DNA from: a bacterium HR28
Lineage (GTDB): Bacteria > Chloroflexota > Chloroflexia > Thermomicrobiales > Thermomicrobiaceae
Direction of reading: 5' to 3'
Assembly: GCA_002898255.1 (NCBI GenBank)
Contig: BEIE01000005.1
Location: forward strand, 62,001-126,000
Length of the DNA stretch: 64,000 bases
In this document: in pieces, positions 1 to 64,000 of the stretch
How positions within the stretch are numbered: the first letter of the stretch is position 1
Layout: each line of letters starts with the position of its first letter
The notes under the pieces: model-generated
The model's database searches: none
What the model was told of the DNA's origin: nothing
The model's input: the letters and a program-made list of their open reading frames with translations, nothing else
Position numbers and translations under genes: made by a program

Positions 1-154
1 GCGGTATGGCGTCGGTCGTCGGTCGTATCCGCCCCTGCTCCGTGTTCGACGTCCGGTTCGTCGTGCTGGGGCACAATACAATCCGCGGTGCGGCAGGCGC
101 ATCAGTGCTCAATGCGGAACTCTTCTATCGAGAGGGCTGGCTCTGAGAACATCA
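1..154. other. intergenic, no gene seen
   Basis: I see no convincing coding frame or RNA gene here. It lies downstream of cimA, which is transcribed away from it toward position 1. Confidence 0.5.
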
Positions 155-191
155 GGGCAGCAGGCCACTCGAAATCGGGGGCCTGCTGCCC
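155..191 (-). terminator. hairpin downstream of cimA
   Basis: A perfect 12-bp inverted repeat (GGGCAGCAGGCC at 155-166, its complement at 180-191) with a 13-nt loop starts 5 bases past the cimA stop. No clear U-tract follows on the minus strand, so it may act as an RNA 3' end or a weak terminator. Confidence 0.55.
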
Positions 192-196
192 CTTCC

Positions 197-1816
197 CTAC
201 ACGCGAACCGACTCCAATTCAGGAATCCGCGCCGCAATTTCTGGCCGCGTCACGAGCGGATAGGACAGGCTATCGGCGAGGGCAAGCCATGACGCCTCGA
301 TAATGTTGGTGGATGAGCCGACAGTGTTCCAACTCCCGTGCGCATCCCCAGAGCGAATCCAGACGCGCACCTTCGCACCCGTCCCATGGTGGTCGTCAAG
401 CACGCGCACCTTGTAGTCCTCAAGTTCTACCGCGGCGATTTCCGGGTAGAACTCCTGCAAAGCCTTGCGCGTCGCTTGATCGAGCGCGTTCACTGGGCCG
501 TTCCCCTCAGCGGCCGTGTGGAACACCTGATTCCCGATGCGCAACTTCACCATCGCCTCAGCCAGCATGCCGCGGCCATTGCGGTACTCGGTCAGGACCG
601 TATAGTCAAGCACCTCGAACGGTGGCCGATAGTCCGGCAAGTTGCGCCGGATAAGAAGCTCAAGCGAGGCATCGGCATCCTCGAACCAGTACCCCTGGAA
701 CTCCAGCTCTTTAATCTGTTCCAGCACCCGCCGCACGACATCCGGCTTGTCTCCGAGCTCAATCCCAAAGCTGCGTGCCTTCACCACAATATTGCTGCGT
801 CCGCTGAGCTCGCTGACCAGGACGTGCCGTGTGTTCCCAACGACTTCCGGCGGGATGTGCTCATAAGCCGAGGGATGTTTGGCGATCGCGTTGACATGCA
901 GTCCCGCCTTGTGCGTGAAGGCAAACGCGCCCACGAACGGCAGCCGCGGATCGTGGGTGAGATTCGCTACCTCAGCGACGTAGCGCGACGTCTCGGTCAG
1001 CTTCTTCAGGTGCCCCGGTGGTAAGCACCGATAGCCCAACTTGTACTCGAGGATCGGAATCACCGAACAGAGATTCGCGTTGCCAATCCGCTCGCCCAAC
1101 CCGTTCATTGTCCCCTGGACGTGTGTTACACCCTCAAGGACCGCTGCGATCGTATTCGCCACTGCCAACTCGCAGTCGTTGTGCGTGTGGATCCCTACTG
1201 TACAAGAAACCGTCTTGAGCGCATGACGCACTGCCCGCACCAGGGGTTCAGTCAACGTCCCGCCATTCGTATCGCAGAGCACCACTGCATCGGCTCCAGC
1301 GTCGCAAGCAGCACGGAGCACGGCGAGTGCGTAATCGGGATCCTCAGCATAGCCGTCGAAAAAGTGCTCGGCGTCAAAGATGACCTCGCGTCCTGCCTGT
1401 TTGAGGAAGGCCACCGATTCTGCCACCATACGGAGATTCTCTTCGAGCGTGGTGCCAAGGATTTGAAGGACTTGGAATCGTGACGCCTTCCCGACAATCG
1501 TCACGGTCGGCGTATCGGCCTCAACCAATAGACGCAAGTTCGCATCGTCTTCGACCGCGATGCCTGCACGCCGAGTGCTCCCAAAGGCCGCGATGCGCGC
1601 GTTCCGCCAGACCTCATGGCGTGCGCGCTCGAAGAACGCCATGTCCTTCGGATTTGAGCCCGGCCAGCCACCTTCGATGTAAGCGACACCGAGTTCGTCC
1701 AGAGCGCGAGCGATCTTCAACTTGTCCTCTGTCGTCAGCGAGACACCGGAGCCCTGCGTTCCGTCTCGCAGTGTCGTATCGTAGATTGCGACACGCCGCT
1801 CACCATTCTCGCTCAT
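197..1816 (-). CDS. cimA: (R)-citramalate synthase
   Basis: Condenses acetyl-CoA with pyruvate to citramalate, the entry to the threonine-independent route to 2-oxobutyrate and isoleucine. The 539-residue protein has the HMG-CoA-lyase-like TIM barrel: YDTTLRDGTQG near residues 12-22 (metal-binding Asp and catalytic Arg) and the HTHND metal motif around residue 210. A C-terminal LeuA-type dimerisation/allosteric domain spans about 400-530. The length and the TLRDGTQGSGVSL variant fit CimA better than 2-isopropylmalate synthase (LeuA), the main alternative. The ATG at 1816 has AGGAGGAGG 5 bases upstream. Isoleucine control is supported by the leader peptide and attenuator just upstream. Confidence 0.93.
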   Translation of the reverse strand: MSENGERRVAIYDTTLRDGTQGSGVSLTTEDKLKIARALDELGVAYIEGGWPGSNPKDMAFFERARHEVWRNARIAAFGSTRRAGIAVEDDANLRLLVEADTPTVTIVGKASRFQVLQILGTTLEENLRMVAESVAFLKQAGREVIFDAEHFFDGYAEDPDYALAVLRAACDAGADAVVLCDTNGGTLTEPLVRAVRHALKTVSCTVGIHTHNDCELAVANTIAAVLEGVTHVQGTMNGLGERIGNANLCSVIPILEYKLGYRCLPPGHLKKLTETSRYVAEVANLTHDPRLPFVGAFAFTHKAGLHVNAIAKHPSAYEHIPPEVVGNTRHVLVSELSGRSNIVVKARSFGIELGDKPDVVRRVLEQIKELEFQGYWFEDADASLELLIRRNLPDYRPPFEVLDYTVLTEYRNGRGMLAEAMVKLRIGNQVFHTAAEGNGPVNALDQATRKALQEFYPEIAAVELEDYKVRVLDDHHGTGAKVRVWIRSGDAHGSWNTVGSSTNIIEASWLALADSLSYPLVTRPEIAARIPELESVRV

Positions 1817-1844
1817 GTGACCTCCTCCTGTATTTCAAACGTTC

Positions 1845-1953
1845 GGCGGCCTCCCCGCGCTGGGGAGGCCGCCTTCTCGTTCTCTTTGACTCGTCGTGTC
1901 ACACGCTTGCGGGCTCAATCCTCCCCAACGCCGCTAGCCCCGCCACGCGGGGC
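1845..1953 (-). promoter_or_regulatory. isoleucine attenuator of cimA
   Basis: Four RNA segments can form exclusive structures. A pause hairpin GCCCCGC/GCGGGGC lies at 1953-1937. The segment GCGTTGGGGAGG (1931-1920) can pair over 12 bp (one G-U) with CCTCCCCAGCGC (1868-1857) as antiterminator. That blocks the terminator stem GGCGGCCTCCCC/GGGGAGGCCGCC (1873-1845), which sits about 28 bases before the cimA ATG. The run after the terminator stem (GAACGTTTG) is a poor U-tract. The pairings are seen directly; the control mechanism is inferred from the known ilv attenuators. Confidence 0.75.
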
Positions 1954-2000
1954 CGAATAATCGCAATAATCGCGATCGCAGCGTTCAGGTGCTGAGCCAC
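1899..2000 (-). CDS. isoleucine-rich leader peptide of cimA
   Basis: A 33-codon frame starting GTG at 2000, with GAGGAG about 10 bases upstream, contains the run AAIAIIAII near residues 7-15: five isoleucine codons in seven. The last Ile codon ends 3 bases before the pause hairpin, so a stalled ribosome would cover the hairpin's first arm. This is the layout of ilv leader peptides. Its position directly upstream of the isoleucine-pathway gene cimA supports a regulatory role. The peptide itself probably has no function. Confidence 0.75.
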   Translation of the reverse strand: MAQHLNAAIAIIAIIRPRVAGLAALGRIEPASV

Positions 2001-2031
2001 TGTCAGCCCGCTCCTCACCGTACTGCCTGAC

Positions 2032-2060
2032 AGCCTACTTCGAAAAGCACTCACTGTCAA
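2032..2060 (-). promoter_or_regulatory. promoter of the cimA leader
   Basis: TTGACA (2060-2055), a 17-base spacer and TAGGCT (2037-2032) put the transcript start near 2025, about 25 bases before the leader peptide start. Confidence 0.6.
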
Positions 2061-2137
2061 GACCATCGTTCGCATATACTGTCTGCGTCGCCGGCCTCCG
2101 CGAAAGAACATCCGAACGGGACAAGCTGAAAAACGCC

Positions 2138-3745
2138 TCACCCGAGGGGAAATTCGATCGGCACATCAATAATAGTCGGAACATCCCGTCCCAGTGCAGC
2201 GACAATTTCCTCACTCAGGTGCTCAGGTGTCGTGACCCGCACCCCAGGAACGCCGTACGCCTCGGCCAGTTGAAGGAAACTCGGATTCACGAGATCGACC
2301 GCGATGAAACGCCCACCGTACGAGCGCGCCTGTTCGTCCTTTACCGCGGTGTAGCACGCATCGTTAAAGATGACGATGGGAATACCCACTCGGAATTGCA
2401 CGGCTGTCGCAAGCTCCTGCATCGTGAACTGATAGCCCCCATCGCCAACCAGGGCGACCACCGGTGCATCTGGGCGAGCGATTTTCGCACCAATAGCGGC
2501 GGGCAGTGCGAAGCCAAGCGTCCCATAGCCAGTCGGAAACAGGTATGTGCGGGGGCGATAGACCGGGTAGTGTCGGTTACCGACGTAGGCCATCATGGTC
2601 ATGTCGTTCACCAGAATCCCATCGCGTGGCAGCGCAGCACGGATCGCCTGGAGCCATCCGGCGTGCGAGGCACCCCACGCCTGGGTGAGCGCTTCCTGTT
2701 TCCGTGCACGGAGCTCCTCGACCGGCCAGCCCGCCCGGTAGATCCCACGCGACTGGACTGCTGCCAAGAGCGCTCGCGCTGTCGCCCGCGCGTCGGCGAC
2801 GATCGGTAAGGTGGGGGAATACTGGCGTAAGATCTCTTGCGGATCGATATCGATGCGGATTCGTCGCTCCGGCAACGGCATCCGTCCGTTGCCGGTGTCT
2901 TGCGCTCCCAGTTTGGATCCGAAGATCAACACGAGATCCGCCTCGCGCAACAATCGGTCGACCGCATTACCCGGCTCCCAGAGATTCCCCAAGCACCGCG
3001 GGTGATCCTCAGGAACCGCTCCTTTCCCTTGGAGAGAAGTAACCACTGCAGCACCCAGTCGCTCCGCAAGCTCAACAAGCTCCCTTTCGGCCTCACTTGC
3101 AACTGCTCCACCGCCGCAATAGAAAACGATGCGTTCGGACTGCTCAATAGCCGCGACGGCCAAGTCGATCGCTGCGGAATCCGGTTCGGGTCGAGCAGGC
3201 ATCGGTGGCCGCAACGAATCGAGTTCGACCTCGCCACTCCCATGCAAAACATCGAGCGGCACCTCGAGATGTGTCGGACGAGGTCGTCCACCCAGTGCCC
3301 GGGCGAACGCCTCCCGCAGGAGCTCGGGCACTTCCTGCACAGTCCGAGCCCGCTCGGCCCACGCAGTCAGTGCCCGCATGATGCCCAGCTGATCCTTGCA
3401 ATCGTGCAAGTGGCCGAGCATCTTTCCTTGCCATGGCTGCTCGACGTTCGAAGCAATCACCACCACTGGCGAAGAGTCAGCATAGGCTTCTCCGACTGCG
3501 GTGGCGATGTTCGTTACCCCTGGACCAGTGATCACAATCGCCACGCCTGGTTTCCCAGAGACACGGGCATACCCATCAGCCATGAAGCCGGCACCCTGCT
3601 CGTGGCGTGCAAGCACATGCCGGATCGATGAAGAGAACAATGCATCGTAGATCTCGAGTGTGTGCACGCCGGGAATACCGAAGATAACCTCAACACCGAG
3701 CCGTTCCAGCGTCCGGACGACGGCCTCACCACCGCGAACTCGCAT
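2138..3745 (-). CDS. ThDP-dependent enzyme, acetolactate synthase family
   Basis: Acetolactate-synthase/benzoylformate-decarboxylase fold with three domains. The PYR domain holds the catalytic Glu49 in RHEQGAGFMADGYAR. The PP domain holds GDGGYQFTMQ followed about 25 residues later by the ND of the ThDP/Mg motif. The QPWQGKMLGHLHD segment and the 535-residue length recall 5-guanidino-2-oxopentanoate decarboxylase (AruI)-like proteins as much as IlvB, and no small regulatory subunit gene is adjacent. The true substrate is unknown; 2-oxoacid decarboxylation or carboligation is the safe statement. I chose the ATG at 3745 because GAGGAG lies 9 bases upstream. An in-frame GTG at 3775 is possible. 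It is divided from cimA by the cimA leader promoter. Confidence 0.82.
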   Translation of the reverse strand: MRVRGGEAVVRTLERLGVEVIFGIPGVHTLEIYDALFSSSIRHVLARHEQGAGFMADGYARVSGKPGVAIVITGPGVTNIATAVGEAYADSSPVVVIASNVEQPWQGKMLGHLHDCKDQLGIMRALTAWAERARTVQEVPELLREAFARALGGRPRPTHLEVPLDVLHGSGEVELDSLRPPMPARPEPDSAAIDLAVAAIEQSERIVFYCGGGAVASEAERELVELAERLGAAVVTSLQGKGAVPEDHPRCLGNLWEPGNAVDRLLREADLVLIFGSKLGAQDTGNGRMPLPERRIRIDIDPQEILRQYSPTLPIVADARATARALLAAVQSRGIYRAGWPVEELRARKQEALTQAWGASHAGWLQAIRAALPRDGILVNDMTMMAYVGNRHYPVYRPRTYLFPTGYGTLGFALPAAIGAKIARPDAPVVALVGDGGYQFTMQELATAVQFRVGIPIVIFNDACYTAVKDEQARSYGGRFIAVDLVNPSFLQLAEAYGVPGVRVTTPEHLSEEIVAALGRDVPTIIDVPIEFPLG

Positions 3746-4358
3746 CGCCGCTTCTCCTCTGGCATCCCCGCCCACTACACAGCGCGGCGATTATACCGAT
3801 CTCGACACGAGACTGTGCCTTCCCTTCCTGTCTCGTACGTGTCTACCACGTCAAAGAGGAGGCGAAAGGCGTCGTTAAGGGCTTATCTTACTCCACCCGT
3901 GATGTTCGTCAGATCAGCCGGTCCGGCAGCAGATCCGCGATTGGCTCGGAGCCGCAACCACATACCAGGGAATTTCGCACCAGCACGCTTCGGCTCTGGT
4001 CTACTCTTCTGACAACATTTCACGCGAGCGAGCCTCTGCACTTGTCCTGTCCCAGGCTCACCGGGATCTTGACAAGTTCGCCCGAGCAGCTCGTGGCACC
4101 CAACAGCTCCTCAGGATGTTACCGAAGTAAAGATGCTGTTTGTGCGCTACGTGCGATCCGCGTTCAAGTGCGACGGTTTTCCTCCGCCCAATCACACCGC
4201 GGCAAAGGTTTCCTGATGTCTCATCGAGCTAGCATAGGACTCTGAGCTCTTGTCACGAACGTTCCAACCTGACTAAGCCCGATGCTTGCCACCTTGCAAA
4301 TGAGAGCGGGGACGTGTAGCATCCGACGGCTGAAGATACCCTGGGGAGGCGTGCGTTT
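3746..4358. other. 613-bp divergent intergenic region
   Basis: Lies between the ThDP-enzyme gene (minus) and the deacetylase gene (plus). A TATAAT at 3795-3790 on the minus strand could be the -10 of the ThDP-enzyme gene; I find no good -35. Possible frames inside have no ribosome-binding site and no recognisable protein, so I call no gene. Confidence 0.5.
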
Positions 4359-5351
4359 ATGCAGTCGCGTGTTCTCGTACACACAATTGTTTTTCTGTTC
4401 CTCATTGAAGCGCTACTCGCTCGGCCAGTTGCTACACCGTTCGCTCATTCCGGAAGTTCCTCCAGCGCTCTTCCCCGGCGAAGTCGCGCCTTGGTAACCA
4501 CCGTTTCACGACGTGCCGTGACCGTACGGCAGCGACTCCGGGCAACACAAGCGGGAACGCTTCTTCCAACTTCCGAGGCAGTGGACCGAGCTCCCACAGT
4601 CACAAACACAATACCCACTTCTACCCCTTCTGAGCCTACGCCACCCACCTCAACCTCCACTCCAGCCCACTCTGCCTTTCGGGACCCAGTACCGATCCTT
4701 ATGTACCACTACATCCGCCCGCGCCCTGGCAGCGATGATCCACTTGGCCAACGACTCTCGGTTGATCCGGCCACATTCCAAGCTCAGATGGATTGGCTGG
4801 CTCAACACGGCTTTACACCGATCACACTGTCCGAACTCGCCGCGCTGCGTGCCGGACTAACTCCAGCCCCACCCCATCCAATCGTTCTCACCTTCGATGA
4901 TGGATACCGCGACTTCTACCAGAACGCTTTCCCAATCCTGCGCGCACATGGCTTCCATGCCACGGTCTTTGTCGTTACTGGCTTCGTGGGACAGGAACGC
5001 TACCTCACCTGGGACATGATCCGGGAACTGGACCGCTCTGGACTGGTCGAAATCGGTGCACATACCGTCCATCACCCGGATCTCACAACACTCGCGAATC
5101 CAGAGAGTGAGATCCGTGGTTGCAAGGACGCGCTAGAGCATGTCCTGGGGCACCCCGTGACCGCGTTTGCTTATCCAGCCGGGAAGTTTGACGCACGTGT
5201 CGAAACGGCCGTCCGTGCAGCTGGCTTCAGGCAGGCCGTCACCACCCAGCCTCGTTGGGCAACGTCAGGAGATGATCCGCTCGCCTTACCACGCCTCCGC
5301 GTCACGGGTGATCTCACACTAGCTCAGTTCGCGGCATTGCTCACCGGGTGA
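4359..5351 (+). CDS. secreted polysaccharide deacetylase
   Basis: NodB-homology carbohydrate esterase (CE4), removing acetyl groups from a cell-wall or exopolysaccharide glycan. Residues 1-22 are a signal peptide or signal anchor. Residues 75-105 are a Thr/Pro/Ser-rich linker. The catalytic domain starts near 110 (PILMYHYIRP), with TFDDGYRDF holding the Asp180-Asp181 pair and HTVHH giving the zinc ligands His235 and His239. Length is 330. GGGGAGG 8 bases upstream fixes the ATG. It stands alone between a divergent and a convergent neighbour, with only 11 bases to the next gene's stop. Confidence 0.87.
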   Translation: MQSRVLVHTIVFLFLIEALLARPVATPFAHSGSSSSALPRRSRALVTTVSRRAVTVRQRLRATQAGTLLPTSEAVDRAPTVTNTIPTSTPSEPTPPTSTSTPAHSAFRDPVPILMYHYIRPRPGSDDPLGQRLSVDPATFQAQMDWLAQHGFTPITLSELAALRAGLTPAPPHPIVLTFDDGYRDFYQNAFPILRAHGFHATVFVVTGFVGQERYLTWDMIRELDRSGLVEIGAHTVHHPDLTTLANPESEIRGCKDALEHVLGHPVTAFAYPAGKFDARVETAVRAAGFRQAVTTQPRWATSGDDPLALPRLRVTGDLTLAQFAALLTG

Positions 5352-5362
5352 GTCCTAGCCTC

Positions 5363-6025
5363 TCACGCCTTCCGACCACGAGGCTCAAGGATGCGTACCT
5401 CGGCGAGATTCCCGACCAGCTGGGCCAACCGCTTGGCATCCTCCACCGATCCAACCACTGCTCCGTAGTGCATCGGTATCACGACCCGCGGCCTTAGCAT
5501 GCGCACCGCCTCGGCCGCTTCTTCAGCCGTCATCACGTAGGTGCCGCTTACTGGTAAAAAGGCATACTCGACTGGGCCGAATTCCGCCATCTCGGGAATG
5601 GCATCGGTATCACCAGCAAAGTACCACGTTACCCCGCCTACTTGACAGATATAGCCAACATGCTCGAGTTCGCGCGGATGATACGGAACCCCAGGGCTGC
5701 GGAACTTGTTGAGGTTATATGCTGGAACCGCTCGAATATGGAGTTTCTCATAAGTCAATTCGCCTCCAGGCCTGATCACCTGCACCGGTGGAGCCAATTC
5801 GTTCGCGCTCGCTGCGGTCGGATTGGCCACCACGAAGGTTTTGCGAGGATCACGAATTTTCGCAATGTCTGGCGGCGAACAATGGTCAAAGTGATCGTGA
5901 CTGATCAGAATCACATCCGCTATTGGCTCGCCATCCGGTATGCGGAACGGATCATGATAGATCCGCAGGCCGTCCACTTCGATGCGAAACGCAGACTGTG
6001 CATACCAGGTCACTTCGAACGCCAT
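5363..6025 (-). CDS. MBL-fold metal-dependent hydrolase (UPF0173-like)
   Basis: A 220-residue metallo-beta-lactamase-fold protein with the HxHxDH metal motif at residues 43-48 (HDHFDH), a second His/Asp group in WYFAGDTD and a late His in PMHYG. It resembles YtnP/UPF0173 hydrolases, whose substrates are mostly unknown. I chose the ATG at 6025 because GGGAGGGAACGG sits just before it. Further upstream the frame continues to 6151 but that part reads as non-coding. It converges on the deacetylase gene. Confidence 0.78.
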   Translation of the reverse strand: MAFEVTWYAQSAFRIEVDGLRIYHDPFRIPDGEPIADVILISHDHFDHCSPPDIAKIRDPRKTFVVANPTAASANELAPPVQVIRPGGELTYEKLHIRAVPAYNLNKFRSPGVPYHPRELEHVGYICQVGGVTWYFAGDTDAIPEMAEFGPVEYAFLPVSGTYVMTAEEAAEAVRMLRPRVVIPMHYGAVVGSVEDAKRLAQLVGNLAEVRILEPRGRKA

Positions 6026-6201
6026 CTCCGTTCCCTCCCAACCCAACTCCTCGCGCGGTTTGGCACGAGTATGCTTCGGCGACGGCACCCCACGTCGAGC
6101 AACGCTCGAGCAGATGAGACTACTGTGGTGTTTGGCCCCGCACGAGGCCAAGAAGCGCGTCGAGCGCGTCCGTCGCGCTAATTCGATGTCGGAACGACCT
6201 C

Positions 6202-6465
6202 TCAGACAGTTTGCTCGATCTGACCTGCTGGGTGTGGAGTCAGAGGCCCGAGCAAGCGCTCAAGCGCCATAATGTGACTGCAGGTCCCGACGCCCAGTGC
6301 CTCAAACGAGTGACAGGTGCAGGTCCACGTGCCGCCTTCGAAGCGGACATCGTACACATCGTGATCACCGCGGAACCGCACGTGAAGCGAGCGAATCTCG
6401 GCGCGCTCCGGCTCTGCTGCGTACCGCCGGGCCTTTTCGATCTTCCCGATGAGGCTCGAGTTCAT
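6202..6465 (-). CDS. small SWIM zinc-finger protein
   Basis: An 87-residue protein whose C-terminal half has the SWIM pattern CxC...CxH (CTCHSFEALGVGTCSHI), a zinc-binding module used for DNA or protein contacts. The N-terminal half is basic and helical (KIEKARRYAAEPERAEI). The ATG at 6465 has AAAGGAG 8 bases upstream. It is a free-standing SWIM protein, a type often found beside SWI/SNF helicases, but none is here. An intrinsic terminator lies in its 5' leader, so expression is probably set by read-through. Confidence 0.72.
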   Translation of the reverse strand: MNSSLIGKIEKARRYAAEPERAEIRSLHVRFRGDHDVYDVRFEGGTWTCTCHSFEALGVGTCSHIMALERLLGPLTPHPAGQIEQTV

Positions 6466-6516
6466 CGCCGTGACTCCTTTCACTTCCTCTTCGCTCAGAC
6501 ACCGATTCGTTGTTCT

Positions 6517-6623
6517 AAAAACGCTCAGGGCACCAGGACGCATGATCCTGGTGCCCTCTTCACGTCCCTCAGTTGTCGGACCTCCGTGCATAGCGGGGTC
6601 CTCTCTGCCTCATGGGAGTAGCT
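6517..6623 (-). ncRNA. candidate leader RNA or small RNA (about 107 nt)
   Basis: Bounded by the promoter at 6658-6630 and the intrinsic terminator ending near 6517. The 5' part can fold GGACC against GGTCC (about 6602-6578). I recognise no riboswitch class. It could be an independent small RNA or the attenuated leader of the SWIM gene. Confidence 0.45.
6527..6557 (-). terminator. leader terminator upstream of the SWIM gene
   Basis: AGGGCACCAGGA (6527-6538) and its exact complement (6546-6557) make a 12-bp stem. On the minus strand it is followed by TGAGCG and TTTTT (6521-6517). It lies about 60 bases before the SWIM gene ATG and about 65 bases after a good promoter, so it ends a short RNA or acts as an attenuator. 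Confidence 0.75.
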
Positions 6624-6629
6624 GCTCGG

Positions 6630-6658
6630 AGTATAGCGTAGCAGTAACCAGTCAGCAA
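6630..6658 (-). promoter_or_regulatory. promoter of the SWIM leader RNA
   Basis: TTGCTG (6658-6653), a 17-base spacer and TATACT (6635-6630). The predicted start is near 6623. Confidence 0.65.
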
Positions 6659-6848
6659 CAGAATCTAGACGAGCGCCGCCTCTACCCGCTGCAAGTCCTG
6701 CTCACCCGTGCTGTTTTCGGGCTTGTGGGCACCATGATGTGGCACGCTGTGATTGCCCGTACTGTTCGCTGTTTCGTCGCCTGGCACTGTAGAGAGAGGG
6801 CTACACACGCCGCCCCTTCGACACGCTACACTCGCTGCTGGGGGGATT

Positions 6849-7496
6849 ATGACTGCGAGTATCGCCATCTTGGCTGGTGGGCAAAGCCGGCGCATGGGCC
6901 AAGACAAAGCCCTCCTTGACTTTCACGGCGAGCCGTTGCTCGTCCGGGTGCTCCGCCGGGTTCGACCGCTGACTGACGATGTCTTCATTGTGGCAAGCGA
7001 CCGTCCCGAATACTCACGGTTCAACGTGCCTGTGGTTCCCGACCGACTACCGGGAAGTGGTCCACTTGGCGGCATCTACACTGCTCTTTTGACCGCCCAG
7101 CACGACTATTGCCTTGTGCTGTCCTGTGATCTCCCGTTCGTCAATCCACAACTCTTAGAAGCCCTGCTTGCACTACCCCGCGACTATGATGTGCTCGTTC
7201 CCACACGTGCAGAGCAGACGGGGCAGGGAGGAGCGGAAACATTCGAGACCCTTCATGCGATCTACGCCAAGTCCTGCATTCCAGCGATTGAACAAAGGCT
7301 GCTGCGCGGCGAGTTCAAGATCATCGGCTTCTTCCCGGAAGTGCGTGTTCGTCGCGTACCTGAGACCGAGCTCCGCCGTTACGACCCTGAACTGTTGTCC
7401 TTCCTCAACGCCAACACACCAGATGCGTACCGCTGGGCCCTCGCGCGTGCAGCAATGACTGAGTATCCAAGTCAAACGAATGAGGGTGAACAGTGA
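6849..7496 (+). CDS. mobA: molybdenum cofactor guanylyltransferase
   Basis: Transfers GMP from GTP to molybdopterin to make the bis-MGD form of the cofactor. The 215-residue protein starts with the nucleotidyltransferase signature LAGGQSRRMGQDKALL. It has PDRLPGSGPLGGIYTAL and SCDLPFV, the metal-binding Asp region of the MobA/IspD superfamily. The ATG at 6849 opens directly into the signature and has GGGGG 3 bases upstream. The gene overlaps the next one by 4 bases (GTGA), so they are translationally coupled. No molybdoenzyme gene is in the window. Confidence 0.88.
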   Translation: MTASIAILAGGQSRRMGQDKALLDFHGEPLLVRVLRRVRPLTDDVFIVASDRPEYSRFNVPVVPDRLPGSGPLGGIYTALLTAQHDYCLVLSCDLPFVNPQLLEALLALPRDYDVLVPTRAEQTGQGGAETFETLHAIYAKSCIPAIEQRLLRGEFKIIGFFPEVRVRRVPETELRRYDPELLSFLNANTPDAYRWALARAAMTEYPSQTNEGEQ

Positions 7497-9124
7497 CGTC
7501 GGTGACAATCTCGTCTTTCGCGGAGCAGGCTGGCCGCCCGATTCTCATGGGACGCCGCTGGGCCGTCTCCAGCGGCCATCCACTCGCCTCTTGGGTTGGG
7601 GCTCAGATACTCGAGCAAGGGGGCACTGCCGCCGATGCCGCTGTCGCTATCGCGGCCGCACTCAACGTCGTGGAACCGCATATGTCCGGGCTCGGTGGCG
7701 ACCTCTTCGCGCTTTTTTACCACGCAGAGACGGAGACGGTCTGGGCGGTCAACGGTACAGGCCCAGCACCGCTTGAGGCAATATCAGAGCGTTTCCGAGG
7801 TGGCATACCGGAGCGCGGGCCGCTCAGCGTCTCAGTCCCAGCAGCAGCACGAGCGTGGGAATTGCTCGTCCAGCGCTGGGGACGTCTCTCGTTAGCCCAG
7901 TCGCTGGCTCCAGCCATTGAACTCGCCCATGAAGGTTTCCCGGTCAGTCATAACCTTGCGGCTTCTCTACGAGCACATGCCGACCTACTCGCCAGTTACT
8001 CGCATTCAGCCCGGATCTTTCTGCCGAGCGGGAACGTCCCGCGACCGGGACAACTGCTACGACAGACAGAACTTGCCCGAACGCTCGAGATGATTGCGAG
8101 AGAGGGGGCTGCTACCTTCTACGAAGGTGAGCTGGCCGAGCGTCTCTCTCGCGCCGTCGTAGAGGCAGGCGGGTTACTGACTCGCGAGAGTTTGGCACTC
8201 GCGGAAGCGGACGTTGTGGCCCCACTCTCGCTGTCATACCGTGGCTGGCTAGTCTGGGCGCCTCCTCCCAATTCCAGCGCCCATACACTCCTCGAGATGC
8301 TTGGTATTCTTCAGCATCTCCCGCTCGAATCCTGGCGGCCACTCTCGGCTGAGTTGCTCCATGCCATGATCGAAGCGAAGAAAATTGCGTTTTCAGATCG
8401 GGAGCGTTTCACAGGGGATCCCCGCTTCGGCAGTACACTGCCGGAGGATCTTCTCGATTCCGATCGGTTGCGGGCCTTGGCGCGCACAATTGATCCGCAC
8501 CGTGCACGCCCTGTTCCTCAGCGTCGCGAGCAGGAGGGGTCACAGACAACGTCGTTCTCGGTGGTGGACCCATACGGGAACGTCATTGTTGTGACCGCCA
8601 GCATCAATATGGCATTCGGATCCGGCTTCGTCGCTGGCGACACTGGAATCTTGCTCAATAACCGCATGACGTATTGGCATCTTGAGGCTGGACATCCAAA
8701 TCAGCTGCAACCGGGTAAGCGTGTGCGACATACGCTCAGCCCCATCCTGTTGACGCGAGACGGATCAGCACTCGGCATCGGCACTCCAGGCAGCGATGCG
8801 CAGGTCCAGATCTTGCTTCATGTGCTTGTTCACATCATCGATTACGGCTTCGAGCTGCAACCAGCTGTCGAACTCCCACGCTGGCGGCACCGTGGTCCAG
8901 GACAGGAGTCAAACTGGCCCCACGGCACGATGGACTTCGTCCAGGTCGAAGGTCGACTCCCCAATGTGACGATTGAAGGGTTACAAGCACGCGGTCATCG
9001 GGTCGAGCGATTGTCGCGGTGGGGTCCTATCGGGTCATGTCAAGTGGTCCACCGGATCGGCGACCCGCCATTACTCCAAGCAGCGGCAGACCCTCGGAGT
9101 GATGCATACGCGATCGTGTGGTGA
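7493..9124 (+). CDS. gamma-glutamyltransferase family protein
   Basis: N-terminal nucleophile hydrolase that cleaves or transfers gamma-glutamyl groups. The 543-residue precursor should self-cleave before Thr352 in GSQTTSFSVVD, the site equivalent to E. coli Ggt Thr391. Glycine-rich GTPGSDAQVQ near 440 follows the family pattern. There is no signal peptide, unlike typical periplasmic Ggt, so it may be cytoplasmic or act on another gamma-glutamyl or cephalosporin-like amide substrate. The GTG start at 7493 overlaps the mobA stop. It is followed 18 bases later by the SAM hydrolase gene, and the three probably form an operon. Confidence 0.85.
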   Translation: MTSVTISSFAEQAGRPILMGRRWAVSSGHPLASWVGAQILEQGGTAADAAVAIAAALNVVEPHMSGLGGDLFALFYHAETETVWAVNGTGPAPLEAISERFRGGIPERGPLSVSVPAAARAWELLVQRWGRLSLAQSLAPAIELAHEGFPVSHNLAASLRAHADLLASYSHSARIFLPSGNVPRPGQLLRQTELARTLEMIAREGAATFYEGELAERLSRAVVEAGGLLTRESLALAEADVVAPLSLSYRGWLVWAPPPNSSAHTLLEMLGILQHLPLESWRPLSAELLHAMIEAKKIAFSDRERFTGDPRFGSTLPEDLLDSDRLRALARTIDPHRARPVPQRREQEGSQTTSFSVVDPYGNVIVVTASINMAFGSGFVAGDTGILLNNRMTYWHLEAGHPNQLQPGKRVRHTLSPILLTRDGSALGIGTPGSDAQVQILLHVLVHIIDYGFELQPAVELPRWRHRGPGQESNWPHGTMDFVQVEGRLPNVTIEGLQARGHRVERLSRWGPIGSCQVVHRIGDPPLLQAAADPRSDAYAIVW

Positions 9125-9142
9125 TGAGAGGGAGCGACGACT

Positions 9143-9955
9143 GTGCTACGGACTTGGCAGGGGTCCGGCATCGTAACGTTCCTGAGCGATTACGGGCTTC
9201 AGGACAGTTACGTGGCACAAGTGAAAGGAGTCATCCTCGATCGCGCTCGACAGGCGACGATCGTCGACATCACGCATCTCATTCCACCACAGGACATTCT
9301 TGAGGGAGCCTTCCAACTGGGCACTGCCTGGCGAGTGTTCCCGCCTGGCACTGTTCACCTTGCTATCGTCGATCCAGGGGTTGGCACAGCGCGTCGCGCA
9401 GTGCTTCTCGTCGCGGATGAGCACGCATTCATCTTACCGGACAACGGACTTGCAAGCTTCGTTCTTGCGGAAGCCTCGTCGATTGCGGCGTGGGAACTCG
9501 ACCGACCACAGTTCTTCCGGCATCCTGTATCGGCAACATTTCATGGACGTGACCTCTTCGCGCCCATCGCCGCAGCGCTCGTCACAGGAGTTCCACCAGA
9601 CGACCTTGGTTCTCCGCTCGATCCCGCGACATTGGCTCGGCTGCCGGTCCCTGCGGTACAAGCCGAAGCAGATCGCGTCATTGGACCTGTCGTATCCATC
9701 GATCGATTCGGCAACTGCCGAACCCTAATCCGACCTGAGCAGTTACCTGGAGCAGCTGATCGACTTCTCGTGCGCTGCAACACACTTGTTATCCGTGGTC
9801 TCTCCCGTACCTTCGCGGACGTTTCCCCTGGCCAGCCCCTCGCGCTTATTGGCAGTCACGGTGGGCTGGAACTCGCGGTACGCGACGGGAACGCCGCGGC
9901 GCAATGGGGTATTGTTCGCGGCAGCCTCGTCGAGGTACACGTCCTCCCCGAGTGA
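9143..9955 (+). CDS. S-adenosyl-L-methionine hydrolase (DUF62 family)
   Basis: Family of SAM hydroxide adenosyltransferases related to fluorinase and chlorinase. The expected reaction is hydrolysis of SAM to adenosine and methionine. The motifs are FLSDYGLQDSYVAQVKG at the N-terminus with the catalytic Asp, a central IVDPGVG, and LPDNGLASFV. Length 270 is normal. The GTG start at 9143 has GAGGGAG upstream. The halogenase subfamily carries an extra loop that I do not see, so hydrolase is preferred. It is co-directional with the upstream gamma-glutamyltransferase gene. Confidence 0.85.
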   Translation: MLRTWQGSGIVTFLSDYGLQDSYVAQVKGVILDRARQATIVDITHLIPPQDILEGAFQLGTAWRVFPPGTVHLAIVDPGVGTARRAVLLVADEHAFILPDNGLASFVLAEASSIAAWELDRPQFFRHPVSATFHGRDLFAPIAAALVTGVPPDDLGSPLDPATLARLPVPAVQAEADRVIGPVVSIDRFGNCRTLIRPEQLPGAADRLLVRCNTLVIRGLSRTFADVSPGQPLALIGSHGGLELAVRDGNAAAQWGIVRGSLVEVHVLPE

Positions 9956-10004
9956 GCAAGTGCTATACTGCCCACGTGGACATTCGAGCAGGAGTCCGTC
10001 ACCG

Positions 10005-10262
10005 ATGGGACGCGTGCAGACAGCGAAATCACGGCGGAAGGCGACAAGGCGAACTAGCCGAGCCACAACACCGACACAGACCTCTGTGTCCAAAGCTCCG
10101 CCACCGGACACTCAGGCAGGAAGTGCAGTGGCGGGCATCATTAGCCCATGGGGACGTGTCGACGAAGAATATGCGCTTATCAAGGCTGACTTGAAGCGAC
10201 TTGCCTGGGTCACAACTTTTCTACTCGCTCTCCTCGCAGTCCTTACCGTTCTCTTACGTTGA
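10005..10262 (+). CDS. small tail-anchored membrane protein
   Basis: An 85-residue protein with a basic N-terminus (GRVQTAKSRRKATRRTSR), a Thr/Pro-rich middle, and a single C-terminal membrane segment (LAWVTTFLLALLAVLTVLL, about 66-84) that ends the protein. The 5' promoter-like TGCTATACT at 9961-9969 lies close upstream. I do not recognise the family. The layout recalls small membrane proteins of Chloroflexota whose basic tails face nucleic acid or ribosomes. Function unknown. Confidence 0.6.
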   Translation: MGRVQTAKSRRKATRRTSRATTPTQTSVSKAPPPDTQAGSAVAGIISPWGRVDEEYALIKADLKRLAWVTTFLLALLAVLTVLLR

Positions 10263-10279
10263 AAGACGGGAGAAACGTG

Positions 10280-10307
10280 AGCGCCCGCCTCGAACGAGGC
10301 GGGCGCT
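10280..10307. terminator. bidirectional terminator hairpin
   Basis: A 13-bp perfect inverted repeat (AGCGCCCGCCTCG and its complement, with only AA between) lies between two convergent genes. Neither side has a strong T-run, so it may serve both directions weakly or protect 3' ends. Confidence 0.6.
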
Positions 10308-10326
10308 GTAAGGACTCTGCGGTCGC

Positions 10327-11217
10327 TCAGCCTTCGATTGTCTCGTCCAAGTCGAGGTCGACGACCAGTGCCTCTTCGTCGACAGTACTGAGAAGTTCCT
10401 CGGTAACTTCTGCCTCTTCTTCCTCGATCTCGATTGCCTCTTCCTCCACGCCCAGAGCCTCGACTTCCTCCTCGGGGAACAGCTCCTCTTCCTCGAGCTC
10501 CTCGGGTCTGAACTTCTCAGGAACATACGGACGTGGCGGCGCGATCTTCGGCTGCGGCGGGAAGGACGGGACGTTCAGAAGGTGTGGCGCACGAAAGACC
10601 TCACGCAAGATGATGCGGAGCGTATCGCCGGTCAATTGCAGGACGAACGCACGGTATTGATTACCTTCCCTCGAAAACCGAATCAACCGCTGAGCGAGTC
10701 GCCCTTCGAGTTGCCCGAGCCGTGTACCGTCCGCATCGACGACGAAGACCGCGCTCTCTGCGTACTGCAGGAAGACCTCCTGGCCAGGGAAGAGGCGCGC
10801 TAGGATCACAGATGCGGCAGGTCGGAGCAGATCGGTAACATAGGTTCGCCCCATCTCTTCCATGAAGACATCTGGCCGCGGTGCGGGGCGCCCAGCAGGC
10901 ATCGGGATCACCCCGTCCGTTGTCTGCCCAGCCAGCCACTCAAGTCGGGTGACATTGCGCTGGGCAATTGCATTGGTCGGTTCGATCTCCAGCGCACGCT
11001 GGTACGCCGCTCGCGCGTCAGCCACCCGACCGAGCTCCGCATACGCATGTCCAAGCCGGTTCCAGGCTGTGACGTCACGCGGCGCTAACTCAATAATCCG
11101 CCGGTTCAGCTCCACCGCACGCTGCCATTCGCCCTGGAAGGCAGCTTGCTTTGCGGCCTGCGTCAGCCGACGCAAGAGCCGACGTTCTTGGCTACCATGA
11201 TTGGAAAGCGCTGACAT
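10327..11217 (-). CDS. TPR-repeat protein with acidic tail
   Basis: A 296-residue protein. Two to three tetratricopeptide repeats fill about residues 15-95 (AWNRLGHAYAELGRVADARAAYQRALEIEP is the clearest; written here as a single repeat region around 50-80). A beta-rich domain of about 100 residues follows (115-220). It is followed by a strongly acidic Glu-rich tail from about 235 to the end. No signal peptide. The TPRs point to a scaffold or adaptor role, and the tail could contact basic partners. I cannot name its partner. It lies 24 bases downstream of miaB and is likely co-transcribed. Confidence 0.72.
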   Translation of the reverse strand: MSALSNHGSQERRLLRRLTQAAKQAAFQGEWQRAVELNRRIIELAPRDVTAWNRLGHAYAELGRVADARAAYQRALEIEPTNAIAQRNVTRLEWLAGQTTDGVIPMPAGRPAPRPDVFMEEMGRTYVTDLLRPAASVILARLFPGQEVFLQYAESAVFVVDADGTRLGQLEGRLAQRLIRFSREGNQYRAFVLQLTGDTLRIILREVFRAPHLLNVPSFPPQPKIAPPRPYVPEKFRPEELEEEELFPEEEVEALGVEEEAIEIEEEEAEVTEELLSTVDEEALVVDLDLDETIEG

Positions 11218-11241
11218 CGCTGTACTCTGCCTCCATCCAGT

Positions 11242-12618
11242 TCAGCTTGCAACACCGACCGCTTGGCGGGACTCGACAGCCACTGGTTCGCCGAGCAAAT
11301 ACCAGGGGCTGACATGGGTGATGCGAACCTGCACAAGACGCCCCCGCCACTCGCCCGGCGCCTCGAAGAACACGAGCGTGTTGCCACGCGTGCGGCCGCG
11401 CCAGCGGCCCCGTGCGATGCCGTCAACGAGGATCTCAACCGTCCGGCCAAGGTAGCGCTGGTTCCGCTCCCGGGCGATCCGCTCCTGGAGCTCCTCGATT
11501 GCCCGGTGACGCCGCCGCTTCTCCTCGCGCGGCACGTCGTCCGGCCAGCGCGCCGAGAGCGTTCCAGGCCGCGGCGAGTACATCGCCACATGCACCTTAT
11601 CGAACTGAATCTCTTCCACGAGCCGGTAGGTGTTGAGGAACTGCTCTTCGGTCTCCCCCGGAAATCCGACGATGATATCGGTGGAAAGTGTCACCTCGGG
11701 AATCCACTCCCGGATCCGCGCAATCCGCTCCCGATATTCATCCACCGTGTAGTTGCGCCGCATGCGGCGCAGCACCTCGTCGTCACCGGCTTGCACCGGC
11801 AAGTTGACGTGCTCGCAGACTTTCGGCAACTCCGCGATCGCACGGATCAGCTTGTCGCTGAAGTACTTTGGATGGGACGTCAGGAAGCGGATACGCTCGA
11901 TTCCAGGCACCTCATGCACACGTGCCAGGAGATCTGCAAGATCTGGCTGCCCTGGAAGATCATGGCCATAGGCGTTCACCGTTTGGCCAAGCAGCGTGAC
12001 CTCACGAACACCACGCGCTGCGAGCTTCTCGACCTCAGCGACCACCTGCTCGATAGGCCGACTACGCTCGCGACCACGCCGATACGGCACGATGCAGTAG
12101 GAGCAGACGAAGTTGCATCCATAGATCACTGGGACAAAGGCGGTCACCTCGGGGTCCGCCTGGCCTTCGTCGTAATAATGGGGAAGCTCGACAAGATCGA
12201 CGTCAACTTCGGCGAGCTCGGGCACTAACTGGACAAGCCGCTCGAACTCAGACGGTCCGTACCAAAGATCAACCCACGGGAAGCGCTCAGCAAGCCGCCG
12301 TTCCTGACCAGTCACAAGACAACCCGTCACTGCAATCCGCACATGCGGTTTGCGTCGCTTCAGCCGCGCCAAGGCCCCGATGTACCCAAGTGCCTTGTCC
12401 TCGGCCTGCTGCCGCACCACACACGTGTTGACAATGACGACGTCCGCATCCCACTCACGTGCCGCTGGAAGGTATCCCGCCTGTCGCAACAAGGCGGCCG
12501 CTTTCGCCGACTCGGCCTCGTTCATCTGACAGCCGATCGTCCAAATATGGAAGCGCTTGACGCCTGGTTCTTCATCGACGATCGCCGTCGTTCGTGGTTG
12601 AAGCTGGACGAGCTGCAT
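11242..12618 (-). CDS. miaB: tRNA-2-methylthio-N6-dimethylallyladenosine synthase
   Basis: Radical-SAM methylthiotransferase modifying A37 of tRNAs that read UNN codons. It has an N-terminal UPF0004 domain with cluster cysteines (GCQMNEAES, then Cys in NTCVVRQQAEDKA and in AVTGCLV). The radical-SAM CxxxCxxC is in GCNFVCSYCIVPYRRGRERS, and a C-terminal TRAM RNA-binding domain covers about 375-445. The 458-residue length is normal. I prefer the ATG at 12618, because GGAGGGA lies 6 bases upstream, over a GTG at 12633. Confidence 0.93.
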   Translation of the reverse strand: MQLVQLQPRTTAIVDEEPGVKRFHIWTIGCQMNEAESAKAAALLRQAGYLPAAREWDADVVIVNTCVVRQQAEDKALGYIGALARLKRRKPHVRIAVTGCLVTGQERRLAERFPWVDLWYGPSEFERLVQLVPELAEVDVDLVELPHYYDEGQADPEVTAFVPVIYGCNFVCSYCIVPYRRGRERSRPIEQVVAEVEKLAARGVREVTLLGQTVNAYGHDLPGQPDLADLLARVHEVPGIERIRFLTSHPKYFSDKLIRAIAELPKVCEHVNLPVQAGDDEVLRRMRRNYTVDEYRERIARIREWIPEVTLSTDIIVGFPGETEEQFLNTYRLVEEIQFDKVHVAMYSPRPGTLSARWPDDVPREEKRRRHRAIEELQERIARERNQRYLGRTVEILVDGIARGRWRGRTRGNTLVFFEAPGEWRGRLVQVRITHVSPWYLLGEPVAVESRQAVGVAS

Positions 12619-12814
12619 GGAGTCTCCCTCCACAGGCGCAACGCGCCCGTGTCGTCGTACAGTCTATCAGTATACCCGATAGCGAGCCTCAGAACCGCCT
12701 GGCCGCGCCTCTCGCTTCCTGTGCTAGGATACACGCGAGGAGGTGGCCGACGAGCCGAATGACCTACCCAGGACGCGGAGCGTCCGCGTTCGTTCGGCTC
12801 TGCAAGGAGGGTCT

Positions 12815-13588
12815 ATGACACACCGACGCTGCGGCACCTGCCGCTATTTCGAAGAAGGTGGACTGGCTGGATCCGGGTGGTGCCGACACCCGCAACGACG
12901 AGATCTGCAGCACATGGTATTCGTCCGTCGTGGCGAACTGGCATGTCGCACTGGATGGGATCAAGATCTGTGGGAGCCACGCGAGACCGAGGAACGGCCA
13001 CTCCTGTCAGTGATCACCGGCTCGTGGCACCGCCACACTGAAGTGCCAGAACCGCTGTTTTCCTCTGCAGAACCACCGCCATCCGTACGTGAACGGCCGT
13101 CACCTTCTGAAGGCGTCGGTGACTTGCCACCTATCACTGTACCGCTCACCCAGGAGGCCCAAGTCAGCGTGCGCAACGGGCAGAGCGGTGAGACACAACC
13201 ACTGCCGCTGGTCCCGGATCATGCCGAGCCCGCCGAATCCATCGATGTCATAGAGGGACCATCGGCCGCAGACGTCCCACCGGATGCTCAAGCGGTACTC
13301 GCTGCCTTACCCCGTATTTGTCGAACCTGCCGGGATTTCCGCCCGACCGGCGATGGACGAACCGGCTGGTGTGGTAACTCGTACGCCTTTCCCGAGCGGA
13401 CACTCGTCGATGCCGATAAGCTGACATGTGCGGGCACGCTTGGTTCCTGGTGGCTACCGAGCGATGATTGGTGGCTGCAGCAAGCTGATATTTCCCATCA
13501 CGGCCAACCAACACCTCATGTTGACGAGTTCTTGCGCCAACTGCTCACCGAACGGCAGCAGGAGCGACGACGTCGTGCGAGTTCCTGA
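12815..13588 (+). CDS. protein with two Cys-rich zinc-ribbon-like motifs
   Basis: A 257-residue protein with two similar Cys modules. One is near the N-terminus (CGTCRYF...GWCRHP...ACRTGW, about 5-50) and one after residue 190 (CRTCRDF...GWCGNSYAF...TCAG...WW). A Pro/Glu-rich stretch of about 120 residues joins them. Each has four or five cysteines spaced as a small metal site, zinc or iron-sulfur. The ATG at 12815 follows AGGAGGG. It lies 11 bases before the RodZ-like gene and is probably co-transcribed. I do not recognise the family, and no function can be assigned beyond likely metal binding. Confidence 0.65.
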   Translation: MTHRRCGTCRYFEEGGLAGSGWCRHPQRRDLQHMVFVRRGELACRTGWDQDLWEPRETEERPLLSVITGSWHRHTEVPEPLFSSAEPPPSVRERPSPSEGVGDLPPITVPLTQEAQVSVRNGQSGETQPLPLVPDHAEPAESIDVIEGPSAADVPPDAQAVLAALPRICRTCRDFRPTGDGRTGWCGNSYAFPERTLVDADKLTCAGTLGSWWLPSDDWWLQQADISHHGQPTPHVDEFLRQLLTERQQERRRRASS

Positions 13589-13599
13589 GGCAACGACCG

Positions 13600-14457
13600 A
13601 TGGGTGAGTTTGGCGAACTCCTGCGAAATGCACGAGCCTATCGCGGCGTCTCTTTGGTCGACGCAGAACGCGCGACCCGCATCAATCGCCGGTATCTCGC
13701 CGCGCTGGAGCAGGAAGCCTTCGATCAGCTTCCCCCGCTCACTTACGCGCGGGGCATCGTGCGTATCTACGCACAGTACCTTGGTCTTGATCCGGTGACA
13801 GTGCTCGCCAAGTTCGAAGAGGCGCACGGCCAGCGGAGTATGGGTTTCCGCGTGGTACCGGCGGTTCGTCCTGTGCAGGAACCGCTTATGCACTGGGCAC
13901 CAAACTTCGCAGTTATTGCCTTTATGCTGGCAATCTCCGCGATCGTCTTTGCCCTTGTCTACACAACGTATCTCGCCCCACGCCAGCAGCCGACACCCAC
14001 GCTTCTCGCCTCCACCGAAAACACGACTCCCGTCCCAACTGTTCCTCCGAGTCTGAACGTTGACACGCCCGAACCGATAAATTCGCCCGCTGTTGCGCCC
14101 TCACCATCACCTACAGCTTCGGCCACGCCGACCGCACCGTCAGCGGCACCCACACAACCTGCGGCCCCAGAGGAGACTCCTCCCCCCAGCGTCGAGCCCA
14201 CTCCTCCACCGACCCCAGAGGCGCCGAGCGGTGAGCATCTCTTTGAGATTGTCACAACCGGCCGCGTCTGGGTCCAAGCCACGGTGGACGGGCGCATCGT
14301 ATTAGCCGAAGTGCTCGACGCGGGAGCACGACGAACATATCGTGGGCAGACGCTGACCGTGTCTTCCGGTAATGCGCCCCTCGTACGGGTGATTGTGGAC
14401 GGTGAGGATCGAGGCCCGCTTGGCCAACGTTGGGATCAGACAGCAACCTACCCGTGA
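13600..14457 (+). CDS. RodZ-like helix-turn-helix membrane protein
   Basis: A cytoplasmic Xre-type HTH_25 domain (residues 1-70: GELLRNARAYRGVSLVDAER and a following KIAxEQE-like region) is followed by one membrane segment (about 106-126). A long Pro/Thr/Ser/Ala-rich external linker (130-205) and a C-terminal DUF4115-like beta domain (210-285) complete it. This is the RodZ architecture. RodZ links MreB filaments to the wall synthesis machinery, but no mreB is nearby, so a related regulatory or structural role is possible. It follows the Cys-motif gene closely. Confidence 0.78.
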   Translation: MGEFGELLRNARAYRGVSLVDAERATRINRRYLAALEQEAFDQLPPLTYARGIVRIYAQYLGLDPVTVLAKFEEAHGQRSMGFRVVPAVRPVQEPLMHWAPNFAVIAFMLAISAIVFALVYTTYLAPRQQPTPTLLASTENTTPVPTVPPSLNVDTPEPINSPAVAPSPSPTASATPTAPSAAPTQPAAPEETPPPSVEPTPPPTPEAPSGEHLFEIVTTGRVWVQATVDGRIVLAEVLDAGARRTYRGQTLTVSSGNAPLVRVIVDGEDRGPLGQRWDQTATYP

Positions 14458-14482
14458 CCGCTGCCGATTCCGCTACCCCAAC

Positions 14483-15394
14483 TTACGCTTCACCGATACC
14501 ACGTGAGAACGCAGGAACAACGGCGGTCAGGGCCTTCGGCTCCACGACCACCGTCAATTCCTCAGCGTTAGCACAACGATCGCCATCAACCTCAACCGGG
14601 GCCGGGACACGTGAACGGATCGACACGCGGCGTCCGCGCCAATGTTCCACAAAGCGCGAGCGCCACAACCGGCCCAACGCCGCCCAGCTGAACAATTCTG
14701 CCCAGCCAGCCATGTTCGGTGGTCGCAAACAAAGCACATCAAGATATCCGTCGCTCGGATCGATATCTGGGGCCAACTGGAAGTGGGGATGAACGAGGAA
14801 CGAGCCATTGGCTACAAGCACAGTCCGGGCAACAATTTCCCGTGACTCTCCATCGATCTCCACAACAAACGGCCACGGTCCATCGCCAAGATGGCGGAGT
14901 CCAGGGAGGAGATAGCTCCGCCAAGCGAAGAACCGCTTCACATTTGGTGAGGCATCAGCCACAATCTGGGCGTCGATCCCCATCCCACCGAGAAACAAGA
15001 GAATTCGATCGGAGGTCACTCGCCCCACGTCGAGACGCCGATAACGAACGGGGCCTACCAACGCCTGTGCGGCACGGACTGGCTCACCTGGAAGTCCAAG
15101 GAGGCGCGCTACGTGGTTCGTGGATCCCCCCGGCAAGACACTGAAAAACGCTGGCGATCCGATGACACTGGCAGCGACACGGCTTGCGGTTCCGTCGCCA
15201 CCGAACGCGACAACGATCTCCGCCACTTGCGCGGCCGCACGGGCGAGCAGTCCGATTTCTTCAGGTTCCGAGCCAACGTGAACTTCGACCCGAAACCGTC
15301 GCTCCAACGTGCGAGTCACTCGCTCGACAATTGCCGGGCGGACGCGTCCCGCACCGGCATTAACCACGAGCGCCAAAGTCGGATGTGCTTTCAT
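14483..15394 (-). CDS. diacylglycerol kinase-family lipid kinase
   Basis: YegS/DgkB-type lipid kinase that phosphorylates diacylglycerol or a related lipid alcohol with ATP. The 303-residue protein has the N-terminal NAGAGRVRP, the nucleotide-binding FGGDGTAS and LPGGSTNHVARLLG (the GTxNDxAR motif of this family), and a C-terminal beta-sandwich with ANGSFLVHP and SDGYLDVLCL. The ATG at 15394 overlaps the stop of the upstream release-factor-like gene by 4 bases (ATGA), so the two are coupled. Confidence 0.85.
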   Translation of the reverse strand: MKAHPTLALVVNAGAGRVRPAIVERVTRTLERRFRVEVHVGSEPEEIGLLARAAAQVAEIVVAFGGDGTASRVAASVIGSPAFFSVLPGGSTNHVARLLGLPGEPVRAAQALVGPVRYRRLDVGRVTSDRILLFLGGMGIDAQIVADASPNVKRFFAWRSYLLPGLRHLGDGPWPFVVEIDGESREIVARTVLVANGSFLVHPHFQLAPDIDPSDGYLDVLCLRPPNMAGWAELFSWAALGRLWRSRFVEHWRGRRVSIRSRVPAPVEVDGDRCANAEELTVVVEPKALTAVVPAFSRGIGEA

Positions 15395-16560
15395 GCGGTT
15401 GTCGGTGCTCCTATCCGATACCGGAGAATCGCGCCGATCCCACCGTATGGCTGTAGCCGTGCGCGAAGGTCTGGCTCCGTGAGGAACACCAGATTCGCGT
15501 TCTGCCGGTAGGCTTCGGCATAGACCTCCGGAACAATGTTCTGGCGCGCGCGGACCGGACCGCCGCAGAACTGGCACTCGGTAACGTCGCTTCCGATCGC
15601 TTGCAGCGCTCCGCAACGCAAGCAGTATTTCCCTGGTGCACTGAGCGAATCATCGATGACCAGCGCATTGACGTTACGCATTTGCACGACCTCGACCACC
15701 CGGTCAAGTCCCACGACCGCCATGTCCTGGCTCAGCGCTTCTTCCAGGACTAAGTCGAGGTATCGCTCACGCTCCTGTCGCTGCCACGCCGTGATGATTC
15801 GCTTCGTCTCCTCCTGTACCTGCTTCGCCGTCGATTCCATCAGACAGTTGAACGAACCGACATACCGCTCACGCAGATATGGGTGTAAACCGTCCACAAA
15901 GTCCATGACTACCTCGTCTGGTCCAGCGACAACCAGGAAGCGGAATGGCTCCTGCTCGAACAGCTGAAAAAGTACTTGTCCCACCCGCTGGAAGTGCTGT
16001 CGCACGTGATCTTCGATGTGCCGCGCAAAGCGCGCCTGCGACCAGCCGCCCTGCCCATGCTGGCCAGGGACTTCTTCGTCCAGTCGCACCGCAACCTCGC
16101 GGAAAACTGCCAAGTGTCCGGAAAAAATCCGCGCCCGATCTCGTGAAATGAGGCAGGTGCAAACTGGCTCGAAGAACTCGACTACCCGCACCAAGCGTCC
16201 GATCACCGGACGGAAGTCCAGATCAGCCTCGTTCCCGACTTCGCGCGGAACGTGGTACACGCGCCAAATACCAGCCTGGCTGCTCGCGAAGAGTGCCACG
16301 CCCTGACCGAACTCGTCTCCATGATCGCGGAAGAATTCGCGAATCCGCTCGATATCTTCGTCAACCGCAACCGCTTGTGCCCTGGTGAGCCCGATCTGTA
16401 CCTTGGCTTGCTCAAGTTCGCGTAGCAAGTTCTTGAGGCGAATTGAGTAATGGTCGTCAGTCACATGCTCCTTATCAACTCGGAGATAGAGACTCACAAT
16501 GGGCCACTGATCACTCCGAAGTGCACCCAATCCTTCGACTTCGCGTCGCGTTATCTCCAC
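15391..16560 (-). CDS. baeRF-type release-factor-like protein
   Basis: A 389-residue protein that resembles the bacterial archaeo-eukaryotic release factor (eRF1) homologues. It has a central domain with FLVVAGPDEVVMDFVDGLHPYLRERYVG, a third domain with LSQDMAVVGLDRVVEVVQMRNVNALVIDDS, and a four-Cys ribbon (CLRCG...CQFCGG) near residues 325-350. Related eRF1_3-domain proteins act on stalled ribosomes or peptidyl-tRNA. The role here is inferred from family alone. The GTG start at 16560 follows GGGGAGGG. It probably forms an operon with the 39-residue peptide upstream and the lipid kinase downstream. Confidence 0.7.
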   Translation of the reverse strand: MEITRREVEGLGALRSDQWPIVSLYLRVDKEHVTDDHYSIRLKNLLRELEQAKVQIGLTRAQAVAVDEDIERIREFFRDHGDEFGQGVALFASSQAGIWRVYHVPREVGNEADLDFRPVIGRLVRVVEFFEPVCTCLISRDRARIFSGHLAVFREVAVRLDEEVPGQHGQGGWSQARFARHIEDHVRQHFQRVGQVLFQLFEQEPFRFLVVAGPDEVVMDFVDGLHPYLRERYVGSFNCLMESTAKQVQEETKRIITAWQRQERERYLDLVLEEALSQDMAVVGLDRVVEVVQMRNVNALVIDDSLSAPGKYCLRCGALQAIGSDVTECQFCGGPVRARQNIVPEVYAEAYRQNANLVFLTEPDLRARLQPYGGIGAILRYRIGAPTTA

Positions 16561-16609
16561 GCCAAACCCTCCCCGTACCCGCTCCTGGATTGACCTGCAC
16601 ACGCAAAAT

Positions 16610-16729
16610 TCAGCGCCCGCTGGTCCGTTCCTCTGGTCCGAAGAGCCGTTCGACCAGATAATTCGCCAGCCAGGTGGCCAGAGCCGCCAAGACGAGGTTC
16701 AGGACACCGCGGACAAGATTCCGTACCAT
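16610..16729 (-). CDS. 39-residue membrane peptide
   Basis: A 39-codon frame starts ATG at 16729, with GAGGGGAGC about 7 bases upstream, and ends 49 bases before the release-factor-like gene. It encodes a basic N-terminus (MVRNLVR), a hydrophobic segment (GVLNLVLAALATWLANYLV) and a charged tail (ERLFGPEERTSGR): a plausible single-pass small membrane protein. I do not recognise a family. The good ribosome-binding site, the peptide composition and operon position are the support. Confidence 0.5.
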   Translation of the reverse strand: MVRNLVRGVLNLVLAALATWLANYLVERLFGPEERTSGR

Positions 16730-16861
16730 CGGATTCGCTCCCCTCACCCGCACGACGGCCCTCCAGCCGCGAATAACCTTGTCCGAAAGCAGTCTACCAT
16801 GTCACACGCTTAGACTTGTTCTCCCATATACCGAACAAAATGATCTACCAACTCCCTCGCT

Positions 16862-17203
16862 TCAGCGACGATGCCGTGCGCCAGCTTCCCGCCACCATCC
16901 CGCGAGGATACCGAGCAGTCCCAGGGTGACTGTCCCAGTCACGGTCATTGCCACAAGGTCGGCAAGGAGCGGAAAACGGGCCGCCCCTGGGATGAGCACG
17001 AACGGCCAGGCAAGCCACCAGTGCAACGTAGCCAAGATCCCGTTTGGATCCCCAATGACGTGTGCGAGCACCCATGCGCACCAACGGGCGAAGAGGAGTG
17101 TCCAATACAGCGATATCGCCACCATGATCCAGTTCGCGAATCGCGGCGCAAGCTGAGCTCGGCGGCGTGGGCGTCGAGCACGAACCGGAGTCGCAGCGCT
17201 CAT
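16862..17203 (-). CDS. small multi-pass membrane protein
   Basis: A 113-residue protein. A very basic N-terminus (residues 5-17) is followed by about three hydrophobic segments (about 25-50, 58-75, 80-105). Its start overlaps the coaBC stop by 4 bases (ATGA), strong evidence that it is translated. Arginines cluster at the ends, consistent with cytoplasmic termini. I do not recognise the family. It is the last gene of the DUF2085-coaBC unit. Confidence 0.6.
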   Translation of the reverse strand: MSAATPVRARRPRRRAQLAPRFANWIMVAISLYWTLLFARWCAWVLAHVIGDPNGILATLHWWLAWPFVLIPGAARFPLLADLVAMTVTGTVTLGLLGILAGWWREAGARHRR

Positions 17204-18396
17204 TGTTCATCCTGAGCAGAACGCCGCACCAAGAGGGCCTCAATGGCGTCCCAGATACGCTCAGCCACCTCCTCTTTCGGAAGTTCTGGCAACACCTCCG
17301 GCTGGTGACCAGGGCGCAGCAAGGTCACTTGCGCTGTCTCCGCCCCCATCGTCTTTCGCGCATCATTGACGACTAAAAGATGCAGGCGCTTGCGTTCCAA
17401 CTTCTCCGTCGCGTGCTCCAGCAGTCGCTCTGTCTCAGCAGCAAAGCCCACTTTTACCAGTCCCGGCCGGTTGATGGTCGCCAAGATGTCCTCAGTCGGC
17501 TCCAACTCCAGCACAAAAAGTTCCTGCCGCTTCTTCAGTTTTTCCGTTGCCACGACTCGAGGACGATAATCTGCGACCGCTGCACACATCACGAGCACAT
17601 CTGCTGAGGCGGTCGCCTCCTCTACTGCACGCAGCATCTCCACTGCTGTTCCCACATCGACACGCGCGACGCCGTATGGCGCAGGAAGACATGTTGGGCC
17701 ACTGATGAGGATTGTGCGCGCGCCGCGATCCCGAGCCACCTCAGCGAGCGCATAGCCCATCTTGCCGCTCGAGTGATTGCTAAGGAAACGTACTGGATCA
17801 AGCGGCTCCCGTGTCGGTCCGGCAGTGACCACGACGGTCCGGTCGGCGAGCGAGCCAGATCGCCCGAGGACAGTGCGTATGGCACCCACGAGCTCATCAG
17901 GCTCTGCCATCCTCCCTTCACCAATCATCCCCGACGCGAGCGGCCCGTAATGGGGTCCCACGACGATGACCCCACGCGAACGCAAGAGTTCGAGATTCGC
18001 TTGTGTGGCAGGATGCCGGTACATGTGGTGATCCATCGCCGGAGCAACCATCAGCGGTGCCGGACAGGCGAGTGCTGTCAACGTGACCGCGTCATCAGCG
18101 ATGCCATGGGCGAGCTTGGCAAGTGTGTCTGCCGTCGCGGGCGCGACAACCATCAGGTCTGCTGAAGCGCCGAGCGTGACATGACCAGCCTGCTCACCTT
18201 GCCAAACGCCGATTGTGGTGACCTGCACAGGTCGTTTCGTGAGGGCTTGAAACGTCAGCGGTCCCACGAAGTCGGTTGCTGCCCGCGTCATGACGACATC
18301 GACTTGGGCACCGCCCTGCACCAGGCGACGGACGAGCTCTACGGTCTTGTACGCCGCGATCCCGCCCGAAACACCGACGACGATCCGTTTTCCCAT
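17200..18396 (-). CDS. coaBC: bifunctional phosphopantothenoylcysteine decarboxylase/synthetase
   Basis: Two consecutive steps of coenzyme A synthesis: CTP-dependent joining of cysteine to 4'-phosphopantothenate (CoaB) and FMN-dependent decarboxylation (CoaC). The N-terminal flavoprotein half has GVSGGIAAYKTVELVR and the PAMDHHMYRHP region. The C-terminal synthetase half begins near residue 190 with GPTREPLDPVRFLSNHSSGK and has CAAVADYRP. Length 398 is normal. The ATG at 18396 shares one base with the upstream stop (TAATG), so translation is coupled to the DUF2085 gene. Confidence 0.93.
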   Translation of the reverse strand: MGKRIVVGVSGGIAAYKTVELVRRLVQGGAQVDVVMTRAATDFVGPLTFQALTKRPVQVTTIGVWQGEQAGHVTLGASADLMVVAPATADTLAKLAHGIADDAVTLTALACPAPLMVAPAMDHHMYRHPATQANLELLRSRGVIVVGPHYGPLASGMIGEGRMAEPDELVGAIRTVLGRSGSLADRTVVVTAGPTREPLDPVRFLSNHSSGKMGYALAEVARDRGARTILISGPTCLPAPYGVARVDVGTAVEMLRAVEEATASADVLVMCAAVADYRPRVVATEKLKKRQELFVLELEPTEDILATINRPGLVKVGFAAETERLLEHATEKLERKRLHLLVVNDARKTMGAETAQVTLLRPGHQPEVLPELPKEEVAERIWDAIEALLVRRSAQDEQ

Positions 18397-19007
18397 TAAG
18401 ACCCGCGGCACACTTCCTCCCTGGCTGACATCACTGATTCGTTCGGGCTTTGTTCGCGCCTGGCGAGAACTGCCCGGATTTCTGCGAACCCGAGCTCGAG
18501 GCGAGGATAGACGAACCACACCGTGGCAAGCGCGAACAACATGCCGGTCACAAGCCGCAGTTGCCATGTGCTCTCACGCAGCCCAACGAGCTGCGTTGTT
18601 CCATCGACTGCCATCGGTAAGGCCAAGAGAAAAGCACCTCGCCAGGAGAGCGGGTGTAAGGAGCGTCGCACGAGGGCATACACCAGACCAAGGACGAAGA
18701 CGCCTGTATAGATCGCCAGATCGCGTTGGCAATATGCTATCTGGTGGCCGAAGACAAAGAAGCTCCGCTCTGGCTTCTGGTGACAGACGAAGCGGTAAGC
18801 GAGGTAAATGATTTCCGCCAGTCGGGGGTGGCCACTTGCCATCAGCCACGGAGCAAGCAGCGGAAGGGCCGCAAAGAGTCCCGTCAGCACGTTCAGACTT
18901 GCCAGCCAGTGACGAGCCCAAACCGCTACGACACGGTCGACCCCACGTTCCAAGCGTGTCCGCTCTCCCGCCGAAATGAGATTTCCGGCACTGATTCGAC
19001 TTTCCAT
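18396..19007 (-). CDS. DUF2085 membrane protein
   Basis: A 203-residue membrane protein with the DUF2085 signature: FVCHQKPERSFFVFGHQIAYCQRD, with Cys and His residues in or near a membrane segment. Four to five hydrophobic segments lie at about 38-58, 65-80, 110-130, 138-155 and 160-180. The family is widespread and uncharacterised; the paired Cys/His suggest a metal or haem site. The ATG at 19007 has CGAGGT 8 bases upstream. Its stop overlaps the coaBC start. Confidence 0.75.
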   Translation of the reverse strand: MESRISAGNLISAGERTRLERGVDRVVAVWARHWLASLNVLTGLFAALPLLAPWLMASGHPRLAEIIYLAYRFVCHQKPERSFFVFGHQIAYCQRDLAIYTGVFVLGLVYALVRRSLHPLSWRGAFLLALPMAVDGTTQLVGLRESTWQLRLVTGMLFALATVWFVYPRLELGFAEIRAVLARREQSPNESVMSAREEVCRGS

Positions 19008-19031
19008 TTGGTTTGACCTCGCTGCAGCTCT

Positions 19032-19061
19032 TTGACGAACACCCTCTGCGAAGTTTATACT
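19032..19061 (+). promoter_or_regulatory. promoter of the tRNA-Glu gene
   Basis: TTGACG (19032-19037), an 18-base spacer and TATACT (19056-19061). The tRNA begins 23 bases after the -10. Confidence 0.7.
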
Positions 19062-19083
19062 GTGAGAGATTGCGTGGGCGCAT

Positions 19084-19157
19084 GCCCCCATCGTCTAGAG
19101 GCCTAGGACACCACCCTTTCAAGGTGGAGATCGCGGGTTCGAATCCCGCTGGGGGCA
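19084..19157 (+). tRNA. tRNA-Glu (anticodon TTC)
   Basis: A 74-nt cloverleaf. The acceptor arm is GCCCCCA/TGGGGGC with discriminator A. The anticodon stem CCACC/GGTGG encloses CTTTCAA, with anticodon TTC in its middle. The T arm is CGCGGGTTCGAATCCCG. The 3' CCA is not encoded (CTA follows). The identity Glu follows from the anticodon. Confidence 0.95.
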
Positions 19158-19546
19158 CTACCTCGCGACTCCAGTCGCACCGAAGCGAACAAGAAACGGG
19201 TAACGACAAACTCGCCAACGGTAAACCGCTGGTTCGCCACGGAGACGACAACTGGCAGGGCGACGTACCAGCATGCGACACTGTTGCCGTAATTTCGGAC
19301 ACGGGTGCTCACGGTACAGCATTCGCCACGCAGCCCGGCTGATTCACAGCATCGACCTCGCTCCCGAGGCGAGAATAGCAGTACACCAGTTGTGCCTCCA
19401 GCTCGAGGAGTACGGCAGTTCACGGGCGTGTTTTCTACGTCCCCGCTTCTCTGCTCGCCTCGTGGAACACTGGTGCCACGATCGCACTGGAACTGCCTCG
19501 TCCTGCGCGTTGCAACCCGTGTTTGCCCGACCGAGGAGGTGAGACA
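19158..19546 (+). other. 389-bp intergenic region after tRNA-Glu
   Basis: Holds no convincing gene. A small inverted repeat (CCTCG/CGAGG near 19358-19371) is the only structure I noted. It is the leader region of the nucleotidyltransferase gene. Confidence 0.4.
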
Positions 19547-20539
19547 ATGCACGTGGTGATCCCCGTAGCTGGTCTCGGCACGCGGCTCCGCCCACATACG
19601 TGGAGCAAGCCAAAACCGCTCGTCACTGTCGCGGGTAAACCGATCCTCGGTCATGTCCTCGATCGCCTCTTACGGCTTCCGCTCGAACGTGTTGTCTTCG
19701 TCACTGGCTACTTGGGCGAACAGATCGAAGAGTTTGTGCGTGAGCACTATCAGTTTGACGCGATCTTTGTCGAGCAGCCTGAGCCGCTCGGCCAGTCCCA
19801 TGCACTTCTCCAGGCCAAAGGACTGATCGATGGGCCGACGCTTGTCGTCTTTCCCGACCTGATCTTCGACGCTGATCTGGAATCCTTGTTGGAGTGCCGC
19901 TGGGACGGCGTCATTTTCGTCAAGGAGGTCGATGACCCTCGGCGTTTCGGCGTCGTTATCGTCGAGGATGGGCGAATCGTTCGGCTCGTCGAAAAGCCCC
20001 GGACACCGGTCAGTCATCTTGCCGTCGTGGGTGTGTACTATTTCCGCGATTTCGCAGCTCTGATCAAGGCGATCGAACAGCAGATCGCCGAGGACCGCCG
20101 ACGCGGCAACGAATACTACCTCGCCGAAGCGATTCAGATCTTGATCGATCGCGGTGCAACCATCGTTGCCCAACCTGTTTCCGTTTGGGAAGACTGCGGA
20201 ACAGTCGAGGCACTCTTACAAACAAACCGTTTCTTGCTCGATCGGCAAGCTGGCCCCCAACCATCCTTCCCGACGAGCGTTGTCGTTCCACCCGTCGTCA
20301 TCGATCCAACGGCTACCATCGAGCACGCGGTCGTCGGCCCCTATGTGAGCATCGGACCACAGGCCGTGGTCTCACACGCCATCGTCACCGATTCGATCAT
20401 TGACGAAGGCGCGACAATCGAGGGCGTCATGCTTCATCGCTCCATCGTTGGTCGACGCGCACGGGTCGTCGGCGACTTTCTCCGCGTCAACGTCGGTGAT
20501 TCCTCAGAGATCACATTTGCGCAACGTGACGGAGAGTGA
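19547..20539 (+). CDS. sugar-1-phosphate nucleotidyltransferase (RmlA-like)
   Basis: Transfers a nucleotide from NTP to a sugar 1-phosphate, giving NDP-sugar for surface glycans. The 330-residue protein has the NTP-binding loop GLGTRLRPHTWSKPKPLV and FPDLIFDAD with the metal Asp. A C-terminal left-handed beta-helix-like part (about 250-330; hexapeptide-type VVGPYVSIGPQAVV) completes it. The bacterial glucose-1-phosphate thymidylyltransferase-like (UGPase/RmlA-long) class fits, but the sugar cannot be read from sequence. The ATG at 19547 has GAGGAGGTGAG 4 bases upstream. It lies 3 bases before prmA. Confidence 0.85.
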   Translation: MHVVIPVAGLGTRLRPHTWSKPKPLVTVAGKPILGHVLDRLLRLPLERVVFVTGYLGEQIEEFVREHYQFDAIFVEQPEPLGQSHALLQAKGLIDGPTLVVFPDLIFDADLESLLECRWDGVIFVKEVDDPRRFGVVIVEDGRIVRLVEKPRTPVSHLAVVGVYYFRDFAALIKAIEQQIAEDRRRGNEYYLAEAIQILIDRGATIVAQPVSVWEDCGTVEALLQTNRFLLDRQAGPQPSFPTSVVVPPVVIDPTATIEHAVVGPYVSIGPQAVVSHAIVTDSIIDEGATIEGVMLHRSIVGRRARVVGDFLRVNVGDSSEITFAQRDGE

Positions 20540-20542
20540 TCG

Positions 20543-21463
20543 ATGTCCTCTCGCTGGCTCGAAGTCTCAGTTGAAGCGGACCTTGAGTCTGCCGATGCTG
20601 TTGCCGAACTCTTTGCTCGGTTTGGATACCAACAGGGAGTCGCGGTGTTTCACCCGGTCAAACAAGACCCGGACGGTGAACACGCTGCTCTTGACCCTGC
20701 AACACCAGTGAGAGTAACGACTTATCTCCCACTTGACGAGCATGTCGACGCGACGGTGGAGTCCCTGCGGCAGGCCCTCTGGCATCTCAGCTTGCTCGGC
20801 ACGGTGGGAGAACTTCAGCTCCGAACGCTGGCCGAGGAGGATTGGGCAGAAGCGTGGAAACAGCATTTTCCGGTGACACGGATCGGGCACCGCTTGGTGA
20901 TTCGTCCTTCTTGGCTCTCCTATACGCCGCACGCTGATGATGTGGTTATCGACTTGGATCCCGGTATGGCCTTCGGCACCGGTCTCCACCCGACGACCCA
21001 GCACTGCCTCATGTGGATCGAGCGGATCATTCGTCCAGGTGACATTGTGCTGGATGCTGGGGCTGGTTCTGGGATCCTCTCCATCGCTGCACTCAAGCTC
21101 GGGGCAGCCTTTGTCACCGCGATCGAACTCGACCCGGTCGCCAGTGACGTGCTGCGTGCCAACCTTGCTCGGAACGGCGTTCTGGAACGCGCTACGGTGC
21201 ATGTCGGTGATGTGACACGTGATCTGCACGAGCGCGAGGCTTACGATCTTGTCCTCGCCAACATCGTGGCACGCGTTCTCATCGACGCCGCACCACGACT
21301 TGTACGCGCGGCGCGGCCTGGTGCCTCCATCATCCTCAGCGGCATCATCGCATCAGCTGAAGAAGATGTGCGCGCTCGGTACCGGAAGCTTGGCGCCGAG
21401 GTTGTCGAGCGACGCCAGGATGGCGACTGGGTCAGTCTCCTGCTGAGCAGGACACGGCCATGA
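20543..21463 (+). CDS. prmA: ribosomal protein L11 methyltransferase
   Basis: Methylates lysines and the N-terminus of ribosomal protein L11 with SAM. The 306-residue protein has an N-terminal substrate-recognition domain (1-95), then the SAM-binding Rossmann fold with LDPGMAFGTGLHPTTQ, DAGAGSGILSIAALKLGA and LANIVA (the PrmA NIxA variant). It is flanked by sugar nucleotidyltransferase 3 bases upstream and rsmE, which starts inside its stop (ATGA); prmA-rsmE pairing is a common bacterial arrangement. Confidence 0.93.
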   Translation: MSSRWLEVSVEADLESADAVAELFARFGYQQGVAVFHPVKQDPDGEHAALDPATPVRVTTYLPLDEHVDATVESLRQALWHLSLLGTVGELQLRTLAEEDWAEAWKQHFPVTRIGHRLVIRPSWLSYTPHADDVVIDLDPGMAFGTGLHPTTQHCLMWIERIIRPGDIVLDAGAGSGILSIAALKLGAAFVTAIELDPVASDVLRANLARNGVLERATVHVGDVTRDLHEREAYDLVLANIVARVLIDAAPRLVRAARPGASIILSGIIASAEEDVRARYRKLGAEVVERRQDGDWVSLLLSRTRP

Positions 21464-22257
21464 GCCGATGCGGACATCGGTTCTATATTCCCACCACGTT
21501 GGATGTCGGGCGCACACTCGAACTCCCCGAGCGAATTTCTCGACAACTTGCACGCGTACTCCGGCTGCGTCCCGGAGACTCGATCGTCCTCTTTGACGGT
21601 CGCGGGGTCGACTTCGTTGCCGAGCTGCAGTCCGTGCAACCGGACAGAGCGCTCGCTGTTATCCAAAGCGCCCAGCCCTCCCGGCCGCTTCCGGCCCCAC
21701 CGATAACGCTGCTGCAAGCGCTTCTGCGTCACGATCACTTCGATCTTGTCATCGAGAAAGCGACGGAACTTGGTGTCGTCCGGATTGTGCCGCTCCGTAC
21801 ACAGCGGGTCGTCGTGCACTTGGACGAACGCAGCACCGCGCACCGTCTCGCGCGCTGGCAACGGATTGCGAGCGAGGCCAGTGAACAGTGCGGCCGCGGT
21901 GTCTTGCCCGATATCACTGCCCCTTGCTCGCTTCGTGATGCCCTCGGTCTTGTCGCCGCACACCGTCTCGTCGTGTTTTGGGAGGGGACTGAGGCTCCAT
22001 CGATCGTGCGTGACGAGTTTGACCGCACCGTACCAGTTGCTGTCGCAATCGGCCCTGAGGGGGGCTGGGCCGCGGAGGAAATCGAATTCCTGCGGCACCA
22101 TGGGGCGGAGCTCCGCTCGCTCGGCCCACTGATCCTCCGAGCGGAGACCGCTGCAATCGCTGGTGTTGCAGCAATTCGGGCACGCACGGAGGACGAAGTG
22201 CCCGGCCTTACGACCCCACCCGTACTTGGCGAACCTCGAGCGTCCGCAAGCGATTGA
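21460..22257 (+). CDS. rsmE: 16S rRNA (uracil1498-N3)-methyltransferase
   Basis: SPOUT-class methyltransferase for m3U1498 of 16S rRNA. The 265-residue protein has an N-terminal PUA-like domain (1-70; RFYIPTTLD, LARVLRLRPGDSI). The trefoil-knot domain has ATELGVVRIVPLRTQR, IGPEGGWAAEEIEF and LGPLILRAETAAI (the GPEGG and LGxxILRxETA motifs). The start overlaps prmA by 4 bases. Its 3' end overlaps the convergent ABC-class ATPase gene by 50 bases. Confidence 0.93.
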   Translation: MSRCGHRFYIPTTLDVGRTLELPERISRQLARVLRLRPGDSIVLFDGRGVDFVAELQSVQPDRALAVIQSAQPSRPLPAPPITLLQALLRHDHFDLVIEKATELGVVRIVPLRTQRVVVHLDERSTAHRLARWQRIASEASEQCGRGVLPDITAPCSLRDALGLVAAHRLVVFWEGTEAPSIVRDEFDRTVPVAVAIGPEGGWAAEEIEFLRHHGAELRSLGPLILRAETAAIAGVAAIRARTEDEVPGLTTPPVLGEPRASASD

Positions 22258-23929
22258 GGGCTGCAGCGAGTTCGTAGCGGCGAGGGCGCGCGAAGTCGCC
22301 AGGATGACCACGGAACGGTGAGAGAACGTCCAGTCCCTCCCGATCGATCACCGCCTCAAGCAGATCGAGCACCTCGGCTAGCGTTCGGTACCCATCGATG
22401 AAGCCCTGTTCCAGGGCATAGACCAGCGCCAAGCCAATGGCGCGGGTCTGGCTCGGGTCGACGAGCTGCTCCACGTGGCGGAGATCGATCGACTCGTACC
22501 CGAAGGCAACTTCCTCCGTTCCGTAGGCTCGCACGCGCGTCCGTTCGCGCCGTCGCGGGTCGATACTTTCTGGAAGCGGTATGCGCGGAACCACTCCTGG
22601 CCATGGAGTGGGCGCCTCAAAGTGTCCATCACCGTGACGCTGAGCCAGCTCTCGGGCTCGCAGCGTGACGTCCACTGGGCGGTACGAGCGCATCCAGATG
22701 ACGGTGTCCGCTACGTGGAGATAGTCCCCCGCACCACCCATCACGAGAACCGTCGAAACACCAGCTTCGCGATGCAGTTGCCGCACGCGATCGATGAAGG
22801 GCACGATCGGTTCGGCATCCGCTGGCACGAGTTCACGCATGAGATGATCGCGGATCATAAAGTTGGTCGCACAGGTATCTTCATCCATAAGAAGGACACG
22901 TGCTCCAACTTCCAGTGCCTCGAGAATGTTGGCGGCTTGGGAGGTCGAGCCACTCGCATCATCACTGGTGAAGCAGGTCGTCGAGCGGCCGAGCGGGAGA
23001 TCGCGGATGAAGGCGGAGAGATCAACGCCTACGACACGGCGCCCGTCCTCCGCTCGGATGACGACCGCATCACTCCGCGTGACAACACGTTCTCGTCCGT
23101 CTCCCGGGATGTGGTTGTATACCCCGCGTGCTAGCGCCTCAAGGAGCGTCGACTTTCCATGGAAGCCACCGCCGACGATAAGCGTGACACCTTCCGGGAT
23201 ACCCATCCCGCGGACTGGACCGCTGTGCGGAGTGAGGAGTTCCACTTCGAGGCTCGCGGGCGGTTCGAACGGAACAACCTCTTCCAACAACGGCTCTTGG
23301 CTCACGCCACTCCGTCGGGGAAGGATTGCGCCGCGACCGACAAAGGCCACCAAACCATGTTGTGGGAGCTGCTCACGGATCGCCTCCGCATCCTCGACGA
23401 CTGCCAAAAAGCGCTCGGCCTCCGCCAAAGCGGCACGGTCCAGCCAGAGCGTCATGCGCGCAAGTTCCGGCAGGAGGTCGGCGAGCAATTGCTCTGCGAC
23501 ATCGCCGAGAATCGTTCGCCCGGCTGCCGGTAAGCCAACCGACAGTCGGAGCTCCACACGATCATGCGCGATGCGGCAGGCTGTCCGCTCCAGCACCTCC
23601 TGCCCCCCAGCATCGATCATGATGAGACCCGACCGACCACTGCCGGCGCGACGCCGCCCCAGCTGCTCGATTGCCCGGCGCGCTCGGCGTGCCAGGAAAT
23701 CCTCTAGTGCGATGCGGCGGACACGACTGGACACCGCCGGTAGAGGCAGGCGCTGGCGCTCGACAATCAACCGAACTCGCGAGGGTGGCGCGTAGGGATC
23801 ACCTTGAACATGATCGACCGCGATGAGGACGTCTCCAGCGCGATAGAGACCACGGATCTCCTCATACGCTTTGTAGCCGCGCCGATCGATCCGCCGGAGA
23901 ATCGACCGGAGTGCGCCGATGTCCCGCAC
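22208..23929 (-). CDS. ABC-class P-loop ATPase of unknown role
   Basis: A 573-residue soluble ATPase of the conserved ABC-class family (COG3044 type). It has Walker A GGGFHGKSTLLEAL (about 235-248), the signature-like DASGSTSQAAN, Walker B VLLMDEDTCATNFMIRD, and an N-terminal domain (1-220) special to this family. It has no membrane segment, so it is not a transporter. The function is undescribed; the DEDTCATN element hints at nucleic-acid or chaperone work, but this is speculation. The GTG start at 23929 has GGGAGGG about 7 bases upstream. It converges on rsmE. Confidence 0.8.
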   Translation of the reverse strand: MRDIGALRSILRRIDRRGYKAYEEIRGLYRAGDVLIAVDHVQGDPYAPPSRVRLIVERQRLPLPAVSSRVRRIALEDFLARRARRAIEQLGRRRAGSGRSGLIMIDAGGQEVLERTACRIAHDRVELRLSVGLPAAGRTILGDVAEQLLADLLPELARMTLWLDRAALAEAERFLAVVEDAEAIREQLPQHGLVAFVGRGAILPRRSGVSQEPLLEEVVPFEPPASLEVELLTPHSGPVRGMGIPEGVTLIVGGGFHGKSTLLEALARGVYNHIPGDGRERVVTRSDAVVIRAEDGRRVVGVDLSAFIRDLPLGRSTTCFTSDDASGSTSQAANILEALEVGARVLLMDEDTCATNFMIRDHLMRELVPADAEPIVPFIDRVRQLHREAGVSTVLVMGGAGDYLHVADTVIWMRSYRPVDVTLRARELAQRHGDGHFEAPTPWPGVVPRIPLPESIDPRRRERTRVRAYGTEEVAFGYESIDLRHVEQLVDPSQTRAIGLALVYALEQGFIDGYRTLAEVLDLLEAVIDREGLDVLSPFRGHPGDFARPRRYELAAALNRLRTLEVRQVRVGS

Positions 23930-24031
23930 GCTCTACCCTCCCCTCGAACCATGAGCCAGAGTATAGTGGCCGCCCGGAGACACGGGCCGTCACTTTCTGG
24001 TCGGCCCACTCAGGAGAGATCGGAGCGTGCG

Positions 24032-24796
24032 ATGCCGTACTGCGAGCTGAGCCAGGTAACCATCTATTTCAACCGCGCTGGAAGCGGAGTACCGGTCGTT
24101 CTCCTGCACCAGTATTTCGGGACGAGTGAGAACTGGCTCGCTATCTTCGATATGCTCCGCCGCCACTTCGACGTCATCGCACCCGACCTCCGGGCACACG
24201 GCCGAAGCAGCGACCCAGGTGGTCGGCTGACGCTTGAAGGCTTCGCCGTTGACGTCGCCGAACTCCTCCATCGTCTCGACATCCGGGAGGCGCATTTGGT
24301 CGGGGCGAGCTTGGGCGCCATGGTCGCAGCACGACTGGCGCTATCCGGTGCAGTGAACGCGCGCTCACTCGTCTTCATCGGCCCGCCCAACTTCGCAGCA
24401 CCATCGACAGCAGAGTACACACGTTCTGTGATTGAAGAGCTTTTCCCAGCTCATGAGGACGAGTATGCCCACGCCCACCGCGCTCTCGGCCAGGATCATG
24501 CGCGGAAACGATTACTCGCGAACTTTATCCAGGACGGGATTGAACGGCCGCGCGAAATGCGCGAATGGGCACAGGGGATCGAACTGCTCGATCGGCCCAT
24601 CCTACTCATGGCTGGAGACAACGATCCTGTTGCGCCCGCGGATTGGCTCGTCGCGTTCACCGCTCAGCTGCCACGCGGGGAGGTTTGCATCCTACCCCGC
24701 GGTGGACACTTCCCACATCGCACCCTGCCACATCTGGCCGGCCAAGTGATACTGGATTTTCTCCTTCGCGTCGAGCGTGCTCGGTTGACGGATTAG
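24032..24796 (+). CDS. alpha/beta-fold hydrolase
   Basis: A 254-residue serine hydrolase. It has the oxyanion HQYFGTSENW, the nucleophile elbow GASLGA (Ser about 92), a late Asp in GDNDPVAP and the catalytic His in GGHFPHR. The family includes esterases, lactonases and carboxylic acid hydrolases. The substrate is not readable. The ATG at 24032 has GAGCGTGCG and weaker GGAGAG upstream. Its last 4 bases overlap the stop of the convergent membrane-protein gene. Confidence 0.83.
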   Translation: MPYCELSQVTIYFNRAGSGVPVVLLHQYFGTSENWLAIFDMLRRHFDVIAPDLRAHGRSSDPGGRLTLEGFAVDVAELLHRLDIREAHLVGASLGAMVAARLALSGAVNARSLVFIGPPNFAAPSTAEYTRSVIEELFPAHEDEYAHAHRALGQDHARKRLLANFIQDGIERPREMREWAQGIELLDRPILLMAGDNDPVAPADWLVAFTAQLPRGEVCILPRGGHFPHRTLPHLAGQVILDFLLRVERARLTD

Positions 24797-25239
24797 GGCC
24801 GCCCCGGCTGAAGCTGCGAGCCCAGGAAGAACGCGAGTTGCGCCAGTGCGAGAACCAGGAGCGCTAACAGGAGCAAGCCCGCCAAAAGTCGCCTGGACAA
24901 GCCCGCGCGAACTCCCAGATAAAGGGCTGCCACGAGCGGTGCCCCCATGAGTCCGCCATAGTGGCCCAACTCGACGAGCCAGTTCACGCTCGCTGGCGCA
25001 CTCAGCCCGAGGCCCCGCGCGCCGGCCGGCAACACAAGTAGGGAGAACATCAAGCCGCCGATTGGCAGCAGCGTGGCGACCAGTTTGTCGGCGAGCCTCC
25101 AGCGCGGGTTCGCCCAGGCGAGCACGAGTCCCACTGGCCACAGTACAGCCGTGGCGCTGACGGCAACCACCGTGAGTACATCCTGGTCGCTCCACTCACG
25201 GTCATGTCCCGGGGAATGCAGCAGCGAGCGCTGGCTCAT
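24793..25239 (-). CDS. small membrane protein with four hydrophobic segments
   Basis: A 148-residue protein with membrane segments at about 22-44, 52-72, 88-108 and 115-138. An N-terminal stretch of about 20 polar residues precedes them. No motif that I recognise. It lies 29 bases downstream of rho, on the same strand, so it is likely co-transcribed. Confidence 0.6.
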   Translation of the reverse strand: MSQRSLLHSPGHDREWSDQDVLTVVAVSATAVLWPVGLVLAWANPRWRLADKLVATLLPIGGLMFSLLVLPAGARGLGLSAPASVNWLVELGHYGGLMGAPLVAALYLGVRAGLSRRLLAGLLLLALLVLALAQLAFFLGSQLQPGRP

Positions 25240-25268
25240 CGCACACCCAACTCCTTACCTCGTTCCCT

Positions 25269-26570
25269 TTAGAGGTCCTTGTGTAGGGTTGCGAGGAACT
25301 CCGCGTTATTCTGCGTGCGTGCCAATCGGCCGAGTACGAGCTCCGTACCGTCGGTACCACCAAGCATCGAGACCATGCGGCGCATCGTCCAGACCTGACG
25401 CAGTGTTTGCTCGTCAAGCAGCAGCTCCTCACGCCGTGTCCCCGACCGCTGGATATCGATAGCCGGGAAGATTCGTCGCTCAGCGAGCTTGCGGTCGAGG
25501 TGGAGCTCCATGTTCCCGGTTCCCTTGAACTCCTCATAGATGACGTCGTCCATACGGGAACCGGTGTCGACCAAGCACGTTGCGATAATGGTGAGGCTTC
25601 CGCCACCCTCGATGTTCCGCGCCGCACCGAAGAAGCGCTTCGGCGGATAGAGCGCCACAGGGTCGATACCACCGGAGAGCGTCCGTCCGCTCGGCGGGAC
25701 GCTCAGGTTGTAAGCACGGGCCAGCCGCGTGATCGAGTCCAACAGGATCACAACATCCATCCCGCACTCGACCAGCCGCTTGGCTCGCTCAAGCGTCATC
25801 TCGGCGACCCGGATATGGTCCTCCACGGGCTCGTCGAAGGTGGAGGAGATCACTTCACCATCGACCGAGCGCCGCATGTCGGTAACTTCCTCTGGGCGCT
25901 CACCAATGAGCAACACGATCAGGTGAATGTCCTTGTAATTCGTCGTGATCCCGTTGGCGATGTGCTTGAGCAGTACCGTCTTACCGGCTTTGGGCGGAGA
26001 GACGATCAAGCCGCGCTGCCCACGACCGATCGGCGCTACGAGATTGACGAGGCGGGTCGAGAGAATGTGCGGCTCCGTCTCAAGATTGATGAGCTCCATC
26101 GGGAAGATGGGCGTCAGGCTGTCAAAGCTCGGACGCCGCCGCGCGAGCTCGGGATCCATGCCGTTGACAGCATCGACGCGGAGCAAGCTGTAATATTTCT
26201 CATTCTCCTTCGGTGGTCGCACCTGCCCAGCGACCCAGTCCCCTTGCCGCAGCCCAAAGCGCCGAATTTGCGACTGCGAGACATAAACATCGTTGGGCCC
26301 GGGCAAGTACCGCTCACCGCGCAGGAAGCCGAAGCCGTCCTCGGTGATCTCCAGGACACCCTCGCCGAAGATGCCGCCCTCTCGCTCCGTCTGCGCCCGC
26401 AGGATCTTGTTGACCAGTTCCATCTTGCGCAGACGCTGAGCATTCGGAATACCAAAGTCGCGGGCGATCGCCTGGAGCTCCTCCAGACTTTTCTCCTGCA
26501 GCTCAGCGGCGGTCAGCGCGGGAGACTCCTTGATCTCTTCAACAGTTGTGGTCGGCGTTACCGGATCCAT
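25269..26570 (-). CDS. rho: transcription termination factor Rho
   Basis: Hexameric RNA helicase that ends transcription. The 433-residue protein has the N-terminal Rho_N helical domain ([22 protein letters not shown]), an OSB cold-shock-like RNA-binding domain with DGFGFLR, then Walker [13 protein letters not shown]. Walker [17 protein letters not shown] and the arginine-finger region follow. The ATG at 26570 is preceded by GAGGAGGACTGC. No large insertion is present. It follows glpX on the same strand, about 307 bases downstream of its stop. Confidence 0.96.
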
Positions 26571-26877
26571 CGTTGCAGTCCTCCTCGAGTTCGATCTTTT
26601 TGCCACGCGTTCAATCTCCTCAGTGCCATTCCGCAAGCGTGCGAGCGGCGAAGCCCTTCACCGAGACTCATCAGGTCGTGCACCGAAGCCGGGGACACGA
26701 CTCCGAGTCCCAAGGAACGTTCGTGCAAGGCTGCGCCGGTCGCTGTGTGGACAACGAGAACCTCTTACGTCCTACGGTGTTTCGTGTGAGAATCTCCGGT
26801 CTCCAAAAGCGGACGACCGAACCAACCGAGACCGGGGTACCATGGAGAGGTACGTGACGCGGGGAACCCGCGCCACC
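26571..26877 (-). other. 307-bp region between glpX and rho
   Basis: No gene found. Just past the glpX stop, GGCGCGGG/CCGCGTC can fold (about 26874-26850). The rest would be the rho leader; rho genes of other bacteria are often autoregulated through long leaders, which this length allows but does not prove. Confidence 0.4.
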
Positions 26878-27885
26878 TTACTCTACCACAGCCCGACCAT
26901 CCCCGTCAAACGCCACTGCCTGGTACTCCTGCACCTTCGTCAGCCGATGCTCTGCCTCAATGCGCCGAATCGTCCCTGTCCGCGATCGCATGACAATCGA
27001 GTGTGTGCGCGCACCATGCCGTGTGAAACGCACGCCCTCCACGAGATCGCCCGTCGTGATTCCCGTCATAGCGAAGAACACGTTGTCGGAGCGTACCAGA
27101 TCATCGGCAGTAAAAACCCGGTCGAGTTCCAGCCCCTGTTCAAGGGCTCGCTGGCGCTCCTCTTCGTCACGCGGATAGAGCGTGCACTGAATTGCGCCGC
27201 CCACGCACTTCAAGGCTGCCGCCGCAACCACTGCTTCCGGTGATCCCCCAATCCCCATTAAGACATCGACGCCCGACTCCGGAAATGCGGTCATGACCGC
27301 TCCAGCGACGTCACCGTCGGTGATCAGGCGGATACGCGCTCCAGCACGGCGAATCTCTTCTATCAAAGCCTGATGGCGCGGACGATCTAACACGACAACC
27401 GTTAGGAGCCGAACACTCATCCGCTTCGCCTCGGCGATCCGGTGCAAGTTCTCCGTTGGCGAGAGACGGATGTCAATCGCATGGGCGGCCTCCGGCCCGA
27501 CCGCGATCTTGTTCATGTAGACGATTCCCGGCGGGTAGTACATTGAGCCGCGCTCTGCCAACGCGACCACCGAGACCGCGCCTGGCATGCCGTTGGCACA
27601 CAACCGTGTCCCATCGATCGGATCGACGGCGAGATCTCCCTCGGGCGGCTCGCCAGTTCCAACTTCCTCACCGATGTACAGCATCGGAGCTTGGTCCTTT
27701 TCCCCTTCTCCGATGACAACGACCCCCTTCATGTGCACGGTCGAGAGCATGCGCCGCATGGCGCGCACGGCAGCAGCATCCGCCGCGTTCTTGTCCCCAC
27801 GTCCGACCCACTGGGCTGCCGCCAGCGCTGCTGCTTCCGTGGTGCGGACAAGTTCCATCGCCAGGTTACGATCCAGCTGATCCAT
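26878..27885 (-). CDS. glpX: class II fructose-1,6-bisphosphatase
   Basis: Hydrolyses fructose-1,6-bisphosphate in gluconeogenesis. The 335-residue protein has the metal motifs [18 protein letters not shown] and [18 protein letters not shown], and [16 protein letters not shown]. The ATG at 27885 has GGGGG upstream. Its start lies inside the end of dinG (20-base overlap), so the two are probably coupled. A dual fructose/sedoheptulose bisphosphatase is possible. Confidence 0.93.
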
Positions 27886-30817
27886 TGCTTTGACCCCCTT
27901 TCCCACCGGTTGTACTCGCAGCAAGTCGGTCCTGTTGCCGTACTAACCACTCTTGCGCGAGTCGGGGAATCTGTGCTGTCGTCGTCCGTCGAATCGTGCA
28001 CGGTGGCAGCGATTGGACAAACGACTGTCCATAGCGACGCGTCACCACACGTCGATCCAGTACGACACAGACTCCATAGTCCCGAGTGCTGCGGATCAGG
28101 CGGCCGAATCCCTGCTTAAAGCGCAACACGGCTTGCGGCACGGCATACTCGTGGAACGGATCGTCGTACGCTTCACAGCGAGCCGCAAAGACCGGATCAC
28201 TTGGCACCGCAAACGGCAGCTTGGCAATCACAAGCACACTCAGAGCTTCGCCGGGAACATCGACCCCCTCCCACACCGCATTCGTCCCCAGGACCACCGT
28301 CTCTGGTCGGGCCTTGAGCCGTTCAACCAGCTGCCGTGGGCTCCCATCGATCCGCTGGCCCAGCACGAGGATCCCCTCCTGTTCGAGCGGCCGCTTGATC
28401 GCCCGATAGGCCGCTTGGAGTGCGCTGTGTGAGGTGAAGAGCACCAACGCGCGCCCACGTGTCGCTCGCAGGAGTCCGAGCAGGGTCTCGTTCACCTGCC
28501 GCTGATACCCTGGTTCCCCCGGCTCAGCGATATCTTCCGCCAAGCACAGTAATGTTGAACTCGCATAGTCAAAAGGCGAATCGACAACGAGTTCGTCGGC
28601 ATCAGCAAGCCCCAGTTGCTCACGGATATACGCGAATGAGCGATCCACGGTCAACGTCGCCGAGGTGAGGACACACGTCTCCAGACGAGAGAACAACAGC
28701 TCGTTGAGGAGCGAAGCGACCTCGAGTGGCGCCATGTTCAGACTCAGATGCGGTGGTTGCGCCCGCCACGTCAGCCAGTAAACACGTTCCGCTCGCGGAG
28801 CGAACAGCACCTCCTGGAGCCGATCATGCAGTTCCCGTGCTCGTCGCTCAAGCACATCGAGCTCCGTCACCAATTCGCTTACCTCGTCCCGTACGGCCTC
28901 GGGAAGCTCGTCCACCCGTGCGCTGGCCCAGTGCAGCGCCGAATACACCGAGCGAAGATGCGTTGTCAGTGTCTGCCCGACCTCCTCGACCGCGCTCCAC
29001 GTTGTCTCATGCCGGACACTCTCTGTGATCCGGACTTGTCGGTCGTAGCCCCCATTCTCCGCCGGGTGATGCTGCACGATATTCCCAAGCAGTAAAAACA
29101 AGCCTTCCGCCTGCTGGTGAAGTGCCTCGACGCGCGGCCACCACTCCGTCAGTTTCTCACCCAATTCGCGAGCTAACCCGCGGGCGGTTGCATCTGGGAG
29201 CGCAGCAAGTGCCGACCACAACTCGCCCAGTGCGCCAGCAAATCGCCCGAGATGGTCTAACCCGAGCACGCGCCGCACCAGTTCGCGCACATCCTCCTGT
29301 GCCACCTGAAAGCCAAACTGCTGGGTCGCCTCGTCAACCAAGTGATGCGCTTCGTCGATGATGAGGTGACGGTAGGGAGGAAGAACGCGACTTTCTGCAA
29401 GGAGATCCGAGAGCAAGAGCGCATGGTTGACAATCACGATGTGTGCACTCTCCGCAGTGGCTCGTGCCCGATACAGGAAACATTGATTGCGGCGATTGAA
29501 CAAACAACGATGGGGTAGGCATGCCCCTTCCGACTCGGCGACTTGGGCCCAGGCTGCCTGCTCCTCGCTCGTGAGATGGAGCTCGGCACGGTCACCTGTC
29601 TCAGTCTGCGGCAACCAGGCAGTAATTTTGGCAGCCAGAAGCGCCTCCGCACGGCTCTGAAACGGCTCGCGCTGTCGCAGAAACCAACGACGCAGACACA
29701 AGTAGTTCGAACGCCCCTTGAGAACAGTCGCTCGGAACTGCGCAGCCCGCGCCAATCGCGGATCCTGTTCGGCCGCCGTCTCGAGCGCACGTCGGAGAAG
29801 CGGCAAGTCCTTCGCGAACAACTGATCCTGCAGTGCCAGGGTATCGGTCGAAACGACGACGGTCTCACCCCGTTCCACAGCGTGCAACACTGCGGGCAGA
29901 AGATACGCCAGCGACTTGCCGGTACCAGTTCCTGCCTCCACCAGGAGCTGCCCGCCTTCGTTAAATGTCCGAGCGACCGCCTGCGCCATCAGGATTTGCC
30001 CCGGACGGTGCTCGTACCCGGGCAGAGTCTGGGCGAAAATGCCTGCCTGGCCGTAGAGGTGACCGATCCACTCCGTATCCAGCTGAGGCATTCGCCCTGT
30101 TGGCTCCAAACGCGACGGACGCTCACGCGGCAACAGAAACACGAGTTCGGCCGCATGATGTACGCCAGGTACTGCCGAGCGCAGCCGCTCAGCCAACACT
30201 CCACCAAGCTGACCGATTCCCTGCTCTGCCAGTTCGCGATACACCGCCTCAAAGACGTCCGATTCGGGCAAGCCAGCTTGCGCTGTGTAATCGGCAAGCC
30301 GGCGCAGTGTCTCGAGATCGTACTCCCGGAGCAGATCGCACAGACCGAGAAAAACAGCCATCGTCGTCTCGACATCAGCCATTGCCCGATGTTGCTGTGC
30401 GACCGAAATGCCGAGCCGTGCGGCGATACTCGCTAGCGAATAGGCAGGAAGATCCGGTAATAGGATGGTCGCCAAGCGGAACGTATCGTAGACCGGATTC
30501 CGGAGCTCCAAGCCGTGGGCAGCAAGCATCTGGAGATCATATTCCGGTGACTGTCCGACGATCGGATGATTACGCACGAACTGGCGCAGACGCGGCGCAA
30601 CTTGCGTAAAGCTGGGTGCTCGTCGCAGATCACGCATCGTTAATCCGGTGAGGCTGGAGACCGAAAGCGGAACCGGACGCCGCGGCTGGACGAGCGTTTC
30701 GAACCGCTCGAGCACCTGCTCGTCGCGGAACTTGATCGCCGCCACCTCGATGATCTCGTCTCGCTCCGGATCCATACCCGTCGCCTCGATGTCGAGCGCG
30801 ACGTAGATCCGCGCCAT
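27866..30817 (-). CDS. dinG: DinG-family ATP-dependent helicase with exonuclease domain
   Basis: A 983-residue DNA repair helicase. The N-terminal DEDDh 3'-5' exonuclease domain (residues 1-165) has [18 protein letters not shown] and [10 protein letters not shown]. The superfamily 2 helicase core has Walker [17 protein letters not shown] and DEAHHL. Four cysteines spaced as an iron-sulfur cluster (NYLC, GACL, HRCL, NQCF) fall between, as in XPD-like helicases. This is the Gram-positive type of DinG. The ATG at 30817 was chosen because it starts at the exonuclease domain. It overlaps glpX. Confidence 0.92.
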
Positions 30818-30846
30818 GTCTTTCGACACCTCTCGCTCGATTCCGT

Positions 30847-31971
30847 TCAGGAAACAGGGAAACGTTCGACGAGCCAAACCAATTGCATGAGGCCGAGCTC
30901 GAGCGGAGCAACGTCGATCGTTTCCTCGACGGTGTGACTTCCCCGCCCACGCGTCAACCCGATACACACCGCCGGAATGCCGACGGCAATCGCGGCATTC
31001 GCGTCGGTGCTTGACGCGTCGAGTACTGGCTCGACTCCCAACTCTCGAAGGATCTTCATCGTTTCGCGCACAAGCGGGACATCGACCGGCGTCTCGCCTG
31101 CCGGCCGCTCACCCAAGAGCTCCAGTTCCACCGTGATGCTGGAAGAACGGTGACGTTCGCAGATCTCTTCAACCGTCCGACGTAGTCTCCCAAGTTCTCG
31201 TCCATCGATCGAGCGGAGATCGACGACTGCCTGAGCGAGCGGTGCGATGGTGTTAACGGAGACACCCCCCTCGATCGTACCAACATTGTACGTTGTCTTG
31301 GGCGAACGCGGCACCGGCGTCTCCGTCAAGGCACAGATAATTCGCGCGAGCTCGTGGATTGCGCTTGGGGTACCAAAGTTACCCCAGCTGTGTCCTCCAG
31401 GCCCGCGGACGATGATTCGCAAACGCACCGATCCCACTGCGGCGTTGGTTACTCGTCCCAGGTTGTGCCCTTCAACCGCGACAACCGCACCAAGTTCCGG
31501 TCCGAACCGCTCGATCAGCGCACGCATGCCTCTGAGGTTCCCAAGGCCTTCCTCACCGACATCGGCCGCCAAGAGCAGATCGCCGGGCGTCCGCACCGCG
31601 AGTGCATCCAGGAGCTCCCAAAGAATGACGAGTGCTGCCACCCCCAGGGCGTTATCGCCGATGCCGGGCCCGCGGACCCAGGTTTCTCCACGCTCAATTG
31701 TGAGTGGTGTCTCACGCGGGAAGACGGTATCCAAGTGGGCTGCGAGGAGCAGACTGCGCCCACGCCCCTCTCCCTGCCGACGCACAATCACGTTCCCAAC
31801 CGCATCGAACTCTGGCTGGGCACCCCGTTGCTCGAAGAGTTCGGCCACGAAGCGCGCTCGTTCCCACTCCTCGAAAGTTGGCGCGGGTACTGTGGCAATC
31901 TGGCAGGCAAGGTGAATTGTGCGGTCTACTGCGCTTCTCACAAGCGCTCGCGCGTCGCGGCGTGTTTCCAT
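30847..31971 (-). CDS. M20-family metallopeptidase (peptidase T-like)
   Basis: A 374-residue zinc hydrolase. It has AAHLDTVFP (metal His and catalytic Asp), GIGDNALGVAAL, VGEEGLGN (catalytic Glu), a dimerisation lid domain inserted at about 185-290, and a late His in RGRGSHTVEE. Di- or tripeptidase or N-acyl amino acid hydrolase are both possible. The ATG at 31971 has GGGGAGC upstream. It lies 29 bases before dinG and is divergent from the sdh operon. Confidence 0.85.
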   Translation of the reverse strand: METRRDARALVRSAVDRTIHLACQIATVPAPTFEEWERARFVAELFEQRGAQPEFDAVGNVIVRRQGEGRGRSLLLAAHLDTVFPRETPLTIERGETWVRGPGIGDNALGVAALVILWELLDALAVRTPGDLLLAADVGEEGLGNLRGMRALIERFGPELGAVVAVEGHNLGRVTNAAVGSVRLRIIVRGPGGHSWGNFGTPSAIHELARIICALTETPVPRSPKTTYNVGTIEGGVSVNTIAPLAQAVVDLRSIDGRELGRLRRTVEEICERHRSSSITVELELLGERPAGETPVDVPLVRETMKILRELGVEPVLDASSTDANAAIAVGIPAVCIGLTRGRGSHTVEETIDVAPLELGLMQLVWLVERFPVS

Positions 31972-32067
31972 GCTCCCCGTCCAGGTTCACACGGGCATCC
32001 ATGAGCGGCAGTGTACCAAGCGAGAGACGATTCGTCCCCTCCGTTCCAGAAGGACGAACCCCTCATC

Positions 32068-32097
32068 TTGTGAGAGATCCGTCTTCCAGCGTACACT
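32068..32097 (+). promoter_or_regulatory. promoter of sdhCDAB
   Basis: TTGTGA (32068-32073), an 18-base spacer and TACACT (32092-32097). It lies 68 bases before the sdhC start. Confidence 0.55.
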
Positions 32098-32164
32098 TTC
32101 GGGTGGTATCCGCGCTTGCGTCCTCGCCCCGTCGTACCCGCGTGGCAGGTGAGGAGGCGAACGG

Positions 32165-32578
32165 GTGACGACCGAGACGATGCGCGACGTTCACCGGGCA
32201 ACGACTCGCGGGATCACCGCTTATCGAGGATATCGTCCCCCACCCGGAATGATCTCGTGGGCATTCCATCGGATTACTGGTCTCGGTGTGCTGCTGTTCT
32301 TGCTGCTGCATATCGTCGATATCTTCCTTGTCAACTACGGTCCGGACACGTTTAACGAACTCCTCTTTTTATATCGCCACCCCGTGTTCCGCATTGGCGA
32401 GATCATTCTCGTTGCCGGACTGTACTACCATGCGGCCAATGGAGTGCGCATCATCTTGATCGATTTCTGGCCAGCAGCCTACCGCTATGAGCGACAACTC
32501 TTCTATGGCGTGATTGCAGTGTTCCTCGCCGGTTTTCTACCAACAGCAATCTTGATGATCCGTGCGATTCTCACGTGA
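32165..32578 (+). CDS. sdhC: succinate dehydrogenase cytochrome b subunit
   Basis: Membrane anchor of complex II. The 137-residue protein has three hydrophobic segments, with candidate haem ligands His in LLLHIVDIF and in YYHAANGVR. The sequence pattern MISWAFHRITGLGVLL is the usual SdhC opening (SxxHRxTG, quinone site). The GTG start at 32165 has AGGAGG 8 bases upstream. First gene of the sdhCDAB operon. Confidence 0.9.
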   Translation: MTTETMRDVHRATTRGITAYRGYRPPPGMISWAFHRITGLGVLLFLLLHIVDIFLVNYGPDTFNELLFLYRHPVFRIGEIILVAGLYYHAANGVRIILIDFWPAAYRYERQLFYGVIAVFLAGFLPTAILMIRAILT

Positions 32579-32591
32579 GGAGGAACGGAGA

Positions 32592-33005
32592 ATGACAGTG
32601 GCTCGTCCACACATTGGCCGCGAGCGACCCTCTGGCGGTTTTGAACTTTATTCCTGGTACTTCTTCCGAATAAGCGGGCTCCTCTTGATCTTCCTAGCCA
32701 TTGGCCACGTTGTCATTATGCACGTCATCAATACTGTTGATGAGATCGACTGGCAATTTGTGGCCGACCGCTGGAATTCACCGTTCTGGCGCGCCTATGA
32801 CTGGTTGATGCTCTTCCTTGCACTACTGCATGGGCTCAATGGAGCGCGCTTGGCAGTCGACGACTACATTCGGCCCCAGGGATGGCGTGTGCTGGCGCAC
32901 TCGATCCTTTGGACACTGGCAATCGTCTTCCTCATCATCGGCTCGATTGCCGTTCTGACCTTCGATCCCAGTCGCTTCGAGACACTCGCACAGGCAGGGG
33001 GTTGA
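32592..33005 (+). CDS. sdhD: succinate dehydrogenase hydrophobic anchor subunit
   Basis: The second complex II membrane subunit, 137 residues, with three membrane segments and His residues in IGHVVIMHVINTVDE and LLHGLNGARL that could bind haem. The ATG at 32592 is preceded by GAGGAGGAACGGA. It lies 3 bases before sdhA. Confidence 0.88.
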   Translation: MTVARPHIGRERPSGGFELYSWYFFRISGLLLIFLAIGHVVIMHVINTVDEIDWQFVADRWNSPFWRAYDWLMLFLALLHGLNGARLAVDDYIRPQGWRVLAHSILWTLAIVFLIIGSIAVLTFDPSRFETLAQAGG

Positions 33006-33008
33006 ACG

Positions 33009-34736
33009 ATGTACCACCGCTTCGATGCCGTCATCGTCGGTGCCGGTGGAGCAGGCTTGATGGCCGCAGCCCAGCTAGCCGGACAGTGTAACGTTGCGGT
33101 CATCAGCAAGCTGTATCCTGTCCGTTCACACACCGGGGCCGCACAAGGGGGGATCGCCGCCGCTCTTGGTAACGTCGAAGAGGATCACTGGATCTGGCAC
33201 ATGTTCGATACCGTGAAGGGCGGCGATTATCTTGTCGACCAGGATGCGGCCGAGGTGCTCGCCCGCGAGGCGATCGACGCCATCATCGAGCTCGAGCACT
33301 GGGGTTTCCCCTTCAACCGGACACCGGACGGCCGAATCGACCAACGCCGTTTCGGTGGGCACACCCGCAATTTCGGTGAAGGGCCGGTTCGGCGCGCCTG
33401 TTACGCTGCCGATCGAACCGGACACATGATTCTGCAGACGCTGTATCAGACTGCACTCAAGAAGCAGGTTACCTTTTTCGACGAGTTCATGATGCTCGAT
33501 CTCTTGCTTACCGACGACGGCGTCTGTACCGGCGTCGTTGCCATGGACATTGAAACAGGTGAGCTCCATATCTTTCACGCGAAAGCCGTCCTCTTGGCCA
33601 CGGGTGGGTTTGGACGTGTCTATAAGGTCACGAGTAACGCGCTCGCGGCCACAGGCGATGGAGTCGCTATCGCGTTCCGGCGCGGTATCCCGCTTGAGGA
33701 CATGGAGTTCTACCAGTTCCATCCCACCGGAATCTACAAGATGGGCATCCTCCTCTCCGAAGCCTGCCGCGGCGAAGGGGGAATCCTGCGGAACGGGCTT
33801 GGCGAGCGCTTCATGGAACGCTACGCGCCGACACTCCTCGATCTTGCCCCGCGCGACATGGTCTCGCGAGCCATTTATCAGGAGATCCGCGCTGGTCGCG
33901 GGGTCGATGGCAAAGACTATGTCTGGCTCGATCTCACGCATCTCCCACCCGAAGTGATTGAGACCAAGCTTCCAGATATCACTGACTTCGTCCGGACGTA
34001 TCTCGGGCTCGACCCGGTCAAGGATCTTATCCCCATTCAGCCGACCGCCCACTATGCCATGGGCGGTATTCCAACCGATGTCGATGGCCGTGTGACCATC
34101 GACGAGAAGAACACGCCGATTCCGGGACTCTATGCGGCAGGCGAGTGTGCCTGCGTGAGTGTCCATGGCGCGAACCGCCTCGGCACGAACTCGCTCGTTG
34201 ACCTCGTTGTGTTCGGCCGCCGTGCCGGCCGCCATATGCTCACCTTCGTGCGGGAGAACGACTTCCATCCGCTGCCGAAGGAACCCGACTACCGCGCTCG
34301 GGCGGAGGTGGAATGGATTCTTGAGAATGAGGGAACTGAGCGCGTGGCAACGCTTCGAGCGGAACTCCAGGAGGCAATGATGACCGATGCCGGCGTCTTC
34401 CGTACCGGTGACGGGCTCAAGCGCCTCCAGCAGAAGCTCGGCGAGCTGCGAACGCGATACAGCCAGATCCGCATCGACGACAAGAGTCGCACCTTCAACA
34501 TGGAGTTGGTCGAGGCCATCGAGCTCGGTTTCCTCCTCGATTGTGCCGAAGCGATCGCGGCCTCCGCACTCGCGCGCGAGGAGAGCCGCGGCGCGCACTA
34601 CCGCGAGGACTTCCCAGCACGCGACGACGCGAACTGGCTCAAGCACACGCTGATTGCACGGACGTCGGGAGGGCTGCAGCTCTCTTATAAGCCGGTCGTG
34701 ATCACCCGGTTTGAGCCGAAGGAGCGGGTGTACTGA
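33009..34736 (+). CDS. sdhA: succinate dehydrogenase flavoprotein subunit
   Basis: Oxidises succinate to fumarate with covalent FAD. The 575-residue protein has [11 protein letters not shown] at the FAD-binding Rossmann motif, [10 protein letters not shown] with the FAD-linked His, HPTGIY, and [19 protein letters not shown] at the active site. A C-terminal helical domain completes it. It is the usual length. The SdhB start is 1 base past the stop. Confidence 0.96.
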
Positions 34737-34737
34737 T

Positions 34738-35433
34738 ATGCAGGTGACATTGCGTATCCAGCGGTTCAACCCCGAGACCGACTCGAAGCCGTACTATCGT
34801 GAGTACACCGTCGAGGTCGAGCCGACCGATCGCGTCCTCGATGCGCTCAATTACATCAAGTGGTACCAAGACGGAACGCTCACTTTCCGTCGGAGTTGCG
34901 CGCATGGCGTCTGCGGTTCCGATGCGATGCGGATAAATGGTCGGAACCGGCTCGCCTGTAAGGTGCTCATCAAGGATCTCGGCCCAAAGATCACGATCGA
35001 GCCCCTCTTGGGCTTCCGAATCATCCGCGATCTCGTCGTCGACATGGAGCCATTTTTTGCACAGTATCGTGCTGTCATGCCGTATCTCATCAATGATGAA
35101 CCACCACCGGTTCGTGAGCGCCTGCAGTCTCCGGAAGAGCGGGCACTCTACGACGACACGACGAAGTGCATCCTCTGCGCCTGTTGCACGGCTGCCTGTC
35201 CTATTTTCTGGACGACCGAGTGGCTTGGGCCGGCTGCCATTGTCAATGCACACCGGTTCCTCTTCGATTCCCGTGACCGGGCGGCGGAGGAACGCCTCGC
35301 CATTCTCAACCAAAAGTTCGGCGTATGGCGGTGCAGGACGATCTTCAACTGCACCGAGGCGTGCCCACGAGGCATCCAAGTCACTAACGCGATTGAGCAA
35401 GTCAAGCGACGCATCCTCTTCGAACAGAGCTGA
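34738..35433 (+). CDS. sdhB: succinate dehydrogenase iron-sulfur subunit
   Basis: Carries electrons from FAD to quinone. The 231-residue protein has the 2Fe-2S ferredoxin motif RRSCAHGVCGSDAMRING...LAC and the ferredoxin motifs CILCACCTAACP and CRTIFNCTEACPRGI for the 4Fe-4S and 3Fe-4S clusters. The ATG at 34738 lies 1 base past the sdhA stop. Confidence 0.95.
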   Translation: MQVTLRIQRFNPETDSKPYYREYTVEVEPTDRVLDALNYIKWYQDGTLTFRRSCAHGVCGSDAMRINGRNRLACKVLIKDLGPKITIEPLLGFRIIRDLVVDMEPFFAQYRAVMPYLINDEPPPVRERLQSPEERALYDDTTKCILCACCTAACPIFWTTEWLGPAAIVNAHRFLFDSRDRAAEERLAILNQKFGVWRCRTIFNCTEACPRGIQVTNAIEQVKRRILFEQS

Positions 35434-35445
35434 CGGGGGTTCCGG

Positions 35446-35919
35446 ATGCAAAACCCGTTTGACTGGGAGTACCTCACTGCACCGCTTTGGCGAATGCCGA
35501 CCTGGGGACCACTATCCATCGCCTACGTCGTTGTTTTTAGCCTCGGTTTCCTCGTTTGCTTGTGGCTCTACAACGATCCGCGGCGGCTGATCCGCAAACG
35601 CGATCCGCTACTCGCACAGTTCCTGCAGCGAATCGCTGGCTGGGGACTCGTCGTGTTTGGGATTGGCCTGTTCTTCTTCCTCTTCCGGCTGGGGCGCATT
35701 AGCGCTTTCAACCTCTATATGCGTATCTGGCTCTATCTGAGTGCGCTGCTCGCGGTTGTGTGGGCTGCTTATGCTGGGCACGTCCTGGTTCGCGTGTATC
35801 CGCCTCTCGCCCGGCAACGCGCCGAGGAGCTCCGCCGGAAGCAGTACGCGACGATTCCCAAACACGCACCACGACGACGAGCTTCGACGACCCAGTCCGC
35901 AACCCGCAAGTCACGCTGA
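35446..35919 (+). CDS. fifth sdh-operon gene, membrane protein
   Basis: A 157-residue protein with three hydrophobic segments (about 23-42, 62-82, 88-112) and a very basic, Arg-rich C-terminus (115-157). Only 12 bases separate it from sdhB, so it belongs to the operon. It does not resemble SdhE or the known anchors. It may be an accessory or assembly factor; this is a guess from position only. Confidence 0.6.
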
Positions 35920-35935
35920 ATTGAGAAAAACGGGC

Positions 35936-35966
35936 GGGCCGTCGCGAGAGAATCCCGCGACGGCCC
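35936..35966 (-). terminator. terminator of the SRP RNA gene, shared with the sdh operon
   Basis: An 11-bp stem GGGCCGTCGCG/CGCGACGGCCC. On the minus strand it is followed by GCCCG and TTTTT, a good intrinsic terminator for the SRP RNA. On the plus strand it lacks a U-tract but lies 17 bases past the last sdh-operon gene. Confidence 0.75.
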
Positions 35967-35971
35967 GATGA

Positions 35972-36244
<273 letters not shown>

Positions 36245-36250
36245 ATACTC

Positions 36251-36280
36251 AGTATAGCGTTCCCCCTCTCTCACAGGCAA
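36251..36280 (-). promoter_or_regulatory. promoter of the SRP RNA gene
   Basis: TTGCCT (36280-36275), an 18-base spacer and TATACT (36256-36251). The start is near 36244. Confidence 0.65.
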
Positions 36281-37061
36281 TGCACGCGTACCCCATGCCC
36301 CCTCTTGGAGCAATGCGATTCGCGCGTACTCCCCTAGAGCGCCCAACTCTTGAAACACGTCCAGCCTACCCGCGGCAAGCTCCCCGCCGAAAGCCCGGTG
36401 TTGCCCTTTCGGCTGGCCATCGATCGCTTTCATCGCCCCAAAGGGCCGAGCTCAACTCACTCAGTTCCGGGAATCGGGGTTGACACCGATGAATCGTCGA
36501 GTTATCATTCTCATCGGAATCCGTACGTACAGCGTCCGAACGACCACAGACGACGTACGCATTCGTTGTTGTTTCGCTCCGTTCGACCACTTCTCCCTCC
36601 CTCCCTGTACCCGGGGCCGTCGTATGACGGCCCCGTTCTCTGCCGGTCCGCAAGCGGAGGGTGTTAGAACTCCCCAGTTGCAAGGGGAGCCCGGAGCTTT
36701 CGCCTTGTCCTCCGGGGATTAGCCGGTCTGCTGGGAGAGGAGCGGATATCGGCTTTCTGTCGACGCACAGCTCTGATCCGCACAGGCGGAGCTCCTCCCT
36801 GGCATCGACCCACCGATAGACAGGGCCAGTGAGGCTGCGCCTTGCCTGACCAGGCCACCGTTGTCGTCAGAGCCGTCTAACGCAGGAGCCGGTTAAGGTC
36901 CATCGCTGCACTGGTCAGCGTATGGCTCGTGGTCACTCAAGCTACAGGGGGTCTGCTGTAGGAAATCCGGGGAGGCAGCGCCGAGTGATTATCGGCTCGA
37001 GCGAATGCGATCCACATAGACCTCCAACGGACCGGAATGTGGCAGGAGGACGCTTAAAACA
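36281..37061. other. 780-bp region without a recognised gene
   Basis: Several short frames occur but none has a supported start or a recognisable protein. A hairpin GGGGCCGTC/GACGGCCCC (36617-36638) stands alone. I looked for tmRNA, RNase P and 6S motifs and saw none. Confidence 0.45.
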
Positions 37062-37092
37062 CAGGGGGCGGTGGTGATCCCACCGCCCCCTG
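37062..37092 (-). terminator. terminator of the ArsR-type regulator transcript
   Basis: A 13-bp perfect stem CAGGGGGCGGTGG/CCACCGCCCCCTG with loop TGATC, followed on the minus strand by TGTTTTAAG. It closes the hairpin chain behind the regulator gene. Confidence 0.7.
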
Positions 37093-37098
37093 GTAGAA

Positions 37099-37285
37099 GA
37101 CGAAGGGGACCAAAGTCCCCGTCGCCACGCGGGCCGATCGCCGAAGGAGGGCGATCACAGTTCGACCGGGGCCGAGACCGACCGAACTGGGTGCGGGTCG
37201 TTCTGAGGGGGCGCGATCCCGGTGCGGGATCGCGGAAGAGGGCAGTTAGAGGAGGTGCCTGGCCTCACCCGACGGCGGGGTGAGG
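37099..37285 (-). ncRNA. chain of five hairpins in the regulator's 3' UTR
   Basis: Perfect stems at 37099-37123 (GGGGAC/GTCCCC with a shorter outer arm), 37136-37156 (GATCGCC/GGCGATC), 37158-37189 (CAGTTCG/CGAACTG), 37212-37234 (CGCGATCCC/GGGATCGCG) and 37263-37285 (CCTCACCC/GGGTGAGG, straddling the gene's stop). With the terminator they make six hairpins in 224 bases. They could protect the transcript or be a structured RNA. Confidence 0.5.
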
Positions 37286-38461
37286 TGGCTTGTCCTCGGC
37301 CAGCAGCGACCGACCCGCGGCGTGCGGTGATGATACCGCACGCGAACCGTTTGAGTTGTCTCGCTCGGTCGCGCGAACGTCGACCGAACCGATCCGCTCC
37401 AGCTCTTCGGCAATCTGCCGAAGACGCTGGGAGTTGATCGCGTAGTACTTCATCCCGTTGGCAGGCCGCACGGTGACGATCCCCGCGGCCTCGAGCATCG
37501 CCAGGTGACGCGAGACTGCTGACTGGCTGATGCCCAACATGCCAACGATCTCTTGAGCGTACCGTTCGCCGTTGCGCAGAAGCTCGATGATACGCAGCCG
37601 CGTCCCGTCGCCGAGTGCCCGGAGACCGGGCAGAAGATCGGGTGAGATCACTGAGCCTTCCGCTGGCTGCGTCGCCGCGCTGGTGCGCTGGCAGTTGAAG
37701 TAGAGGATCAGTTCCGGCGGGTACAGGATGAATTGCACAAAGTTTCCCAGGTAATAGGACGGGCTGAAAGTTACCCGCTCGACGCGCGGGAGCGCCAGCT
37801 GCACTTCGTCCGGCAAGCGATGGCCACTCAGTTCCTCAAAGGCGTTCGCCACGCTTGAGAAGGTTGTCGCCCGCGCTTGCCGTACTGCCCGCCGCATGAC
37901 CGGCAAGGCACGCTCGAATTCCGCCGCGTAGAGCTCCCGCCAGAACCGCTCCAGCAAGCGAACGGTCCGCTCCTTGAGCTGTTCAGGTGCAAGCACGAGC
38001 CGGACCACCTCGTCCACATCCGCCCGCGTGATACCGGGCTCAAAGAACGCCCGCCACACAGCCGGATCGTCCGACTCGGGGGGCACCTCGAGTGCCCCGC
38101 GATCGAGGTAGACCCGCAACATGGCTTGAATTGCCATGCTACGGTAGGCCCAGGCCGGTAGGCGCTTGAGGTGAGCCACGTACTCCTCGAACCCTGCCTC
38201 ACGGTGTTCGGGCCGGAACGGATCAAACGACATCAGCAACTCTTCAACGTAGTACAGAAGCCGGCCCGAAAACCCGAGCAGCGTGTCGAGATCGTGTTCC
38301 CATTCGGCTCCGAGCGCTTTTCGCGCATCGACCAGCCAACGCTCGAACCGTCGCGCGTCCGTCGCTCGAAAGACCAGTGAGATCACTGAGGTCAAATCGA
38401 GCGGGACCGAAATCGCAATCTCGAGTTTGAGCGCCGGCCGGCCTACCAGCAGCTCACCCAT
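37265..38461 (-). CDS. ArsR-family regulator with large N-terminal domain
   Basis: A 398-residue protein. The C-terminal winged helix (about 275-350) has LRALGDGTRLRIIELLRNGERYAQEIVGMLGISQSAVSRHLAML, the ArsR fold. It lacks the CxC metal site, so a non-metal signal is more likely. An N-terminal helical domain of about 250 residues is of the DUF5937 type. It probably represses its own promoter, since a palindrome overlaps the -10, and may control the phenol hydroxylase operon downstream. The ATG at 38461 is chosen; its spacing to GAGGAGG is long (15). Confidence 0.75.
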   Translation of the reverse strand: MGELLVGRPALKLEIAISVPLDLTSVISLVFRATDARRFERWLVDARKALGAEWEHDLDTLLGFSGRLLYYVEELLMSFDPFRPEHREAGFEEYVAHLKRLPAWAYRSMAIQAMLRVYLDRGALEVPPESDDPAVWRAFFEPGITRADVDEVVRLVLAPEQLKERTVRLLERFWRELYAAEFERALPVMRRAVRQARATTFSSVANAFEELSGHRLPDEVQLALPRVERVTFSPSYYLGNFVQFILYPPELILYFNCQRTSAATQPAEGSVISPDLLPGLRALGDGTRLRIIELLRNGERYAQEIVGMLGISQSAVSRHLAMLEAAGIVTVRPANGMKYYAINSQRLRQIAEELERIGSVDVRATERDNSNGSRAVSSPHAAGRSLLAEDKPPHPAVG

Positions 38462-38483
38462 ACCTTGCTGGCCCGGCCTCCTC

Positions 38484-38526
38484 GATATCGCGATATCACG
38501 ATAGCATGGAAACCTGCGGCTGTCAA
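38484..38526 (-). promoter_or_regulatory. promoter of the ArsR-type gene with overlapping operator
   Basis: TTGACA (38526-38521), a 17-base spacer and TATCGT (38503-38498). The sequence TATCGTGATATCGCGATATC continues from the -10, so two overlapping TATC-N2-GATA palindromes, of which GATATCGCGATATC (38484-38497) is perfect, cover the -10 and start region. This is a probable operator for autorepression. Confidence 0.65.
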
Positions 38527-38817
38527 CCCCTGTTACGCCACCAACGCAACTCGCAACTTACTCATGAACCTCAACCCATGAGTCAAAGCCTCCGAACCGC
38601 CGCAGAGCCTCCTTCTGTTGCGCCTCCAGACCGGGATTATCCAGGTGCACCAAACGCACTCCACGCACCACCCCCGTGCTAGGACACCCTCTCTTTGCGC
38701 TGTTCCTTGTCGACCTGAGTGGTAGTGCTATTGGTTTCCCGCTTACCAAGAAGCGACTAATGTCGCTCCACTCGAGCACGGCTTGATGGTGAGGCTCGCT
38801 CTTGAGGAGCGTCATGT

Positions 38818-38979
38818 ATGGTGAAGCCCTGCATCGCCATGGGAGTGGCAGCAGCGCACGCAGCCGATATCGCGCTCGCGAGAAATGCAGCTTTTGGCGA
38901 AGTCGACGCAGCCCTCTTGCAGGAACGCCTCAAGCCCAACCTCTCCGACGTGACTCCCTCACCTTGGCGACCCGCCTGA
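38818..38979 (+). CDS. possible 53-residue small protein
   Basis: ATG at 38818, with GAGGAG 7 bases upstream, opens a frame with protein-like content (VAAAHAADIALARNAAFGEVDAAL) and GC-rich third positions. No family recognised. It might also be a remnant of a larger gene. The flanking sequence (38527-38817 and 38980-39130) shows no gene. Confidence 0.35.
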   Translation: MVKPCIAMGVAAAHAADIALARNAAFGEVDAALLQERLKPNLSDVTPSPWRPA

Positions 38980-39136
38980 GAGCACCCATAGGCCATAACA
39001 ATTCTCCTTCACCTCTATAGCAACTCTCGCTTTCCCAACCCTCCTCGCTGTGCCGATTCGTTCATGACTGAAGAGATCGAAAGGACAGATCCGACAACGT
39101 ATACCCTCACTTGTTCGTGATAGCGGAACTTTCGGG

Positions 39137-39166
39137 TTGCTTAAGATGGTCGATATCTCGTACACT
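39137..39166 (+). promoter_or_regulatory. promoter of the phenol hydroxylase operon
   Basis: TTGCTT (39137-39142), an 18-base spacer and TACACT (39161-39166). The spacer contains GATATC, like the operator of the ArsR-type gene, so the same regulator may bind. Confidence 0.5.
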
Positions 39167-39229
39167 CTTCACGAGACCCGCTGAGCACAACACATGATCC
39201 GGGCCTGGTGCTGCGGAGGTTGGTGCAAC

Positions 39230-40786
39230 ATGGCGCAGACGGTTGCGACTCGGCCGTTTACCGGACAAGAGTACCTGGAAAGCCTACGCGATGGTCGGGA
39301 AGTCTACGTCTATGGTGAGCGGGTCAAGGATGTCACGACGCACCCGGCATTCCGTAATGCCGCACGGATGGTTGCCCGGCTCTACGATGCGCTTCATGAT
39401 CCGGCAAAAAAGGACATCCTGACCGTTGAGACCGATACCGGCAACGGCGGCTTTACTCATGCCTTCTTTCGCGCCCCACGCTCCGCCGAGGATCTGGTGA
39501 AGGCGCGTGACGCCATTGCCGAATGGGCTCGGATGACTTACGGCTGGCTTGGCCGCAGCCCAGACTACAAGGCAAGCTTCCTTGGTACTCTGGGTGCCAA
39601 TGCCCCCTTCTATGAACCTTTCAGCGAAAATGCCCGCCGCTGGTATCGGCTAGGACAAGAACGGGTTCTTTATTGGAACCACGCCATCGTTAATCCCCCG
39701 GTTGATCGCAACCGGCCGCCCGACGAGGTGGGCGATGTCTATATGCACGTTGAGCGAGAGACTGATGGTGGGATCTACGTTTCTGGTGCCAAGGTCGTGG
39801 CAACCGGATCAGTTCTCACCCACTACAACTTCATCGCTCACTACGGTCCGCTGCCGATCAAAGACAAAAAGTTTGCGCTCATCTTCACCGTCCCGATGGA
39901 CGCCCCGGGCGTGAAGCTGATTAGCCGTCCCAGCTATGAGTACACTGCTGCGGTCATGGGTAGCCCCTGGGACTATCCGCTCTCCAGCCGCCTGGATGAG
40001 AACGATGCGGTGTTCATTTTCGACAATGTGTTCGTTCCCTGGGAGAACGTCTTTGTCTACGGCGATGTCGACAAGGTGAATAACTTCTTCCCCGCCTCAG
40101 GCTTCATCCCACGCTTCACCTTGCATGGCTGTACCCGCTTTGCCGTCAAACTGGACTTTATCGCCGGAGTGTTGCTCAAGGCGATCGCAGCGACCGGCGT
40201 CAAGGAGTACCGCGGGGTGCAAGCTCAGGTCGGTGAAGTCATCGCTTGGCGCAACCTCTTCTGGGCCATCACTGACGCCATGTGCCGTAATCCGATTCCC
40301 TGGACCGATGGTTACGTCCATCCCAACCTTGAGTACGGGATGGCCTATCGAGTCCTTGCTCCCACGGCGTGGTCTCGCGTCCGCCAGATCATCCTGGACA
40401 ACGTCGCGAGCGGGCTGGTCTATCTCCCCAGCCACGCGCTCGACTTCAAGAATCCCGCGGAGCGTCCCTACCTTGAGAAGTACGTCCGCGGGACGGGCAT
40501 GGACGCCCATGATCGCGTCAAGCTCATGAAGCTTCTCTACGACTCCACGATCAGCGAGTTCGCTGGTCGCCACGAGCTCTACGAACGCAACTATGCGGGT
40601 AACCACGAGAACATCCGGTTGGAGACCTTACTCGTGGCCGAAGCCGTCGGGACGGCCGAGCGAATGCGCGGGTTCGCGGAGCAGTGCATGGCCGAATACG
40701 ACCTCGACGGCTGGCTGGCACCGGACTTGATCAACAACGACGACGTGTCTTGGGTACTGAGGCGGTTCCGTGAACTACAGGGGTGA
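39230..40786 (+). CDS. 4-hydroxyphenylacetate 3-hydroxylase-type flavin monooxygenase
   Basis: HpaB/PvcC family: uses FADH2 and oxygen to hydroxylate a phenol ortho to its hydroxyl group, giving a catechol. The 518-residue protein has the acyl-CoA-dehydrogenase-like fold of the family, with [28 protein letters not shown] and [16 protein letters not shown]. The ATG at 39230 is preceded by GGAGG. It needs a flavin reductase (HpaC), and none is in the window. It is followed by an extradiol dioxygenase and a tautomerase gene, so a meta-cleavage pathway is likely. The exact phenol is unknown. Confidence 0.86.
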
Positions 40787-40801
40787 TGTACGGGAACATC
40801 G

Positions 40802-40843
40802 GACCGGACAGGCGGTCTTGGCGGGTCTCCCGTTTGTCCGGTC
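40802..40843 (+). promoter_or_regulatory. hairpin A with conserved loop
   Basis: A 14-bp stem (GACCGGACA/TGTCCGGTC, then two G-U and three G-C pairs) closing the 14-nt loop TCTTGGCGGGTCTC. It lies 16 bases past the hydroxylase stop. A second hairpin with nearly the same loop lies 108 bases on. Confidence 0.7.
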
Positions 40844-40950
40844 TGGTTCCCAAGGAGGTTCGAGGCCGAACGACGGGATCGGCACCCTAAGGGCGGGATC
40901 GCCCTGGTCAGAGTGTCGTCGGCATGAAGGCGACATCGACTGACAACGCG

Positions 40951-40992
40951 GATCAGGCGGGCAGTCTCGGCGGGTCTCCTGCACGCCTGATC
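40951..40992 (+). promoter_or_regulatory. hairpin B with conserved loop
   Basis: A 14-position stem (GATCAGGCG/CGCCTGATC, one mismatch, then GCAG/CTGC) closing TCTCGGCGGGTCTC. The loop differs from hairpin A by one base, while the stems differ in sequence and keep pairing. It sits about 98 bases before the dioxygenase start. Confidence 0.7.
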
Positions 40993-41089
40993 ATGGGAGG
41001 TGAGAAAACCGGGAGCGGGCTCGGTATCCATGGTCGAGGGCTTCGTTTCGCATGGAAGAAGATGCTGTGGCACAACGGGAGGGAGTCCG

Positions 41090-42085
41090 ATGAGCACAAA
41101 CGGTTATCCTGAACCCATCTTCGACGTCGCTCAGCTGGCTCATGTCGAGATCTATACACCCGACATGGACGGCACACTCTGGTTCTTCAAGGAACTCATT
41201 GGGCTCGAGGAGACAGAGCGACACGGTGATTCAGTCTATCTCCGTGCTTACGAAGATTGGTACCACCATACCCTCAAAGTGACCAAGCGCGAAAAGCCTG
41301 GGCTGGGGCATGTCGCCTGGCGCACCACCTCACCGCAGGCCCTCGAGCGGCGCGTGAAGGCCATCGAGGAAGCAGGCCTTGGTGACGGGTGGATCGAGGG
41401 CGACCGTGGCCATGGTCGGGCCTATCGTTTCCACACGCCTGACGGCCATCCGATGGAGCTCCTCTGGGACGTCGAGTACTACAAGACACCCGCTGAGGCA
41501 AAGACAAAGCTTCTGAACCGCCCCCAGCGTCGGCCACTGCGCGGCGTTCCCGTGCGCCGTATTGACCACGTGAATCTCCTGGCCAGTGACGTAACCCAGA
41601 ACAAGCAGTTCCTCATGGATGTGCTTGGTTTCCGTCTGCGCGAGAATATCATCCTCAACAACGGTCGTGAGGCAGGCGCGTGGCTCTCGGTCAGTCCGCT
41701 GGTCCACGAGATCGCGTTTATGATGGACCAGGCGGGTGGCAAGGGACGCCTCCATCACGTCTGCTATTGGTACGGTTACGTCCAGCATCTCTCCGATATC
41801 GCCGACATCTTCAGTGAGGTTGGGATTAAGATTGAGGCTGGCCCCGGGAAGCACGGCATCTCCCAGGCATACTTCATGTATGTCATCGAGCCAGGTGGCA
41901 ATCGTGTGGAACTCTTCGGCGACGCCGGATACTTGATCTTCGATCCCGCCTGGCAACCGATCACCTGGCGCGAAGAAGAGCTCGACAAGGGAATCATCTG
42001 GTTCGGTTCGCCCTTGCCGGCCGAGTTCTTCATCTATGGCACGCCGCCGGTTGAGGCTGCAGAGCCCGCCCGCGCCGACGACTGA
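41090..42085 (+). CDS. extradiol catechol 2,3-dioxygenase
   Basis: Vicinal-oxygen-chelate ring-cleavage enzyme: opens a catechol next to a hydroxyl group with Fe(II) and oxygen. The 331-residue protein has two VOC modules. Metal ligands in the C-terminal half appear to be His160 (RIDHVNLL), His222 or 223 (LHHVCYWYG) and Glu274 ([10 protein letters not shown]), the 2-His-1-Glu set of type I extradiol dioxygenases. The ATG at 41090 follows GGGAGGGAG. It sits 303 bases after the hydroxylase, with two hairpins between. Confidence 0.87.
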
Positions 42086-42106
42086 GTGCTCCAGTGTGAA
42101 CGCTGG

Positions 42107-42140
42107 CCCGCTCACCCGCACAAAAACGGGTGAGCGGGCG
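42107..42140 (+). terminator. hairpin after the dioxygenase gene
   Basis: A 13-bp perfect stem GCCCGCTCACCCG/CGGGTGAGCGGGC, followed by GGCTTTCC. It lies 22 bases past the dioxygenase stop and before the tautomerase gene; partial read-through would be needed for co-expression. Confidence 0.6.
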
Positions 42141-42229
42141 GCTTTCCTCCTGCGCCCAGTTGCGCTACAGTGAGATCTGCCACCCCAGTGAGGGGGTACT
42201 TCGCCATCGCACACCGGAGGGTATGTCAG

Positions 42230-42442
42230 ATGCCGATGTTGGAGATCATAGTCGCGCGTGCGGAGCCGCTCATGCTCGAGCAAAAGCGGGCATTTGCACG
42301 AGAAGCAGTCGAAATCTTCCGGACAGTCCTCGGTACGCCACCAGGCCGCTTGCGCCTGGCGTTTTACGAACTCCGCCCTGAAGACAGCCTCGGCCTTCTG
42401 GAAGAACCTGACCCGCCGCCTCAGCCCACCTCGGACGGATAA
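42230..42442 (+). CDS. 4-oxalocrotonate tautomerase-family enzyme
   Basis: A 70-residue protein that begins Met-Pro, so Pro1 would be the catalytic base after Met removal. The family isomerises 2-hydroxymuconate in meta-cleavage pathways, matching the hydroxylase and extradiol dioxygenase upstream. The IIVARAEPLMLEQKRAFAREAVEIF pattern fits. GGAGGG lies upstream of the ATG at 42230 at a slightly long distance. Confidence 0.72.
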   Translation: MPMLEIIVARAEPLMLEQKRAFAREAVEIFRTVLGTPPGRLRLAFYELRPEDSLGLLEEPDPPPQPTSDG

Positions 42443-42719
42443 GCCGTGATCTCAGTTTCTCGACCCTTTCTCGCTGCCATATTCGGACTCATTCTCCCTG
42501 CTGAACTCTCGAGCGGGTCTCAGGGAGGATCTTGGTCACCTCCATCGGAACGACTACCGCTCGTGGCGTCGCAGTGCATTGTCTAACTTCCACCGCCTTC
42601 CTCGACCGAGCCTACGCACCGCGGCAGGTACACCCCGTAAGGTGCCGCCAGTGGCTGCAACGAAGCCCAACCATCCGATAGACGGTCAGATTGCCCATAA
42701 TCAGGCTGCTTTGACAAGT
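42443..42719. other. intergenic, no gene seen
   Basis: Between the convergent tautomerase gene and the CocE-type hydrolase gene. I see no gene and no strong terminator. Confidence 0.45.
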
Positions 42720-44399
42720 TCAGCCCCGTACAACAACCGGCACAACAAGATATGAGTCGTATGGGCCACCACTGAGCACAAGATGCCGTCCTCGATTAAC
42801 CGTGGCTTCGTGCCGCGCGTAAACCCGTCCCGGTGGGTACTCCTGGATATCGCGTCCTTGGACAATGAGGCGCAAAGTCTCACCCGCCTCGAACCGCGTT
42901 CCCGAGGGCCAGATTTCGATATCGACTGCGACTGGTTCACCAGGCCGCAGCTTCTCTTCCTGTTCGTGTCGGTGAAACGGCTGGAGCTCTGTTGAGCGCA
43001 CCGGGTCGAGCGCGCGGTGTGAGGCCCGTAGCCAGCCGAGCGCCACAGGGCCATCGTCGTACTGGGCATAGTGCGGGAAGGTGACGAGTTGGCCATCGCG
43101 GTCCAGCTTCTGGATTCCGACAAAGAGATCGGCATCGTCACTATCGAGTGCAGCCACCCAGAGGTGCAGTCGCATCGGCCCAACCAGCTCTACCGGCTCA
43201 TTGAAACGGTAGTCGCAAACAAGGCGTCCAAGCGGCTGCCGTCGCCGGTCGACACCCCCACTTGTCGCGAGATACCAGCGTGTCAGGACTTCACTTGGTT
43301 GCCGCTCTGTGAGGAGCCCGCGTTCGACGTCGAGAAACAGGCGGTATGCTCTTGTCTCGGGAATTGGCCATGCCTCGAACGCACGCCATTCACCTGTGGT
43401 TCCCTTTGCCCGGATGAACGCCCGGACAGCCGGCCATTCATCTACTTCGGTCGCGCGTCCTTTCAAGAATTTCTCGAAGAAGGCAAGCTGGCGCAGGCGG
43501 CTTTCCAGGCGATAGTAGTACGCCCATTTCTTCTCGCCGTGTACTTCAAGCCATTTCTGTTGAGAACGAATTCGCTTGAATCCCTCAAGCGTTCCACGCG
43601 TGTGCAGTCCATGATCCGTCCAGCTGGCAACAACGTACGCGGGAATACGGATGCGTTCGAGTGCGGCCGCTTTGGATGCCCAGAAGGCATCGAACAGGGG
43701 ATGCTCCTGCGTCTCGGTGAATAGATCCTCCACCAGGTGTAAGCCGACCGGAAGACGTTGCAACGTCCAATACGGCCAAAACCACGTCTCTGGAATGCCA
43801 CCGTGAAAGGCAAACTCGCGATACGTATCGGACCACCCCTCCCAGGGATTGATCGCCGCGAGATGCGGGGGTTCCAGGGCTGCGACACGCCACTGGATAT
43901 TGGCAAGATACGAGACACCCGTCATGCCGACACGGCCTGTGCACCACGGCTGCCGCGCGATCCACTCGATTGTGTCGTAACAGTCCTGCGCTTCCTGTTC
44001 TGAGATGAACGTGGCCACCCCTTCGGAATACCAGACCCCGCGAGGATTCACGTTTACGACCGCATACCCTTGCGGTACCCAGAAGTGCGGATCCGGCCCC
44101 TCGAACATCGCATAGGGCCCGACGTCCTCCTCGCGCACACCAGCTGCGGGAAACGCACGGACCAAGTACTGGAGTGTTCCCTCATGTTTCCCGTACGGTC
44201 CCCACGCCAACAGGGCAGGCACTGGATCACCCGACGCCGGCCGGAAAACATCCGCGTAGATGCGTGTACCATCCCGCAACGGGATTGCCACGTCTCGTTC
44301 GATCAGAATATCGCCCTCCACAGTGCGACTCGGTGCGGGGCCGCGGATGCCTAAGGTTTCCGGACGGTAGAAGGGTTCCATGAAACGGTATGGATCCAT
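42720..44399 (-). CDS. CocE/NonD-family acyl hydrolase
   Basis: X-Pro dipeptidyl-peptidase-like serine hydrolase, 559 residues. An N-terminal alpha/beta domain has GMTGVSYLANIQWRVAA, in which the nucleophile Ser lies in GVSYL as in cocaine esterase. The catalytic Asp and His are expected around 290-320 (WTDHG). The C-terminal jelly roll (about 350-555) is that of the PepX_C domain. Substrates are esters or amides. It is the last gene of the ABC importer operon and may act on an imported ester. Confidence 0.82.
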   Translation of the reverse strand: MDPYRFMEPFYRPETLGIRGPAPSRTVEGDILIERDVAIPLRDGTRIYADVFRPASGDPVPALLAWGPYGKHEGTLQYLVRAFPAAGVREEDVGPYAMFEGPDPHFWVPQGYAVVNVNPRGVWYSEGVATFISEQEAQDCYDTIEWIARQPWCTGRVGMTGVSYLANIQWRVAALEPPHLAAINPWEGWSDTYREFAFHGGIPETWFWPYWTLQRLPVGLHLVEDLFTETQEHPLFDAFWASKAAALERIRIPAYVVASWTDHGLHTRGTLEGFKRIRSQQKWLEVHGEKKWAYYYRLESRLRQLAFFEKFLKGRATEVDEWPAVRAFIRAKGTTGEWRAFEAWPIPETRAYRLFLDVERGLLTERQPSEVLTRWYLATSGGVDRRRQPLGRLVCDYRFNEPVELVGPMRLHLWVAALDSDDADLFVGIQKLDRDGQLVTFPHYAQYDDGPVALGWLRASHRALDPVRSTELQPFHRHEQEEKLRPGEPVAVDIEIWPSGTRFEAGETLRLIVQGRDIQEYPPGRVYARHEATVNRGRHLVLSGGPYDSYLVVPVVVRG

Positions 44400-44465
44400 C
44401 GCTGTCCCCTTCCGTTGGGAACGCATACGGGCTGGCATGAACCACCCAATGCGACCACCCCGCCG

Positions 44466-45485
44466 CTACGTGGGAAGACGCAGGCGCAAAAGGCGCTGTG
44501 CATTGCCGAAGAAGATCCGCTCTTTGTCCTCGCGCGACGCTGTGATGTTCTCGACAACACGAATCGTCTCGCCGATGAACAAGCCACCCCCACGCGGATC
44601 GAAGGGAAAGTCAGTCGCGAAGAGGACACGCTCGGCCCCGAAGAACGCGAGCCCGCACTCGGTCGCAGGAAGCGCACCGAAGAGCGCTGTATCTGCATAG
44701 AAACGCCGGAAGTACTCATACGGTCGCTCGCGGAGTCGCTCCCGCGCTGCGAGATCCTCAGGGTCGTCTGTTCGCTTGCCTAGCGAGTCGAGCCCCCAGC
44801 CGACACGTCCCTCGAAGTAGGGCACCATTCCACCCATGTGATGGGTGACGATCTTGATGTTCGGATAGCGATCGAAGAGCCCCCAGAAGACCATGCGTGC
44901 CATGAAGACACTCGTCTCGTACGGCCACCCGAAGCACCACCAAATGTCGTACTTCGAGCGATCTTCCGTGCGGTAGTCAGCGACTTCAGGTTCGCGAGAG
45001 GGATGTACCCAGATTGGCAAGTCCCGCTGGGCCATAAAGGCAAAGAGCGGCTCGTAGATTGGCTGGTCGAGTGGTGCCCCATTGACATTCGTATAAATTT
45101 GCACGCCCGTCGCTCCGAGTTCGTCGATTGCATAGCGCGCCTCCTCGACCGCCGCATCGGGGTCATTCATGGGAAGCGACGCCACAAATCCAACGAAGCG
45201 ATCGGGGTACTTGTGACAGAGTTCCGCCATTCCTTCGTTGGCCAGGCGCGCAAGCTCGCGCGCCTGTGCTGGCTCTCCGAGCGCTTCGAGGGGTGGAGCA
45301 GCGAGCGAGATCACTTGGACGTATCCCTCGTATGGCTCCATCAGTCGAAACCGATGATCCAGATCGTGCAGGGCCTGGATACCCCGCACACGCTTCTGCA
45401 TATAGGCTGATCCCGCAATTTGCTCCGTCATAGCTTGCCAGTAGCGTGGTGGAAAGATGTGACAAAACACGTCGATCTTGAGCAC
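44466..45485 (-). CDS. ACMSD-type amidohydrolase
   Basis: Amidohydrolase-2 superfamily TIM-barrel metalloenzyme, 339 residues, like 2-amino-3-carboxymuconate semialdehyde decarboxylase and resorcylate decarboxylases. Motifs are IWVHPS, THHMGGMVPYFEGR and FATDFPFDPRGG. The N-terminal metal motif reads DVFCHIFPP, so the usual HxH is CxH: an odd replacement, but the His is kept. The GTG start at 45485 has GGAGGG. A decarboxylase or hydrolase of an aromatic-pathway product is likely, from family and context. Confidence 0.78.
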   Translation of the reverse strand: MLKIDVFCHIFPPRYWQAMTEQIAGSAYMQKRVRGIQALHDLDHRFRLMEPYEGYVQVISLAAPPLEALGEPAQARELARLANEGMAELCHKYPDRFVGFVASLPMNDPDAAVEEARYAIDELGATGVQIYTNVNGAPLDQPIYEPLFAFMAQRDLPIWVHPSREPEVADYRTEDRSKYDIWWCFGWPYETSVFMARMVFWGLFDRYPNIKIVTHHMGGMVPYFEGRVGWGLDSLGKRTDDPEDLAARERLRERPYEYFRRFYADTALFGALPATECGLAFFGAERVLFATDFPFDPRGGGLFIGETIRVVENITASREDKERIFFGNAQRLLRLRLPT

Positions 45486-45531
45486 CCGCTTGCCCTCCTT
45501 TGCTTCCTGCCTCGCTCCTTGCGCAATCGTC

Positions 45532-46701
45532 TTAGAGCTGCTTGGCCGCTTCCTCCAAGAAACTGAAATCGACGAGCTGCTCGACTGGCACCTTCTGCTG
45601 GATGCTCTTGCGACGGAGCCAAATGTCCTGCACCGCCTCGAGGTAGCTGGTATCGAAGCGCCCGTCCGGCCGCAACCCCGGCCAGACCATCTTTTGATAA
45701 AGCTGGTCGTTCTTGAGTGGTGTGTATTGCTTGAGGATTTCGACTACCTCCTGTCGGCGATCGGCAGACGTCACCGCCTCGTTATAGAAGCGAAGCCCGC
45801 GGAGGTACGCAACCATCCAGGCCACTGCGAGTGCTCGGTCGTTGGCGACGTGTGGGCCGTAGAAGATGCCTGCAATCGGAAAGTCGTCGCCGATGACCTG
45901 GACCAGCGAATCACCGCGCAGAAGGGCAACTGCCACACCTTGCTGATCGATGGCAATCGTTGCAGTCGGCTCGACGAGTTCTGCGGCGTGGATCGCTTCG
46001 TTCTGGAGAGCGGCAGGCATATCGGGCACGCGCATGACGACGAGTTCCACGTCATCGAGCGTGAGCCCTCCGCTCGCCAACACCCGCTCCGCTTCCAGGA
46101 TGTCCATCCCCGAGTCATTGGTGACTGCGAACTTCTTGCCGCGCAAGTCGGCGACCGAACGAATATCTCCTCGCTCGTAGGCCTGCTTCGGCACACCAAT
46201 GGCGTGGAATCCGAATCCCTTGCTCAAGCTGCCTTTCGTCGCGACAGCTGGGACGCGAATCCCTTGCGCAACTGCGTTGGCATGCGCTGCCGAGAACGAC
46301 CCACCAGAAATATCTAGCTGGCCAGTACTGAGCAGCGGAATTGTTTCACCGGCTGTTCGCGCCGCAGTGTCCAGCTCAATTTCGATTCCAACCTCGGCAA
46401 AGTATCCCTTAGCCATGGCGATGTAGATCCCGGCGTCCGAGACTGCGCCGATCGTGGTGACACGCATCTTTCGCGCCGCTGGCCGTGGTGTCGGCGTTGG
46501 GGCAACGGTCGGCGTGGTCACCGGGGCTGCAGTGGGGGTAGGTGTCGTCTCCTGCCGCGTAGAAGCGGTTGGCGTCGGTGCCGCAGCTGGCGTCGGTGTC
46601 GCTGCAGCTCCACCGCAGGCAGCAAGAAGCCCTCCGGCAGTCATGGCACCAAGTGCAAACACGAATCGGCGACGCGTCAGACGGCGAGACTCCAGTCTCA
46701 T
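45532..46701 (-). CDS. NMT1/SsuA-type ABC substrate-binding lipoprotein 1
   Basis: Extracytoplasmic binding protein of a taurine/aromatic-sulfonate/pyrimidine-type importer. The 389-residue protein has a Tat-like RRLTRRRFVFAL start and the lipobox LLAAC (Cys29). A Pro/Thr-rich tether of about 50 residues follows, then the periplasmic-binding fold. It resembles the next gene along its length and shares the C-terminal (V/L)VD(F/L)SFLEEA pattern. The ATG at 46701 has GGAGGAGG upstream. The ligand is unknown. Confidence 0.85.
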   Translation of the reverse strand: MRLESRRLTRRRFVFALGAMTAGGLLAACGGAAATPTPAAAPTPTASTRQETTPTPTAAPVTTPTVAPTPTPRPAARKMRVTTIGAVSDAGIYIAMAKGYFAEVGIEIELDTAARTAGETIPLLSTGQLDISGGSFSAAHANAVAQGIRVPAVATKGSLSKGFGFHAIGVPKQAYERGDIRSVADLRGKKFAVTNDSGMDILEAERVLASGGLTLDDVELVVMRVPDMPAALQNEAIHAAELVEPTATIAIDQQGVAVALLRGDSLVQVIGDDFPIAGIFYGPHVANDRALAVAWMVAYLRGLRFYNEAVTSADRRQEVVEILKQYTPLKNDQLYQKMVWPGLRPDGRFDTSYLEAVQDIWLRRKSIQQKVPVEQLVDFSFLEEAAKQL

Positions 46702-46737
46702 CGTTTCCTCCTCCTCACTTGACAACCCTATAATCCC

Positions 46738-47913
46738 TCAAGCCGCGCTCGTGAGAGTACGCAAGGCCTCTTCAAGGAAGCTCAAGTCGACCACCTGATC
46801 CACCGGTAGGGCTTCCTTGATCTCGCCTCGCTCAATCATGAACTTCTGGAGTTCGTCGACGAATGCCGGGTCAAACCGACCGTCGGCAGGGATACCAGGC
46901 CAGATCATCTCCTCGTAGAGCGTGCGATCCTGTATCGGCAAGTACTTGCTCGCGATATCGATCACTTCGCTCTTGCGCGCCGGGTCGCGCAGCGCATCGT
47001 TATAGAAGCGGGCCGCGCGCAGGTGCGCCCGGAGCCATGCGACTGCGAGCTCCCGATCCGCAAGGAGCTTCGGTGAGAACAGCACGACACCGATCGGCAC
47101 GTCGACGCCCACCAGGTCGCGAATCCCGTCACCTTCTACCAGCACGACACCAGCATCGAGCCGCCGAGCGACCACGCAGTACGGTTCGATCAACAGCGCC
47201 GCATCGACGGCACCATTGGCCAGCGCCGTCGGCATGTCCGGGGCAGCCATCCCGACCAGCTGCACATCGTTCAATGTCAAGCCTGCACTGGCGAGAATCT
47301 TGGCGTTTTCCCAAGCCACCAACCCCTCGACATTGGTATTGGCAATCGTCTTGCCCCGTAGGTCGGCGAGCGACCGGATCGCACCCGAGTCGTAGCGCTG
47401 CTTTGCCGTCATGAGGCAGTGAAAAGTGAATCCACGCAGCAACGCTGTTCGGCAAGCGACTGCCTTGAGCCCGATTCCCTGACGGATGGCATTGAAGAGT
47501 GCCGCTGAAAGCGCACCCCCTGCTGCCAGGATCTCGCCTGTGCCCAGGAACGGCACCATCTGCCCAAGCGTTTGGATCTCGGCGATCTCGAGCGCGATCC
47601 CCTCGTCTTTGAAGAATCCCTTCTCAATTCCGATATAGGCTGTGAGCGACGCGATCTGTCGTGCCGTGCCGAACTTGAAAGCGGTCGGCGTGCGGGTCGG
47701 AGTCGGCGAGGGTGTCGGCGTCGGTTGCACTGTCGGTGTCACGCCTGGCGACGGCACCGCCGTCGCAGCCGGTGTCGAACCAGCTGCACCGCTAGCTACA
47801 GTTGGCGTCACCGCAGTGCCCCTGCAGGCAGCGAGCAAACCGCTGCCAACGGCGACTGTCGTAGCGCCGAGAATTGTCCGAAGTACCGCACGACGGGTCA
47901 TCACCTGGCGCAT
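46738..47913 (-). CDS. NMT1/SsuA-type ABC substrate-binding lipoprotein 2
   Basis: A 391-residue paralogue of the previous protein, with signal peptide MTRRAVLRTILG, lipobox LLAAC (Cys30), a Pro/Thr/Ser tether and the binding domain (FKFGTARQIASLTAYIGIEKGFF). The ATG at 47913 has GAGGAGGGGG upstream. It is upstream of protein 1 in the same operon. The two probably bind different ligands for one transporter. Confidence 0.85.
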   Translation of the reverse strand: MRQVMTRRAVLRTILGATTVAVGSGLLAACRGTAVTPTVASGAAGSTPAATAVPSPGVTPTVQPTPTPSPTPTRTPTAFKFGTARQIASLTAYIGIEKGFFKDEGIALEIAEIQTLGQMVPFLGTGEILAAGGALSAALFNAIRQGIGLKAVACRTALLRGFTFHCLMTAKQRYDSGAIRSLADLRGKTIANTNVEGLVAWENAKILASAGLTLNDVQLVGMAAPDMPTALANGAVDAALLIEPYCVVARRLDAGVVLVEGDGIRDLVGVDVPIGVVLFSPKLLADRELAVAWLRAHLRAARFYNDALRDPARKSEVIDIASKYLPIQDRTLYEEMIWPGIPADGRFDPAFVDELQKFMIERGEIKEALPVDQVVDLSFLEEALRTLTSAA

Positions 47914-48005
47914 ATTTCCCCCTCCTCACGACAAGGCCACAGGAACGACAGTTTGAACACGTCCGCCGAAAAAGCTGCGACGACGGTTCCGACGAGACCC
48001 TCCGA

Positions 48006-48836
48006 CTACCGACGTCCCGCTGTCCGCTGCCACGGCACGAGCACGCGGCGGAGGAAGTCAACAAGTTGCACGCTTGCAAAGCCCAGGACTGCCGTCACAA
48101 ACAGCGTGGCCCAGAGTGACGACACCGAGAACGTCTGCCAGGCGCTCCACAGGAGGTATCCCAGCCCATCCCGAGCACCCAGCATTTCCGCCAATACACC
48201 AAGGATTAGTCCAGTTCCAACACCGAGCCGCAGTCCAGCAAGCACCAGCGGCATCGCTCCTGGCAGCGCCACCGTGCGGATCACATCCCAGCGTCGCGCC
48301 CCGAACGTCTTGGCCACGTCGAAATACACAGGGCTGATGGCCAGAACTCCCTCCATCGCGTTGGTCACCGCAAGGTAGAAGACCCCGATGGCGACCATAG
48401 AAACCTTTGAGCCTTCGCCGAGTCCGAAGATCAAAAGCAACAGCGGGAAGAGGGCGCTCTTCGGCAAGGGATAGGTGGCCGCGATGATCGGGTCAAGCGT
48501 CAGGCGCAGCCAGCGCCACAGCCCCATCGCTAACCCGATCAGAACTGCCGGCACACCACCAATGAGCGTCCCAAGCAGGACGCGCCATAAGGTGATCTTC
48601 AAGTGATGGAGCAGCACCCCAGTAGTGATTGCATCCCAGAACGCCCGCACAATCGCGCTTGGTGCTGGGAAGAACCGCTGGTCGACCCAGCCAGCACGTG
48701 CGGCAATTTCCCAGATCAGGAGCAGCGCAATCGGCGACAGCACTTGCACCGCCGCCTCCGTCTTGGCTCCTGCCTGCGGGAGCCAGCGGGGCCGCTGCAC
48801 CCCCGTCCGCTCCAGCGTCGCTCCCTGTTCAGCCAT
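48006..48836 (-). CDS. ABC transporter permease (SsuC/TauC type)
   Basis: A 276-residue inner membrane permease with about six membrane segments. The EAA-loop is FGARRWDVIRTVALPGAMPLVLAGLRLGVGTG, which contacts the ATPase. The start is the ATG at 48836, with GGGAGG 7 bases upstream; an overlapping GTG at 48842 is less likely. It lies 92 bases before binding protein 2. Confidence 0.9.
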   Translation of the reverse strand: MAEQGATLERTGVQRPRWLPQAGAKTEAAVQVLSPIALLLIWEIAARAGWVDQRFFPAPSAIVRAFWDAITTGVLLHHLKITLWRVLLGTLIGGVPAVLIGLAMGLWRWLRLTLDPIIAATYPLPKSALFPLLLLIFGLGEGSKVSMVAIGVFYLAVTNAMEGVLAISPVYFDVAKTFGARRWDVIRTVALPGAMPLVLAGLRLGVGTGLILGVLAEMLGARDGLGYLLWSAWQTFSVSSLWATLFVTAVLGFASVQLVDFLRRVLVPWQRTAGRR

Positions 48837-48838
48837 CG

Positions 48839-49663
48839 TCACGCCTCCCGTGGTCCGCGTCGAACCTCTTCGGCGATCAGTCCCCAGATTTCCTCGTAGA
48901 GCTCGCCATAGCGCGGATCAGCGCGCACCTCGACGACGTCACGAGGCCGCGGGAACGGTATAGGAATCAACCGTTTCACCTGGCCCGGTCGGTGCGTCAT
49001 CACCAGTACTTCGTCTCCAAGCGTGATCGCTTCGTCGATCGAGTGCGTCACAAAAATCACCGTCTTCTGTTGTTCCTCGCAGAGTGTCGAGACTTCCTGT
49101 TGCAGAATCGTCCGCATCTGCTCATCAAGTGCAGAAAACGGCTCATCCATGAGGAGAACATCGGGGTCGACCGCGAACGCCCTGGCAATCGAGACTCGTT
49201 GCTTCATTCCACCGGAAAGTTGGTGCGGGTATGCGCGCTCGAATCCCGCAAGTCCCACCTTGCGGATCCAGTGTGCTGCCCGCTCCTCGATGTCGCGGCC
49301 ACGAACACGGCGCAGCCGCAGGCCATAGGCAACGTTCTCGCGCACCGTCATCCATGGGAAGACTGACTGCTCCTGGAAGACCATCGCAAAGGGTGGATGT
49401 CCGTCACGGCTCGGCCGCATCCACACCTCGCCGCTGTCCTGCCGCTCAAGCCCTGCAAGGATCCGCAGCAACGTCGTCTTACCGCAGCCACTGGGGCCGA
49501 CAATCACGAGGAAACGTCCCTCACGGAGCTCGAAGCCCACCCGATCCAAAGCACACAGCTGCCGTCGCCCGTGCATGAAGTGCTTGACAACGTCCCTCAC
49601 CCGGACGACAACATCTCGCTGGGCTACCGGTGCCGTTCTCGGCTCACTTAACGCCTCGTGCAT
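48839..49663 (-). CDS. ABC transporter ATP-binding protein (SsuB/TauB type)
   Basis: A 274-residue ATPase of the nitrate/sulfonate/taurine class. It has Walker A GPSGCGKTT, Q-loop FQEQSVFPWMTV, signature LSGGMKQRVSIARA and Walker B VLLMDEPFSALDE with the H-loop THSIDEA. The ATG at 49663 follows GGAGG; a TTG further upstream is less likely. First gene of the importer operon; its stop overlaps the permease region by a few bases. Confidence 0.92.
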   Translation of the reverse strand: MHEALSEPRTAPVAQRDVVVRVRDVVKHFMHGRRQLCALDRVGFELREGRFLVIVGPSGCGKTTLLRILAGLERQDSGEVWMRPSRDGHPPFAMVFQEQSVFPWMTVRENVAYGLRLRRVRGRDIEERAAHWIRKVGLAGFERAYPHQLSGGMKQRVSIARAFAVDPDVLLMDEPFSALDEQMRTILQQEVSTLCEEQQKTVIFVTHSIDEAITLGDEVLVMTHRPGQVKRLIPIPFPRPRDVVEVRADPRYGELYEEIWGLIAEEVRRGPREA

Positions 49664-49905
49664 CCCATCCTCCGACAACCTTCGCTGCTGCGAAGAACGG
49701 AACCCGTACGGTACCTCAGAACCTGTTCCGATCGTAGGAGGATTCGATGAAGATTTTCAACCACCACGTTCTTCATACATGAACATGAAGGAAGATCCCT
49801 TGCGGATCGCCGCATCGGCTTCACCACGAACATGCCCGGGCCGAGGCCACGGTATCCGCCTGCCCCCTCACCGGAAGCAGAGCAGCGAATTGTCATCGAC
49901 GCACC
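49664..49905. promoter_or_regulatory. promoter region of the importer operon
   Basis: On the minus strand TTGAAA (49760-49755), an 18-base spacer and TACGAT (49736-49731). Just upstream is the inverted repeat CTTCAT-N8-ATGAAG (49771-49790), an operator candidate. A small hairpin CTTCGC/GCGAAG (49680-49695) lies in the leader. Confidence 0.5.
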
Positions 49906-52389
49906 TCAGACGTCGCGGAAGCGCCCACCCGCGTCCCAGCGGAGCTCCTCTCGCAGGAGGAAACGCCCCCGCAAACGAATGTCACGGGCATGCGCGCCAA
50001 TCATGATCTCATACTCGCCGGGCGGTGCGACCCACTCACGAGCTGCCTCGTCGAAATAGGCAAGATCGCGTGGCGACACGGTGAACGACACGCTCGCCGA
50101 TCCTTGCGGCATGAGATGTACCCGGCGGAATCCACGGAGCTCCTTGAGTGGTCGGCGCACCGTGCCGGGCGGAAATGCGAGATACAGCTGCACCACTTCG
50201 CTTCCCGCGCGCTCGCCAACGTTCTCGACGGTACACGTGACAGTGAGCTTTTCCTCTCCGCCGAGTGATTCCCGATCAAGCACGAGGTCACGATAGGCGA
50301 AACGCGTGTAGCCGAGTCCAAAGCCGAAAGGAAAGAGTGGCTCAATTTGCCGCGCGTCATACCAGCGGTAGCCAATAAACAGCCCCTCGCAGTACCGGAG
50401 CCGCCCGAACTCGCCCGGATAATTCAGGAAGGCTGGTGTGTCCTCAAGACGCTGCGGGTAGGTAAACGGTAAGCGACCAGCCGGTTCCCTTACTCCCGTC
50501 AAAACGTCCACCACCGCATGACCGACTTCTTCACCGGCATACCAGGCCAACAGCAGCGCCCCTACACGCTCGAGCCACGGCAGGTTCACCGGGGATCCTG
50601 CCGTCAGCACCACAACAGTATTCGGATTCGCATCCGCGACCGCCGTGACGAGCGCGTTCTGTGCTCCTGGTAAGTCGAACGATTCCCGATCAAAGCCCTC
50701 GCTCTCCCACTCTGGACTCAGTCCGACGAAGAGGAGCGCAAGATCCGCCTGCTGCGCCGCCCGTACCGACCGAGCAATCCGTTCCTCATCGCTGAGTTCG
50801 TGCACCACTCCGAAGCGGAAGCCAGCGAGCGGCAGACCAGGCTGGAACTTGCGGTATTCGACGACGATTTCGTATGCCCTTTCCGCCTCGAGGTCGACCG
50901 CAGCACGCACTTCAGCACTCCCGAACCCGAAGTAGGTCCTCCCGGGTTGCGGCGCTGTCCAGTTATCGAGCACCAACGTGCCATCGAGGTGGACCCGTAC
51001 CTGCCCAACCGCCGTCGCACCGAGCACGTAGCGACCACTCTCCTCGGGGCGCATAGTGACGCGCAGGCGTGCGGAAAAAGCGCTGGCATCGACACCAGGG
51101 GCAACCTCGCCGAGCCAGATCAGGTCAGTCGTCCGCACGCGAATCGTAGCGACCGGTGCCCCTGCAAGCTCGGGATTTGCGAAGAATGCGAGTTCCGCCC
51201 CCTCGGAGCCGAGAGCTTCCCCTTCCAGCGGTGGAATGAGTTTGAAGATTGCAGCTCCCTCCTCGACGAGAAACTCACACTGTGGCGCGCTCTCTCGCAA
51301 GGCTTCAAGCGGTGTCACAACAGGATGGGAACGGACAAACGCACTACCGCCTCCGCCGACGGCCGGTCTTCTGACATGCGGGCCGATCACTGCCACGCGC
51401 TTCACGGTCGAGAGATCCAGCGGTAAGATCCCCTCGTTGCGCAGCAGCACCATCCCAGATGCTCCCACTTCCCGGATCAATGCTCGGTGTTCTGGGCGAT
51501 CAACTGCGCGCTCTTCGCTCGTCTCAGGCCCTGGAGCGAACCGCCCAGCACGTTGGTAGAGCATTAACACTCGGCGGGCGCTTCGCTCGATGACCTCAAG
51601 CGCCACCTCGCCACGTTCCACCGCCTCCCGGAGCTTGTCTCCCCGCCACTGCGGTGGCCCTGGCATCTCCAGGTCCAATCCGGCCTGCAGCGCCTCAATG
51701 GTGCTGTGCGTAGCGAACCAGTCCGACATCACAACGCCTTGATATCCGAGTTCCTCGCGAAGGATCGTGGTCAAGAGCCAGGGGTGCTCGCTGCAGTAAA
51801 TACCACCGACCCGGTTGTAGGCCGCCATCACACACCACGGGTCAGCCTCGGCAACCGCCACCGCGAAGGGGAACAAATAGACTTCCCGTAATGTTCGCTC
51901 ATCCACCTCGACTGATACTGTATGACGTTCGAACTCTTGATCGTTGGCAACATAGTGTTTTATGCAAGCGCCGATTCCCCGTGACTGCAGGCCGCGGACG
52001 TAAGCGACAGCCAAACGCGCAGTAAGGTGTGGGTCTTCCGAAAAGCACTCGAAGTTTCGCCCACCGAGCGCTGTCCGCTGAAGGTTGATCGTTGGTGCTA
52101 GGACAACCTGGGCCCCCTTGGTCTCTGCCTCCTCGGCCAACGCCTGCCCAACCCGCTCCACGAGCTCCGGGTCCCACGTCGCGCCAAGAAGCACAGGAGC
52201 CGGAAATGCCGCAGCTGGTACGATCCGGCTACCCCGGACCCCGGCAGGGCCATCGCTCACCTTGAGCGGACGAATGCCCAATCGCGGTATCCCCGGCACC
52301 GTCCAGAGGCTGTCACCAGCCAGAAGCGCAATTTTTTCTTCTAACGTCAAACCCGCGATGAGCTGCTCGAGGTCATGCGCCGTTCCCAT
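49906..52389 (-). CDS. glycoside hydrolase family 3 beta-glucosidase
   Basis: An 827-residue retaining glycosidase. The (beta/alpha)8 domain has the nucleophile Asp in VMSDWFATHS (about 240). The second domain follows with GGGGSAFV near 340. A PA14-like insert covers about 405-530 (ESGRYVLGATAVGQVRVHLDG), and a fibronectin-III-like C-terminus with ELRGFRRVHL completes it. No signal peptide, so it is probably intracellular. Likely substrates are beta-glucosides or similar; the exact sugar is unknown. It is a single gene, upstream of the ABC operon, on the same strand. Confidence 0.9.
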   Translation of the reverse strand: MGTAHDLEQLIAGLTLEEKIALLAGDSLWTVPGIPRLGIRPLKVSDGPAGVRGSRIVPAAAFPAPVLLGATWDPELVERVGQALAEEAETKGAQVVLAPTINLQRTALGGRNFECFSEDPHLTARLAVAYVRGLQSRGIGACIKHYVANDQEFERHTVSVEVDERTLREVYLFPFAVAVAEADPWCVMAAYNRVGGIYCSEHPWLLTTILREELGYQGVVMSDWFATHSTIEALQAGLDLEMPGPPQWRGDKLREAVERGEVALEVIERSARRVLMLYQRAGRFAPGPETSEERAVDRPEHRALIREVGASGMVLLRNEGILPLDLSTVKRVAVIGPHVRRPAVGGGGSAFVRSHPVVTPLEALRESAPQCEFLVEEGAAIFKLIPPLEGEALGSEGAELAFFANPELAGAPVATIRVRTTDLIWLGEVAPGVDASAFSARLRVTMRPEESGRYVLGATAVGQVRVHLDGTLVLDNWTAPQPGRTYFGFGSAEVRAAVDLEAERAYEIVVEYRKFQPGLPLAGFRFGVVHELSDEERIARSVRAAQQADLALLFVGLSPEWESEGFDRESFDLPGAQNALVTAVADANPNTVVVLTAGSPVNLPWLERVGALLLAWYAGEEVGHAVVDVLTGVREPAGRLPFTYPQRLEDTPAFLNYPGEFGRLRYCEGLFIGYRWYDARQIEPLFPFGFGLGYTRFAYRDLVLDRESLGGEEKLTVTCTVENVGERAGSEVVQLYLAFPPGTVRRPLKELRGFRRVHLMPQGSASVSFTVSPRDLAYFDEAAREWVAPPGEYEIMIGAHARDIRLRGRFLLREELRWDAGGRFRDV

Positions 52390-52453
52390 TCCGTCCCCCT
52401 TGCCAAGTGATCGACCGAGCAGCTCATCCTAACACGGGTTGCGCTCGCGTGAC

Positions 52454-53278
52454 TTATCCAAGCGCGACATCAAGGATCATCATCACGGTGAAGCCCAAGA
52501 TAGTACCAGTGGTCGCCAGATCTCCATGTTCGCCAGCCTGTGACTCGGGAATAAGCTCTTCAACTACGACGAACAGCATCGCGCCGGCAGCGAACGCGAG
52601 CGCGTAGGGAAGGATCGGCTGAACCAGCAGGACAGCCGCTGCGCCAAGGAGCGCTGCGATCGGCTCAACGATCGCCGAGAGCTGCCCATACCAGAAGGAA
52701 CGGAAGGGGCTGAACCCTTCTCGCCGGAGAGGCATCGCAATAGCCAGCCCCTCCGGAACGTTCTGTAATGCAATCCCGATGGCCAGCGCAATCGCACCGC
52801 TCGCCAGCGAAAGCGCCAAGGCAGGATCCATGACTCGTGCTGCGGCCCCGAAGGCAACGCCGACTGCAAGCCCTTCCGGAACGTTATGTAGGGTAATGGC
52901 CAGGATCAAAAGGGTTGTGCGGCGCCAAGTGGTCGAGACACCTTCGGCAGCCTCACGCGGCAAGAACAGGTGCAGGTGCGGCAAAAACCGATCGATAACA
53001 CGAAGCGCCAGCGCACCGGTGATTAATCCGATCGTAGCTGGCAACCACGGTATTGACCCATTCTGCTCCGCCACCTCCATGGCTGGAATAAGCAGTGACC
53101 AGATGCTCGCCGCAATCATCACGCCAGCTGCAAACCCCAGCATCGCGTCCAAAAGCCAGCGTGCGATTTCTCGACGGGCTAGCACGACCGCCGCAGCGAG
53201 CGCGGTCGCACCCCAGGTGAGAAATCCACCTAGCAGCGCCTGAACCAGCGGATTGAGGGACAAAAGCCAGTCGAGCAT
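52454..53278 (-). CDS. ZIP-family metal transporter
   Basis: A 274-residue importer of divalent metal ions, with about eight membrane segments. It has two metal-binding helices, LHNVPEGLAVGVAF and LQNVPEGLAIAM (the HNVPEG signature), the second with Gln replacing His. Zinc, manganese or iron cannot be told apart from sequence. The ATG at 53278 has GGGGAGGTC upstream. It follows larC on the same strand. Confidence 0.9.
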   Translation of the reverse strand: MLDWLLSLNPLVQALLGGFLTWGATALAAAVVLARREIARWLLDAMLGFAAGVMIAASIWSLLIPAMEVAEQNGSIPWLPATIGLITGALALRVIDRFLPHLHLFLPREAAEGVSTTWRRTTLLILAITLHNVPEGLAVGVAFGAAARVMDPALALSLASGAIALAIGIALQNVPEGLAIAMPLRREGFSPFRSFWYGQLSAIVEPIAALLGAAAVLLVQPILPYALAFAAGAMLFVVVEELIPESQAGEHGDLATTGTILGFTVMMILDVALG

Positions 53279-53377
53279 AGACCTCCCCTTCCAGATGAGT
53301 CTTCGTCATGAATAATGTTGTTCTTAGCTATAGCAAAAATCACCAGAAACACAAGAGCTGCTGCGCGGCCACGATTC

Positions 53378-54592
53378 CTACTCGCGGGCTGTGAGATCCT
53401 CTGGAGGCACACGCTGGCCAATCAATGGCTCAGCGAGCCGGCGCGCCTCGCTCCAAATCTCGTGGATGGGAAGACCAGTCCTCTGGTGGATAGCGAGACA
53501 ATCTCGGTACTCCGGGACGGCGTCCACAACACGTTCGCCGAAGATCTTAAGTTTGACAGATACTTCACCCCAGCGCGTCGCAATCGAGACAAGGCGACGT
53601 TCAAGTTTCCTTCGCTCGATCGGCAACGCTCGCACACCAAAGGTCGTGGAGTGCTCAAACAAGATGCGCTCGAGCTCCGGCCGATCGGTTGCCCGACAGA
53701 TGACGTTGACTTCGACTGCGGGCCGCGACCGCTTCATCACGATCGGAGTGAGGTAGACGTCCAGTGCGCCGGCCGCAAACAAGCGATCCACAAGTGGCTC
53801 CACAAACTGCGGGTTCATGTCGTCCAGGTTCGTCTGAAGCAACAACTCAGCCTCATCTGGACGCGGCGGCACAACCGATGCTTCACCGAGCCAAAGCCGT
53901 AGAGCATTGGGCCAGGGGAGCTCGCGCGCGCCAAATCCATAGCCGACACGTTCCGGGCGGAAGGGCGGCCATTGGAAACGCGCCAGTGTCACCAGAAGTG
54001 CTGCGCCAGTCGGGGTCACAAGCTCGGCGTCGATGTCAATTGGCACCGTTGGCACCGCCGCACTAGCCAGAAGCGCGGCGGTCGCGGGAGCTGGAACCGG
54101 CAATCGACCATGTGCCGTCTCTACCCAGCCACGACTCATGGGCAACGGCCCACAGGCGATCTCCTCTACCCCAAGAAGTTCAAACCCCCAGATGACCCCG
54201 ACAATGTCAACGATCGAGTCGACAGCACCCACTTCATGAAAGTGCACCTGCTCAACCGGCACCCCATGGACATGCGCCTCCGCCTCAGCCAGGCGCTGAA
54301 AAACAGCCAGCGCCCGCTGACGCACCCGTGGAGGAAGCGCGGAGGATACCAAGAGGGCTCGAAGGTCATTCCAGTGACGCGCTGGCTGCGGCTCCTCTAC
54401 CAGTACCCGCACCTGGGTACCGCGGAGACCGTGACGGACGACAGGCTCAGCAACGATGCGGTATCCCTCGAGATCGAGTGTCGCAGCGAGCTGCGCGGAC
54501 AGCTCCTCGACTGCCAGTCCGACATCAACCAACGCGCCGAGCAACATGTCGCCGCTGGCGCCCGAGAATGGGTCAATCACGGCGATCCGCAC
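53378..54592 (-). CDS. larC: nickel pincer cofactor biosynthesis protein LarC
   Basis: Inserts nickel into the pyridinium-dithio-carboxamide mononucleotide cofactor of lactate racemase-type enzymes. A single uninterrupted frame of 404 residues, unlike the Lactobacillus larC1/C2 frameshift arrangement. It has IDPFSGASGDMLLGALVD at the N-terminus and HFHEVGAVDSIVDIVG, with conserved His and Asp that could hold metal. LarB, LarE and LarA are absent here. The GTG start at 54592 has AGGAG upstream and lies 3 bases past the rlmN stop. Confidence 0.9.
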   Translation of the reverse strand: MRIAVIDPFSGASGDMLLGALVDVGLAVEELSAQLAATLDLEGYRIVAEPVVRHGLRGTQVRVLVEEPQPARHWNDLRALLVSSALPPRVRQRALAVFQRLAEAEAHVHGVPVEQVHFHEVGAVDSIVDIVGVIWGFELLGVEEIACGPLPMSRGWVETAHGRLPVPAPATAALLASAAVPTVPIDIDAELVTPTGAALLVTLARFQWPPFRPERVGYGFGARELPWPNALRLWLGEASVVPPRPDEAELLLQTNLDDMNPQFVEPLVDRLFAAGALDVYLTPIVMKRSRPAVEVNVICRATDRPELERILFEHSTTFGVRALPIERRKLERRLVSIATRWGEVSVKLKIFGERVVDAVPEYRDCLAIHQRTGLPIHEIWSEARRLAEPLIGQRVPPEDLTARE

Positions 54593-54595
54593 GGC

Positions 54596-55744
54596 TCACT
54601 CCTGGAGAGCACGCGGCGCGACGCGGTCACCTGCGCGTCGTCCGCGTCGAGCTTCCTCTTGGGCTCGCAACTGGCCGCAGGCGGCAGCGATCTCCACCCC
54701 ACGCGAGTATCGCACCGTTGCCGGAATGCCATAGTGCTCGAGCACAGCACGGAACCGCTCGATCTGCTCTGGGGCTGGGCGGCGGAAAAGGGGTGCCGCA
54801 GGTGTCGGATTATAGGGGATTAGGTTCACATGGCACAGTAGGCCACGCAGCCGGCGAGCGAGCTCCGCCGCAGTACGCTCGTCGTCGTTGACCCCTTCGA
54901 TCAGGACGTACTCAAACGTTACGCGTCGGCCGGTCTTCGCAACATAGCGTCGGCATGCCTCCAGCAGCTCAGCGATCGGCCAGCGCCGATTCAACGGGAC
55001 AAGTTGCGAGCGGAGTGCATCGTTCGGAGCGTGAAGGGAGACAGCGAGCCTGACTTGGTAGGGTTCCTCGGCAAGCCGGTCGATGAACGGTACCATCCCC
55101 GCCGTCGAAAGCGTGATGTGGCGAGCACCGATGCCGAGGCCTTGCCGGTCGTTGACGATGGCGACGAATCGCATCACCTGGTCATAGTTCTGGAACGGTT
55201 CGCCCATCCCCATGACGACGATGTTCGAGAGGCGCCGTCCGCGCTCGCGCGCGAGGCGGGCGGCATAGACCGCCTGGCTCACCATCTCCCCGGCATCCAG
55301 GTTCCGGATCAACCCACCGAGCCCCGTCGCGCAGAAACTGCACCCAACAGCACAACCGATCTGACAGGAGACACAGACCGTGGTCCGATCAGGATAGAAC
55401 ATCAAGACTGTCTCAACAAAATGGTCGTCGGCCGTCCGGAAGAGAAACTTCACCGTCTCACCATCATCAGTGATCCGACGCCGCACTTCAGTCAGACCAC
55501 TAATCGGCAGCGTTCCAGCGAGCTCGGTCCGCATCGCCTTGGGCAGGACGGTCATCGCATCGTAGTCGAGTGCGAGCTGCTGGTAGGCCCAGTGGAACAA
55601 TTGCCGTGCACGGTAACGGGGATAACCTCGTTCCTCGACCCAGGCCTCCAACTCGCGGAGCGTGAAGTCATGCAGCGTTCGCGACCGAGCTCGCCGCTGC
55701 CTCCCTTCTGTTCGTTTTCGCTCTGTTGCTGTCTGCGTCTGCAT
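54596..55744 (-). CDS. rlmN: 23S rRNA (adenine2503-C2)-methyltransferase
   Basis: Radical-SAM methyltransferase for A2503 of 23S rRNA and A37 of some tRNAs. The 382-residue protein has the CxxxCxxC cluster motif in [13 protein letters not shown] catalytic Cys near residue 360 in AAACGQL is expected from family. The motif [16 protein letters not shown] is typical. The ATG at 55744 has GAGGTGG upstream. It precedes larC and the ZIP gene in one run. Confidence 0.93.
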
Positions 55745-55790
55745 CTGACACGTCCACCTCGATGGTCTGCTCACTATCCCATCGAGTGTA

Positions 55791-57050
55791 TCAACTCACC
55801 CTGGCCGTCTGTAGCCGGTCGAGTTCTGTTCGCCAGCGCCGGATCCGCATCTCCAGCGCCTCCGACTCGAAGGCAGCAAGGTACCTTGGCAACCGGTCTC
55901 CACGAGCCTGATGCCACCGGCGGTAGGCCCAATCCACGAGCGCAATATCCAGCCGACGACGCAACCAGAAGGCACGCCACCCTGATGTCATGAGCACACG
56001 AAACTGCCGACCACGCCGTCGCCAGGGGCGCGTCAATGTGTCCAGATCGTCTGACTGTGCTAGCCCCTCCCGCACGGCCTCTTCCAGGTAGCGGCGCACA
56101 TCGCGGCGACGCCGCCGAGCCGCCACGACCGCTACGATCGTCAGGGTGAGCGCACCCGGCAAGAGAATCCCGAACGGATACCCAACCAAGACAACGAGGC
56201 CCAGAACGACATTCTCGGTCGCCGCCGTAGCCACGGCAAGGCCGTTCCACAGTGCATGAAAGAACATCGCTGCGGCCAAGCCCCCGATGGGCGCCAGAAC
56301 TCGCAGGGAAACAGAACGCGTCGACCGTGCCAGACCGCAGCCGAGCCCGGTTAACGCGGTGTAGAAGGGGTGGCCAAAACCAGTAAGCAGCCCACGGATG
56401 ACAAAGAGCACTCCCGTCGCCGCGAGCCCTTCTTCAGCGAGCGTCATCAGATAGTATGAGAAATCCTCGACGACTGCGAAGCCGAGTCCCACCAGTCCCC
56501 CGTAGACGATCCCGTCAACGACGTCGTCGAATTCGTGACGTGCGAAGGCGAACAAGAACAAGAGAAAGGCTCCTTTCGCGAGTTCCTCGGTGACCGGGGC
56601 GAAGATCACGGTGCTCGCCGCGTCACTGATCGCCTCACTCGCTCCAAACAGTCCGCGTGCGATCACGTCAAGGGCCAGTGTGGAGAATCCGCCAACGAGT
56701 GTTCCGACGCCCGCACCCCACAAAAGCGCAATCAGTAGGAGCCATGGAGGTTCATGTTCGAGCGGATCGAGCCAGAGGAGAAACACCGCATAGAGCGGGG
56801 CAACGATGACCGCGAGCACCCCACCAATGAGCACAGCCTCAAGAGACGCCCCGAACACGAGCAGGCCGACTATGCAACAGGTGCTCAGCACCACAAGGCT
56901 ACCTAGGCAACTGACTCCAACGTTCCAAATCGGTGCTCCGACTCGCGGTGCTCGGGCTGACACTGCTCTTCTCACAGAATTGCTCGCGTCATGCTCGTAT
57001 GCGGTATATCGTAACAGCAGATCGAGGAGTCCGGTCGATCGTCGGAGCAC
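55791..57050 (-). CDS. PrsW-family intramembrane protease
   Basis: A 419-residue multi-pass membrane protein of the CAAX/PrsW glutamic protease type. It has the EE pair in [12 protein letters not shown], His and Asp in [37 protein letters not shown] and FFHALWNG as the four family motifs. A long basic, Arg-rich C-terminal cytoplasmic part covers about 330-419. PrsW cleaves anti-sigma factors in Bacillus; the target here is unknown. The start at 57050 (GTG) is uncertain, since no good ribosome-binding site precedes it. Confidence 0.83.
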
Positions 57051-57078
57051 GATCGCCTAGCGAGGAGAACTGAGAGAG

Positions 57079-58005
57079 ATGCAGGGACACTTGACCGAGC
57101 GTGGTCTCGCAATCCTCCAAGAGATTTCCGAAGTCTGGCCATCCGCTGCACCGGCACGCATTCGTCCGGTTTATGACGACCTGCGAACAGCTTTGCATAC
57201 GCCGGACGTGCCGTTCGCGTTCCGTTTCCTGGCACACTGGCCGCCGTACCTGGCCTACGCCGTTCGTCAGTTCAGTCCCTTCGTCCGCTCACTCGCTTTC
57301 GAGGATGCTGCCGATACGCTCCGTGCCGAAGCGGCGTCGGCACTGGCTCAGACGCCGCAGAGTCCTGCCTTCGAGCCGGTTCGCGCGCTTGTCTTGCGTG
57401 AGCACTACCTGGCTCCCAAGGTATTGCTCATCCTGACTGCCTTTGCGGTAGGACTCCGCGGCCGGACCAGCGAGGCTGCACCGCCTCTGGGCACGACGCT
57501 GCCGACCCCGGAACCGATTCCGGTACGACCGGCTGAGCTCCCGCGTGCACTCGACGAGCGGATCGTACCCCTGCCAGAAATTGGCCTGATAAGCGACAAG
57601 GCACAAGCGCTGCTTGACGAACTCGCTGCACTGCGCGGCATTCCGTCTCTTGACGACTTCAGCCGTGCGCTCGCCGTACAGGATCTCCGCGCCCTCAGCG
57701 CGCTGAACGCGTTACGGCGAACGCTACCTGCGGACCTCTTGGCCACGGTCCGACGCCAGCTTCTCGAACTGGCGGACCGAGCTATCCGGCGTTTGACGCT
57801 GCCCGGCAGCAAGGTGCTCCCCGACTTCATGGTGCCGAACTCCGCGCTGCCGGACATCGAGGCTGCCGTTACCGCACTACAAGCGATCGCGCTGGAAGTC
57901 CTCATCGATGCCACGCTGGGTCGTGTGGCCATGGACGGTGCGAGTGCTGCACAACGCTCCCCCTACCCGATCACCGTGGGGGCACAACAGGAAACAGGCG
58001 CGTGA
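57079..58005 (+). CDS. DehI-like group I haloacid dehalogenase-family protein
   Basis: A 308-residue helical protein. Two repeats about 130 residues long each have an R-x-x-Y or L-L-x-E helix followed by a P-x-Y-L helix (AHWPPYLAYAVRQFSPFVRS), the pattern of DehI. DehI hydrolyses 2-haloacids, and the family contains many proteins of other or unknown role. I cannot confirm the catalytic Asp, so function is tentative. The ATG at 57079 follows GAGGAG. Its 3' end overlaps the convergent CcdA-type gene by 35 bases. Confidence 0.55.
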   Translation: MQGHLTERGLAILQEISEVWPSAAPARIRPVYDDLRTALHTPDVPFAFRFLAHWPPYLAYAVRQFSPFVRSLAFEDAADTLRAEAASALAQTPQSPAFEPVRALVLREHYLAPKVLLILTAFAVGLRGRTSEAAPPLGTTLPTPEPIPVRPAELPRALDERIVPLPEIGLISDKAQALLDELAALRGIPSLDDFSRALAVQDLRALSALNALRRTLPADLLATVRRQLLELADRAIRRLTLPGSKVLPDFMVPNSALPDIEAAVTALQAIALEVLIDATLGRVAMDGASAAQRSPYPITVGAQQETGA

Positions 58006-58831
58006 ACGGCTCTGGCCAAGCTGCAGTTGTCAAGTAATAGGCCGCGAGCAGAATCAACACGATCGCAGACCAGCGTCGCAGCATGGCCGCGGTCGCCCTA
58101 GCTCGCGCACGAACCGCTGCCCCACTCCGTCCCGACAGTGCCACAATGCTCGCAAGGCCGAGAACGAAACTCAGCGCAGCCACTGCGAAGGCAACGAGGG
58201 CCCAGCGAGTACTGAGTAACGCACCAGTGTGCATGGCCAGACCGGCCACGATTGGCCCCGTTCAGCCGAACCCCGCTACGCTATAGCCGATACCACCCAA
58301 TACTGCTTGCCCGAACGAAGCTACCCCCGTTCTCCGGACAATCTGACGTCCCCATCGACTCAGCCAGCCAAGTGGGAATGTCCAGACACCGATTTGCGCG
58401 GCTGCCAATGCAAGCAGAACCAGGCCGACAAGTGTCCGTAAGAGACGGCCAGGAAGACTGGGGAATGTCACTCCCACCAGGATCTTTCCCGCGCCAAGTC
58501 CCACCAGTATCCCAAGGACGGCAAAGAAGGTGCTTGCTCCAATAGCAACTCCGAGGACACGCCAATATAACCCACCTTGGGGTTGGGGCCTTGACACAGT
58601 CGCGCCGGTACCAAAAGTCGCCAGTAAGAGGGGGAAAGAGCAGGGGGAAAACAAACTTGCCAAGCCAGCAAGAACAGCGAGCGGGAAAACCAGCCCGACA
58701 TCGAGCGGGGGTAATGCAAATCGCGGATAGTGCACGTAGGCCAACCAGTAGGCAAGGAGAGCCACCATACCAACAAGGAACGTCGCGATCACGAACATGA
58801 ACAGGGTTCTCCAGTCTGTAGCTCGCCTCAT
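57971..58831 (-). CDS. CcdA/DsbD-beta-type membrane protein, predicted selenoprotein
   Basis: Moves reducing equivalents across the membrane through two redox residues in different helices. The full frame is 287 codons with an in-frame TGA (58264-58262) as codon 190. Cys64 lies in FSPCSFP (helix 2) and the TGA in VAGFG-TGA-TGPIVAG (helix 5), where the family has Cys: spacing 126, close to the Cys163/Cys285 of DsbD. Seven membrane segments are predicted. A GGUCU-loop hairpin follows the TGA. I read the product as 286 residues with Sec190. The alternative is a nonsense mutation, but coding continues in frame with full membrane character for 96 codons. The ATG at 58831 is used; a GTG at 58849 is possible. 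Confidence 0.82.
58230..58264 (-). promoter_or_regulatory. bacterial SECIS-like hairpin for Sec190
   Basis: After the UGA come 18 bases, ending in UGGCC, then the loop GGUCU (58243-58239) and GGCCA (58238-58234). A C-G and G-U pair can extend the stem. In E. coli fdhF the GGUCU also begins at base 19 after the UGA. Some of this sequence also encodes V-A-G-L, so part of the match could be coincidence. Confidence 0.75.
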
Positions 58832-58967
58832 CGTGTCTACCCCCGCCACACTGATACCGACCGGCGCCGCGTGGTCCGCATCTCATGGTCTGACTGCGGA
58901 GAGAGATATCAATGGAAACCACTCGTCTATCATTCGTGCATGAACAGGAGCTCAGGAAGTTGATTTG

Positions 58968-58987
58968 ATTATACCCCTTGGGGGTAT
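58968..58987. promoter_or_regulatory. CsoR/CstR-like operator and promoter of the CcdA-type gene
   Basis: The palindrome ATACCCC-N3-GGGGTAT (58971-58987) matches the form of CsoR/CstR-family operators. On the minus strand it contains TATAAT (58973-58968), the -10 of the CcdA-type gene. The site also lies about 20 bases before the osmC start, so one regulator could control both. The regulator is not in the window. Confidence 0.65.
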
Positions 58988-59005
58988 CACGAAGGGGGTC
59001 ATGGC

Positions 59006-59521
59006 GTGGATATCCGAACACTCCAACGGCCGCTCAAGCAACGCTATCGCGAGGAACCTGACGCAGCACGCATCACCTTACGCGCGGTAGCACAGCAGTT
59101 CGACTCGCCACTCCGTTGCCGCATCGAGACGACCGGCGGCACAGTGATCAGTGAAGCTCATCCCGGGGTTGGCGGGCCGGGGACGGCAAGCTGCTCCGGC
59201 GATCTCTTGCTCGCTGCTTTGGCAGCCTGCGCTCAAATCACCTGCCAGATGGTCGCCAACGCTCTTGCCATCCCCATCGAGCACGTCAGCGTGACAGCCG
59301 AAGGTGATCTCGACCTTCGCGGCACGCTCGGCCTCTCGCGTGACGTTCCGGTGGGCTTCCAGACGATCCGCCTCTCGATCGATCTTAGAGCCCCAGAGGC
59401 AACACCGGAACAGCTCGCGAGTCTCCGCGAGAAGACCGAGCAGTTCTGTGTGATCTACCAGACTCTCAGGCAGCCACCGGAAATTACGGTGCACTGGCCG
59501 AGCAATTCCACTCAGCCGTAG
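59006..59521 (+). CDS. OsmC/Ohr-family thiol peroxidase-like protein
   Basis: A 171-residue protein with the OsmC fold. Two cysteines are conserved (CSGDLLLAALAACAQITCQM, about 64-82), the redox pair that reduces organic hydroperoxides or persulfides. The GTG start at 59006 has GGGGG 7 bases upstream. It is divergent from the CcdA-type selenoprotein and shares the operator. The cellular thiol for it is unknown. It overlaps the convergent RraA-like gene by 10 bases. Confidence 0.85.
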   Translation: MDIRTLQRPLKQRYREEPDAARITLRAVAQQFDSPLRCRIETTGGTVISEAHPGVGGPGTASCSGDLLLAALAACAQITCQMVANALAIPIEHVSVTAEGDLDLRGTLGLSRDVPVGFQTIRLSIDLRAPEATPEQLASLREKTEQFCVIYQTLRQPPEITVHWPSNSTQP

Positions 59522-60192
59522 AGCTCGGCCAAGCGCTCGATGGTGAAGCCAGGTGCCTGACAGGCCTCAATGATCCGACGCTCCCGCGCCTCGACCTCTT
59601 TGGCTGCACGATAAAGTTCCGAGGCGATCTCGAGCGGGATCTGGATTACGCCGTGCTTATCTCCGTGCAGCAGATCACCTGGATGCACGGTAAGGCCCCC
59701 GACCGTCACCGGTGTACCAAACTCCACGACATGCACATACGCATGAGAAACCTGGACTTGACTGGCAAAGAAGTGGAAACCGAGTCGCTCTACTTCGTCG
59801 AGATCGCGAACACCACCGTTCGTGACGGTTCCGATGCACCCCAGTGCACGATGGATATTTGCATTGACCTCGCCCCAAAAGGAACCGACCGGGGGATCGT
59901 CAAGGTCTTGAATCACGACGATCCGTGGCTCCGGGATCGTCAGAATGTACTCCCACATCGCACGGCGCGGCACAGCCTCGCCCGGTTGGGGTGGTTGCGC
60001 AGCACGGATCTTGGCCGTGACAGCATAGCCGACCATCGTCCCGAGGTGGGGAAACATGCATTTGATGCTTGCGTCCATAAACCCAACGTTACGCGGTCGG
60101 ACGTTGAACGTTTCAATCGCATTGGCCACCGTCGGTGTCGTGAGCGTCTGCAACGCTTTCAGTATCTCCGGTGCGAGCGGCGCTTTCGGCAT
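59512..60192 (-). CDS. RraA-like family protein
   Basis: A 226-residue protein of the RraA/HMG-aldolase fold. It has the NGGVRDLDEVERLG region with the conserved Arg-Asp and GDLLHGDKHGVIQIP. The family includes 4-hydroxy-4-methyl-2-oxoglutarate aldolases and RNase E regulators; the exact one here cannot be told. The ATG at 60192 follows GGAGGGAG. An aldolase in aromatic ring-fission pathways is possible. Confidence 0.78.
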   Translation of the reverse strand: MPKAPLAPEILKALQTLTTPTVANAIETFNVRPRNVGFMDASIKCMFPHLGTMVGYAVTAKIRAAQPPQPGEAVPRRAMWEYILTIPEPRIVVIQDLDDPPVGSFWGEVNANIHRALGCIGTVTNGGVRDLDEVERLGFHFFASQVQVSHAYVHVVEFGTPVTVGGLTVHPGDLLHGDKHGVIQIPLEIASELYRAAKEVEARERRIIEACQAPGFTIERLAELYG

Positions 60193-60335
60193 CGCTCTCC
60201 CTCCTCGCTTCGGACCCTTCCCTAGGCGCGCATCATACCGGAGTTGCGACAATCGCGCATCCATCAGGACTCGTCGAACCGATCCGTTCGCAGTAGGATG
60301 CGGTGCGGATAACGGCACAGCCGCGGAGGGGTGTC

Positions 60336-61925
60336 ATGGAGGTATCCCAGCTTGTGGAGCTCGCTCGCCAGAACCTCGCAGCGCTTGATATCCCAGTGAC
60401 CGAGGAGGAACTGGAGCGTGCCCGTGAGGGCGGATTCTTCGCTACAGCTTTGGCCTTTCAGCAGCTACTGGAGCAACAGTCAGCGGACGACGAACTCCCC
60501 GACCTCTTCGGTGAGCGCTTGCTTGTCACTGCCGAGCCACCTACTCCGCACGCGGTCGGGAACGGCACTGCACCCGACATCCTCACACTGGCCGCCGCTC
60601 TCCGCCGACGAGAGACGAGTAGCCGCGAACTCGTCCACCAGGCACTTCAGCACATCGCGCAGCGGGATGGTGAACTCAATGCATTCCAGCTGGTCCTGCC
60701 AGAGCAGGCGATGGTGCAGGCCACGCAGGCCGACGAAGAACTCGCTCGCGGGGTCGATCGTGGACCGCTGCATGGTCTCCCGGTCGCGCTCAAGGACCTG
60801 ATCGACTTGGCAGGCACGCCGACGACTGCTGGATCGGCCATCCTCGCCACCACACTCGCCGAGCGTGATGCAACTGTTGTCGAACGCCTCCGCGCAGCAG
60901 GAGCGATCATCATCGGCAAAACGCGCCTTCCGGAGTTCGCTTACTCGGGCGCTTCCAACAACCCACACTACGGTCCGGTGCGAAACCCTCGTGCTCCTGA
61001 CCGCGATAGCGGTGGCTCGTCGAGCGGTTCGGCCGCAGCCGTCGCCGCTGGAATGGTGGTTATGGCAATCGGTTCCGACACTGGTGGCTCAATTCGCATT
61101 CCGGCAGCGTACTGCGGGCTGGTCGGTCTCAAGCCGACGTACGGTCGCGTCAGTCTCCTCGGGGTCTTTCCGTTGGCTTGGTCACTCGATCACCTTGGCC
61201 CGATCACCCGCACCGTCACCGATGCCGCCGTGTCGCTGGCCGCGATCGCTGGTGTTGACGCCCGTGACCCGCGTACCCGCGACCATCCACTCCCCGACCT
61301 GCAAGCAGCCGCCGCAGCAGATCGGATCGAGGGACGTATCGGCATCGTGCGCTCCTTCGGCAGTGAAGAGGCGCTGGCCGAGCCGGCAGTGATTCACGCC
61401 ACGAACGCTGCAGTTCAGACACTTGCAGACGCTGGAGCGGAACTCGAGTGGATTGATCTCCCCGAACTTGGCCAGCTTCGTATCCTCAGCGCGACGATCT
61501 CGCAGCTTGAAGCTGCCGCAGTGCATGCTCCCACGGCACGCGAGCGCTGGTCGCGATATGGCGACTTCTTCCGGCTCCGCCTCATCGGCTGCTTCGCCTA
61601 TCCTTCCTGGGCTTATCTTGCTGCCCAGCGACTGGCGAGGCGTGCGCGGGCGAGCCTCCAGCACATCCTGGATGTGCGGCGCCTTCACCTCCTCGCATTG
61701 CCCACTGCTCCATCCGTGGCACCGCCGCTCGGCCAGTGGTCACCGCGCGCGAGCTGGTTGACCTCGCCGTTCAATCTCCTCGGCTGGCCGGTTATCAGCG
61801 TGCCGGCAGGCCAAGACGACAGTGGACTCCCGATCGGGCTCCAGCTTGTCGCGCGCCCCTGGCGCGAAGACCTGGTGATCACTGCCGCTCGCATTGTCGA
61901 ACAAGGAGCGAAGATTGCGTCGTGA
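60336..61925 (+). CDS. amidase signature family protein
   Basis: A 529-residue amidase, hydrolysing a carboxamide. The Ser-cisSer-Lys triad is visible: Lys in VALKDLIDLAG, the cis-Ser/Gly-Ser stretch in RDSGGSSSGSAAAVAAG and the nucleophile region GSDTGGSIRIPAAYCG. It has an extra N-terminal part of about 80 residues that is acidic and helical. It could be GatA-like, but no gatB or gatC is adjacent, so a stand-alone amidase is preferred. The ATG at 60336 has GGAGGGG. Confidence 0.88.
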   Translation: MEVSQLVELARQNLAALDIPVTEEELERAREGGFFATALAFQQLLEQQSADDELPDLFGERLLVTAEPPTPHAVGNGTAPDILTLAAALRRRETSSRELVHQALQHIAQRDGELNAFQLVLPEQAMVQATQADEELARGVDRGPLHGLPVALKDLIDLAGTPTTAGSAILATTLAERDATVVERLRAAGAIIIGKTRLPEFAYSGASNNPHYGPVRNPRAPDRDSGGSSSGSAAAVAAGMVVMAIGSDTGGSIRIPAAYCGLVGLKPTYGRVSLLGVFPLAWSLDHLGPITRTVTDAAVSLAAIAGVDARDPRTRDHPLPDLQAAAAADRIEGRIGIVRSFGSEEALAEPAVIHATNAAVQTLADAGAELEWIDLPELGQLRILSATISQLEAAAVHAPTARERWSRYGDFFRLRLIGCFAYPSWAYLAAQRLARRARASLQHILDVRRLHLLALPTAPSVAPPLGQWSPRASWLTSPFNLLGWPVISVPAGQDDSGLPIGLQLVARPWREDLVITAARIVEQGAKIAS

Positions 61926-62146
61926 CGCAAGATGCCTCAGCACCAGGTGACGACACGAGACCTGCCACGGTCACTGGAGCCGTTCACGCAGCTACGCGAG
62001 AGCTCCACTGGCTACCGGATTCCAACCAGAACTTCCCCACCGCATCTCAGCAGCTCAAGCAGCGTGCGCAGAACGGGAGAGCCACAGAAGCAGGTGCAAA
62101 GGCACAATCCGAATCACCTGTAGAAAGAACGCGCCGAGTCACTTGA
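61922..62146 (+). CDS. possible 74-residue protein overlapping the amidase stop
   Basis: A GTG at 61922 overlaps the amidase stop (GTGA) and opens a 74-codon frame rich in Ala, Gln, Thr and Arg ([21 protein letters not shown]). No family recognised and it is of low complexity. The overlap favours translation; I am not sure. Confidence 0.3.
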
Positions 62147-62345
62147 ATGCGTACGGTCGTGGATAGCCGTGCCCGTCACTGCCTCCTCACCGGTTGAGCC
62201 GGGGAGCGAGAATCACCGGACACCCTTTCCATTTCCAAGGCTGTGGGTCATACTTCAACCGAGCGGTGCTCTTAGCTACTCGAGAAGAGGATCGTCTATT
62301 GGCACCGCTCACCGGTCGGTTCGACGAGGGAAAGGGAGGGTCACA
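62147..62345 (+). other. leader of the superoxide dismutase gene
   Basis: About 200 bases with no gene. GGGAAAGGGAGG lies just before the sod ATG. Confidence 0.45.
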
Positions 62346-62963
62346 ATGCCGTACGAACTCCCACCGCTTCCGTACCCCTACGACGCGCTAGAGCCATATA
62401 TCGACGCTCGCACGATGGAGATCCACCACACAGGGCACCACGGTGCTTATGTGCGCAATGTGAACGCCGCGCTCGAGAAGCATCCGGAACTCCCGGCAAT
62501 GCCGATCGAGGAGCTTTTGCGTCGCATCAACGAGGTGCCAGAAGATATTCGCACGGCCGTGCGCAATAACGGTGGCGGCCATGCGAACCACACCATCTTC
62601 TGGCAGATCATGGGGCCCAATGCCGGCGGGGAACCAACCGGTGATCTTGCGCAGGCCATCACCGAGACCTTTGGTAGCTTCCAGCAGTTTAAGGAGCAGT
62701 TCTCCGCTGCTGCCGCTGGCGTGTTCGGCTCTGGATGGGCATGGCTGGTACTAGATCAGAATGGAAAGCTCCAGATCATCACGCGACCCAATCAGGACAG
62801 CCCATACATGGACAACCTTTATCCTGTGATGGGGCTCGACGTTTGGGAGCATGCGTATTATCTCAAGTACCAGAACCGGCGGCCGGAATATATCGCGAAT
62901 TGGTGGAACGTCGTGAACTGGGACGCAGTCGCCCAGCGTTACCGCGAGGGGCTGAAGCGCTAA
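62346..62963 (+). CDS. sodA: superoxide dismutase (Mn/Fe family)
   Basis: Converts superoxide to oxygen and peroxide. The 205-residue protein has metal ligands His27 (EIHHTGHH), His in [10 protein letters not shown], and Asp/His in [13 protein letters not shown]. The nearby Gly-Gly-His and Gln/Gly pattern leans to Mn, but cambialism is possible. The ATG at 62346 is preceded by GGGAAAGGGAGG. A strong terminator follows 20 bases past the stop. Confidence 0.95.
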
Positions 62964-62982
62964 ACCGCACCTCCGACAGTGT

Positions 62983-63014
62983 GCGGGCACCAGGAGCGTG
63001 CTCCTGGTGCCCGC
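62983..63014 (+). terminator. terminator of the superoxide dismutase gene
   Basis: A 14-bp perfect stem GCGGGCACCAGGAG/CTCCTGGTGCCCGC with loop CGTG, then ATTTT. Its core GGGCACCAGGA is the same as that of the leader terminator at 6527-6557. Confidence 0.8.
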
Positions 63015-63038
63015 ATTTTGCTATCTCCGGCAAATCGT

Positions 63039-64000
63039 TCATGACTCGACGAGTTCGAGTGGTCGTAAGTTCGCTTCGATCTCTGCTCGCAGTGGCTCCA
63101 GGAACGGTGGTAACGAAAGTCTTTCACCAAGATGCTCAACATCCTCGTCCGTCGTAAAACCTGGACCATCGGTCGCCAATTCATAGAGTACGCCACCTGG
63201 CTCTCGGAAATAGAGCGAACGGAAGTAATAGCGGTCGATCTGCGGAGTCACCGGTATACCAGCCCGCGCGATCCGCTCGCGCCAGGCACGATGCGTTGCA
63301 TCGTCCGGCACCCGGAATGCCACGTGATGGACGCCTCCTGCTCCGAGTTGTGCTCGCGGCAGATCCGCACGCTCTTCCACCACGACCACCGCCCCCGGCC
63401 CCCCAGGACCGGTCTCGTAGATTGCCTGACGGAACCCAAGAGAGCGCTCTTCTCGTCGCCGGAAGCCAAGTACCTCCGTCAGGACACGTACCGTCGGCTC
63501 GAGAGCCCGGACAACGATCGTCACTCCGAAGATCCCCTTGATCTGGTACCGTACTGGCACAGGTGAACGTTCCCAGGGTTGGCCCCCTGATACACCCCCA
63601 TCATCAACAAGCGCGAGCCGCTGTCCCTCTGGATCGCGGAACAGCAAGGCCTCACACCCCGCATACTCCCCACGCTCGATCCCAGGTACGCCGTGTCCAT
63701 CGAGCCAGTCACTCCACCACTCTAGTGCTTCACGGCTGTCAACCCGCAACGCAATACGGGCGATTTCACCGTGCCCCGGTTGGTGTGGTGGAAGATGCGA
63801 CCAGTCGAAGAACGTGACATCCGTCCCTGGACTTCCAACCGCATCGGCATAAAACAGGTGATACGCTGACACATCGTCCTGGTTGACCGTCTTCTTGACA
63901 AGTCGCAGACCGAGTACCCGCGTATAGAAGCGCAGATTCTCGGCCGCCCGACCAGTGACGGCGGTGACATGGTGGATTCCCAACAATGTGAGTTCGTTCA
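63039..64000 (-). CDS. ring-cleaving dioxygenase (VOC family), 5' end cut by the window
   Basis: A MhqO/LinE-type dioxygenase with two VOC modules, acting on quinols or catechols. It has GIHHVTAVTG and AYHLFYADAVGSPGTDVTFFDW near the N-terminus, HHVAFRVPDD and FREPGGVLYELATDGPGF at the C-terminus. The frame is open to the window edge and continues as NELTLLGIHHV; the codon at 64001-63999 ends TG, so the start could be an ATG just outside. Over 320 residues are visible. It converges with sodA, with a terminator between. Confidence 0.83.
   Translation of the reverse strand, partial: NELTLLGIHHVTAVTGRAAENLRFYTRVLGLRLVKKTVNQDDVSAYHLFYADAVGSPGTDVTFFDWSHLPPHQPGHGEIARIALRVDSREALEWWSDWLDGHGVPGIERGEYAGCEALLFRDPEGQRLALVDDGGVSGGQPWERSPVPVRYQIKGIFGVTIVVRALEPTVRVLTEVLGFRRREERSLGFRQAIYETGPGGPGAVVVVEERADLPRAQLGAGGVHHVAFRVPDDATHRAWRERIARAGIPVTPQIDRYYFRSLYFREPGGVLYELATDGPGFTTDEDVEHLGERLSLPPFLEPLRAEIEANLRPLELVES

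Follow-up and report, generated by a model that had tools for sequence, protein, structure and literature searches.

A candidate cis-acting structured RNA at the cistron junction of an aromatic hydroxylase/catechol 2,3-dioxygenase operon in Thermomicrobiaceae

In bacterium HR28, two genes of aromatic catabolism are separated by a 303-nt gap (40787-41089), and this study asked what the gap holds and whether it acts as RNA. The window, that is, the whole stretch of DNA analysed, comprises 64,000 nucleotides of contig BEIE01000005.1 (positions 62,001 to 126,000), and all coordinates are those of the window. A sequence-only reading had placed twin hairpins here, between a hydroxylase and a dioxygenase gene, and had taken their conserved loop and covarying stems as the mark of a selected RNA element. 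Pfam and TIGR models applied to both neighbours bore out the placement:

39230-40786 (+): upstream gene, flavin-dependent aromatic hydroxylase of the HpaB/phenol hydroxylase PheA type (Pfam HpaB_N and HpaB; stop codon TGA at 40784-40786)
41090-42085 (+): downstream gene, extradiol catechol 2,3-dioxygenase of the PheB type (TIGR03211, 362 bits, above the 320-bit cutoff; Pfam Glyoxalase)
42104-42141 (+): long, short-looped hairpin that lies 19 nt past the dioxygenase gene

Thermophilic phenol degraders typically have a phenol hydroxylase and a catechol 2,3-dioxygenase (PheA/PheB) as a two-gene pair. The hydroxylase scored 723 bits against the 4-hydroxyphenylacetate-specific model TIGR02310, under its 885-bit cutoff, and its substrate is therefore left unassigned. 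The hairpin at 42104-42141 probably marks the end of the two-gene operon; the next ORF (42230-42442) is Tautomerase-like. Upstream of the operon, on the minus strand, lies an ArsR-type HTH regulator with a long N-terminal region (37265-38461), a candidate regulator of the pathway. Also on the minus strand, 35978-36241 matches the Bacterial large signal recognition particle RNA (Rfam RF01854, 187 bits), and the ORFs listed there are spurious.

The twin hairpins were found where they had been claimed, at 40802-40843 and 40951-40992. The arms of the first (40802-40815/40830-40843) pair at all 14 positions, two of them as G-T, and those of the second (40951-40964/40979-40992) at 13 of 14. Several paired positions are unlike in the two stems; the 14-nt loops, TCTTGGCGGGTCTC in hairpin 1 and TCTCGGCGGGTCTC in hairpin 2, differ by a single base, as the near-common loop of the sequence-only reading had implied. 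Compared with its own shuffles, hairpin 1 folds with a z of -3.85 (0 of 200 as good); hairpin 2 alone is weaker (z -1.85, 9 of 200). Outside the gap, the 3.1-Mb genome has the loop 14-mer at just two sites, both without stems, one of which is malic-enzyme coding sequence by its reading.

The element proved to be longer than the hairpins, since a GGAGG box and a further core follow each of them. Its order is P1 (the twin hairpins), GGAGG, the conserved core GCCGR-N5-GGGR-TCGGCACCC (P2), and a small hairpin, P3. A third small hairpin, GGGCG-GGAT-CGCCC, had also been reported between the twins; it is present there and corresponds to P3 of the first copy. In addition, an outer helix, P0, stretches hairpin 1 nearly to the upstream stop codon. 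The features of the gap are as follows:

40792-40797 (+): 5' arm of P0, copy 1, GGGAAC, paired with 40846-40851 in the predicted fold
40802-40843 (+): P1 hairpin, copy 1, with a 14-bp stem and a 14-nt loop at 40816-40829 (model R1, 59.0 bits, E 1.8e-8)
40846-40851 (+): 3' arm of P0, copy 1, GTTCCC, from the same predicted fold
40854-40858 (+): GGAGG box, copy 1, in the spacer between P1 and P2 (invariant in 10 of 10 copies of a hand-anchored alignment)
40865-40887 (+): P2 core, copy 1, recognised by identity: GCCGA 40865-40869 with TCGGC 40879-40883, GGG 40875-40877 and ACCC 40884-40887
40891-40904 (+): P3 hairpin GGGCG-GGAT-CGCCC, copy 1 (six Thermomicrobium species, one compensatory pair)
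40951-40992 (+): P1 hairpin, copy 2, with its loop at 40965-40978 (model R1, 58.7 bits)
40996-41000 (+): GGAGG, copy 2 (within a full-length match to model R2)
40996-41029 (+): GGAGG together with the P2 core, copy 2: ACCGG 41008-41012, GGG 41017-41019, TCGGT 41021-41025 and ATCC 41026-41029
41077-41084 (+): Shine-Dalgarno-like GGGAGGGA of the dioxygenase gene (identical at -13 in seven genomes)

The P0/P1 stem starts 0-10 nt past the hydroxylase stop codon, is very stable, and with P0 counted in has up to about 20 bp. In most single-copy relatives an outer helix of unlike yet complementary sequence is predicted, with modest statistics. The P2 core offers two alternative pairings in nearly all copies, either GCCGA with TCGGC or GGG with CCC around TCGGCA (97.8% and 100% of cells paired). 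P3 is clear in first or single copies only. Two pseudoknots were considered and set aside. Pairing of GGGT in the P1 loop with the ACCC after P2 is possible in 83% of cells and shows zero compensatory change, leaving it unsupported; an H-type pseudoknot combining GCCGA/TCGGC with GGG/CCC would have 1 nt to cross the first helix and is, by inference, sterically unlikely. A leader peptide or small ORF was also rejected, as the eight gaps share no common small ORF and their length differences are not multiples of three.

A stem of this kind between two cistrons might be a transcription attenuator, or an unusual terminator without a U-tract, that lowers transcription of the dioxygenase gene. It is long and GC-rich, and comparable short-loop stems end other units in the window. 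However, the terminator scan was negative at both P1 and P3, no T-run follows, and the loops have 14 nt, whereas those of the likely terminators and other long GC-rich intergenic stems of the window have about 3-10 nt; an intrinsic terminator is rejected on these grounds. Nor does a terminator require a conserved loop or P2, and attenuation is accordingly a very unlikely explanation.

Orthologous gaps were gathered by searches with the gap DNA (BLASTN) and with the dioxygenase. The closest relative, Thermomicrobium sp. CFH 73360 (G003), has two copies of the element; the Thermomicrobium genomes SKYB23 (G004), HRbin27 (G006), SKW109 (G002) and G001 have one. The sister genus is represented by Thermomicrobiaceae bacterium Tumba.bins.21 (G016) and Thermalbibacter longus (G013), and carries the element in weaker form. 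A P1 hairpin with a 14-nt loop is present in all these relatives save T. longus, whose version is plausible but weak, with an inner stem of 5 bp and a loop of 14 nt; this genome was excluded from every pair count.

The gap lengths indicate how the twins arose. The four Thermomicrobium genomes with one copy have gaps of 153-161 nt, against 303/304 nt in the window genome and Thermomicrobium sp. CFH 73360; the excess is about as long as the distance from the start of one hairpin to the start of the next, 149 nt. Moreover, model R2, which was built from first or single copies only, detects copy 2 at full length (40951-41046, 48.2 bits, E 3.4e-6), GGAGG and P2-like core included. On both grounds, the twins are best explained by tandem duplication of the whole element or gap of about 150 nt, rather than as two hairpins that evolved independently. 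The P1 of copy 2 is identical at 42 of 42 positions in the two genomes, and the fourfold sites of the two are 74% identical. Its P2 pairing is kept in the window genome through a compensatory change and has a mismatch in Thermomicrobium sp. CFH 73360; its P3 is unrecognisable in the window genome. Because of the P2 mismatch and the lost P3, copy 2 may be partly degenerate. A duplication with P1 preserved would amount to a natural experiment on the dosage of a control element.

Covariation was strongest in P1. In a gap-free alignment of nine segments, 95.5% of cells were paired and 9 of 14 pairs had altered on both sides; the covariation score was 0.67 versus 0.26 in shuffles, none of 500 shuffles was as good, and slid controls were far lower. 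These segments were centred by hand on the loop, which favours the right register but cannot create compensatory changes. An unsupervised RNAalifold run on the six first or single copies returned P1, P2 and P3. The nine-copy model alignment, which is biased to its own structure and unreliable in its P3 counts for copy 2 and Tumba.bins.21, had 93% of cells paired, and 0 of 500 shuffles reached any of its measures. P2 is nearly invariant and thus weakly tested: one pair had altered on both sides, in the copy-2 sequences, and a further double change seen by eye in T. longus (GCCCG/TGGGC) was left uncounted. P3 showed one compensatory pair in six copies. Mismatches over P1-P3 comprised 17 G-T and 1 A-C, which is consistent with selection acting on the plus-strand RNA, that of the operon strand. 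With nine copies from seven genomes in two genera, and with the loop kept in relatives rather than belonging to unrelated repeats, the earlier claim of a selected RNA element is supported.

The same data bear on the possibility that the gap contains a palindromic DNA operator or a dispersed repeat. The arms do form an inverted repeat, but they diverge with compensation around a conserved spacer, the reverse of the operator pattern, and the mismatches are strand-asymmetric, G-T and not A-C. No copy at another locus was found in any genome, and the repeat family that the sequence-only reading had offered as an option is not supported, since the model matches this locus alone in each genome. An explanation at the DNA level is therefore highly improbable.

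The distribution of the element is narrow. It is carried by seven or eight genomes of hot-spring bacteria of the Thermomicrobium group, and in seven of them it lies between the same two genes, with no second locus in any. Covariance searches, which had been suggested along with the original claim, gave significant matches at the syntenic locus only, in Thermomicrobiaceae. Among 61 genomes of the order, R1 gave E <1e-4 at this locus alone, in seven genomes, and the next matches (E 0.016 and weaker) fell at the noise level of about 30 bits. R2 matched six Thermomicrobium genomes only among 158 genomes of the class, and scored 26 bits on the syntenic locus of Tumba.bins.21 when given it directly. 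Among 400 genomes of the phylum, R1 matched within the genus only. The order, class and phylum searches thus found no copy beyond Thermomicrobiaceae, under strict filters in the large searches that could miss divergent versions. Four BLASTN matches in more distant relatives (L009-L012) were short, fell in unrelated, apparently coding sequence, and were attributed to chance. Nor was the element found in the corresponding gaps of Thermus, Chloroflexus and Bacillota; as Thermus and Chloroflexus have the gene pair without it, the element is dispensable to the pathway. One Thermomicrobium genome with the gene pair (G005) lacks the element; its gap has unrelated sequence and its dioxygenase match (L021/L049) has one TAA inside its range, so that the regulated operon may have decayed or been replaced in this species. 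Dioxygenase paralogues of about 48% identity in several genomes (L042; G000:C7:5308-6267) have one TGA inside the stretch that matches, which is probably the stop codon of the gene itself, close to where the match ends. Searches of Rfam 15 with the window copy and six relatives gave nothing at gathering score and nothing credible at permissive E, and no paper on the element was found in the literature. Judged from these comparisons of sequence, its identity as a selected RNA that is narrowly distributed and apparently undescribed is well supported.

Conservation was compared as mean pairwise identity over the six Thermomicrobium copies. P1 is 67% identical in its loop and 60% in its stem; P2 reaches 89% in its 5' arm, 87% in GGG(R), and 100% in TCGGC and ACCC; P3 is at 80% and the linkers at 33-42%. 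Fourfold sites of the dioxygenase gene, the neutral reference, average 53%, so that the conservation of the P2 core (87-100%) is well in excess of what neutrality predicts. The P1 loop is moderately conserved overall: four genomes share it almost unchanged, it has diverged further in SKW109 and SKYB23, and its length is 14 nt in 9 of 9 scored copies, sister genus included.

These values weigh on a simpler explanation, in which the hairpin is purely structural, a decay barrier or RNase processing site of the malE-malF type without a partner for its loop, and the identity of loop and core reflects recent ancestry. A stable stem directly past the upstream stop codon, between co-oriented cistrons and as long as about 20 bp with P0, is what such a barrier would look like, and an unrelated hairpin with a short loop occupies the equivalent place in Thermus thermophilus. 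However, recent ancestry does not readily account for two motifs (TCGGC and ACCC) that are invariant in six species while fourfold sites and linkers have diverged, or for a loop length held constant into the sister genus, and a plain stabiliser needs neither a conserved loop nor a P2 core. We regard it as rather unlikely.

Another alternative is an orphan metabolite riboswitch, present as a tandem pair in two species, which would respond to an aromatic compound, either substrate or product, and regulate the catechol 2,3-dioxygenase cistron, with P2 and GGG/CCC as its alternative states. In line with this, the core is highly conserved and either unpaired or doubly pairable, both pairings being possible in nearly all copies; the element lies upstream of a catabolic gene at one locus per genome; and tandem copies are common among riboswitches (PMC9481103). 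On the other hand, the GGG/CCC pairing shows no covariation to test, no Rfam class matches, the distribution is very narrow, and the site is inside an operon and not in a 5' leader. A consistent expression platform is also missing, with no terminator at P1 or P3 and a ribosome site that the element does not consistently pair. In predicted folds, the dioxygenase ribosome site pairs mostly locally, with the start of the coding region, so that no simple translational switch is visible. TCTCC in the loop was considered as an anti-Shine-Dalgarno sequence: by eye, several genomes allow it to pair with GGAGG or with the ribosome site of the dioxygenase gene, the sister genus does not, the folds do not support it, and it was rejected. 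No sigma-70-like promoter was found inside the gap, in what is a weak test. A riboswitch in this sense is an improbable outcome, about on a par with the plain barrier. Less probable still is a new riboswitch-like class within the operon, tandem in two species, that would sense an intermediate or cofactor of aromatic catabolism and rebalance the hydroxylase and the ring-cleavage enzyme against catechol build-up.

With the riboswitch and the plain decay barrier as its leading rivals, most weight is placed on a structured RNA, so far undescribed and acting in cis, within the polycistronic mRNA of this operon in Thermomicrobiaceae, which would act at the cistron junction to set the ratio of the two enzymes; we give this about an even chance. 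Because the stems covary while key bases of loop and core are fixed, it is probably a hitherto undescribed element that controls the balance between the two enzymes. Presumably it is co-transcribed with both genes and acts post-transcriptionally at their junction. Starting right behind the hydroxylase stop codon, the long P0/P1 stem would divide the message in two; it would shield the upstream half from decay at its 3' side or stop ribosomes from running through and reinitiating. The relative output of the genes is probably set through processing, stability or reinitiation. A plain barrier would need neither the conserved loop nor the core, which suggests specific recognition: a protein, nuclease or small molecule would recognise the 14-nt loop and the GGG.TCGGCACCC core and set the amount of dioxygenase relative to hydroxylase. 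To our knowledge, few structured regulatory RNAs have been described from Chloroflexota or Thermomicrobia, and those inside catabolic operons have rarely been examined. If confirmed, this small RNA would be a tractable system, set between two enzymes whose imbalance would lead to catechol accumulating.

Among known systems, tandem and orphan riboswitches resemble the element in their size of about 100 nt, conserved core, covarying stems, single locus upstream of a metabolic gene, and tandem copies in some species (PMC9481103); the element differs in being intercistronic, restricted to one bacterial family, and without an Rfam match, known ligand or expression platform. The Thermus thermophilus pair TTH_RS11255-TTH_RS11260 on plasmid pTT27 matches in gene order and orientation, but its 210-nt gap lacks the element and has the unrelated short-loop hairpin after the first stop codon. 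Intergenic structures are known to protect the upstream cistron, as in malE-malF, or the downstream one, as in papBA, and a structure after a stop codon can block 3'-to-5' decay or ribosome run-through, as described for malE-malF, papBA and puf (PMC5927463). These three stem-loops share with the element an intercistronic place, a stable stem and a likely role in unequal expression (PMC5927463). In contrast to them, the element described here extends over about 100 nt and three helices, combines a conserved 14-nt loop with a separate core, and has been duplicated in tandem.

Follow-up and report, generated by a model that had tools for sequence, protein, structure and literature searches.

A CcdA-like membrane protein with a predicted selenocysteine in place of its second redox cysteine

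CcdA-type proteins carry electrons across membranes by way of two cysteines. The selenoprotein TsoB was reportedly defined by Haft and Tolstoy in 2025. CcdA is absent from an inventory of prokaryotic selenoproteins dated 2026, which covers 119 families and subfamilies and has as its nearest entry TsoB, described as a rhodanese/DsbD fusion-like protein (PMC13188914). Bacterial SECIS (bSECIS) hairpins are defined there by a loop of 3-9 nt with G in the first two places, a stem of 4-16 bp, a distance of 16-37 nt from the UGA and a folding energy of at most -7.5 kcal/mol (PMC13188914). Membrane proteins of the COG2836 type, which combine HMA and DsbD_2 domains, are found under the control of CsoR (PMC4938975).

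The locus described here came to notice through a first-pass annotation of the DNA, which knew of no described selenoprotein of the CcdA family. The inventory agrees, and no such protein was found among openly available papers that mention both "selenoprotein" and "CcdA".

A CcdA-like frame with an in-frame UGA

The window, by which we mean the whole 64-kb stretch of DNA that was analysed, carries a CcdA-like gene on the minus strand (57971..58831) that encodes 286 residues when UGA190 is counted as the predicted selenocysteine (Sec). Its ATG start lies at 58831, and a GTG at 58849 is a possible alternative. Between 58831 and 57971 the frame contains no stops other than the TGA at codon 190 (58264-58262) and the terminal TGA, as the first-pass annotation had described. 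Its further claims, that the TGA stands exactly at the second redox cysteine of the family and that Cys64 is present, also hold. Codon 190 (58262..58264, minus strand), in the context AGFG-U-TGPIVAGL, falls in the column of the second redox cysteine of CcdA, both by comparison of homologues and by hhalign alignment onto canonical CcdA. Cys64 (TGC, 58640..58642, minus strand), in the motif SPCSFPL, falls in the column of the first.

The relationship with CcdA is supported by profile-profile comparison and by fold. A profile of the Sec proteins (A1) aligns with canonical CcdA in hhalign with a probability of 98.9% and an E-value of 3.8e-17, with Cys64 and Sec190 placed on the two cysteines of CcdA, and the same profile retrieves DsbD_TM proteins. 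An AlphaFold2 model of the window protein, computed from an alignment that included CcdA rows, has a pLDDT of 81. The best PDB match of this model in Foldseek is CcdA 5VKV (probability 1.00, E 0.15; TM 0.63 by target and 0.52 by query, again for a model with CcdA rows in its input), and the other matches listed have probabilities of at most 0.51. Searched alone against the PDB with HMMER, A1 found no CcdA. A second profile, A3, finds 5VKV with an E-value of 2.8e-29, a match that we do not count as independent because A3 includes CcdA rows. NCBIfam 20.0 gave no meaningful match to the A1 members, and no Pfam model matched the window protein or the individual Sec proteins scanned, which do not reach the cut-off of DsbD_TM (PF02683). 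The Cys-containing sister proteins of G297 and G326, in contrast, narrowly pass this cut-off. The family is thus best placed as a sister branch of CcdA within the DsbD_TM superfamily, rather than as CcdA proper. Because its genes are read as two broken open reading frames, current protein libraries miss it.

The bases 3' of UGA190 read ACGGGGCCAAUCGUGGCC-GGUCU-GGCCAUG and form a candidate bSECIS hairpin, CGUGGCC-GGUCU-GGCCAUG (58232..58250, minus strand; loop at 58239-58243). The loop begins at the 19th base after the UGA, a position that the first-pass annotation had likened to that in Escherichia coli fdhF; the fdhF gene of MG1655 (NC_000913) does carry GGUCU there. A SECIS prediction had been proposed as a check, and the published bSECIS ranges accommodate the element in every respect, with a 5-nt GGUCU loop, a 7-bp stem, an 18-nt distance and a folding energy of -10.7 kcal/mol for the 19-nt hairpin. 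The window contains 1748 TGAs when its two strands are counted together, and codon 190 is the single one that has GGTCT 18 nt downstream and a stem of 5 bp or more. No Rfam family matched the region. The folding energy of a 53-nt region is only weakly unusual (z -1.7), and the case for a SECIS rests on conservation.

Five hairpin bases (U17, G22, G23, U24 and U26) do not vary in a set of 16 genes plus the two fdhA genes described below. Three of them, U17, G23 and U24, are contacted by SelB in fdhF. In an alignment that includes the fdhA rows, the 7-bp stem is paired in 91% of cells, and this pairing is lost on sliding by one base; the covariation score of the stem is 0.303, compared with 0.141 in shuffles (0 of 500). 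The fdhA rows supply the double changes seen in the inner stem, such that codon choice is the stronger signal within the family itself. The loop-side codons GCC and GGT are fixed in all 15 genes; GGT makes up 19% of the Gly codons in those genes, yet occupies the loop Gly codon in 15 of 15. As the genes are related sequences, no exact probability attaches to this fixation.

The presence of Sec genes, likewise proposed as a check, is borne out by the genome from which the window derives. We found tRNA-Sec (73 bits; ARAGORN anticodon tca), selA (549 bits), selB (365 bits over the frame) and selD (360 bits), the last with an in-frame TGA of its own. Two formate dehydrogenase fdhA genes (L106 and L108) also contain an in-frame TGA, followed in each case at 18 nt by GGUCU on a stem of 6-7 bp, and hence the genome's own SECIS elements match that of the CcdA-like gene in spacing and loop. 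Insertion of selenocysteine at codon 190 is very probable, and has about as much support as sequence comparisons can give. Elsewhere in the genome, a thioredoxin-like open reading frame (L090; G000:C1:257264-257581, minus strand) has an in-frame UGA within a UxxC motif (WKTD-U-RGC). It has no match in Pfam or NCBIfam, and is a probable further selenoprotein.

Conservation and decay among relatives

Matches occur in 13 of 60 relatives. The UGA occupies the same column (G-x-G-U-TGPI) in all 15 readable clade homologues compared, down to 32% identity, and intact copies with 32-49% identity in the same genus, in other genera and in other families retain it in the same motif. A scan of GTDB genomes adds metagenome-assembled genomes (MAGs) with the same UGA that are labelled Anaerolineae, Anaerolineales, Actinomycetota, Armatimonadota and Acidobacteria. 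Such labels can be wrong; each of these five distant MAGs has a good tRNA-Sec (59.7-73.5 bits). Among 61 genomes, tRNA-Sec scores above 60 bits in 11 of the 13 with a UGA copy, and the two that have no clear tRNA-Sec are 62% and 84% complete. For comparison, tRNA-Sec is present in 23 of the 48 genomes that have no UGA copy (p 0.018, with kinship ignored).

A search for homologues with Cys or TGA at the site had been suggested at the outset, and every readable homologue indeed has Sec (UGA) or Cys there, save for an Arg in one decayed copy. The Cys homologues are those of G297, G326 and an archaeal MAG, and the GGUCU hairpin is absent from the DNA of all three. The first two have a tRNA-Sec, and the archaeal MAG has none above the cut-off. 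In a tree built with the codon-190 site left out, the Sec proteins form one clade (support 96/90), the Cys rows are its sister (98/92) and canonical CcdA stands apart (100/100), so that a single switch between Cys and Sec suffices to explain the distribution.

The first-pass annotation had named other stops or frameshifts around codon 190 in close relatives as grounds for doubt. The window copy is intact. Neither this objection nor the other two that the annotation had listed applies, with the qualification that three of six same-genus genomes (G002, G003 and G005) carry copies decayed by frameshifts, stops and loss of Cys or Sec, and that the draft copy of G006 is damaged by an internal TAG and a frameshift. 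The selenoprotein is therefore dispensable in this genus. The decayed loci are L012/L075 in G003, L016/L076 in G005 and L019/L078 in G002; G003 and G005 retain the OsmC neighbour and the promoter palindrome beside the decayed copy, and their genomes still have tRNA-Sec. When G001 and G006 serve as outgroups, the window branch shows 8, 2 and 7 changes at the first, second and third codon positions, and the G003 branch 12, 14 and 4. The deficit at second positions on the window branch has a p value of 0.024 (0.069 in a pooled test), and these small numbers suggest that the window copy is under constraint.

Gene neighbours and possible functions

An OsmC-family gene (59006..59521, plus strand; PF02566, 72.7 bits) is divergent from the Sec gene across a shared spacer throughout the window's genus, and is likely to be co-regulated with it. 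Its product has two cysteines and is a weak relative of OsmC_like_Se (NF041052; 40 bits, below the cut-off of 95). The spacer contains the palindrome ATACCCC-CAA-GGGGTAT (58971..58987), a candidate CsoR-type operator that overlaps a TATAAT (58973-58968) of the Sec gene. A similar palindrome is kept at the same spacer in G001, G003, G005 and G006, and none would be expected by chance in the window. Another stands immediately 5' of a gene for a copper-type CsoR (C-x24-H-x3-C), which in the window's genome is followed by copA. A search at the Sec gene for a simple sigma-70 promoter containing both hexamers found none. A further copy of the palindrome, ATACCCCCTGGGGGTAT, is located at L089:4622 (G000:C4:4622), about 1.5 kb from the tRNA-Sec gene.

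In other relatives a MerR-family regulator adjoins the Sec gene, and because all MerR matches fall below every curated cut-off, no metal can be named. An HMA protein is encoded within about 100-450 bp 3' of the Sec gene in G010, G014, G019 and G020, where an in-frame UGA stands at its first metal-binding Cys (UxxC), with a GGUC hairpin after it. This HMA protein (L031:5464-5829, L030:1730-2104, L032:1752-2123 and G020:C428:494-847, respectively) has an N-terminal membrane stretch and the motif GM[TG]-U-xSCAGAV, and is a second predicted selenoprotein of the cluster. The window genome has no such HMA-Sec gene. A more distant HMA protein with an in-frame UGA (EGMGFT-U-SxCAA) occurs at L123 (G008), L124 (G016), L125 (G018) and L126 (G013), in a genus that yielded no Sec-CcdA match. 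The Cys form of G297 lies in a cluster with the order MerR, HMA, CcdA-like, DUF7482. A DUF7482-domain gene recurs 3' of the CcdA-like gene (scored in L040 and L079, and recognised by inspection in L036 and L037). In the window, a convergent open reading frame of 308 residues (57079-58005, plus strand), kept as a neighbour in the genus, shares 35 bases with the 3' end of the Sec gene and weakly matches DehI, with a score of 21.9 bits that is below cut-off. Neither a thioredoxin-like nor a cytochrome c maturation partner was found beside the Sec gene. With relatives in several bacterial groups that share the UGA and adjoin metal-response genes, the gene looks like a real and not yet catalogued selenoprotein family.

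The elements of the explanation that we favour that are supported by sequence are the conservation of the UGA, the SECIS, the Sec machinery, the family and the site. Beyond these, we infer Sec insertion, topology, electron transfer, partners and metal regulation as follows. SelB would decode UGA190 as selenocysteine by way of the GGUCU hairpin. The product would be a membrane protein with the CcdA fold and seven predicted helices, its Cys64 and Sec190 standing where CcdA has its two redox cysteines. By analogy with CcdA and DsbD, this pair would most likely form a reversible Se-S bond and hand reducing equivalents through the membrane to outer-side partners of the thiol or metal-binding type, as part of a soft-metal/thiol stress response. 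Taken as a whole, this account has in our judgment a somewhat better than even chance of being correct.

We also weighed a nonsense mutation and the recoding of the UGA to a different residue, and rejected both. If the UGA were an ordinary stop, the locus would be a pseudogene or encode a truncated protein of 189 residues, as the decayed copies of G002, G003 and G005 might lead one to expect. This is very improbable given that 15 homologues share the UGA with the frame open beyond it, that the hairpin is fixed at the level of codons, that the Sec machinery is complete and that the window copy has 2 second-position changes compared with 14 in the decayed G003 copy (p 0.024). Reading of the UGA as a different amino acid, through suppression or a changed code, is more improbable still. 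An alignment by itself cannot name the residue, but we found no support for such decoding: TGA also terminates the same gene, the sister clade has Cys at the site, tRNA-Sec and SelB are present, and the fdhA SECIS elements of the genome are hairpins of the same kind.

A more serious competitor accepts a genuine selenoprotein and assigns it a different task, that of a permease or ligand relay for soft metals, with Cys64 and Sec190 binding an ion such as Cu(I) or Hg(II) in the membrane and exchanging it with an HMA carrier. MerR-family regulators beside the gene, the downstream UxxC-containing HMA protein of four relatives, the MerR-HMA-CcdA-DUF7482 cluster of the Cys form and the CsoR-type palindrome at both the candidate promoter and csoR-copA are all consistent with this role, and the neighbours (metal regulators, HMA, OsmC and DUF7482) fit metal transfer equally well. 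Moreover, the CsoR regulon includes membrane proteins with HMA and DsbD domains (PMC4938975), and CcdA-annotated "mercury transporters" occur in actinomycetes (PMC12195606). However, these cited metal roles are annotations, the subthreshold MerR matches leave no metal nameable, the window genome lacks the HMA-Sec gene, and CcdA, whose fold and two reactive positions the protein shares, is a proven electron carrier. We rank the electron relay first for this last reason, and hold the metal relay to be a tentative though credible alternative. A bolder version, a two-selenoprotein soft-metal relay of the CcdA-fold Cys/Sec pair and an HMA carrier (with Sec in some relatives), in which a CcdA branch turned from electron to metal transfer, seems rather unlikely. 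Kinship favours Se-S electron chemistry and gene context favours soft-metal handling; since the neighbours point to the latter, "electron carrier" would be one of two live functions. It is also possible that both roles are real, for example through reduction of metal-blocked outer thiols. The family links the use of selenium to soft-metal response genes, and a natural Sec branch of CcdA beside a Cys sister branch makes the contribution of selenium inside a membrane carrier directly testable.

Comparison with described systems

The bSECIS of E. coli fdhF shares with that of the CcdA-like gene the UGA, the 18-nt spacing, the GGUCU loop and U17, G23 and U24, and differs in stem sequence and host protein. 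TsoB (NF045694) resembles the window protein in being named both DsbD-like and a selenoprotein (PMC13188914), but its model spans 572 positions with a rhodanese and has the motif UxxxxU with two Sec residues. No A1 member, the window protein included, matches the TsoB model, and a search of the window's genome with this model did not pick out the CcdA-like gene. Proteins of the COG2836 type, compared by description, share a DsbD-type membrane part and links to HMA and CsoR, with no Sec reported for them (PMC4938975). MerT_CopZ_Se (NF045683) and UxxU_metal_bind (NF041115) exemplify Sec in soft-metal proteins; by name they are not of the CcdA fold, and they are related to the window protein through context, in that some CcdA-like relatives have an HMA partner with Sec.

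The closest likeness is to CcdA and the DsbD transmembrane domain (PF02683; solved structure 5VKV). The window protein departs from CcdA in its extra N-terminal helix, its separate clade, its lack of a direct Pfam match and its metal-type neighbours, and in having Cys64 and the predicted Sec190 where CcdA proper has two redox cysteines. Nonetheless, it has the fold in common with these carriers, together with two reactive positions in corresponding helices and a GPIL motif after the second.
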